Below are positions 1 to 36,358 of a stretch of DNA of 36,358 nt, piece after piece; the stretch's first letter is position 1; the number at the start of each line of letters is the position of its first letter. Source of the DNA: Nitrospirota bacterium (GTDB lineage: Bacteria; Nitrospirota; Nitrospiria; SBBL01; JAADHI01). The notes beneath the pieces are model-generated. The model was not told where the DNA came from. It did no database searches and worked only from the letters and a program-made list of their open reading frames with translations. The DNA lies in assembly GCA_029261215.1 (NCBI GenBank), contig JAJDBT010000020.1:1-36358 (forward strand), given 5' to 3'. A program made the position numbers and the translations under genes.

Positions 1-140
1 GAAGCTGCCGCGTAAACCCGCTGCGCTGAGCTCCTGATGTTTTAGTACGGGAAAAACCCGCCCAGACTAAAACATCAGGCCCATTAAAAAGCGGACAACT
101 CATGTGCTCTAAATCCGGACAACTCTATTTGCTTTTAACA
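1..140. mobile_element. Probable end of an IS21-like insertion sequence
   Basis: Two direct copies of CGGACAACTC lie 24 bases apart (92-101 and 116-125), and the stretch ends in TTTTAACA at 140. Read on the minus strand it starts TGTTAAAAGC and carries two TTGTCCG copies. Multiple internal TTGTCCG-type repeats behind a TGT terminus are what I know from IS21-family ends. Bases 2-37 can be read as a short open tail ending in TGA, which could be the end of a transposition gene, but it is too short to identify. No second end or target duplication is visible inside the window. The assignment is by pattern memory, not by a search. Confidence 0.45.
33..79. repeat. Strong stem-loop, 14-bp perfect inverted repeat
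   Basis: CCTGATGTTTTAGT (33-46) is the exact reverse complement of 66-79. Inside it, CGGG (48-51) can pair with CCCG (57-60) around an A5 loop. No T-run follows, so it is not a canonical terminator. It sits inside the presumed IS end and may stop transcription leaving the element, or may be part of the element's end structure. Confidence 0.6.
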
Positions 141-156
141 GTCAACAAGGACTCTT

Positions 157-348
157 ATGACGTTTAGATCCAGGAACAACAAAAAGCCCCACGACCCGCA
201 CATCCAATGGGCTTGTTTGGACTTTATAGAGAAGGCCGTGCTTGACCCCTTCCCGCAGGATCATATACTCTGGACTGCTTCAATGATGACGGTCATCTGG
301 CAAGAGGTTTTAAGTATTAAAATACGAGTAACAAGACATCCCGGGTAA
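157..348 (+). CDS. Small ORF of unknown reality, 63 aa
   Basis: The ORF has a reasonable ribosome binding site (AAGGA at 147-151, five bases before ATG). I do not recognise the product: it has no membrane segment, signal peptide or repeat. It begins 17 bases beyond the presumed IS end, so it could be a fragment of a gene cut by the insertion. The good promoter of the next operon lies inside it (242-269), which argues that the stretch is mainly an upstream region. It could well be non-coding. Confidence 0.22.
   Translation: MTFRSRNNKKPHDPHIQWACLDFIEKAVLDPFPQDHILWTASMMTVIWQEVLSIKIRVTRHPG
242..269 (+). promoter_or_regulatory. Sigma-70 promoter of the efflux operon
   Basis: TTGACC (242-247) and TATACT (264-269) are separated by 16 bases, which predicts a start near 276 and a leader of about 80 bases before the adaptor gene. 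Confidence 0.55.
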
Positions 349-355
349 AAAATTG

Positions 356-1525
356 ATGCCATTTTTTAAAGTACTTTCAACGCTTTTAATCCTCATTACG
401 ATCATCGCAGGGGGGTTCTTTTGGGCAAAAAATGGCAGAACCACTGATCGCGAAAAAGGATCACCCCAATACAAGGAGTTTAAAGTCGAACGCGGAAATT
501 TTCGTATTGATGTCGAGGCCAGCGGTCTCGTCAAACCCGTGAACCGAATCGAAATCAAATCAAAAGCCTCCGGTGAAATTGTTGATCTGCCCATTGAAGA
601 AGGACAAGTTGTTCGTCAGGGCGATTTAATCGCACGACTCGATCAAAAGGATGAACAATCTTCTGTCGCGCTCGCGGAAGCAGACCTCATTATCGCAAAA
701 GCAGAACTCCAGCAAGCAGAACTCATGTTCAAACGTCGGAACACCCTCTTTAAAAAGAAAATCATTTCAGAGGAAGAACGGGATCAAACCTCATTGCAAC
801 GAGCTGTCGCCAAAGGAAAAGTCATCCAGGCCACCACGACGCTTGATCGGGCAAAAGACCGCTTAAAAGATGCCACCGTCCGCGCGCCGATTGACGGGGT
901 GATCCTGCAAAAATATGTTGAAAAAGGGCAAATTATCTCTTCGGGAGTCAGTAATGTTAGCGGCGGCACACCCATTGTCGATCTCGCCGCCATGCAGACC
1001 GTGTATATCGAAGCAGGTATTGATGAAATTGATATCGGAAAGATCGAGGTCGGTCAATCCGCAAATGTGGTCGCAGACGCCTATCCGGATTTAATATTTG
1101 AAGGCAAGGTCATTCGGATTTTACCCGAAGCAAAAGTCGAGCAAAATGTCACCTTGTTTGATGTCATTATCGAAGTCGAAAATACAGCCGGGAAATTAAA
1201 ATCGGGAATGAATACGCACATTAAAATCACGACGACCCACAAAACAGATATCCTGTTGGCCCCCATCGTCGCCTTGCAATCTGAGCCAACAGAACAATCG
1301 AAGGCAAGCCAGCGGACGGTGTTGTTAAAAGAGGGTGCCGCATTTACCCCAAAACAGATCACCATCGGTCTCTCTGATTTTAAGCAGGCGGAAGTTTTAA
1401 GTGGACTTAAAGCGGGAGACCTCCTTGGCGTTGAAATGATCTCGCGCTTAAAAAAAGACAATGACCGTCTTGAAAAAAGAATCAAAAAGAGCCGGAGTTT
1501 CGGTGCCGCAAGCAAGAAAGACTAA
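356..1525 (+). CDS. Efflux periplasmic adaptor (HlyD/MacA family)
   Basis: This is the membrane-fusion subunit of a MacAB-like export system. It would bridge the inner-membrane ABC permease and an outer-membrane channel. One N-terminal membrane anchor (roughly residues 5-24) is followed by a lipoyl/barrel-sandwich half-motif (around KASGEIVDLPIEEGQVVRQG), a long alpha-hairpin coiled coil (about residues 95-180), and beta-barrel and membrane-proximal domains (VRAPIDGVI, then a segment near LKSGMNTHIKI). I use ATG 356. A TTG directly before it (353) is also in frame. The permease follows 15 bases downstream. No TolC-type channel gene is in the window, so the outer-membrane partner is encoded elsewhere. 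Substrate unknown. Confidence 0.88.
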   Translation: MPFFKVLSTLLILITIIAGGFFWAKNGRTTDREKGSPQYKEFKVERGNFRIDVEASGLVKPVNRIEIKSKASGEIVDLPIEEGQVVRQGDLIARLDQKDEQSSVALAEADLIIAKAELQQAELMFKRRNTLFKKKIISEEERDQTSLQRAVAKGKVIQATTTLDRAKDRLKDATVRAPIDGVILQKYVEKGQIISSGVSNVSGGTPIVDLAAMQTVYIEAGIDEIDIGKIEVGQSANVVADAYPDLIFEGKVIRILPEAKVEQNVTLFDVIIEVENTAGKLKSGMNTHIKITTTHKTDILLAPIVALQSEPTEQSKASQRTVLLKEGAAFTPKQITIGLSDFKQAEVLSGLKAGDLLGVEMISRLKKDNDRLEKRIKKSRSFGAASKKD

Positions 1526-1540
1526 TATCTATTCACGATT

Positions 1541-2740
1541 ATGAGCTTTTTTGAAAATATCATACTGGCTTTTCAAAACCTACGCGCCAATCCGCTCCGG
1601 TCCATGCTGATCTTAATCGGTATGGCCGTCGGCATCGCCGCGGTCTTGCATGTGGTTGTTCTTGGAGAATTGACTCAGCAACGCATCAATGAACGCCTGT
1701 CCCAGCTGGGCTCGAATGTCCTCAGTATCCAACCCGGTTATTCATGGATGCATGGCGTCCGCACAAATGCAAAAGCGGTCAGCCTCAAGTGGTCCGAATC
1801 CAATGCCCTGGCAGAGCAATCCCCTGTGATTGCCCGCACCGTCCCCGTTTATTCCGGGAATGGGGACGCGGCTTTTCTGGATAAAAACTGGGCCACCCAA
1901 ATCACGGGAACAACCCCAGACTACCAAGAGGTCAACAACGAGTCTTTGATCGAGGGACGCTTTTTTAGTCAAACAGAACTCGAACAGCGGGCACGGGTCT
2001 GTGTGCTGGGCGCCACGGTTTATGAAAAGCTGTTCAAAGATGAGTCCCCTATCGGAAAAACCATCCTGATCAAATCTAAACCCTTTCGGGTGATTGGTCT
2101 TTTGGAAGCCAAGGGAGAAAACTGGTCTAATCCGGATGATCAGGTTTTTATTCCTTTAACAACCGCCCAGGAACGGATCTTTGGTGTAGATCACCTCTCC
2201 AGTATTTTGGCGCAAATGCGCTCCGCCGAAGATTATGATGAATCGCTTTTTGATATTGAAACCATCCTCCGCCAAAACCATCGTTTACAAGCTAAAGCGG
2301 ACAACGATTTCAGAGTCCTTCGGCAGGACTTCTTTTTAGCCGCCATACAGGAAACCAACAAAGAACTCGCAAAATTTATTATCGTCATCGCCCTGGTCTC
2401 CCTTGTGGTCGGCGGGATTGGCATTGCAAACGTCATGCTCATTTCCGTCACAGAGCGCACGCGGGAAATCGGGATTCGTCGGGCCATCGGAGCAAAAAAG
2501 CACCAAATCCTCTTTCAGTTTTTAACCGAATCCATCATCCTTGGTCTTTTAGGCGGACTCTTGGGCATCAGCGGCGGGGCGCTTTTTAATCATTTTTATC
2601 TCGGAGAAAACGCACCACTCCCCGTACTCTGGATTTCTTACAGTTTTTTTATCTGTGCGGGCATCGGGGTTTTAGCGGGCATTTATCCAGCCTTCCGCGC
2701 CGCCCATCGTAACGTCATTGACGCCCTGCGTTACGAATAA
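1541..2740 (+). CDS. MacB-type ABC transporter permease
   Basis: Permease of the MacB/LolCE class: an N-terminal membrane helix ([20 protein letters not shown]), a large periplasmic MacB-PCD domain (roughly residues 45-245), and three C-terminal helices in the FtsX-like domain. The cytoplasmic coupling stretch [14 protein letters not shown], typical of the family, sits after the second helix. Unlike E. coli MacB the ATPase is not fused but encoded by the next gene. Such systems move substrates from the periplasm outward (mechanotransmission) rather than across the inner membrane. The substrate cannot be read from sequence and may be a peptide, lipid, lipoprotein or antibiotic. Confidence 0.9.
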
Positions 2741-2765
2741 AACAAACCTAGAAGCGTATATAAAA

Positions 2766-3458
2766 TTGAAGCCCTTAATTCAGATGAAAGCCCTCACAAA
2801 AACCTACAAAAGTGGTCGGATCGACGTGCAGGCGCTGGCTGAGATTAATCTTCAGATTCAAAAAAATGAATATGTCGCCATCATGGGACCTTCAGGCTCC
2901 GGAAAGTCCACCCTGATGAATATACTTGGCTGTCTTGATACGCCCAGTACCGGCCAGTATTTTCTGGGTGAAAAAAATATACAAAGCCTCAGCGACAATC
3001 AGTTGTCCGAGATCCGGAATCAGGAAATCGGTTTTGTCTTTCAGTCCTTTAACCTGCTGCCCCGGGTTTCGGCTTTAAAAAATGTTGAACTGCCTCTGAC
3101 CTATCTGGGTTTGCCACCCGCCGAACGGCGCAAAAGGGCCGCAGAAGCCCTGGATCGAGTGGGATTGGGGGACAGAAAACAACACAAACCGAATGAGCTT
3201 TCAGGCGGGCAACGACAACGGATTGCCATTGCACGGGCGCTCGTGACCCAGCCCGCCCTCATTCTTGCCGATGAACCCACAGGCAACCTCGACAGTAAAA
3301 CGGGAGAAGACATCATGGCCCTGATTCAAAAACTACACGATCAGGGCAACACGGTGATTATCGTCACACATGAGCAATATATCGCAGAACACGCGGCCCG
3401 CGTCATTCGGCTCCGGGACGGTCACGTTGAAAGTGATCTCCCCATTCATAAAACCTGA
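2766..3458 (+). CDS. MacB/LolD-type ABC transporter ATPase
   Basis: The ATP-binding subunit for the preceding permease. Walker A (GPSGSGKST), Q-loop region ([11 protein letters not shown]), signature ([15 protein letters not shown]), Walker B (LILADEPTG) and H-loop (IIVTHE) are all present and intact, so it should be an active ATPase. The start is uncertain. TTG 2766 gives [14 protein letters not shown], which keeps the first beta strand usual in this family. ATG 2784 would remove six residues of it. Neither has a clear ribosome binding site. The reading frame is also open further upstream across the permease stop. The gene ends 29 bases from the convergent amylosucrase gene. Confidence 0.88.
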
Positions 3459-3484
3459 TCCATATGATTCAATGCAGGGGGGAT

Positions 3485-3512
3485 GTTTTATTGGATGCTT
3501 AACCAATAAAAC
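3485..3512. other. Stem-loop between convergent genes
   Basis: GTTTTATTGG (3485-3494) is the exact complement of 3503-3512 around an 8-base loop. It overlaps the last codons of amylosucrase and lies 27 bases past the ATPase stop. The position suits a bidirectional terminator, but neither side is followed by a T-run, so this is only a possibility. Confidence 0.35.
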
Positions 3513-5443
3513 TGGTAAGGCTCCAATGCCAGCTGGCCATTGGAGAGTGTGGGCGATTCGCCAGAACAAAGATCCTTCATCGTGCGGTACTGCAGATGTC
3601 CCCGGTTACCCAAGGTGTTCATATCCAGGATCTGCGGAGAGGCATCCAGATTGCCCACAACCAGAATAGCGTTTGTCGGTTGTTGAGGCGCTGTCCGTAA
3701 AAAAACAAACAGATGCGGGTTTTCAACCCCGATCAGCTCCCGATTGTTGTAATCGGCAAAAGCGGGAATTCCCTTTCGCACCGCAATCATTTTTTTCAAA
3801 CCGTCAAAAATCTGTTGTTCGACCGTGCCGTGTTGGTTTCGTAAAGCGGCCTTGGCCCAATCCATTGTCGGACGATGCAGCCACCGATTATCACTGGCCT
3901 TGCTTGCGTCGTCGCGATATCCGTAGTTGTTGGTTGTGCCAATTTCATCGCCATAATAAAGCAGCGGAATGCCTCCAAATGACAAAATCATGCTATGAAG
4001 CAGTAAAATCAGCTTGACCGATTTTTCAATTTCATCGGCATTGCCCGTCAAAAGTGCCGCTTCCAGGCCCACCAAAGACGCAAGGGAGCCTGAAATGCGG
4101 GCGTCTCCGGTTTTAGGGTTACTGCCAAACTTCATGCCTTTTGCAGGTGAATCCCCGTAGGCCCCCGTAAAATATTCGATGATAAAACGACGATGTTCTT
4201 TCGGATCATATCCCGCACGAAGAATATCCATATCATCAAAACCCAAACCAATATCATCATGCCCCCGCAAATAGTTCAGCCAGGTAGCACGGTCGAGCTT
4301 ATTCGGCAGGCTTTGTATCCCTTGATTCAGCAGTTTTGCATTTTTAGTGGCCACGGCATCCCACAAAAGCGCCATATAGGTCGCGTTGTAGGCAATTTCA
4401 CATTCCTTGGCGATCACAGCGTCCTCGCCAAAATACTTAATCACCTCGACAGGCGCGACAATCGCTTCGGCAATAAACAGAACCCCCGGCGCAGTGACCT
4501 GGCAACAATCTTTCATGAGCTGCAAGACCAGGTGGGCTTCCCGCTCGTTTTGACAAATCGTGCCTATTTTTTTCCATAAAAAGGCGACGGCATCCAGGCG
4601 GATAACATCTGCTCCCCGGTTCGCCCAAAAGAGGACAATGTCGAGCATCTCGATGAATACCGCCGGATTATTATAGTTAAGATCCCATTGATAGTGATTG
4701 AATACCGTCATGACCCACTTGCCCATGCCCTCGTCCCATGTGAAGTTTCCCGGCGCAGTTTCAGGGAAAACCTCGGGCATCGTTTCTTCGTACAGGTCAG
4801 GCATTTCCCGGTTATCAAAAATGTAATAATAATCCTGATACGTTTGATCCCCCGCCCGTGCCTTTTGAGCCCATTCATGTTCATTGGACGAGTGATTGAG
4901 CACAACATCCAGAACCAGCAAAATTCCCCTTTGGCGCAGAGTACGGGAAAGCGACGCAAGGTCATCCAAGGTGCCTGCACGGGCATTAATTTCACGAAAA
5001 TTGCTCACAGCATACCCGCCGTCGCTTGCCCCTTGAGGACAGGCAAGAATCGGCATAATGTGCAGCAAGTTGATGCCAAGCTCTTGAAAATAGGAGACCT
5101 TAGATTCGAGTCCCTTCAGGTTTTTCGCAAAACCATCACAATAAAGCGCCATACCCGCCCATTGCTGACCTAAAAACCAACCATAGTCCTTTTCCCGCTC
5201 AATATCGGTTTTTTTCAACAGGCCGGAGCGGGCAATATATTGCCGCGCCAGGGTTTCAACCAGACGAAGGGCCTGGGCTTTGAAATCATCACGATGGCCA
5301 TACAGTTGGTGAAACAAACTATAAATCGCATAAAAGTTGGCGCCGAGCCGGGTATAAAAATGCCGGAGATCGCGTTTTTTAATCTCGGGGTTCAGCTTAT
5401 CCAGAATTTCATTCAGCAGGGAATGTGAGACTTGCTCATACAT
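3488..5443 (-). CDS. ams: Amylosucrase (GH13 family)
   Basis: The enzyme uses sucrose to extend an alpha-1,4-glucan and releases fructose. The length (651 residues) is typical of amylosucrases. An N-terminal helical domain precedes the GH13 barrel. Barrel motifs include DVVLNHSSNEHEWA, DLNYNNP, the nucleophile aspartate in RLDAVAFLW (about residue 282), the acid/base glutamate in IAEAIV (about 323) and the third acid in LRGHDDIG (about 395). The spellings HSSNEHEWA and DAVAFLWK match the amylosucrase subgroup better than sucrose phosphorylase or trehalose synthase. It is the last gene of the sucrose operon, 38 bases after fructokinase. Product range (glucan, turanose, hydrolysis) is not predictable here. 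Confidence 0.9.
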   Translation of the reverse strand: MYEQVSHSLLNEILDKLNPEIKKRDLRHFYTRLGANFYAIYSLFHQLYGHRDDFKAQALRLVETLARQYIARSGLLKKTDIEREKDYGWFLGQQWAGMALYCDGFAKNLKGLESKVSYFQELGINLLHIMPILACPQGASDGGYAVSNFREINARAGTLDDLASLSRTLRQRGILLVLDVVLNHSSNEHEWAQKARAGDQTYQDYYYIFDNREMPDLYEETMPEVFPETAPGNFTWDEGMGKWVMTVFNHYQWDLNYNNPAVFIEMLDIVLFWANRGADVIRLDAVAFLWKKIGTICQNEREAHLVLQLMKDCCQVTAPGVLFIAEAIVAPVEVIKYFGEDAVIAKECEIAYNATYMALLWDAVATKNAKLLNQGIQSLPNKLDRATWLNYLRGHDDIGLGFDDMDILRAGYDPKEHRRFIIEYFTGAYGDSPAKGMKFGSNPKTGDARISGSLASLVGLEAALLTGNADEIEKSVKLILLLHSMILSFGGIPLLYYGDEIGTTNNYGYRDDASKASDNRWLHRPTMDWAKAALRNQHGTVEQQIFDGLKKMIAVRKGIPAFADYNNRELIGVENPHLFVFLRTAPQQPTNAILVVGNLDASPQILDMNTLGNRGHLQYRTMKDLCSGESPTLSNGQLALEPYQFYWLSIQ

Positions 5444-5481
5444 AATGCGGTGTTTTACTCCTCAAAATTAAAAAAATGGCT

Positions 5482-6369
5482 TCATGAATCAAGCTGCCAG
5501 TCCGCGATGAAGGGTCGGTAAAATCCAATATCCTCAACCGTCGCACCCTGCTGACCCACCAACAGGGAAGCAAAGGATTGTGCCCGTTCCATCGTGAGCG
5601 CCAGGGGCCACCCCTTCGCCAAACCCAGTACGAGCACAGAAGAAAACGCATCTCCGGCGCCAACGGTATCCACCACCTGAACTTTCTCCGATGGCGCAAT
5701 GCACATCGGCGGCTGATTCGGAGTGACCGCTAAAGCGCCGCTTTCGGCACGGGTAATGACCAGGCATTCGAGTTGGTGTCTGGCTCTAAAATCTTGAGCC
5801 ATTTCTTCCAGTACCCCTTTTTCTCCGGACAACAGTCTCAGTTCGTGATCATTCATTTTGACCCAGTGCGCCTCTTTGACCAGAGCAAGAACGGCCTCTC
5901 GCTGCCACCAGGGATCGCGCAGATTCACATCTAAAAAGACTTTTTCAACCTGGGCTTTTCTTAAGTGGCGAAATGATTCAGCGGAGACCTGACTCCGAAG
6001 CCCCAGACTGCCGTGACAAAGGATTCGGCAGTCAAGGTTTTCAAAATGCGCGTCGGCAATAAAGTCATAGGCACAGTCGGGAACAATCTCATATCGAGGA
6101 TCAGATTTTTCAAAATGCACGTCCACCCGACCGGTCGGATGCTGCGGATCATCCTGCAAAGACCGTGTATCCATCCCCCAAGTCGACATGGCGGCATGAA
6201 CCGCGCGGCCGGGTTCATCATTCCCCACCCGGCTGATAAAACGGGGCGCTTGCCCAAACGCTTGCAGGTGCCACGCCAAATTAAAGGGCGCTCCCCCCAA
6301 AACACGATTTCCAGCGGGAAAAACATCAAACAGCACCTCACCAAACACGCAGACCCCCAATGCCTTCAT
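5482..6369 (-). CDS. fruK: PfkB-family fructokinase
   Basis: A ribokinase/PfkB-fold sugar kinase of 295 residues. The N-terminal signature (GEVLFDVFPAGNRVLGGAPFN) contains the sugar-binding glycines. The C-terminal signature VDTVGAGDAFSSVL has the anion hole and the catalytic aspartate. Between sucrose-phosphatase and amylosucrase its expected job is phosphorylating the fructose that amylosucrase releases, giving fructose-6-phosphate for glycolysis or for renewed sucrose synthesis. The ATG overlaps the preceding stop in an ATGA arrangement (6366-6369), so translation is probably coupled. Other PfkB substrates (2-keto-3-deoxygluconate, adenosine) are much less likely in this context. Confidence 0.88.
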   Translation of the reverse strand: MKALGVCVFGEVLFDVFPAGNRVLGGAPFNLAWHLQAFGQAPRFISRVGNDEPGRAVHAAMSTWGMDTRSLQDDPQHPTGRVDVHFEKSDPRYEIVPDCAYDFIADAHFENLDCRILCHGSLGLRSQVSAESFRHLRKAQVEKVFLDVNLRDPWWQREAVLALVKEAHWVKMNDHELRLLSGEKGVLEEMAQDFRARHQLECLVITRAESGALAVTPNQPPMCIAPSEKVQVVDTVGAGDAFSSVLVLGLAKGWPLALTMERAQSFASLLVGQQGATVEDIGFYRPFIADWQLDS

Positions 6370-7238
6370 CCTAAATTCCCCTTCTTTTCGAGCCCCAGCC
6401 AGGGTTTTGTTTGCGGCAGAAAATAAGCAATGCCTTCAAGTATACCCGCACTATAATTGCCATTCATGCCCATAAAACCGCCCTGTGCAAGATAAAGCGC
6501 TTCAGCGTTGCCTTTTTGAGCTGAAAGCGCGAGCGCTTTATCCCGAATTTCGGCGGTACTGTTTGCAACGAGTACGGCTTGAATCGGGCTGCTCAGCACC
6601 TCCAGATCGTTCCCGCTGTCGCCGCTAAATACCGTGTTTTCGATAGAAAAATTCAGATGCCGCATCAAAAAGCGGATGGCATGAACCTTTGTCGCGCTCT
6701 CCGGCAAAACATCCAGCAAAGCCACTTTTGCAAGCACATCAATGCTGTGAACAAAACTGGCTTTGACCTCACGGGCTTCCAAACGCTCACGCATCAGTGA
6801 GATTAAATTCTGGGGATCAGCGTCCATCGGAAGGTAATAACTTAACTTGTATGTATTTTGTTTTTCGGGCTCCTGAAGCCTTAAAACGGAAAAATCATCA
6901 AAACAGTTTTTTAAATCGCGATGACTCAAACCGGCCCAGTCAGAGGCAATTTCATCTTCCCATTGGAGCCAGGATCTTTTGTTTCCAGACGCTTCTTGAG
7001 TCATCGTATAAATGGTGCTGCCAACATCGCCAAGCACATAATCCGGCTGTGGCAGGCTGTAGTCTTTCATCGCCTTTTCGACCAGCGCCCGATGTCGGCC
7101 GGTGACATAGGCCAGGGTGACCTCCGGCCTTGAGACATACTTTGAAAAATAATTCCGCGCATTGGGGGATTCCTTCTCCAGTCCGTTGGGGAGCAAGGTG
7201 CGGTCCAAATCCGTACAGATTAAAATGCGTGAATCCAT
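6366..7238 (-). CDS. spp: Sucrose-6-phosphate phosphatase (HAD family)
   Basis: Removes phosphate from sucrose-6-phosphate, making the synthesis pathway irreversible. The HAD catalytic motif is intact: CTDLDRTLLPNG with both aspartates, motif II threonine in YVTGRH, and motif IV GDSGNDLEVL. The Cof/SPP-type C2 cap lies between motifs II and III. ATG 7238 overlaps the stop of the synthase (TGATG), indicating coupled translation. A TTG one codon upstream is also in frame. Its intact active site contrasts with the degenerate HAD domain at the end of the synthase next door, so this is the phosphatase of the pathway. Confidence 0.88.
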   Translation of the reverse strand: MDSRILICTDLDRTLLPNGLEKESPNARNYFSKYVSRPEVTLAYVTGRHRALVEKAMKDYSLPQPDYVLGDVGSTIYTMTQEASGNKRSWLQWEDEIASDWAGLSHRDLKNCFDDFSVLRLQEPEKQNTYKLSYYLPMDADPQNLISLMRERLEAREVKASFVHSIDVLAKVALLDVLPESATKVHAIRFLMRHLNFSIENTVFSGDSGNDLEVLSSPIQAVLVANSTAEIRDKALALSAQKGNAEALYLAQGGFMGMNGNYSAGILEGIAYFLPQTKPWLGLEKKGNLG

Positions 7239-9385
7239 CAATTTTCCGGGACGCGACAGGTATTAAAAAAATCGTAATATTCGATGGCCTCTAAAATGCC
7301 CAGGGTGTGGGGCTGCCGGGAGAAATAGATCCGCTCCAGATCAACCAGTTGCGATAATTCTTCATGATGCCGATTGGCCACAACCACAGCCAGGGTGTTG
7401 CCCAGCATCATGTCCTCGTCCCCACCCGATCCACCCACAACCAAAATTTTTTCCAGAGGAATTTCCCAGCGTTGGGCAAAATAACGCAGCGCCTGTCCCT
7501 TAGAAGCGCGTACTGGAATAATGTCAAGATATTGCCCAAAGGAATGAATAACATTGGCCGTTTGTTCTTTTGTCCGCAACAGGGTCTTGATTTCTTCAAC
7601 GGAGGGGGCCTTTTCCGGATCATAATAATATGAAATTTTGAAACGACTCTGCTCTTTTTTCGCTTGCAGTTTCAAGCCGGGTAAATCACCCAAAATACGC
7701 TGAATCGTCTTGGGTTTCCAAAGGTGATCAATATGTTCTGACCAAAACCCATCCGCGTTGAGTCCAGGAGAATAATGGATCTGCGTACCCAGGCTGGTCA
7801 CGAGAACATTGGGGATCGGAATATTGTGCTTTTTTAAAACAGCCAAAGCGGAGTCCAGTCGGCGGCCGGTGGCGATGCCAAAACTGGTTGACCTGCGATG
7901 GGACTGCAATACCTTGATAAGATGAGGCAAGCCCTCGGGACTATCCAGCAAATTCAAATCAAGTCCCGTAAAAATGGCCCGGTCATGATAACGCATGGGC
8001 CGACGTTCGAGCGGAGGTTCAGGCAGCGTTTCCTGCGTTTCCAATAACGCCCCAACCTTGGAAAGATAGGACTGCGCATGCATCTTCCAGGAATAGTGTT
8101 TTCTGACGCCATGAATCCCGTTTTGGGCATACTCCTGCCAGCACAGGGGATCTTTCAATATTTTTAATAGGGCCGAGACAAGCGCATCCGTATCCAGCGG
8201 GTCAATCAAAAGCCCGTTTCGGCAATTATCGAGAATATCCACTGGCCCGCCGTTTTCTGTTGCCACGACCGGCAATCCACTTGCGGCGGCCTCCAGTAAA
8301 GTCAGCCCAAATGGTTCCGTCAGTGCGGGATTAACAAACACCCCCTTTGACAAGGCCGCCAGACGGTAAATCTCCGGCACCTCATCGGGAAGATGATGTT
8401 TCGGGATGGCGACACGACCGTACAGATTGTAATAGTCCACAAGCAGCAACAAGTCGGTCAAAACCATTTGTGCCCCATTCTCCATTTCACGAATATCCTC
8501 ACGATTACCCGCAACAATCACCAGGTTTGACACCTCCTGTAATTCAGCGGACTGGCCATAAGCCTCCAAAAGCGAGAGCAGGTTTTTTCGTTCATCCGGC
8601 CGGGATAAAGCCAGAATCATCGGCTTTTCGGGAGACTTGAGAAAAGGAGAAATCGATTTTACAAATGCGGTGGGTTGAGCAGCGGACTCAGGGGGATGAA
8701 ATTGAACCAGGTCGGTGCCGGGTGGAATCACCGCCATGCAGGCAGGTTGATAATAATCATAGAGGGCATACTGCGCCTCAATCTCGTTGGATGTACTCGT
8801 GATCACGAGGTTCGCATTGGCGAGCACCTCTTCTTCGGCATCAACACGCCGACTCATATGATATCGTTCTTCGACCTCCGCCCGACTCAAACCTGAAGAC
8901 AGGAGCTTTCGACGTTTGTCCCGGCCCAGAGAATGCCCCGTATGCACCAAAGGAATGCCCAAAAGATTTGAGAGCCTGACTCCGACATAACCGGCATCGG
9001 CATAATGGCTGTGAATGATATCGGGCAAACGCGGCTGTTCATTCAGCCAGTTCAGCAGATTATCTGAAAAAACATCAAGATGATCCCAGAGTATTTCCTT
9101 GGACAAATACTCATCCGGTCCCGCATCAATCCTAATAATGCGTGTCTTTTTGGAAAGGGCTTCGCATTTTTTTGAATAGTCCGGACCCACGCCGGAATCC
9201 ACAATGCGCCGGGTGACCAAATCGATCTGTGCGACTTCCGAATGCTCAGAAAGCGCATGGCACAGATCAACAACATATTTTGTCTGTCCACCCGTATCGG
9301 CATCGCGGCCCAATTCCAGATGATGCCCTCGAATCAAACCATGAATGCTGATCATGAGAAAATACAGTGGTTTATTTTGTACCAT
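7238..9385 (-). CDS. sps: Sucrose-phosphate synthase with inactive HAD tail
   Basis: Makes sucrose-6-phosphate from UDP-glucose and fructose-6-phosphate. Residues about 1-460 are a GT4 glycosyltransferase with the hallmark start ISIHGLIRGHHLELGRDADT and GGQTKYVVDL. The donor-site E-x7-E is in TEPFGLTLLEAAASGLPVV. Residues about 470-715 are an SPP-like HAD domain whose active site looks lost: the DxDxT position reads GLDLN and motif IV reads GGSGGDEDM. Plant and cyanobacterial synthases also carry such non-catalytic tails. It is the first gene of a four-gene operon. ATG 9385 is preferred over an adjacent TTG. A possible -10 (TATACT, complement of 9438-9443) lies upstream with no good -35. Confidence 0.9.
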   Translation of the reverse strand: MVQNKPLYFLMISIHGLIRGHHLELGRDADTGGQTKYVVDLCHALSEHSEVAQIDLVTRRIVDSGVGPDYSKKCEALSKKTRIIRIDAGPDEYLSKEILWDHLDVFSDNLLNWLNEQPRLPDIIHSHYADAGYVGVRLSNLLGIPLVHTGHSLGRDKRRKLLSSGLSRAEVEERYHMSRRVDAEEEVLANANLVITSTSNEIEAQYALYDYYQPACMAVIPPGTDLVQFHPPESAAQPTAFVKSISPFLKSPEKPMILALSRPDERKNLLSLLEAYGQSAELQEVSNLVIVAGNREDIREMENGAQMVLTDLLLLVDYYNLYGRVAIPKHHLPDEVPEIYRLAALSKGVFVNPALTEPFGLTLLEAAASGLPVVATENGGPVDILDNCRNGLLIDPLDTDALVSALLKILKDPLCWQEYAQNGIHGVRKHYSWKMHAQSYLSKVGALLETQETLPEPPLERRPMRYHDRAIFTGLDLNLLDSPEGLPHLIKVLQSHRRSTSFGIATGRRLDSALAVLKKHNIPIPNVLVTSLGTQIHYSPGLNADGFWSEHIDHLWKPKTIQRILGDLPGLKLQAKKEQSRFKISYYYDPEKAPSVEEIKTLLRTKEQTANVIHSFGQYLDIIPVRASKGQALRYFAQRWEIPLEKILVVGGSGGDEDMMLGNTLAVVVANRHHEELSQLVDLERIYFSRQPHTLGILEAIEYYDFFNTCRVPEN

Positions 9386-9514
9386 CAAGATTCATCCGCT
9401 TCCTTTCATCACGCAAAAATTTGATACTAAAAAAAAGAGTATAACGTATTCAATCCTTTAATTGACAGAACTCGCAAACCCCCAATAAAACAGGGCGATA
9501 CCACTCGTGTCTTT

Positions 9515-9543
9515 TTGACAGATCGTCATCCCTTAGATATATT
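9515..9543 (+). promoter_or_regulatory. Sigma-70 promoter for mshE
   Basis: TTGACA (9515-9520) and TATATT (9538-9543) are 17 bases apart, predicting a start near 9550. This places the upstream in-frame TTG (9544) outside the message and supports ATG 9568 with AGGA at 9557-9560. Confidence 0.65.
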
Positions 9544-9567
9544 TTGAGGGCGGAATCAGGAACAGAC

Positions 9568-11286
9568 ATGCCATTACCCCAACAGAAAAAAAAACGCTTA
9601 GGAGAAATGCTGATTGCAGAAGGTCTCCTGACCGAACTTCAATTGGAACGCGCGTTACGTGAGCAAAGAGAGTCCGGCATCCGCCTGGGCAAAGTGCTTC
9701 GTGAATTGGGGTATCTGGACGAAGAAAAGTTCATTATGGTTCTGGGCAAGCAAATGGGAATTCCTCATTTTGACTTAAGTCGAATGGGCATCGACCCAAA
9801 AATCGTACAACTGATCCCGGAACTGGTCGCCCGCCGCCATCAAGTCCTGCCCATCTTTAAAAGAGACAATAACTTGACGCTGGCCATGGTCGATCCGCTC
9901 AACGTTTTTGCTATTGATGACATTCATCGGATTTCTGGCCTTGATATTGTTCCCGCCGTTGGCACAGAACGTGAAATACTGAAAGGCATCGAACGATACT
10001 ACAGCGGTACGGGCGCCATGCAGGACGCCATTCGGGATGCCGACAAAAATTCGATGACAGATGTCGATCATTTTCCACCCGATCAGGAAGAGGAGGAGGA
10101 TGACTCTCCGGCCATCAAGTTTGTAAACACATTAATTGCCCAAGCCGTAAACCAAGGAACCAGTGATGTCCACCTGGAACCGGATCACGAAACCATACAG
10201 GTACGTTATCGTGTGGACGGACTCCTTCATGATGTCATGACTGCACCGAAATCCCTTCAGGCCGGGGTGATTTCCCGTATCAAAATCCTGGCAGATATGG
10301 ATATCGCCGAAAGACGCGTACCTCAGGATGGACGATTTGAAATGAAAGTGGGTGATAAAGATATCGATATCCGCGTTTCATCGCTTCCGACCATTTTTGG
10401 CGAAAAAATCGTCATGCGGCTTTTGAACAAAGCCAGCATTCTGATCGGTCTGGAAAAACTGGGATTTAAAAAAGAGACGCTCGCAGAATTTGATCGATTT
10501 TTCCGCAGGCCGCATGGACTCATTCTGGTAACCGGGGCCACAGGAAGCGGAAAAACAACGACACTTTATTCCGTGCTGCAAACGATCAACACACCCGAAA
10601 AAAACATTGTGACCGTCGAAGACCCTGTGGAATACCAACTCAAACGCATTACGCAGGTTCAGGTGAACGCCAAGGTTGGCATCACCTTTGCCACGGGCCT
10701 TCGTTCGATTTTGCGACAGGATCCCGATGTGGTCATGATCGGGGAAATTCGGGACGGAGAAACCGTCAACCTCGCCATTCAGGCCGCACTGACAGGACAT
10801 CTGGTATTGAGTACGCTCCACACCAACGACGCGCCCGGCGCCGTGGCACGACTCATCGACATGGGCGCAGAACCTTTCCTCATCGCCTCATCCCTTACGG
10901 CCGTGGTTTCCCAGAAACTGGCCCGAAAACTCTGCAAAAACTGCTCAGAACCCTTTGATCCGCCTGAAGAAATTATCGACCGCTTGGGTCTGCGCGATAT
11001 CCTGGCTGCTCAAAAAGAAGCACACCACATTTCAAAAGGCTCAGGATGCGCCGAATGCCGTGGCACCGGGTATTCGGGCCGAATCGGTCTTTATGAATTT
11101 TTACCCATCAATGAAGCCATTCGAGACCTGATCGTTAAACGCGCTTCATCGGCCGAGATCCGAAAAGCAGCCGCCCACACGCAATACCGCACCCTTCGCT
11201 CAGAAGGCATTTTAAAAGCCATTCAAGGCTTGACCACCCTTGAAGAAGTGCTTCGCGTCACTCAGGAAATCGAAGAATCCTACTGA
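9568..11286 (+). CDS. mshE: MshE-like pilus assembly ATPase with c-di-GMP-binding MshEN domain
   Basis: Cytoplasmic hexameric ATPase that powers pilus extension. The N-terminus has two copies of the 24-residue MshEN c-di-GMP motif, residues 10-33 (beginning RLGEMLIAEGLL) and 39-62 (beginning RLGKVLRELGYL), separated by exactly five residues, as in the characterised MshE domain. The motor domain has Walker A GATGSGKTTT (about residue 323), the Walker B region MIGEIRDGETVNLAIQAALT, and the His box STLHTNDA. A zinc tetracysteine (CKNC about 456, CAEC about 494) marks the PilB/GspE extension type. A diguanylate cyclase lies 11 kb downstream in the same locus. It is separated from the next gene by a sigma-54 promoter, so it is probably expressed independently. 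Confidence 0.93.
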   Translation: MPLPQQKKKRLGEMLIAEGLLTELQLERALREQRESGIRLGKVLRELGYLDEEKFIMVLGKQMGIPHFDLSRMGIDPKIVQLIPELVARRHQVLPIFKRDNNLTLAMVDPLNVFAIDDIHRISGLDIVPAVGTEREILKGIERYYSGTGAMQDAIRDADKNSMTDVDHFPPDQEEEEDDSPAIKFVNTLIAQAVNQGTSDVHLEPDHETIQVRYRVDGLLHDVMTAPKSLQAGVISRIKILADMDIAERRVPQDGRFEMKVGDKDIDIRVSSLPTIFGEKIVMRLLNKASILIGLEKLGFKKETLAEFDRFFRRPHGLILVTGATGSGKTTTLYSVLQTINTPEKNIVTVEDPVEYQLKRITQVQVNAKVGITFATGLRSILRQDPDVVMIGEIRDGETVNLAIQAALTGHLVLSTLHTNDAPGAVARLIDMGAEPFLIASSLTAVVSQKLARKLCKNCSEPFDPPEEIIDRLGLRDILAAQKEAHHISKGSGCAECRGTGYSGRIGLYEFLPINEAIRDLIVKRASSAEIRKAAAHTQYRTLRSEGILKAIQGLTTLEEVLRVTQEIEESY

Positions 11287-11404
11287 CAAAAATTGACACC
11301 CATCGTTCAAATTCCGGCACAAGTTTAAACTTCTACACTTCATTTACCCATAAATAATCTATTTTATTTATAAATATAATCGATTTTTCAAGCATCGCTC
11401 CATT

Positions 11405-11432
11405 CTGAGCAACTGGCACAGCTATTGCTCAG
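11405..11432. promoter_or_regulatory. Palindromic operator candidate over the sigma-54 promoter
   Basis: CTGAGCAA (11405-11412) is the exact complement of TTGCTCAG (11425-11432), with arm centres 20 bases apart (two helical turns). The right arm contains the -12 element of the promoter, so a dimeric protein bound here would exclude RNA polymerase. The preceding AT-rich tract (about 11340-11395) could carry activator or bending sites, but I see no certain motif. Confidence 0.45.
11414..11428 (+). promoter_or_regulatory. Sigma-54 (RpoN) promoter of the pilin operon
   Basis: TGGCAC (-24) and TTGC (-12) are separated by five bases, a full match to the RpoN consensus with GG and GC 12 bases apart. 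The predicted start is near 11440, 27 bases before the platform gene. No RpoN-activating AAA+ regulator is in the window. Confidence 0.8.
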
Positions 11433-11466
11433 TAATCTCACACTGACTTGAGCCCAATGAAAAACA

Positions 11467-12684
11467 ATGCCCAATTATAAATATCGCGCGCGTGATAAAT
11501 CCGGAACTCTTTTTTCCGGCATCCTCGACTCCAATGGTCACGATGAGGTGGCGACTCATCTGGACAGCCTGGGTTATTTCCCCATCTCTATTCAGGAGGC
11601 GCAAGCGGGTTTCGATTTTTCTGACTTTAAGCGCCGCTTTCAAAAAATTCACCCCAATGAAATGATTTCTTTTACCGTACAGCTTGCGACTCTCGTCGGT
11701 GCGGGTGTTCCCATCCTTTCAAGCTTTGATTCATTAATGGAGCAAACCACCAATCCCAAGCTGAAAGAAGTCATACGTCAAATCAGAAAAGATGTGGAAG
11801 GCGGAAGCGCTTTTTCTGAAGCGCTTCAAAAACACCCCGATGTTTTTCCCAGCCTCTTTGCAAACCTGGTCCGCGCAGGAGAATCCGGCGGGGTACTGGA
11901 TGAAATTCTTTATCGACTGGCCACACTCGGCGAATATGAAGAAGAGACGCGTTCCAGAATCAAATCGGCCACGCTTTATCCGCAAATCGTCGTCGGACTG
12001 CTTTTAGTTGCCTTTGGCGTGCTCGTGACTTTTGTTTTACCCAAACTCACCTCCTTTTACGATCAGTTTAATGCCGAGCTACCGCTCCCCACCCGTATTT
12101 TAATCGGCTTAAACGATATCGTTCAAAACTACGGCTTGCTCATTCTGACCTTCGGCGTGGGGGCCATTTACGGAATCAAACGGTACATCAAAACCAATTC
12201 GGGAGAACTTTTCTGGGACCGGCTTAAACTCAAGATGCCTGTTTTTGGTCTCATTTTTCTTAAAGTGTCACTCTCTCGTTTTGCCCGCATATACGGCACC
12301 TTGAACAAAAGCGGCCTGCCCGTCTTGCAATCGCTCGAAATCGTTGCGACCACCGTCGGAAACAGGGTGATCGAAAACGTCGTCAACACTATTCGTGAAG
12401 GGGCCAGAGAAGGGCGGGGACTTGTAGAACCCATGAAGATGAGCCGGGTCTTTCCTCCCAGCATTATTCAGATGGTTTCCATTGGCGAGCAAACGGGACA
12501 AATGGACGAAATGATGGACAAGGTTTCGGATTATTACGACCGGGATGTGGATTACGCCATTCGGAATTTGTCCAAATCCATCGAACCAATTTTGCTTGTC
12601 GTAATCGGCGCGGCGATTCTCTTTTTGGCCCTGGCGATCTTCATGCCCTGGTGGAACATGGCCTCGGCATTCAAGGGCGGATAG
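11467..12684 (+). CDS. mshG: Pilus platform protein (GspF/PilC/MshG)
   Basis: Inner-membrane platform of the type IV pilus machine, 405 residues, contacting the ATPase. It has two T2SSF repeats: the first around residues 65-185 (VQLATLVGAGVPILSSFDSL) and the second around 265-390 (LSRFARIYGTLNKSGLPVLQSLEI), each ending in a characteristic GESGG or GEQTG motif (VRAGESGG, VSIGEQTGQMDEM). Three hydrophobic segments are visible, near residues 175-195, 217-240 and 376-398. It leads the sigma-54-driven operon and is followed 59 bases later by the first prepilin. The order ATPase, platform, prepilins matches mshE-mshG-mshB/A. Confidence 0.92.
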   Translation: MPNYKYRARDKSGTLFSGILDSNGHDEVATHLDSLGYFPISIQEAQAGFDFSDFKRRFQKIHPNEMISFTVQLATLVGAGVPILSSFDSLMEQTTNPKLKEVIRQIRKDVEGGSAFSEALQKHPDVFPSLFANLVRAGESGGVLDEILYRLATLGEYEEETRSRIKSATLYPQIVVGLLLVAFGVLVTFVLPKLTSFYDQFNAELPLPTRILIGLNDIVQNYGLLILTFGVGAIYGIKRYIKTNSGELFWDRLKLKMPVFGLIFLKVSLSRFARIYGTLNKSGLPVLQSLEIVATTVGNRVIENVVNTIREGAREGRGLVEPMKMSRVFPPSIIQMVSIGEQTGQMDEMMDKVSDYYDRDVDYAIRNLSKSIEPILLVVIGAAILFLALAIFMPWWNMASAFKGG

Positions 12685-12743
12685 GAAACGACCGATAAGA
12701 CTCATATTCAGATTTAAATGGGAGAAGAAAGGGAGAAAAACAG

Positions 12744-13298
12744 ATGAACGCATACAAAAACACAAAAGCCTTCCGTCAAAATGAGAAGGGCTTTACCTTA
12801 GTCGAACTCATTACGGTCATCGTCATACTGGGGATCTTAAGCGCCGTCGCGGTGACGCGTTTTCAGGATTTAACCCAGGATGCCAATGTTTCCTCCACAA
12901 AAGGGAACCTGGGCTCGGTACGGGCTGGCATTCATTTGCTGCATGCCAAAATCCTGCTTGCGGGCACTTCAGGCACAAACCCCGAATGGCCGACAGTGGC
13001 CGAATTGAATAACAACGCCCTGGCGGGCACGCGGCCCGCCACAATCGCCAATCTTAAAGTGATTGAAGGCCCCTCAGGCGGAGTCTGCGCTTCAGCCTGT
13101 CTGCCCGAAGATCTCGTCTCCACCCAGGCCACCATCACGGCGCGTAAAACCGTTGTCGCCGCCACCACCGTTCAAGCCGATGCCCGAACCCCACCGGGCG
13201 GGGCGGCAGGCTGGGCCTATGATCCCGCAACAGGTCAGTTTTATGTGAATCAGGCTTTACCCAATGACAGCAAGGGCCTCCCTGCAAGTCAGTGGTAG
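12744..13298 (+). CDS. Type IV prepilin (MshA/MshB-like)
   Basis: A pilin subunit with a class III leader of 16 residues ending NEKG, then FTLVELI, with the conserved glutamate at mature position 5 and a hydrophobic helix to about residue 40. The globular part has two cysteines close together (CASAC), perhaps a small disulfide loop, and ends with a GWAYDPATGQFYVN stretch common in pilin C-termini. A strong ribosome binding site (AGGGAG) lies just upstream. It is the first of two tandem pilin genes, as mshB precedes mshA, so it may be either a minor or the major subunit. Confidence 0.85.
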   Translation: MNAYKNTKAFRQNEKGFTLVELITVIVILGILSAVAVTRFQDLTQDANVSSTKGNLGSVRAGIHLLHAKILLAGTSGTNPEWPTVAELNNNALAGTRPATIANLKVIEGPSGGVCASACLPEDLVSTQATITARKTVVAATTVQADARTPPGGAAGWAYDPATGQFYVNQALPNDSKGLPASQW

Positions 13299-13346
13299 TT
13301 CAAACCAAAAAAATGCAAACCATCCACAACAAAGGAGAAGAAAAGA

Positions 13347-13787
13347 ATGAAAATACTTAAAAATCAAAAGGGTTTTACTTTGGTTGAGATGATTGTGGTC
13401 ATCGTCATCCTCGGCATTCTCGCAGGGGCAGCAGTCCCGGCCTATATCAACCTTCAAACGGATGCCCAGGCCGCGAACAACATGGCCTATATCGGGGCAG
13501 TGAGAAGCGCCTTGGCCATGCGTTTTGGTCAGCAACTGGTTCGACAGGGCGATACAGCGGCCTCTCCCACGGATGTCATTGGGACCGCTCTAACCTCGAA
13601 TGCCACACAGGTTTTTCTGGATGGTTTGGTCTCTACACCCCTCCCTTCAACACTGACTCCCACAGCCGGAATTTGCGGCACAGGACAGTGGGTTGGCTTG
13701 GCACCGGGGAACCCTCCAGCCAGTGCGACATGGAGCATCGCCTGCGGGGCTTCAGATACCGCTCCCTTAACCATCAGCGGACCATAA
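13347..13787 (+). CDS. Type IV prepilin, candidate major pilin
   Basis: A 146-residue prepilin with a short nine-residue leader (KNQKG, then FTLVEMI), glutamate at position 5, and a hydrophobic helix with the usual kink residues. Two cysteines in the C-terminal part (GICGTGQW and SIACGAS) could form the D-region disulfide loop of type IV pilins. A good ribosome binding site (AAAGGAG) precedes it. The compact size and short leader make it the better candidate for the major subunit of the two tandem pilins, but expression level cannot be judged from sequence. Confidence 0.82.
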   Translation: MKILKNQKGFTLVEMIVVIVILGILAGAAVPAYINLQTDAQAANNMAYIGAVRSALAMRFGQQLVRQGDTAASPTDVIGTALTSNATQVFLDGLVSTPLPSTLTPTAGICGTGQWVGLAPGNPPASATWSIACGASDTAPLTISGP

Positions 13788-13799
13788 TCCGGGAAGTTG

Positions 13800-14303
13800 A
13801 TGCGCTTAAAGAATCAAAAAGGCTTTACGCTGGTTGAAATCGTGGTGGTTTTGGTGGTGCTGGTGACGCTGACCTCGTCCGTGGTTGTGTCGATGGATCT
13901 CACGGGACATCGTGCAGCGGTCGCGTCACAACAGCTTGCCGCCGACCTGCGCTATGCACAGCAGCTGGCGAATGCACGCCGCGTGCGTCACGGGGTCGAG
14001 GTGAGCAGCGCCACATCCTACCGTGTCTTTGTGGATGATGGCGGGGCGGGCACAACGGTCACCTCACCCATGACCGGAAACCCCTATATCGTGAATATGA
14101 GCGGGGATTTTAACGGCGTCACCCTGGGCAGTACCTTGGGGGGCACGCCCCCCAAGGCCCAGTTTGACTCAGTCGGCCGACCTTTTGATGGCAACAGCAC
14201 AGCCATTGGCGCAGGCATCAACACCATCAACCTCCTGGCCGCAGGTGCAGTCGTAAGTACGGTCAGCGTCGAGCCCAACACGGGCATGGTTCAGGTCAAC
14301 TAA
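13800..14303 (+). CDS. Minor prepilin (GspH/FimT, MshC-like)
   Basis: A prepilin of 167 residues with leader ending NQKG, then FTLVEIVVV, glutamate 5 present. The body resembles GspH/FimT pseudopilins (early LAADLRYAQQLANARR helix, later beta-rich segment). It corresponds in order to mshC. ATG 13800 is chosen; a TTG one codon earlier (13797) is in frame. The stop overlaps the start of the next gene by one base (TAATG), so the two are probably translationally coupled. Confidence 0.8.
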   Translation: MRLKNQKGFTLVEIVVVLVVLVTLTSSVVVSMDLTGHRAAVASQQLAADLRYAQQLANARRVRHGVEVSSATSYRVFVDDGGAGTTVTSPMTGNPYIVNMSGDFNGVTLGSTLGGTPPKAQFDSVGRPFDGNSTAIGAGINTINLLAAGAVVSTVSVEPNTGMVQVN

Positions 14304-14836
14304 TGGACAAAGGCATGTTAAATCAACGGGGATTTACATTGATCGAGGTCATTTTAATCATCCTTTTATTATCGATCGGCCTCACCGGCGTACTGTCCTA
14401 TGTCGGCCAGGCGGCCAAAGACAGCGCCTACGCCCACAACCTTTCTATTGCGACAACGCTCGCACAAGATTTAATGGAAGAAGTGCGGTCAAAATGCTGG
14501 GATGAAACCGCCACCGTCGCGGCGGCCTGTGCAGGGGCCGTCACCCCCTCTGTGATTGGCGTCGATGCCGCTGAAACCCGCGCGACTTACGACGATATGG
14601 ACGATTACAACAATTTACCTGTCGCCGGAAACACCCCGCCGCAAGATGCACAGGGCACGGCGATGCCGGTTTTTCCATTTTTCACACAACGCGCGACGGT
14701 TTGTTATGTCGATACGGCCGCGCTCGATACCTGTGTCGCGGGCCCGACCGATTTTAAACAGGTAAATGTCAACATTGCCTGGTCTGCAAATGATCAGGTG
14801 CAACTGATCAGTATTTTTTCAAATCACGCCTTATAA
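14303..14836 (+). CDS. Minor prepilin (GspI/PilV, MshD-like)
   Basis: A 177-residue prepilin with leader MDKGMLNQRG, then FTLIEVILIILLLSIGL, glutamate 5 present. The following helix (ATTLAQDLMEEVRSKCWDE) is characteristic of the PilV/GspI/MshD type. Four or more cysteines occur in the body (near SKCWDE, AAACAG, VCYVDTAALDTC), enough for two disulfides. It lies fourth in the pilin series and overlaps its predecessor by one base. Confidence 0.8.
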   Translation: MDKGMLNQRGFTLIEVILIILLLSIGLTGVLSYVGQAAKDSAYAHNLSIATTLAQDLMEEVRSKCWDETATVAAACAGAVTPSVIGVDAAETRATYDDMDDYNNLPVAGNTPPQDAQGTAMPVFPFFTQRATVCYVDTAALDTCVAGPTDFKQVNVNIAWSANDQVQLISIFSNHAL

Positions 14837-14839
14837 GCG

Positions 14840-15379
14840 ATGCATGTTATGAAAAACGAACAAGGAACCACATTGATAGAACTGGTCGTCGTCATGGTCA
14901 TCCTCAGCACCGTCGGCATCATGATCACCGCCCCGCTCATTGAAACAAGTATTGGGTGGCGGGAAATCAGCAGCCGTAAACACGTGATGCAGCTCGCACG
15001 TTTTGGCATGGATAAAATGGTACGCACCCTGAGAAATACAGAACGATTGGCCAGCAATGCACCCAATATTTCGATTAATTCCACGGCCACCTGTCTGAGC
15101 TTTCGCACGACGGACAACCTGGATTTGACCTTTAATTTAAACGGCACAGTTCTGGAAGAATGTCTGGTTTGCGACTGCGGGGCGATTACAGCGCCCAATG
15201 ATTTGGCTATCAATGTCGCAGGTTTTGTGGTGACTTGTTTTGATGCCGCCAATACGGCGGTGGCCTGTAATACCGTGGCAACGGTGCGACGCGTCAAACT
15301 ACAGCTTTCCGTCACAGAAAATGGAGAGACGGTCAATCTCGATTCGGAAGTGACGCTGCGTAATTTAATCGGGGTATAG
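14840..15379 (+). CDS. Minor prepilin (GspJ/PilW, MshO-like)
   Basis: A 179-residue prepilin. The leader ends KNEQG and the mature protein begins TTLIELVVVM, with threonine rather than phenylalanine at position 1 but glutamate 5 intact. The helix is followed by SRKHVMQLARFGMDKMVRTLRN, a pattern seen in MshO/PilW/GspJ proteins. A four-cysteine cluster (ECLVCDC, TCFDA with VAC) suggests disulfides. Start may be ATG 14840 or the ATG three codons on (14849). It ends five bases before the GTG of the large fusion gene. Confidence 0.78.
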   Translation: MHVMKNEQGTTLIELVVVMVILSTVGIMITAPLIETSIGWREISSRKHVMQLARFGMDKMVRTLRNTERLASNAPNISINSTATCLSFRTTDNLDLTFNLNGTVLEECLVCDCGAITAPNDLAINVAGFVVTCFDAANTAVACNTVATVRRVKLQLSVTENGETVNLDSEVTLRNLIGV

Positions 15380-15383
15380 GGTC

Positions 15384-17729
15384 GTGACGCCGACGCTGTC
15401 CTCTGAAAAAGGATTTTCTATCATCGCCGTCGTGGTCATGATGCTCATGATCGCAGTAATGGGACAAACACTGATTTCAATGGTGGGTACGGAGAATTTT
15501 TCAACGGTGAATCAAATGAGAACAACACAGGCACACTACATCGCAGAATCGGGTGTTGAACGCGCCGTATACGAGTTTGGTAATGGCACAGCCTGCAATC
15601 TGCTCACTTATAACGACACAGTGGGTGCAGGCGCCTATACAACAATCGGCACGCTTTACAATGCATCCAGCGCCATCCTTTCTTCTGCGATTGTGATTGG
15701 AGATACCATCATTCCGCTTGACAGCCTCACGGGTTATGCCCCGCACGGGCAGGTCACGATTGAAGCGGAAGACATCACCTATGGGGCAAGTTCGGCCACA
15801 GCCGCAGACTGCGCGCCCTTTGGCACGCCCTGTTTGATCGGAGTTCAACGCGGGGTCAACGGCACCACTGCCGCGGCCCACGCCTTAAGCACTCCGGTCA
15901 GTCAGGATCAATGTCTGATTTCATCGACGGGAACAGTCGCAGGCTCGCCGAGCATCGCTCAACGTGTCATCGAGTCGAGCGTGAGCCAAAGCGGCGGCGG
16001 AGCCGGCAGCACAGTGCAAACCGGCACCGCCGTCAGTACGGCCAACGGCACCCTGACAGTTCCCATCCCGACAACAGTGGATATGACGCGATCTTTTTTA
16101 ATGTTCAGTTCAAGGCATAACAGCAATCGGCCCGTGGGTTCGATGCTCCGTGGCCGGATCGCCACACCCACGACCCTCGAATTTGTTCGGGTCACCGATG
16201 AAGGCACACCGGTGCCCATCACCATCACCTGGTCTGTCGTAGAGTTCAGTACGGGTGTCGTCGTTCAGCGGGGTTCCGTCAATCAGAGCAGCACCGTCAT
16301 TAATGTGCCCATTACAGCGGTTGCTTCTCTGAACCAGGCCTTTGTGACCTGGTCAAAAACCCCCGCTATCGGGGCTAACGATTGGAGTCAGGATGATCCG
16401 ATATTAGGGGACTTGACGACGACCACAAACCTTCAGTTTCGGGTAGAAACCGCAAATGCAAACCATGTGATTTGGTGGCAAGTCATTGAGTTTACCAATC
16501 CAGCCGATATTTTTGTGCAAAGAGGCACAAGCTCTTTAACCGGTGGCGGTGGTGGTGGCTCTTCTGTGAACGTCACACTTCCGACACCCGTCGATACGAC
16601 AAAGACCTTCGTCCTCGTGGGTTTTCGCACCAACGGGACAGGCTCGAATGTCGGACGGAGAATGCTTCGCGCCCGCCTCATGAATACCACGACCATCAAC
16701 ATTGACCGCAGTATTGCAACCGGATCAGAGCGAATTACAGAAATCGCCTGGCAAGCGGTACAGCTCAACAATTCAGTGGTACAGCACGGTTCCGAAAACT
16801 TTCCGGTCGTGGCCGCGCCCCAAATCGTCGTGACCATGGCTGACAGAGTGCGAGAAGTGAATGCAGGCGCTATTTCCCTTCTCGATACCCAGGCCGGCCT
16901 CACCTCAACCACGACAAACACCACTTCAGGCGCAACAATTTCCACAAACATCTCAACCTCTGCGGCCAATTCCTGGGTGATTGATGTGGTCGGCAGTAAT
17001 GATGATGGAACCTTTAGCCCAGGCGCAAGCCAGGTCGAGCGTTGGGATATTGAAAATGGTCGGGCAACAGGCGCTTCCAGCACACAAGTCGTTCCGTCCA
17101 CCAGTACCCCCTCAATGACGCAAAGTCACGGGAGCGCATCATTTCTCGTCCATGCCTTAGCCGCCATTGCCCCTGATCCCGGCGCGGGAGCAATCACCTA
17201 CGATACCCAAAGCAGTGCCACCGACAGAAATGTCGACACCATAACCTGGCCGCATACCATCGGTGCAGGCAATAACCGGAAGTTGATCGTCGGCGTGGCA
17301 ACGGAAGAAAATAACACCAGCCTTTCCGAAGACGTCATTAGCGTCACATACAACGGCGTCCCGCTCACATTCGCGACCCAGGTAAGACGGTTCGAAAGTG
17401 GCGAGGCAGAGCAGGTGGAAATCTGGTATATGGACGAGGCGGACTTGCCGCCAAGCATTGGCACTCGGATTGTGCCTATTACCACTGTGGATACCACACG
17501 CACCATCGCTTTTGGATCGGTTCAACCTGTAGGCGGACAAAATATGGGCCGTTCTCCCTACAATGGAGATGACGTGATTGGCGTGGGTTCGGTCACAATG
17601 GACCTGGCCCCCAATCAAATCACCATGCAACGAGACAACACCGCAGATGAGGCCGATATCGGCTGGTTTGTGGTCGAATTCGGCAGTTCGGGCGGCGGGG
17701 GCATGATCGATTGGCGCGAAGTTTTTTAG
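15384..17729 (+). CDS. Large prepilin-like adhesin (MshP/PilX start fused to repeat body)
   Basis: A 781-residue protein starting at GTG. The leader SSEKG precedes FSIIAVVVMMLMIAVMG. Position 5 is alanine instead of glutamate, as in tip-type GspK/PilX-like subunits, and the next segment TTQAHYIAESGVERAVYEF is typical of PilX/MshP. Residues about 108-172 form a small domain ending GVQRGVNGTTAAAHA. Four related repeats follow at about 231-288, 313-368, 401-460 and 701-765, each ending W-x-V-hydrophobic-E/Q-F/L (for example ITWSVVEF and DIGWFVVEF). Between repeats 3 and 4 lie beta-rich surface-protein-like segments (SWVIDVVGS, RKLIVGVATE, VTYNGVPLTF). In Vibrio, mshP and mshQ are separate genes, so this looks like a fusion serving as a tip adhesin; that function is inferred. 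Confidence 0.75.
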   Translation: MTPTLSSEKGFSIIAVVVMMLMIAVMGQTLISMVGTENFSTVNQMRTTQAHYIAESGVERAVYEFGNGTACNLLTYNDTVGAGAYTTIGTLYNASSAILSSAIVIGDTIIPLDSLTGYAPHGQVTIEAEDITYGASSATAADCAPFGTPCLIGVQRGVNGTTAAAHALSTPVSQDQCLISSTGTVAGSPSIAQRVIESSVSQSGGGAGSTVQTGTAVSTANGTLTVPIPTTVDMTRSFLMFSSRHNSNRPVGSMLRGRIATPTTLEFVRVTDEGTPVPITITWSVVEFSTGVVVQRGSVNQSSTVINVPITAVASLNQAFVTWSKTPAIGANDWSQDDPILGDLTTTTNLQFRVETANANHVIWWQVIEFTNPADIFVQRGTSSLTGGGGGGSSVNVTLPTPVDTTKTFVLVGFRTNGTGSNVGRRMLRARLMNTTTINIDRSIATGSERITEIAWQAVQLNNSVVQHGSENFPVVAAPQIVVTMADRVREVNAGAISLLDTQAGLTSTTTNTTSGATISTNISTSAANSWVIDVVGSNDDGTFSPGASQVERWDIENGRATGASSTQVVPSTSTPSMTQSHGSASFLVHALAAIAPDPGAGAITYDTQSSATDRNVDTITWPHTIGAGNNRKLIVGVATEENNTSLSEDVISVTYNGVPLTFATQVRRFESGEAEQVEIWYMDEADLPPSIGTRIVPITTVDTTRTIAFGSVQPVGGQNMGRSPYNGDDVIGVGSVTMDLAPNQITMQRDNTADEADIGWFVVEFGSSGGGGMIDWREVF

Positions 17730-17759
17730 AAGGAGTCTTTTTTTTAAACATAACCCTAG

Positions 17760-17777
17760 AAAGTTAAACTTAACTTT
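17760..17777. promoter_or_regulatory. Palindrome upstream of the MerR-like gene
   Basis: AAAGTTAA (17760-17767) and TTAACTTT (17770-17777) form a perfect 8-bp inverted repeat with a 2-base centre, 33 bases before the MerR-like start codon. Its size suits a MerR-type dimer site, so autoregulation is possible. I do not see convincing -35 and -10 elements around it. Confidence 0.45.
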
Positions 17778-17810
17778 GGAGCCCGACTTCCTAAAGGAAC
17801 AATAAAAGAC

Positions 17811-18053
17811 ATGAAGACATCCGACATCATCTACCAGGCCAACATTCCAAGACACAAACTCTATTATCTTGAGCAAAAGGGCTATGTCACCCCTGAAAGA
17901 ATTCCGAAAGGGGACCTGGAAATTCGCGAATACACAGAAGAGGATCTTCAAAAGGTCATTCTCATCTGGAAATATTTACAGGACGGTTTTAAACACAAAG
18001 TCGCCTATCAAAAAGCGATGGAAGAATTGCCGGGAAGGGATCAAGAGGCATAA
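17811..18053 (+). CDS. Small MerR-like DNA-binding protein inside the pilus locus
   Basis: An 80-residue protein resembling only the winged-helix DNA-binding part of MerR regulators: KTSDIIYQANIPRHKLYYLEQKGYVTPER is the helix-turn-helix and KGDLEIREYTEEDLQKVILI the wing and following helix. It lacks the long dimerisation coiled coil and any metal or ligand domain. Its TAA overlaps the ATG of pilM (TAATG), so it belongs to the pilus assembly operon. An upstream palindrome is a plausible target. It could control the pilin genes or this operon, or its fold could serve a protein contact instead. There is no canonical msh or pil counterpart that I know. Confidence 0.7.
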   Translation: MKTSDIIYQANIPRHKLYYLEQKGYVTPERIPKGDLEIREYTEEDLQKVILIWKYLQDGFKHKVAYQKAMEELPGRDQEA

Positions 18054-19069
18054 TGGGATTCTTTGGCAATAACAAACCCCTTTGGGGAATCGATATCGGA
18101 TCACGTTCCATCAAAGGGGTATGTGTGACCCGGACCCGATCCGGCGCCCGTCTTCTAGACGCAAAGATTCTCGAACTGCCTGATACAAAAATCGCCCTCG
18201 CCGACGGCCTCTCAGAACTGCTGGGCACCTCGCTCCCAAAAATTCAGGCCGCCATTCATTTTTCGGGGCGGGTGACGCCGGAAATTCGCACCATGACGCT
18301 CCCGGTGATGTCTAAAAGAGAACTGACGAACGCCGTACGATGGGAAGCACGCAAATTGAGTCCGCTTCCCGAAGATGAAATGGTCGTCGATTATTTAATC
18401 ATGGGAAAACGCAAAGAAGCACTCACGGCACAATATGACATTGTGGTCGCCATTGTCGAACGGGCCGCCCTCGAAGAACAAGTGACTCACATTCAGGGAA
18501 CAGGGCTGACAGTCAGCGCGATCGATCTCTCCCCCTTCGCCCTTTTAAATACGGCCCGGATTCATTTTTCTGGCGAGCTGCCGGTCAATTTACTCTATGT
18601 CGATATCGGGGCAAAAAAGATGGAAATCAATATCGTTAAAAATGGGGTCATTCGTTTCACACGTCAACTCAGGGTCGGCGGTGACGCCATCACGGAAGCT
18701 CTGAGCAGGACGCTTGGCGTGTCCCTGGATGAAGCGGAGCAGCATAAACGAAAAAACGGGATGCCCAGTGAAGAATCCATTCGTGCCGCCATACTCCCCA
18801 AAATAGACCGCCTAATCGTGGAAATTCAGCGTTCGGTCGATTATTACCGGGCACAAACACACGAGCGGATCATCGACAAAATTCTTTTGATGGGTGGCAT
18901 GCCCATGCTCCCTGGCTTTCTGGATTATTTTTCAAGCTTTTTTGATGCCCCTGTGGAACTGGGAAATGCGTTCTCAAAACTGGATATTCGAAACCCTGAA
19001 ATGGCCGCGTTTCAGGAAATATCTCCACGGTTTTCCCTCGCACTGGGCCTAGCCATGAGGGACAGATAA
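18053..19069 (+). CDS. pilM: Pilus assembly protein PilM (MshI-like)
   Basis: Cytoplasmic actin-like ATPase-fold protein of the alignment complex, 338 residues. The phosphate-1 motif is WGIDIGSRSIKGV, phosphate-2 LYVDIGAKKMEIN, and the adenosine-region motif ILLMGGMPMLPGF. PilM recruits the N-terminal tail of PilN, whose gene follows with a one-base overlap (TAATG at 19067-19071). The body contains the usual 1C domain with VRWEARKLSPLPEDEMVVDY, a segment strongly conserved in PilM. It starts a compact pilM-N-O-P-secretin run. Confidence 0.9.
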   Translation: MGFFGNNKPLWGIDIGSRSIKGVCVTRTRSGARLLDAKILELPDTKIALADGLSELLGTSLPKIQAAIHFSGRVTPEIRTMTLPVMSKRELTNAVRWEARKLSPLPEDEMVVDYLIMGKRKEALTAQYDIVVAIVERAALEEQVTHIQGTGLTVSAIDLSPFALLNTARIHFSGELPVNLLYVDIGAKKMEINIVKNGVIRFTRQLRVGGDAITEALSRTLGVSLDEAEQHKRKNGMPSEESIRAAILPKIDRLIVEIQRSVDYYRAQTHERIIDKILLMGGMPMLPGFLDYFSSFFDAPVELGNAFSKLDIRNPEMAAFQEISPRFSLALGLAMRDR

Positions 19070-19653
19070 TGCAGAACCAGCAGATCAATCTGCTAAAAGC
19101 CATGGTGATTGAAGAAACCAGGGCAGATGTTGTTCCTGTTTGGGTTCCCTGGGTGCTGGCCCTGCTCATCCTTTTGAGCGGGGGTGGGATTTACAAAAAA
19201 ACCACTGAAATTACGGCACTGCAGCACGACATTAGCGGACTTGAGCAAAAAAAATCCTTTCTAATTGAGGAAATGGGTGCGGCAGAAGCTGCGATGAAAG
19301 ATGTCGTTCACATCCTCGCGGTGACCTTATCCAATCGGATCCGCTGGTCAGAACTCATGCGCGAGGTGAGCATGGTCATTCCAGAGGGTGTGTGGATTAC
19401 GCGCTGGGAAAGTCTCGCGCCGACAACACGGCCTCAAACAGACAAAACACAGGACAGATCCAGCCAGGGCCCGGACGAGATGCAGATTAAAATTTCAGGA
19501 GAAGCGCTTTCTCAGGAACAGTTAAATCTCTTTTTATTAACACTCGAACGCTCTCCCCTGCTCATCGAATCCAGACTGACACATGCACGCAAAATCAATA
19601 AAGAAGTTCAGTTCGAATTGATCGTTTCACTCAAAATGGAGAAACCACGATGA
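19069..19653 (+). CDS. pilN: Pilus assembly protein PilN
   Basis: Bitopic inner-membrane protein of 194 residues. The cytoplasmic N-terminus begins MQNQQINLL, matching the INLL tail that docks into PilM. One membrane helix (VPWVLALLILLSGGGIYK) is followed by a short coiled coil (about 45-80) and a ferredoxin-like periplasmic domain (RWSELMREVSMVIPEGVWI). It pairs with PilO, whose ATG overlaps its stop (ATGA, 19650-19653). Confidence 0.88.
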   Translation: MQNQQINLLKAMVIEETRADVVPVWVPWVLALLILLSGGGIYKKTTEITALQHDISGLEQKKSFLIEEMGAAEAAMKDVVHILAVTLSNRIRWSELMREVSMVIPEGVWITRWESLAPTTRPQTDKTQDRSSQGPDEMQIKISGEALSQEQLNLFLLTLERSPLLIESRLTHARKINKEVQFELIVSLKMEKPR

Positions 19654-20141
19654 GAGAAAAAATCAATCAACATAAAATACCCGCTCTTTTATTGGCCATT
19701 TTGATTGCGGTCCTCTACTTTTTTTTCCTTCGCACGCAGACCGCCAAAGCGCTCACACAGCAGGCGACCGCCTTACAACAGGAAATCGCCACATTACCGG
19801 AACCCTCTGCGTACAAACGCCCCGGCATGAGCGCAACGTTTTCATGGATTCACTCTATTCCTGATTTTTTGAACGACCTGACCCAATGGGCAAAAAAACG
19901 TTCTGTCCTGATCGTCTCAATCGAACCCGGCATCCCCATCAAACAGACAGGCTACACAGAGCAGCCCGTGAAACTTGCAATACAGGGCCGCTTTCGCGAG
20001 GTTGGGGATTATCTGACTTTCCTTGAAGATTTGCCGCGCCCCGCACTGGTGACGGGCATCCAACTGACGAGTCCTACGGCCATTTTTCCCGACCTTGCGG
20101 CAAACCTTGACCTCGTCATTTATATCAAGGATGCCCCATGA
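19650..20141 (+). CDS. pilO: Pilus assembly protein PilO
   Basis: Bitopic inner-membrane protein of 163 residues with one helix (ALLLAILIAVLYFFFL), a brief coiled coil, and a C-terminal ferredoxin-like domain (VKLAIQGRFREVGDYLTFLEDLPR) that is the PilO hallmark. It would heterodimerise with PilN and link the inner-membrane platform to the secretin through the PilP-like lipoprotein or periplasmic protein encoded next. It overlaps both neighbours by four bases. Confidence 0.87.
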   Translation: MREKINQHKIPALLLAILIAVLYFFFLRTQTAKALTQQATALQQEIATLPEPSAYKRPGMSATFSWIHSIPDFLNDLTQWAKKRSVLIVSIEPGIPIKQTGYTEQPVKLAIQGRFREVGDYLTFLEDLPRPALVTGIQLTSPTAIFPDLAANLDLVIYIKDAP

Positions 20142-20587
20142 AGTTTCTTTTAATACGATGCCTGGCTTTGGTACTGATCTTCTTCAGCCTCTTACCCCTC
20201 AGAAGTGATGCCGCCCCCGAAACACAGCACAATCGCCCAGACATCGCTACGCAGGCAGAAGAGAAAAAAAACAAGCGCTGGGGGCGTGACCCTTTTTACC
20301 GGGATCGGCCAACGACAAACAACGAGCTTCATGTCATCCCTCACACGAAAGTGGAAGTCGAAGCGGCGATTGAAGAAGAGGAACCCGAGCCTAAAATCGA
20401 TCTCTCTCTTTCCGCCATTATTTTCAGGGACGGCGACGGGGTCGCCATCATCAATGACCGGATCGTTCGTCGCGGAGACATCATCGGAGAAGACTTCATC
20501 GTGAGTCAAGTTTTGTCCAACAAAGTATTCTTACTTAAAGGAAAACGTACTGTTGTACTCCAGGTTCAGGAATTTGGAAGCAACTAA
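20138..20587 (+). CDS. PilP/MshK-like periplasmic connector
   Basis: A 149-residue protein with a signal peptide (RCLALVLIFFSLLPLRSDA) and no lipobox cysteine. A disordered linker contains the RDPF motif (WGRDPFYRDR) seen in PilP, MshK and GspC relatives. The C-terminal part (LSLSAIIFRDGDGVAIINDR, then VRRGDII) is the HR/PilP beta domain that binds the N0 domain of the secretin. Between pilO and the secretin gene its role as connector is well supported. Being without a lipid anchor it is closer to MshK/GspC-type connectors than to classical PilP. Confidence 0.8.
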   Translation: MKFLLIRCLALVLIFFSLLPLRSDAAPETQHNRPDIATQAEEKKNKRWGRDPFYRDRPTTNNELHVIPHTKVEVEAAIEEEEPEPKIDLSLSAIIFRDGDGVAIINDRIVRRGDIIGEDFIVSQVLSNKVFLLKGKRTVVLQVQEFGSN

Positions 20588-20597
20588 GGAGGTTTAG

Positions 20598-22205
20598 ATG
20601 AAACACACTTGGAGTTTTTTTCTCCTCTTGATTCTATTTGGAACACATTCATGGGCCGACTCAAGGTTCGTGATCGCTCAAACACTGGGCAAGGCCATTG
20701 CGCCACCGGAGACCCTTTTTGGCCCGGACTTAGTCGTCTCTCCGACATTGGCAGAAAAGATGTCGCAAAAAAATGGACACCTTGCCCCCGAGGTGAGCGG
20801 CACCCAAAAACAGGACGATGAAATTTCTCCAGGGAATGCACTTTTTAACGCAGATTCCGCACTAAGAGCAAGCGAGCCGGGAACCAGTTCGATCTCACTC
20901 AGGAAACAGGATTCCTTGTTTTATATGGAGCTGCGCAATGCAGAACTCAAAGAAGTGCTGCGGGTCTTAAGTCAGGAAAATGAGGTCAACATCATTATTG
21001 GTGATGGCGTCGAAGGTTCTATTACCTTGAGCTTTAAAGGCGTCTCCTTCGATGATGCATTTAACGCTATTCTACGAATGAACAACCTCACTTCTTACCG
21101 CGAAGGCAATATCATTCGCGTGATGAAATCCCCTTTTGGCGCGGAAGAGGCAGGGCTGGTCACACACATGATTGCCATTAACTTTGCCATTGCAAAAGAT
21201 ATCCAGGAAACGGTAAACGGGCTGTTAAGCAAAAACGGCACCGTCATGGCCGATTCCAGAACCAATATTCTGGTCATTCGGGATCTGCCCGCAAACCTCG
21301 AAAAAATATCACAAGTGGTTCACCGGCTCGACAGCAAAACGCCTCAAATCATGATTGAAGCCAGAATCGTCGAGGTCAATACCAACTTTTCCAAAGAACT
21401 GGGTGTGCAATGGGGCGGATCCTATTCCTCACGATCCGGCGACACCACAAGCATATTCCACGGCGGCGGTTTTAAAAACCAATCGACCGATACCTCTTTT
21501 GAGGCGCTCACCGGTGGCGTTGGCGTTTCCGGCGGACCTTTTGCCGTCAACCTTCCGGCCGGCGTAGGCCGGGGCCTGGGAGGTGCCTTTGGATTTGCAA
21601 TTGGCAATGTCGCCAACACACAATTGCTTGACGTGCAGCTTTCCGCATTGCAAGACGCTGGACATGGCAAGATTCTTTCAAATCCGATCATCATGACGCT
21701 CAATAATAAAGAAGCCAAAATTTCCAGCGGCACGGAAATTTTGATACCAACGACCTCCATTATTACAACGAGCACATCTGCTTCAACTTCAGGAAGCGGC
21801 ACGAATACCGGAGTGACCACCATTGACGCAAAACTCGAATTGACCGTCACCCCGCACGTGACCCCGGACGACCAGATTTTAATCCACGTCCATGTCAACA
21901 AAAAAGACCCTGATTTTAGTCGTCAGGTGCAAAACATCCCCCCGCTCACCACCCGGACAGCAGAGACGGACTTGCTGATTAGAGATAAAGAGACCATTGT
22001 GATTGGCGGAATCTACACCCATGCCGAATCTGAATCGCAAGCCGGGGTCCCCTGGCTTTCAAAAATACCGGTGATCGGCTGGCTGTTTAAAAAGGAAAGC
22101 ACGGTCAATATTCAGAATGAATTGATGATTTTCATCACCCCCACCATTCGCCGGGAAAACGACGAAGTGGATGAAGAGAATCTCTTTCGCTGGAAAAAGG
22201 AGTAA
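20598..22205 (+). CDS. pilQ: Pilus secretin (PilQ/MshL family)
   Basis: Outer-membrane ring through which the pilus exits, 535 residues. A signal peptide (about 1-20, ending SWA) is followed by an STN/N0 domain (LKEVLRVLSQENEVNIIIGD, about 115-170), a single N1 KH-like domain (about 190-250, ending TNILVIRDLP) and the secretin core starting IEARIVEVN. The conserved core end VPWLSKIPVIGWLFKKE and ELMIFITPTI is intact. There is no AMIN domain, so it resembles MshL more than classical PilQ. A strong Shine-Dalgarno (AGGAGG, 20587-20592) precedes it. It closes the assembly gene run. Confidence 0.92.
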   Translation: MKHTWSFFLLLILFGTHSWADSRFVIAQTLGKAIAPPETLFGPDLVVSPTLAEKMSQKNGHLAPEVSGTQKQDDEISPGNALFNADSALRASEPGTSSISLRKQDSLFYMELRNAELKEVLRVLSQENEVNIIIGDGVEGSITLSFKGVSFDDAFNAILRMNNLTSYREGNIIRVMKSPFGAEEAGLVTHMIAINFAIAKDIQETVNGLLSKNGTVMADSRTNILVIRDLPANLEKISQVVHRLDSKTPQIMIEARIVEVNTNFSKELGVQWGGSYSSRSGDTTSIFHGGGFKNQSTDTSFEALTGGVGVSGGPFAVNLPAGVGRGLGGAFGFAIGNVANTQLLDVQLSALQDAGHGKILSNPIIMTLNNKEAKISSGTEILIPTTSIITTSTSASTSGSGTNTGVTTIDAKLELTVTPHVTPDDQILIHVHVNKKDPDFSRQVQNIPPLTTRTAETDLLIRDKETIVIGGIYTHAESESQAGVPWLSKIPVIGWLFKKESTVNIQNELMIFITPTIRRENDEVDEENLFRWKKE

Positions 22206-22295
22206 GCCATTTGAATAAAAACAGACTTCTCATTCAGTTCAATATACAAACAGAAACAGAACAGGGCCCCCGCTTTTCTAGAGTGAAGACACAAG

Positions 22296-23375
22296 ATGGG
22301 ATTTTTTTCAAAAAATAAAACCAAGCTCCCCGAGGCAACGGAAAGCCTCGAGATCTGTGCAGAAAAAAAGGCATTTTATCTGCTCACAGCCCGCTCCCTG
22401 TTTCAATACCTCAAGGCCTTTTCGTTCGACTTGCAGGAGATTGACGCCGACGGCTTTCGGGAACACATCAATGAACTATCAGAACTGCTTGACAAAGAAG
22501 ACAATCTCAAAACGCTGCAACGTCATTTTCAGAAACACCGGGAGCGTATTCCAGCTTTTATTGATCGTGAAAAAGCGTATTTTTTCAATAAAGAATCTGA
22601 ATTCAAGGACATCATCAAAATACTGTCTTCCGGCATTTCAACCTTGAATACTGAAAACCAGAATTTCATCACCAATATCCATGAGGAGACCCTTAAATTA
22701 GAAAAAATCACGCAACTTGACGACATTCGAAAAATAAAAGAAGAGTTGGTCGAAAACCTGTCTAATGTAAAAACCTTCATCAAGCAAAAACAGGATCAGG
22801 ATGCAAACCATCTTGAACAACTTTCCAATAAGGTCGAAACACTCAAAGTCGAGCTTGAATCCACTAAAAAGACCTCGCTCACAGACGGGCTCACAGGCGC
22901 TTTTAATCGACTGGCTTTGGATACAAAAATAAGCAAACTGATCACGGAAGACAAACGCGGCTTTTCCATCATCATGCTCGATATCGATAATTTCAAACTC
23001 ATCAACGACTCCTATGGACATCCGGTAGGCGACCGCGTCCTCATGGCCCTGGTTCAAAAATGCAAACGACTGATCCGGGAGGGAGATTTTCTCGCCCGCT
23101 ACGGCGGAGAAGAATTTATGATCATTTTCCCCGGAACCTCCTTGCGAAATACACTCAAAAAAGCACAGCTCCTGTGCGAAAAAATCGCCGTTTCAGAATA
23201 TGCCGTCGATGATGCCGACGGAAGCAAACCCCTTTCTTTTACTGTGAGTATCGGTGTGAGCACCCGACAGCGCGGCGATACGGTGGACGCCATTATTGGA
23301 CGTGCGGATAAAGCGCTCTACAAAGCAAAACATCATGGGAAAAACTGTGTGGTCAGCGAGAAAGAACTTGATTAG
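22296..23375 (+). CDS. Diguanylate cyclase (GGDEF) with helical N-terminus
   Basis: Makes c-di-GMP from two GTP. The C-terminal GGDEF domain (about residues 190-357) begins SLTDGLTGAFNRLAL, has the metal-binding DIDNFKLIND and an active GGEEF loop. The inhibitory I-site RxxD (REGD) stands five residues before GGEEF, so product feedback inhibition is expected. The first 190 residues are helical and charged, without a membrane segment, with a coiled coil immediately before the catalytic domain, so it appears cytosolic. It lies 90 bases after the secretin gene and is likely to feed the MshEN domain of the pilus ATPase. That link is inference from position. Confidence 0.92.
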   Translation: MGFFSKNKTKLPEATESLEICAEKKAFYLLTARSLFQYLKAFSFDLQEIDADGFREHINELSELLDKEDNLKTLQRHFQKHRERIPAFIDREKAYFFNKESEFKDIIKILSSGISTLNTENQNFITNIHEETLKLEKITQLDDIRKIKEELVENLSNVKTFIKQKQDQDANHLEQLSNKVETLKVELESTKKTSLTDGLTGAFNRLALDTKISKLITEDKRGFSIIMLDIDNFKLINDSYGHPVGDRVLMALVQKCKRLIREGDFLARYGGEEFMIIFPGTSLRNTLKKAQLLCEKIAVSEYAVDDADGSKPLSFTVSIGVSTRQRGDTVDAIIGRADKALYKAKHHGKNCVVSEKELD

Positions 23376-23396
23376 TCCAGCGCTTGCTTCCTCTGA

Positions 23397-23425
23397 TTGA
23401 CAGCCCAGCCCCCTGTCTGTAAAAT
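23397..23425 (+). promoter_or_regulatory. Sigma-70 promoter giving a leaderless message
   Basis: TTGACA (23397-23402) and TAAAAT (23420-23425) are 17 bases apart. The expected start, seven bases after the -10, falls at 23432, the A of the ATG of the next gene. No ribosome binding site fits between. Confidence 0.6.
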
Positions 23426-23431
23426 AAAAAA

Positions 23432-24730
23432 ATGCATCCATTCCGATATAGAGTAGGTTTTCTGCTTGCTTTTTTTTCTCTGATTTTGCTCAGCGCATGC
23501 GCCGGACGGACCACGAGCCTTGCCAGCTCTCCCCACCAAAGACCCATGCCCAAAGCCGAAAAAAAACACGTGATCGAGAAAAAGTCCTCCGAATCCTCAG
23601 GGACTTCTGAGTCTCCCTATCAGGATATTACACAGATCAAACCCGGCCATATCGTTCACCTTCGCACGGGATTGCCCATGCTTGAGAACGAAGTCCTGGA
23701 TCATCTGTCCAAAGCCCGGATTATTTATACAGGAGAAGTCCATGACAGTCTCGAAGACCACCGGGTTCAGCTCAAAATTTTAAAAGGACTTCTGGATCGT
23801 TTTCCCGGTCAAGTGGTCGTGGGGATGGAAATGTTCCAGGGCTCATCACAGGATTTGCTGGATCAATGGATCAAAGGCGAGGCCAGCGATAAAGAGTTCC
23901 TCAAACGCTGGTATGAAGACTGGAGCCATGATGATGCCTACTACAAAGAGTTGCTTGATTTTATCAAGGCACAAAAAATTCCCGTCATTGCCCTGAGACC
24001 CACAGCGGAAATGTCCTTTAAAATGCGTTCCAAAGGCATGGGCGGCCTCTCGATCAACGACAAAAAGAAACTGCCCGAAATAGATGATACCGATCCCTAC
24101 CATCTCGCCGCTGTGAACGCCATATTTCAAGGGCACGGCCCCGGCGCCTCGAACCAGTTTGATTCTTTTTATGAAATGATGCTTTTTTGGGAAGAAACCA
24201 TGGCGGAAACAATTGCCAACTATCTGAAATCCCCCGACGGGAAAGACAAAAAAATGATGGTCATGGCAGGGGGATTTCATGTGGGTTACGGCTTTGGCAT
24301 TCCCCGCCGTACCTTCCGACGCCTTCCGGCCCCCTATGCAATCGTTCTCACTCACGCGGAAGATTTTCCGGATGAGATGAAAATGCTCAATGTGAAAGCG
24401 CCTAACCTGCCCCTTCCACTTTCCGACTTTATTTGGGGCGTCGGGTATGAAGTCCTCAAAGAGAAAAAAGTGCGTTTGGGTGTCATGCTTGAGCAATTTC
24501 AGGCAGGGGTTCGCATCAGCGATGTCTTTCCAAAATCACCTGCGGAAGAGGCCGGGATACAAACGGGAGATATCATCACCACATTCGATGGCGAACCCGT
24601 TCATGAGCGCTTTGACATTATCTTCCGTCTCCAGGAAAAAAAACCGGGGGACCGCGTCAAAATCAAAATCCTCCGAAACGGGAAAACGATTGAAACCGAA
24701 GCGGTCATGGCTGCTTCGGGTCATCCCTGA
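23432..24730 (+). CDS. ChaN-like lipoprotein fused to a PDZ domain
   Basis: A 432-residue lipoprotein: signal segment FLLAFFSLILLSAC with lipobox LSAC, then a low-complexity linker. Residues about 90-330 are the ChaN/DUF399 fold (haem-binding uptake ChaN, distant relative of TraB/Tiki and erythromycin esterase proteins), with IYTGEVHDSLEDHRVQ, VVVGMEMFQ and VMAGGFHVGYGFGIPRR. The GE-x-H and later histidine are the family's likely metal or haem site. Residues about 345-430 form a PDZ domain (VRISDVFPKSPAEEAGIQTG). Actual substrate is unknown; iron uptake and peptidase-like roles are both possible. It is probably translated from a leaderless message. Confidence 0.83.
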   Translation: MHPFRYRVGFLLAFFSLILLSACAGRTTSLASSPHQRPMPKAEKKHVIEKKSSESSGTSESPYQDITQIKPGHIVHLRTGLPMLENEVLDHLSKARIIYTGEVHDSLEDHRVQLKILKGLLDRFPGQVVVGMEMFQGSSQDLLDQWIKGEASDKEFLKRWYEDWSHDDAYYKELLDFIKAQKIPVIALRPTAEMSFKMRSKGMGGLSINDKKKLPEIDDTDPYHLAAVNAIFQGHGPGASNQFDSFYEMMLFWEETMAETIANYLKSPDGKDKKMMVMAGGFHVGYGFGIPRRTFRRLPAPYAIVLTHAEDFPDEMKMLNVKAPNLPLPLSDFIWGVGYEVLKEKKVRLGVMLEQFQAGVRISDVFPKSPAEEAGIQTGDIITTFDGEPVHERFDIIFRLQEKKPGDRVKIKILRNGKTIETEAVMAASGHP

Positions 24731-25296
24731 TGGATCACCCCTCACAAACGCCCGCACCGCTTTTAGTTCAACACCTCCCTCTTCTGTCTACAGGAACGGC
24801 CCTTGATTTTGCTTGTGGTTATGGCCGAAATGCCTTTTACCTTTCATCTCAGGGCTACACCGTTGAAGGTTTTGACCGAAACGAAACGGCTGTCGCCTTT
24901 TGCAATGAAAAAGCCTCAAAAGAAGGTCTCCCGTTTACCGCGCACAATACCGACCTGGAAAAGGAAACCCCTTTTTCAAATGACCACTACGACCTGCTCA
25001 CCTGTTTTTACTACCTCGACCGGCAAGTGATCCCGACTCTTAAAAAAAGTCTGAAAATCGGGGGCGTGATCGTCTATGAAACCTTTCTCATTGATCAGCA
25101 CCTCCAGTTTGGAAAACCCTCCCGACCCGAATTTTGCTGGCAGCACAATGAATTGCTGGAATGTTTCAGTGATGACTTTCGTATCCTGTATTATTTTGAA
25201 GGGATGATTACGGCAGAAGGGCGTATCGCACAATCCGGGGACGCACTTAAAAATGGCACCTGGGTTGCGCAACTCATCGCAAAACGCTTGACCTAA
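24730..25296 (+). CDS. Class I SAM-dependent methyltransferase (TehB-like)
   Basis: A 188-residue methyltransferase fold. Motif I is ALDFACGYGRNAFYLSSQG, followed by the acidic residue ending beta 2 in VEGFDRNETAV, and a post-I segment HYDLLTCFYYLDR. The C-terminal part VIVYETFLIDQHLQFGKPSR resembles TehB/tellurite-resistance-like methyltransferases. The start overlaps the stop of the ChaN-PDZ gene (TGATG), so the two are coupled. The methyl acceptor is not predictable; small-molecule or metalloid methylation is the family precedent. Confidence 0.82.
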   Translation: MDHPSQTPAPLLVQHLPLLSTGTALDFACGYGRNAFYLSSQGYTVEGFDRNETAVAFCNEKASKEGLPFTAHNTDLEKETPFSNDHYDLLTCFYYLDRQVIPTLKKSLKIGGVIVYETFLIDQHLQFGKPSRPEFCWQHNELLECFSDDFRILYYFEGMITAEGRIAQSGDALKNGTWVAQLIAKRLT

Positions 25297-25314
25297 GCCA
25301 AAGAAAAAGGACCT

Positions 25315-25698
25315 ATGAGCAAAATACTGATCGTGGGATTAGGCGGATTTTTAGGGGCCATCCTCCGTTACCTGCTCGGCGGTTGGGTCCAAAACGTCTC
25401 TGGAAGCAACACCTTCCCCTACGGCACCCTAGCCGTCAATATCATTGGTTGTTTGGCAATCGGCCTTCTGACCCAACTCATGGAAACAAAACAGGTTTTT
25501 ACCCCCGAAACCCGAATTTTTTTATTTATCGGCGTCCTCGGCGCGTTTACGACCTTTTCCACCTTTGGCAATGAAACATATCATTTGCTTCGAGACGGGC
25601 AAACCCTGCTTTCCCTGGCCAATATTGGCGCACACCTCTTCATCGGACTCAGCGCCGTGTGGCTCGGACATCGTTTTGGCATCCTCATTTGGAGATAA
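25315..25698 (+). CDS. crcB: Fluoride channel CrcB/Fluc
   Basis: A 127-residue, four-helix fluoride export channel, the usual length for a homodimer-forming Fluc. Family motifs are present: GGFLGAILRYLLGGW at the N-terminus, FPYGTLAVNIIGCLAIGLL with the pore asparagine, and GVLGAFTTFSTFGNET with the phenylalanine-box and central sodium-site region. Only 18 bases separate it from the methyltransferase gene, with an AAAAAGGA ribosome binding site, so there is no room for a crcB fluoride riboswitch here. Confidence 0.93.
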   Translation: MSKILIVGLGGFLGAILRYLLGGWVQNVSGSNTFPYGTLAVNIIGCLAIGLLTQLMETKQVFTPETRIFLFIGVLGAFTTFSTFGNETYHLLRDGQTLLSLANIGAHLFIGLSAVWLGHRFGILIWR

Positions 25699-25702
25699 TC
25701 TG

Positions 25703-26050
25703 ATGACACTCCCTGAAGAAGGCGGACTGCTCCGGATTTTTATTGGCGAGAGCGATCAATACGAAGGCCGCCCGCTCTACGAATGGATTGTGCTGAAAGC
25801 CCGCGAAGACGGTTTGGCAGGGGCGACCGCGTTTCGAGGCATGTTGGGATTTGGAAGAAACAGCCGTATTCACACCACCAAAATACTCCGCCTTTCGGAT
25901 GATCTCCCCGTGATTATCGAAATCGTTGATACCCCGGCAAAACTCGAAGCCTTTCTCTCATCCATCGACCCGGCCATCTGCGAAGGCTTGGCCACGCTTG
26001 AAAAAGCTCAAATTCGATTTTATCGTGGTCGGGACGCCGCAAAAGATTAA
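25703..26050 (+). CDS. DUF190 protein (PII-like fold)
   Basis: A 115-residue DUF190 protein. Recognisable stretches are LLRIFIGESDQYEGRPLYEWIV and DGLAGATAFRGMLGFG, then LSDDLPVIIEIVDTPAKLEAF. DUF190 genes very often accompany crcB, and the family has a ferredoxin-like fold akin to PII signalling proteins, but its job is not settled. It starts four bases after the crcB stop. ATG 25703 is chosen; the frame is open further upstream inside crcB without any family similarity. Confidence 0.88.
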   Translation: MTLPEEGGLLRIFIGESDQYEGRPLYEWIVLKAREDGLAGATAFRGMLGFGRNSRIHTTKILRLSDDLPVIIEIVDTPAKLEAFLSSIDPAICEGLATLEKAQIRFYRGRDAAKD

Positions 26051-26089
26051 GATCCGATTTTGCCTTTGAAGAAATAAGGTGTTGATCAT

Positions 26090-26282
26090 ATGGATCACTT
26101 TGAATTTAGATATTTCAGACACGGGCGACCTTGTATTGGCCCTTATGTCTGACTCGCTGGAAGGGCTCTTTCGTGCGGCCTTACGAAACGAGGTCAAAGC
26201 AGTCGCCTTTCATCAATTTGAAGTCAAAAAAGAAAACGGACTTTGGCAAGCCACCCTTATTTTTGATATTGAAAACCCATGA
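26090..26282 (+). pseudogene. Archease remnant (frameshift plus internal deletion)
   Basis: ATG 26090 gives MDHFEF, a normal archease start, but the frame then changes at about 26107 into DISDTGD followed by SDSLEGLFRAA, the N-terminal archease motif. Directly after this comes LRNEVKAVAFHQFEV and LWQATLIFDI, the C-terminal archease motif. About 70 residues between them are missing compared with the usual length of about 140. Archease activates the RNA ligase RtcB, whose own remnant overlaps the end of this one (ATGA). I conclude the gene is dead. Recognition is from memory of the family, not a search. Confidence 0.7.
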
Positions 26283-26394
26283 AAATCAATCAAATCGGCC
26301 CAATGCTTTGGGAAATCCCGTGCATACGGTGGAAGGCGCGGGCATTTCCAAAAGAGCCGCCGCCTTTCGCCCCATCGGCATTATCAAGGGTTAA
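26279..26394 (+). pseudogene. RtcB RNA ligase remnant (about 38 codons left)
   Basis: The first 14 codons from ATG 26279 read MKINQIGPMLWEIP, like the RtcB N-terminus. The next bases, in a different frame, read VHTVEGAGISKRAAAFRPIGIIKG and a stop (26392-26394), like the RtcB C-terminus, which normally ends PIGVVKG. More than 400 residues, including all metal- and GMP-binding residues, are gone. The junction lies near 26320. The ATGA overlap with the archease remnant preserves the original operon arrangement. Confidence 0.72.
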
Positions 26395-26433
26395 GGCCAC
26401 GTTAAAAGTCGGCAGCCCCGGACAGGATGTGCA

Positions 26434-27303
26434 TTGAAACCCGCGATACGCCTGTATATTATTGCTCCGGCTTTACTCTATCTTTTACTTTGGGGCGTGG
26501 CCGACCTGCGTTACGAACATCAGATCGATCGACTGCTCAGTCAATCCGACAGCCTGGTTCATCAACTCGAAGCCAAAGACCCGGCACATCTGCGCCTCAT
26601 GATGCCAACACATCAAGAAAAGCGGCGGCCAGCAAAACCCTCGCTTTTTCATCCCAAACACATGATCACCGCGCTGTTTTCTCCCGAAATGCTGGGCAGA
26701 AAAACGCTTGAACCGCTTCAATCAATTCTGATGACTTTTAAGAACGATCTTGCGGGACTGGATTTTTCGGATATGGATCTACGTCACCTAGATCTGCGTG
26801 AAAGCAATCTCCGGGGCGCCGTATTCACCCGCGCGACGCTCATCGGCACCAAGCTGAATCAGGCCGATCTCAGCGGCGCGGATTTTCGCGAGGCACGGCT
26901 CAAGGGAGCAGATTTAACGGAAGCGACGCTCATTGAGACGGATTTGAGCAGCACAGACTTTAGAAAGGCCACGTTCAAAGGCGCCCTGTTTCGCGGGGTC
27001 AATTTTTTTTATGCCGACTTTCAGGGCGCAGACTTCAGCGAAGCACAACTCATGGGCGAGACGCTGAGCGCGGCGGATTTCAGAAAAGTGAATTTTTCAA
27101 AGGCCGACCTCAGCAACGCGGTGCTCAGCGGGGCGCGGCTCGATGGCGCGCGCTTTACGGATGCCAAGCTCAAAGAAGCCGATCTGCGTTATACCGATTT
27201 GAGTCAGAGCCTGGGTTTAAAAACAAATCAATTCATTGATCCACACATCGACCACAATACAAAACTGCCCGATACTTTATTACTTCCCGATTCGACACAA
27301 TAA
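26434..27303 (+). CDS. Membrane-anchored pentapeptide-repeat protein
   Basis: A 289-residue protein. The N-terminus has one hydrophobic segment (LYIIAPALLYLLLWGVA), an extended linker, and then about 27 pentapeptide repeats (residues about 105-270) of the A(D/N)LXX kind, such as ADLSGADFREARLKGADL, predicting a right-handed quadrilateral beta-helix. The start is TTG 26434, supported by AGGA at 26423-26426 and because the frame is closed upstream by the stop of the rtcB remnant with no ATG or GTG between. It was probably once downstream of archease-rtcB. Pentapeptide proteins have varied roles, including gyrase protection and scaffolding; none can be assigned here. Confidence 0.85.
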   Translation: MKPAIRLYIIAPALLYLLLWGVADLRYEHQIDRLLSQSDSLVHQLEAKDPAHLRLMMPTHQEKRRPAKPSLFHPKHMITALFSPEMLGRKTLEPLQSILMTFKNDLAGLDFSDMDLRHLDLRESNLRGAVFTRATLIGTKLNQADLSGADFREARLKGADLTEATLIETDLSSTDFRKATFKGALFRGVNFFYADFQGADFSEAQLMGETLSAADFRKVNFSKADLSNAVLSGARLDGARFTDAKLKEADLRYTDLSQSLGLKTNQFIDPHIDHNTKLPDTLLLPDSTQ

Positions 27304-27383
27304 ATGTTGCATCTTCAAGCAAATAGCGTCACTGCTCATGCACTAAAACGCCCCTTTCTCCCGAAAAAGGTGTATGATGAGCT

Positions 27384-27848
27384 ATGAATCTTTTTGAGCA
27401 GCTCGTCCAACTGACCTCACAGTTTGAAGCCGACAACATCGAATACGCCCTCTGCGGCGGTCTGGCCATGGCGGTGTACACCTTTCCGCGCGCTACGGTC
27501 GATATCGATATTTTAATCGAAACCCAAACCCTGGAAAAAGCCAAAACAGGCGCAAAAGCGCTTGGTTTTTCGGGTGATCCGAAATTCGTTCAGTTTAAAG
27601 ATGGGGCGATTCAAATCTATCGTCTTGAAAAAGAAGACGCCGATTCCGGCGATGCGCTGATGCTGGACATCTTGCTCGTGACGCCGCAAATCAAGGCCGC
27701 CTGGGAAACCAAAAAATACGTCAAATGGGACGGTGGGCAATTGCCCGTCGTTTCTCCGGAAGGACTCATTCATCTCAAATTGTTTCGCAAGAGCGGGCAA
27801 GACGAGGATGACATCAAACATTTGAGGCACTTCATTGAAAAAAGCTAA
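27384..27848 (+). CDS. Nucleotidyltransferase-fold protein (MNT/AbiEii-like)
   Basis: A 154-residue minimal nucleotidyltransferase. The motif region ALCGGLAMAVYTFPRATVDIDILIE supplies the glycine pair and the D-x-D metal ligands. A further acidic strand (LMLDILLV) gives the third carboxylate. The final part (VVSPEGLIHLKLFRKSGQDEDDIKHL) is typical of this AbiEii/MNT-like group. It is followed two bases later by a 49-codon ORF, a layout often seen in toxin-antitoxin-like pairs. Whether this one is a toxin, an antitoxin or a stand-alone enzyme is not decidable by reading. Confidence 0.8.
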   Translation: MNLFEQLVQLTSQFEADNIEYALCGGLAMAVYTFPRATVDIDILIETQTLEKAKTGAKALGFSGDPKFVQFKDGAIQIYRLEKEDADSGDALMLDILLVTPQIKAAWETKKYVKWDGGQLPVVSPEGLIHLKLFRKSGQDEDDIKHLRHFIEKS

Positions 27849-27849
27849 A

Positions 27850-27999
27850 ATGTCCGCCAAAGCCATCACCAAACGCTTGCAGCAAACCAGCGAGTTACGA
27901 CAACTTTGCCTCACGCTGGCCGCCGGCAGACCGGCGGAAACCCCGCCCGAAGAAGTACCCCGCACTAAACCCCTGGATCCTGCCGCGACGAGTCATTGA
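27850..27999 (+). CDS. Small 49-aa partner of the nucleotidyltransferase
   Basis: The ATG begins one base after the preceding stop codon (TAAA-ATG), and the product starts MSAKAITKRLQQTSELRQLC, a basic, helical segment, then a proline-rich tail. Similar small arginine- and leucine-rich proteins are, to my recollection, common directly after such nucleotidyltransferases. It is too short for automated thresholds. The tight spacing and terminator 33 bases downstream (28032) support it as the end of a two-gene operon. Function unknown; a protein partner or antitoxin is possible. Confidence 0.58.
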   Translation: MSAKAITKRLQQTSELRQLCLTLAAGRPAETPPEEVPRTKPLDPAATSH

Positions 28000-28031
28000 G
28001 CCACCCACTTTTATTAAACCATCGGCTAAGC

Positions 28032-28050
28032 GGGCTTTTAGCCCTTTTTT
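28032..28050 (+). terminator. Rho-independent terminator
   Basis: GGGCT (28032-28036), a TTT loop, AGCCC (28040-28044) and a run of six T (28045-28050). It ends the nucleotidyltransferase operon. Confidence 0.7.
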
Positions 28051-28160
28051 AGCCCTCAGCGCCCTGCCTTGATCTTCTTTTTCTGAACCGCTACACTCCA
28101 CACATCGTTTGCATAAAACAACAAGCCTCATTTCCCAAAAACGCACCACGCCTTTTTTCA

Positions 28161-28245
28161 CCCCACTTTGAAAAAGGGGGGCCGGGGGGGATTTGAAGTC
28201 GTCCGAGATGAAATCCCCCTCAATCCCCCTTTGTTAAAGGGGGAG
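28161..28245. repeat. G/C-rich palindromic intergenic repeat (MITE-like)
   Basis: A left arm with CTTTGAAAAAGGGGGG and GGGGGGATTT is matched by a right arm AAATCCCCCT, CAATCCCCCT, TTGTTAAAGGGG, imperfectly inverted around about 20 bases. Such AAATCCCCC/CCCTTT palindromes are known dispersed repeats in many bacterial genomes. It lies between the terminator and the Roco gene and could form a long hairpin. No second copy is in the window. Confidence 0.65.
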
Positions 28246-28282
28246 GTTTAGAAGCTGAAACACAAACACGGAGTTTTTAAAC

Positions 28283-30841
28283 ATGCCAGCACTTGCGCAT
28301 AATTTTCAAATGGCGATTAAAGAAGCCAAAACAAACAAATCGACGGATTTGTCTTTGCGGGGGGATAAAAACAGTGAAGGGCGAAACGTGCTTTTTGCCA
28401 TTCCTGAAGCGGTTTTTGAGCTGAGTGAACTGGAGACACTCGATCTCAGCAACAACATGCTTCGCACGCTGCCGCCGGAGCTGGCGCGGCTTAAAAAACT
28501 CAAACACGTGAATGTTGCACTCAATCCCTTGGCCGAGATTCCCGACCGGCCCGGTCTCATGCTCGACTCGGACCAAATTCAACACTTCGTTGAAAAACAA
28601 AAAGCATTCGGCCGGAAAACGTTGTCGGTATTCGTTTTCGCCGAAGCGGGCTGAAACGGCTGGGCGAGTGGTTCTCCCCGGGAGGCCTTTTCCCTCATCT
28701 CGAATGGCTCGATCTCAGCCAATGTTTGTTACAAACCCTGCCGGAGGGCATCACACGGCTTCACAATCTCACAAACCTCGATTTGGGGGACAACAAATTC
28801 ACGACCCCACCCCAACAAGTGATTGAAGGCGGTATTCTTCAAATCGAAAATTACTTTGAGCAGGCCGCAAAGCAGGGCACGCTCCCGCTTTACGAAGCCC
28901 GCATCCTCATCGTCGGTGAAGCAGGCGCAGGGAAAACAACACTTAAGAAAAAACTGCTCGACTCCGATTACAAACTGCCGAAAAGGGAGAGGACTCCACG
29001 CTTGGCATTCAGGTCGAAAACAACTGGTCTTTTCCTTTTGCCAAAGACAAAGAAATAAACTTTACCGCTCATCTCTGGGATTTTGGCGGCCAAGAAATTC
29101 AATACATGACCCACCAGTTTTTCCTGCGGGATCGTTCGCTTTATGTGCTCGTGTCCGACGACCGGCGGCAGGACGCCGATTTTGACTATTGGTTTAAAGC
29201 CATCCACCTCTTTGGAAAAGGCAGTCCGGTATTGGTCGTGCTGAACGAGCGCAACTATAAATCCATCACAAATTTCGACATCCATTATTACCAAAAACTT
29301 TACCCGGAGCTTGAAATCCAATCATTCCCCGTCGATCTCGGGCAAGACAAAGACCGCATCCTCAAACTCACAGAACAGGTGCAAAACCTGACCTCCGGCC
29401 TGAAACACGTCGGCGATGAAATTCCAAAGCAGTGGGTACCAATTCGCCTGGCCCTTGCCGCAAGACAAAAAGAACACCACATCAGTTACAGGGATTTTCT
29501 CGCCATCTGCAAAGAACACAAGGTCGAGGAGGAACAGTCGGCCCTTTTTATCAGCGGATATCTGGATGCGCTGGGGCTCATCGTGCATTTTAAAGACGAT
29601 GCGGCCTTAAACGATTTTGTCATTGTCGATTCCAAGTGGGTGGTCGAAGCCGTATATGCCGTACTGGAAGACAAAACGCTGGAAGACAACAACGGCCGCT
29701 TTACACAAGAATGGATTTTTGATCTCTGGCAAAAAAAGGGTACAAATATGACGAATGCTGCAAGCTCATCAACCTCATCAAAAAAGACAGCTTCGAGATT
29801 TGTTACGCACTGAAAAACCAGGACGAATGCACATACATCGCCCCGCAATTGCTGCCCTCAACTGAACCGGCATATGCATGGCAGTCGAATGACAACCTCC
29901 ACTTCCGCTTTGCCTATCCTTTCATGCCCAAGGGCATCATGGCGCGATTGATCGTGCGGCTGAGCGAATACGTGGCGCAAGAAAATGACGCACCGCTTAT
30001 TTGGCGGCGCGGGGCCGTATTTGGGGAGCGAGAAACCCGCGCCGAAGTGACACACCGCGATGATCCAAAATCCGGCGTCGAGTCGATCAATATTCGCGTG
30101 CAGGGCGACGCGCGCTCCAAACGCGAATTACTCACGATCATCAGCCACGAACTCAGACAAATTCACAAACGCTCTTTTGAAAATATCGTGGTCAACGAAT
30201 GGGTCCCCTGCTGCGGTCCGGTTTGCTCAGAAAAGGCAGAACCCAAATTGTTCGACTTTAAAGAAATCGAGGAGACGGTTAAAAACGGGCGTTCAAGGCG
30301 GTATTGCACCATTTGTAATGCAGACATCTCCATTCGTAAAATGCTGGAGGGCCTAATCGATCCGAGGCAAGATCGCGATACGAATGACTTTGATCAACGA
30401 AATATGAACCCTATTTTCAATGTTTACAACTCAGTAAAAAACGTAAACGAAGTCAAAATCGACATCAGTATCGACATTAAAAATCAGGTCATCGCGGAAT
30501 TTTCAGGCCTGCTCGAAAACCTTAAAGAAGATCTTTTGGATGAGATTGAAGGTGAAAAAGAAAAAGCGCAGGTCGCTAAAGAAATTGGAAAAGTAGAACA
30601 AGCCATTGCTGAAATCGGCGCCGTCTCAACACCGGAAGAAGCCAAAACAAAAACCGGCGCGCTCTCGCGTATTAAAAAATTCGTCGAAAAACTGCAAGAC
30701 GGCACAACAACGACGGGCAAGGCGATTGGGGCACTGGAAGATGGCATCAGCTATGCGCAAGACCTCGCCGCGCTGTACAATAAAATTGCCCCCTGGGCGG
30801 CCATGCCTTCCGTTCCGGATGTGTTCTTGAAAAAGAAATAA
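28283..30841 (+). pseudogene. Roco GTPase (LRR-Roc-COR) with three -1 frameshifts
   Basis: Reading through three single-base losses gives about 853 continuous residues. Leucine-rich repeats come first (ELETLDLSNNMLRTLPPELA; then LEWLDLSQCLLQTLPEGITR, LTNLDLGDN). The Roc GTPase follows with P-loop GEAGAGKTTL and switch II WDFGGQE; the G4 position reads NERN rather than N/T-K-x-D. Then comes COR (VDSKWVVEAVYAVLEDK, FRFAYPFMPKGIMARLIVRL), a cysteine-containing segment (CTIC after CCGPVC, possible zinc site), and a helical tail ending VPDVFLKKK. Frame changes lie at 28594-28612, about 28981-28990 (A4G3) and in the A7 run at 29731-29737. Each is repaired by adding one base, so recent decay, sequencing error or slippage are all open. 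Confidence 0.82.
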
Positions 30842-30886
30842 GGGGGACAGGGCTTGGGGTGGATTAAGCGTGGGATCGGGAAAAAG

Positions 30887-31681
30887 TCAGTCTTCGAGGG
30901 GTTTGTCATTAAAGAGGGCGGCCAGTTCTTCATCCACTGTCTCTTTTAATTTTGTGGCGTTGACCTTGTTCAAATCCACTTCCGGCGTTGTTTTTCTTTT
31001 CTTTTCGTCGATTTGACGGGCGGCTTCCATCAAAAGGCTTTCCCAGCTTTCGCGGATATTTCGCACGCCGGGCTCGCCTATCAAGGCACGACACGATACG
31101 CGCTGGGCAGGCAGATAGGCCAGACGGGAAAAGGTCTCTTTTCCATTGGCTTCCATTTTTTGATCACTAAGTTTGGCGGACCAGACTTCACCTGAAAGCA
31201 CCCTGATTTCTCCCGCAATTTTTCCATTCCTTTCGACTTCTATCGAAATAGAATAGCGGCCCATACCGGAGAGCTGGATGTAATCCGGCACACTAAAAGG
31301 CGCAGGCGCTGCAAGGGGATGACCCACTTTGACATGACTGAGCACGATGTTTCTCAGTTCGTTGAGCCCGACAGGTTTTTCAAAGACGCTTACATTGGCG
31401 TGCATGGGAATCATGGTTTGAAAGGTTTTCATAAAGGCGGTGATGTAGATCACGGGAATGTTGACTTTACGTTTTTCCAGTTCGCCCAAAAGTTCAACCC
31501 CCGAACGACCGGGCAAGTTGATATCCGAAAGGATCAATTGGGGTGCCTCATCATCAATGTGCGCAAGGCCCTCTTCAAGCGTCCCCGCATCGACCACGTT
31601 GATTTCGGGAAGCTTGGAAAGCCCGCGCACCATTGTGGATCTTAACATCTCTTCGTCTTCAATAATGAGTATGCGAGACAT
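30887..31681 (-). CDS. Response regulator with DUF4388-like output domain
   Basis: A 264-residue regulator. The receiver domain (1-120) has acidic pair E8-D9, phosphoacceptor D53 in LILSDINLPG, T81 and K102 (FEKPV). The second half (DYIQLSGMGRYSISIEVERN, GEIRVLSGEVWSAKL, GKETFSRLAYL) matches the DUF4388 type found on many response regulators. It has no DNA-binding helix-turn-helix, so output is likely by protein contact. The tail is charged and helical. The second in-frame ATG (31681) is chosen because AGAGGA sits seven bases before it. An earlier ATG (31687) is too close to it. The kinase gene ends 12 bases upstream of that earlier ATG. Confidence 0.85.
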   Translation of the reverse strand: MSRILIIEDEEMLRSTMVRGLSKLPEINVVDAGTLEEGLAHIDDEAPQLILSDINLPGRSGVELLGELEKRKVNIPVIYITAFMKTFQTMIPMHANVSVFEKPVGLNELRNIVLSHVKVGHPLAAPAPFSVPDYIQLSGMGRYSISIEVERNGKIAGEIRVLSGEVWSAKLSDQKMEANGKETFSRLAYLPAQRVSCRALIGEPGVRNIRESWESLLMEAARQIDEKKRKTTPEVDLNKVNATKLKETVDEELAALFNDKPLED

Positions 31682-31699
31682 TCGCATTTCCTCTAGCCA

Positions 31700-32824
31700 C
31701 TAAGATTTAAGTATACCCGACACTTCATTTTTTGGAGAAGTGAGCGGCACAGAAACCGTAATCCGGGTGCCTTTGTTCATTTCAGACGCAATTTTCAATA
31801 CACCCCCCGCTGCGGCAACCGTGTTTTCGCACAGACTTAGGCCAATGCCGCTTCCGTTGGGTTTTGTGGTCATAAACAGTTCCGTCGCGTGGGCTTGAAC
31901 ATCTTTCGACATCCCACAACCGTTATCCGAAACGACCATTTCAAAAACAGAGTCCTCTTGCTCCAGGCTGGCAGTGACTTGAACGGTATCTCCTGAGCGG
32001 CACGCATCGATGGCATTTGAAAGTAAATTAAACAGGATGGCCCGGACCACTGCCGTGTCGAGCATTAATAAGGGCATCGGGTCGATTTCGCATAAAAGGT
32101 CAATCCCGCCTGATTTGGCCTTGGCTTTCAAAACAAATACGGCCTCGCGAATCGCTTCATCCACCGCTTTTGGCACAGTGCTGTGTAATTCCCGATGCGT
32201 AGCGCCAATGCCTTCAAAGACAAGTTTCATTCGACGAATTTCGCTTAAAATCGCCTGCAAGGCTTCCCGCGTTGTTTTTGCCGGAATCTCTTCGACCTCT
32301 TCAAGCAAGACCTCGACCGCTGTCGTGATTGCCGCGAGCGGGTTTTTAAGCTCATGAAGAATTGTGGGTAACACATCACCCACTGTGGCGATTTTAAGCA
32401 GACGATCACGGTCACGATGGAGCGCATTCCACTGGGTAATGTCCTGAAAGGCAATGGCATACTGCAAAGGGCCTAAATCATCTCCAGGCACATTGACAAG
32501 CGATGCATGAAAACCGATCATTTTTTCTTCACCGGTGTGCAGGATCACTTTATGTTCCAGTCTGGTTTGTTCCTGCGACTTGGCGCCAACAAGTTGCTTG
32601 ATTTCCTCAATGGAAAACAAGACGGTGTCAATCTGACGTCTTTCCAGTTCGGCCTTTGTGCATTGAAGCACTTCGGAGGCATACAGATTGGCAAAGGTGA
32701 TTTGACCGGCTTCTGTCGTGACAATCACACCGGTATTCATGGAATTTAAAATTTGAATGGCCGGCGCATCGGCATAAAAAAGATCGGCGGGATTTTTAAT
32801 AGGGATGGCCGCTTCAGGTTTCAT
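31700..32824 (-). CDS. Soluble PAS-domain sensor histidine kinase (NtrB-like)
   Basis: A 374-residue kinase without membrane segments, so it senses an internal signal. A PAS domain spans about 22-130 (MNTGVIVTTEAGQITFANLY). The H-box is ILHELKNPLAAI with phospho-acceptor H157, of the HELKNP type seen in NtrB-like kinases. The HATPase domain has the N-box NLLSNAIDAC, G1 DNGCGMSKD, F-box LFMTTK and G2 GSGIGLSLC, all intact. It forms an operon with the response regulator that follows, so the pair is probably cognate. The ligand of the PAS domain is unknown. Confidence 0.9.
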   Translation of the reverse strand: MKPEAAIPIKNPADLFYADAPAIQILNSMNTGVIVTTEAGQITFANLYASEVLQCTKAELERRQIDTVLFSIEEIKQLVGAKSQEQTRLEHKVILHTGEEKMIGFHASLVNVPGDDLGPLQYAIAFQDITQWNALHRDRDRLLKIATVGDVLPTILHELKNPLAAITTAVEVLLEEVEEIPAKTTREALQAILSEIRRMKLVFEGIGATHRELHSTVPKAVDEAIREAVFVLKAKAKSGGIDLLCEIDPMPLLMLDTAVVRAILFNLLSNAIDACRSGDTVQVTASLEQEDSVFEMVVSDNGCGMSKDVQAHATELFMTTKPNGSGIGLSLCENTVAAAGGVLKIASEMNKGTRITVSVPLTSPKNEVSGILKS

Positions 32825-32890
32825 TCAATTGAAGTCTTTATTACGTTCATATTCAAAGTCATTTTTATGGGGTATCGTCATGTGCTGAAA

Positions 32891-32918
32891 AGTCTATCAT
32901 CGACTAAAACCCTGTCAA
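32891..32918 (-). promoter_or_regulatory. Sigma-70 promoter of the two-component operon
   Basis: On the minus strand TTGACA (complement of 32913-32918) and TAGACT (complement of 32891-32896) are 16 bases apart. The predicted leader is about 60 bases. Together with the typA promoter it accounts for the 321-base divergent gap 32825-33145. Confidence 0.55.
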
Positions 32919-32989
32919 GTCAGTCATCTTGAACGCTTCACATCTTCCAAAGTAAGAGGGTGCTTATCGCCGTTTCTGCGCATAAGGAC

Positions 32990-33018
32990 TTGTTTCGAAC
33001 TACTTTGACTGCTATAAT
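32990..33018 (+). promoter_or_regulatory. Sigma-70 promoter of typA (extended -10)
   Basis: A perfect TATAAT (33013-33018) preceded by TG one base upstream (extended -10), with a weak -35 TTGTTT (32990-32995) at 17 bases. The start is expected near 33025, giving a leader of about 120 bases. Confidence 0.55.
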
Positions 33019-33064
33019 CACTGCAATTCATCCTGTTTTGGGTGTCAATTCCTTTGGCGTCCCC

Positions 33065-33086
33065 AATTCTGGTTGAATTTTTTTTT
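33065..33086 (+). other. Weak hairpin plus T-run in the typA leader
   Basis: AATTC (33065-33069) pairs with GAATT (33075-33079) and is followed by T through 33086. A 5-bp AT-rich stem is marginal for a terminator, but its place between promoter and start codon would suit attenuation. The gene also lacks a clear ribosome binding site, with GGAGG 25 bases upstream of the ATG. Confidence 0.2.
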
Positions 33087-33145
33087 GGAGAAAAGCAGAA
33101 AAACACATAAATATTGGAGGCGTGTACCCGTTACACTAATAAAAT

Positions 33146-34984
33146 ATGATGCCCACTGAAACAAACAAAAAAATAAGAGAAGATATCCGCAATATTGCCA
33201 TTATCGCCCATGTCGATCATGGCAAAACAACCCTGGTTGACAAAATGCTCCAGCAGGGCGGCGCATTTCACGAGCGGGAAGGTATTGTGGAGCGGGTCAT
33301 GGATTCCAATGATCTTGAGCGTGAACGCGGGATCACCATCCTCGCCAAAAACACATCAATTCATTATGGAAAATATAAAATCAATATTGTGGATACGCCG
33401 GGACACGCCGACTTTTCGGGAGAAGTGGAGCGAACGCTCAAAATGGTAGATGGCGTCCTCCTTCTGGTTGACGCATTTGAAGGACCGATGCCGCAAACAA
33501 AGTTTGTCCTCAAAAAAGCGCTTGAATTAAAGCTCAACCCCATTGTAGTTATCAACAAAATTGACCGACCAGACGAACGGGCTCTGGTCGTAGCCGACAT
33601 GGTCACAGATCTTTTTCTTGAATTGGATGAAGAGGGCGATCAGCTTGACTTTCCGATTATATATGCTTCTGCAAAAGCAGGGATTTCCAAGTTGGACCTT
33701 AAAGACCCCGATTCCGACCTGACACCCCTTTTTGATATGATCCTCTCAAAGGTCACGCCGCCTGCCGGAGACATCGACGCTCCCTTTCAAATGCTCGTTT
33801 CTTCGCTGGAATATGATAATTTCGTCGGACAAATTGCCTTGGGCCGCATTAATCACGGCAGAATTAAGACCGGCGCAAGCCTGGCCTTGATTCAAAGAGA
33901 TGGCAGCATCGTCAAAGGAAAAGTCACACGACTCATTGGTTACGAAGGCCTGAAAAAGGTAGATATTAAAGAAGCCAGCATAGGAGAAATTATCGGAATT
34001 GCAGGGATGGAGGACTCCAAAATCGGGGAAACCCTCGCAGACCCCGAAACACCGATCGCCCTGCCGACGATTGAAATTGGTGAGCCGACCATTTCAATCA
34101 ACTTCATGGTCAACACCTCCCCCTTTGCAGGTTTGGAAGGCGACTATGTCACCAGCCGACAGTTACGAGACCGCTTGTATAAAGAATTACGCTCCAATGT
34201 CGCGCTCAAAGTGGAAGAAACCGGTTCGACAGATATCTTTAAGGTTTCAGGTCGGGGTGAGCTGCACCTTTCCATTCTTATTGAAACCATGCGCCGTGAA
34301 GGTTATGAGTTTGCCATCTCTCGTCCGGAAGTCATTTACAAAGAAGTCGATGGAAAAAAACACGAACCAATTGAACACCTCACCCTTGATGTCGAAGACA
34401 GCTATATTGGGGCCGTGATGGAATCTTTGGGACGACGTAAGGGTGAAATCCAGAACATGGGCAATTCTCATGGCGGCAATACCCGCCTTGAATTTGAGAT
34501 CCCTTCACGGGGCCTTATCGGCTATCGTTCTGACTTTTTGACCATGACCCGTGGCACAGGCATCATGAATTACAACTTTTCGGCCTATCAGCCATTTAAG
34601 GGTGAAATGCAAGCGCGGACAAAAGGTGCATTGATTTCGTTGTGTGCGGGAGAAACCGTCACCTTTTCCCTATTTAATATTCAAGAAAGAGGAACCCTCT
34701 TTTTGGGCTCTGGCGAAAAAGTTTATGAAGGCATGGTCATCGGAGCGCATTCTCGCGCCAATGATCTAGTCGTCAACGCCTGCAAGAAAAAACAGCTGAG
34801 CAACATGCGCTCTTCGGGTGCAGACGAAGCTTTAACCTTAACCCCGCACAAAAAGATGGTTCTGGAAGAAGCGATTTCCTTTTTAGCCGAGGACGAGCTT
34901 TTGGAAGTGACCCCAAAATCGATTCGCTTTAGAAAACGATACCTCACCGAAAACGAGCGAAAACGAACCTCAAAGAAAAAGTAG
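33146..34984 (+). CDS. typA: Ribosome-associated GTPase TypA/BipA
   Basis: A 612-residue translational GTPase of the usual length that binds the ribosome and helps 50S assembly and stress adaptation. G1 [11 protein letters not shown]2 RGITI (in [10 protein letters not shown]), G3 DTPGH, G4 NKID and G5 SAKAG are all present. EF-G-like domains II, III and V follow ([31 protein letters not shown]), and the C-terminal TypA-specific domain includes [19 protein letters not shown] and LTENERKR. Two ATG codons stand in tandem (33146 and 33149) and either may be used. It is monocistronic. Confidence 0.97.
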
Positions 34985-35513
34985 GGTTGATGGAGGCGGG
35001 AAAATAGCAGATTGAACCGGGTTGTTCCGTTTTAAGCATATGGCATAAGTCCGGTTCTATTCACACAACAACCTTTTCTCAAAAACCCACCTATATTTTC
35101 ATATTCAATGAGAAACACATGGTAAAATCACATTTTCAGCGTGATTTTACCATGTGTTTCATCCAAATCCGGCAAGCTTTTAAGTCTAAAAGAGATCACT
35201 TCGACACTTAAGTCCATCTTACATTCAATGAAATTCTAACCTTTTGGAATTAACGAATAGTCGGAGAAATAGAAAAAAACAGAGATATGATCCAGGCAAG
35301 ATGAAGTATCAACAGCTGTACATGATAGGTCAGTTCTATGTATCCTTTTCAAGTCTCAGGGGGAAAACCCTGAGGGCAAGAAACAAGACCCCATTCTTGT
35401 ATGAATTATTTGTTTAGGACACTACACTAGAAAGCAAACTCATGAAAATTGAAGAAGATCGGCTTAAAATCTATGAAAGAATTTGAGTGATGGGCGGAGG
35501 ATAGACTGATTGA
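34985..35513. other. 529-base stretch without a convincing gene
   Basis: It holds the 20-bp hairpin described separately and a second, shorter one (CTCAGGG at 35355-35361 with CCCTGAG at 35368-35374). A 14-codon ORF from ATG 35442 is too short to trust. The sequence is AT-rich compared with the genes on its left and looks like acquired or eroded DNA between typA and the IS-flanked gene. I see no promoter or RNA gene I would defend. Confidence 0.5.
35112..35160. repeat. Perfect 20-bp hairpin
   Basis: Bases 35112-35131 (GAAACACATGGTAAAATCAC) are the exact reverse complement of 35141-35160, around the loop ATTTTCAGC. No T-run follows on either strand. It stands 128 bases after typA. Possibilities are a processed or factor-dependent terminator, a mobile palindromic repeat, or a protein-binding palindrome. 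Confidence 0.8.
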
Positions 35514-36272
35514 TTAGAAATTCTTTTTTTCCTGCCATGACCTATTCCACGCATATTTAATTTTGCCAACATGCTCAATGGTTGACCCAGAAATGTCGGG
35601 GGAACGAATCCTTCTGATCTTTTTTATTTCTACTGTCCCAATGAGCTCTTTACGTAACCCAGAACTTTGTAAAACCCGGCATCTATAATCTTTTTCGAAT
35701 ACTGAAATACATGCATATCCAAGCGGAAGATACCTTACAATTGAGTACCACGGTTTCTTATTTCTCGCCGCCTTTACCGAAATGGAAACCAAGTGACCGC
35801 CTTTCTTTTTAAGACAAGAAGTAGTTATTTCATCTTTGGATTCTAAAACGACACTTGCCTTTAGAACCACTCTCAGACCATTTCGATGGATATCGGCATT
35901 TCTTATCTGAATTTCTACTCCATTCTCTCGAACACCCTTAAGCCTTTGCATCGCAATCATCAGCTTCATTGACAAAATATAGGTATGTATCTTACTAAAA
36001 ATCTTAGGTAATTTTGGGAACGGGACAAAAAAGATCAGGTCGTCCTCCAAAATTCCAGCATACCCTTCATAGTTATCGACTTTATTTTTTCTTCGATCCA
36101 AAAGCATTTTTCCATCAAAAGCTGCAAACCCAGCCAATGCAAATGGGGAACGTAAAGATAAGAAATATCTATCGTAGCCAGAAGCATAGCTTTCAGCCAA
36201 AATAGCAGTCCAGATAGAAGTGAGGTGGTAGGGTTTTAGTGGACACATTCTTAAGATTGGATTATCAATCAT
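35514..36272 (-). CDS. Unrecognised gene, start altered by an IS end
   Basis: A 252-residue frame that I cannot assign. It is rich in lysine and isoleucine, has no clear signal peptide or transmembrane helix, and shows mixed alpha/beta content (ISVKAARNKKPWYSIVRYLP, LGYACISVFEKDYRC). The central hydrophobic part FFVPFPKLPKIF may be amphipathic. The start ATG (36272) and the first eleven or so codons lie inside the end of the IS3-like element, so the native N-terminus was probably elsewhere and has been cut or replaced. Its AT-rich composition differs from the rest of the window, suggesting transfer. It may be a fragment rather than an intact gene. Confidence 0.4.
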   Translation of the reverse strand: MIDNPILRMCPLKPYHLTSIWTAILAESYASGYDRYFLSLRSPFALAGFAAFDGKMLLDRRKNKVDNYEGYAGILEDDLIFFVPFPKLPKIFSKIHTYILSMKLMIAMQRLKGVRENGVEIQIRNADIHRNGLRVVLKASVVLESKDEITTSCLKKKGGHLVSISVKAARNKKPWYSIVRYLPLGYACISVFEKDYRCRVLQSSGLRKELIGTVEIKKIRRIRSPDISGSTIEHVGKIKYAWNRSWQEKKNF

Positions 36273-36358
36273 TCAGGAGGTGTTCAATGAGTAATAAGCA
36301 AAGACGGAATCACACAAAGGAGTTCAAAGAAGAAGCAGTAAAATTAATAAAGGATCAG
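36233..36358 (+). mobile_element. Left end of an IS3-like insertion sequence (continues past window)
   Basis: TAGTGGACACATTCTTAAG (36238-36256) looks like an IS3-family terminal repeat and is followed, 30 bases on, by a strong ribosome binding site and the first codons of an OrfA-type transposase. The exact outer boundary and the target duplication cannot be fixed because the right end is outside the window. Confidence 0.6.
36287..36358 (+). CDS. IS3-family transposase OrfA, N-terminal part only
   Basis: The first 24 codons read MSNKQRRNHTKEFKEEAVKL and so on, the typical basic start (RR-x-HTKEFKEEAVKLI) of IS3/IS911 OrfA helix-turn-helix proteins. AGGAGG at 36275-36280 lies six bases before ATG 36287. 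The rest of the gene and OrfB lie beyond the window. Confidence 0.82.
   Translation, partial: MSNKQRRNHTKEFKEEAVKLIKDQ

Follow-up and report, generated by a model that had tools for sequence, protein, structure and literature searches.

Background

All prokaryotic Rocos fall in the LRR-Roc-COR group, and what they do in the cell is poorly understood (review PMC6337361). The gene described here, at 28283-30841 (+), resembles these proteins (group 1 Roco) in having LRR, Roc with P-loop and DFGGQE motif, COR-A and COR-B in the same order; unlike them, its frame is broken at three places and a complete protein is not encoded. It lies in a DNA stretch of 36,358 nucleotides (hereafter the window), which represents the entire contig C37 of a 3.37 Mb, 125-contig, 97% complete Nitrospirota genome; no second COR-A gene was found elsewhere in this genome. 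The third of the four pieces into which the gene is divided matches the solved Roc-COR chains 4wnr (1e-37) and 3dpu (3e-23), and also LRRK2, the human Parkinson's protein. The intact protein would, judged from its family, be a GTPase acting via its Roc-COR part, with the LRR as the sensing or binding part.

In its present state the gene is like bacterial pseudogenes that arose by recent frameshifts (a dispensable gene with several small indels and earlier purifying selection, set among intact neighbours); the only distinctive point is that this gene has been lost repeatedly across a family. Published accounts of broken bacterial Roco genes were sought, and nothing relevant was found. The locus is very likely a recently inactivated LRR-Roc-COR GTPase gene, that is, a pseudogene.

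Gene organization and reading frames

Positions 28283-30841 (+) correspond to a single LRR-Roc-COR protein of approximately 852 residues, interrupted by three -1 frame changes, so that the frame order along the gene is 0, 2, 1, 0. The pieces, the breaks and an adjacent repeat are:

28162-28243, no strand assigned: dispersed palindromic repeat that precedes the Roco gene closely but lies outside it; 40-nt arms, 75% complementary; many copies
28283-28606, + strand: piece 1, N-terminus and LRRs, frame 0; LRR_8 (5e-7); 70% identity to the OFTM244 Roco (see below), 72% to the remnant in genome G002
28607-28608, + strand: break 1, frame 0 to frame 2 (-1), no homopolymer; from alignment with the OFTM244 gene and the G002 remnant, both open there
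28609-28977, + strand: piece 2, LRRs and Roc P-loop (GEAGAGKTT), frame 2; LRR match, Roc 1-40 of 119
28978-28979, + strand: break 2, frame 2 to frame 1 (-1), within Roc, at CC, no homopolymer; from alignment with the OFTM244 gene, open there
28980-29737, + strand: piece 3, frame 1, remaining Roc with the switch II motif DFGGQE, then the larger part of COR-A; Roc (5e-16), COR-A 1-108 of 143, 4wnr and 3dpu
29731-29740, + strand: break 3, frame 1 to frame 0 (-1) at A7G3, within COR-A, with A AAA AAG in frame 1; from the OFTM244 alignment (open there), the COR-A split and codon positions
29738-30841, + strand: piece 4, frame 0, final part of COR-A, then COR-B and the C-terminal tail up to the original stop; COR-B (5e-30), 70% identity to the OFTM244 tail

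Piece 1 begins with an ATG at 28283, and its frame continues to a stop at 28654. Pfam matches follow the order LRR (pieces 1 and 2), Roc, COR-A and COR-B (pieces 2 to 4), with COR directly after Roc. Two of the profiles are divided between pieces: Roc 1-40 in piece 2 and 18-117 in piece 3, and COR-A 1-108 in piece 3 and 104-143 in piece 4. The four pieces are thus parts of one protein, and none of them contains the whole GTPase, the frame changing once within Roc and once within COR-A. Judged by its sequence, the gene is a broken member of the LRR-Roc-COR family.

An earlier note, made from the DNA letters alone, had described three frame changes of the same sign in this gene and had named a lack of LRR-Roc-COR similarity in the joined frames as one result that would speak against its reading; the reading frames and the Pfam order bear out both the shifts and the similarity. 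The note had also placed at least two of the breaks in or next to A/G homopolymers. This is correct for the third break only, at A7G3. The first is located not in the A5 runs but at approximately 28607-28608, between GCA and CGG, and the second is placed by the OFTM244 alignment at approximately 28978-28979 (CC) rather than in an A/G run. The homopolymer argument, and with it the case for phase variation or homopolymer sequencing error, which the note had offered as alternatives, is weakened accordingly, since it applies to one of the three sites.

Homologues and past selection

The nearest full homologue is the Roco of the Nitrospirota MAG OFTM244, which belongs to another genus (locus L006, on the same contig as G005:C55; 83% identity in Roc-COR). 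It is open at all three sites at which the window gene is broken, as are homologues from KSB1, Bacteroidota and Proteobacteria; the breaks are therefore absent from intact homologues. The OFTM244 gene differs from the window copy in its additional LRRs, in its genomic place and in a break of its own, inside COR-B. Near-identical tandem LRR units are found in it at 5640-5840 and are missing in the window copy, which suggests a recent expansion or contraction of the LRR.

In most of 32 related loci, Roc-COR is read in a single open frame. The broken ones, apart from the window gene, are the frameshifted OFTM244 gene, L019 and the truncated L011; in L019 (Thiotrichaceae) the defect is an in-frame stop at 3025-3027, between the LRR and Roc parts.

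In a codon comparison with the OFTM244 gene, pN/pS was 0.12-0.27 in each of the four pieces, and positions conserved among more distant homologues were kept in the window gene as well as in the OFTM244 gene; neither test against this homologue gave a sign of relaxed selection. These values show purifying selection that acted on all four pieces and lasted until recently. They also indicate that the breaks are recent, because every piece retains a low pN/pS and its conserved positions. The missing relaxation in the substitution patterns is as expected for very recent decay, but it is also expected for an assembly error.

The locus in related genomes

In genome G002, of the same genus, the neighbour order is as in the window (pentapeptide protein, Roco, response regulator plus kinase, BipA), and the Roco gene is reduced to a remnant (L072) that comprises the LRR start only, approximately 127 codons up to a stop, followed by a class 3 lipase gene. 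In G004, also of the same genus, the same flanks enclose no Roco, only 70 bp left over from the nucleotidyltransferase gene upstream. In G001 the pentapeptide gene is close to BipA. COR-A is absent from G001-G004, G006 and G007.

Between the window and OFTM244, the Roco genes share approximately 75% DNA identity and the BipA genes 74%. As the two divergences are about equal, the Roco gene is probably old in this Nitrospirota family; from these identities, descent from the family ancestor followed by repeated loss is the probable history. A foreign origin by composition was considered and rejected, the GC content of the gene being similar to that of its neighbours.

Frame breaks in the rest of the window and genome

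An ab initio coding-potential scan was run on approximately 231 kb of the genome (approximately 195 kb of stretches plus the window) and gave one further clear break. This break lies in a cas3-type CRISPR helicase gene (L094, G000:C15, approximately 7112-7328), in which DEAD and the start of cas3_core are in one frame and the Cas3 C-terminal part is in another. The scan was insensitive: about half of the bases were called coding, two of the three Roco breaks were missed, and much of the Roco gene was called non-coding. Given this poor power on the Roco gene, it was replaced by a comparison with relatives' open frames, taken from five genomes in the same genus or family and from the loci around the Roco gene. 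These frames covered 30,221 bases of the window outside the Roco gene, and no break was found there, versus three in the 2.56 kb of the Roco gene; the sole other frame change concerned a chance reading frame in an intergenic stretch (32990-33156). The probability that three random breaks would all land in the Roco gene is approximately 5e-4, a value that is indicative only, as the gene was chosen after the fact. The view of the earlier note that the other long genes of the window are intact is thereby upheld, and its simplest reading, decay confined to this gene, is supported by the comparative evidence.

Alternative explanations

The strongest competing explanation is that the organism has an intact gene, three bases of which were dropped in sequencing or assembly. 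The missing relaxation of selection and the A7 run at one break would suit such an error, as would the draft state of the assembly (125 contigs), which, with the cas3 break in approximately 231 kb, is not entirely free of such events. However, errors at this density should also appear in the remaining 30 kb of sequence in the window, where none are seen, two of the three break sites are not homopolymers, and one faulty assembly provides no explanation for relatives in which the gene is independently broken, truncated or missing. An assembly error is therefore considered improbable, but deserves more weight than any other alternative.

Programmed -1 frameshifting, or slippage-based phase variation, has been considered as a control of expression at least at the third site, where A AAA AAG stands in the incoming frame at 29732-29738 and slipping by -1 would yield a product that agrees with the homologues across the junction. 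This is very unlikely. A slippery heptamer is found at the third site only; the other two have neither a heptamer nor a long run and lie outside repeats, and the third site itself is an A7 rather than a long variable tract. At no break site is there a downstream fold better than shuffles, and downstream of the third site the RNA shows no unusual degree of structure (z 0.63 and -0.69). Moreover, the breaks are missing in homologues, the loss of a base in an A run by itself creates such a heptamer, and the + strand of the window holds 18 copies of AAAAAAG. There is likewise only a slim chance that the heptamer at the third site still permits some -1 frameshifting, such that a strain with that break alone could make functional Roco at a regulated low level.

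A split Roco, put together from pieces that are each translated on their own, would agree with past purifying selection on all of them, but is hardly credible, as the breaks cut within Roc and COR-A, piece 3 offers no ATG in its frame before 29106, which lies after the DFGGQE motif, the only start in piece 2 is a TTG at 28726, and other homologues are not split in this manner.

Features of the neighborhood

The repeat upstream of the Roco gene (arms at 28162-28201 and 28204-28243, within 28139-28254) is MITE- or REP-like, with many copies in the genome of the window and in relatives. Further upstream, 27384-27999 comprises a small nucleotidyltransferase gene (AbiEii/DUF6036-like) and, overlapping it, a short conserved reading frame with its start near 27835-27850; this pair is also found at other places in related genomes. 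Decay of the nucleotidyltransferase gene (27384-27848) was suspected from homologous DNA past its stop, and was rejected, since its end coincides with that of its homologues and is followed by a second small reading frame. A 781-residue reading frame with no Pfam match is present at 15384-17729; type II secretion/pilus ATPase and membrane genes and a run of small reading frames precede it. No Rfam match was obtained in 25600-36358. Defense-system models (PADLOC) gave no match for the Roco pieces of the window and two weak matches for the OFTM244 tail.

Interpretation

Recent decay is the best supported reading and accounts for all observations, with a small share of the probability left to assembly error. 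On this reading, three independent single-base losses divide the frame such that neither a complete Roc GTPase nor a complete COR dimerization unit is present in any translation product; the Roco protein would not be made, and the gene would have no current function. The first break would have ended selection, and the other two may then have accumulated. The case is one of ordinary gene decay and not of a new mechanism, and the fitting annotation for 28283-30841 is one pseudogene rather than several proteins.

The finding is of little importance beyond providing a clean example of repeated gene loss. The repeated loss within one family, by frameshifts in two genera and by truncation and absence at the locus of congeners, suggests that the function of the Roco gene is accessory, and that the gene may be dispensable in this family of Nitrospirota.
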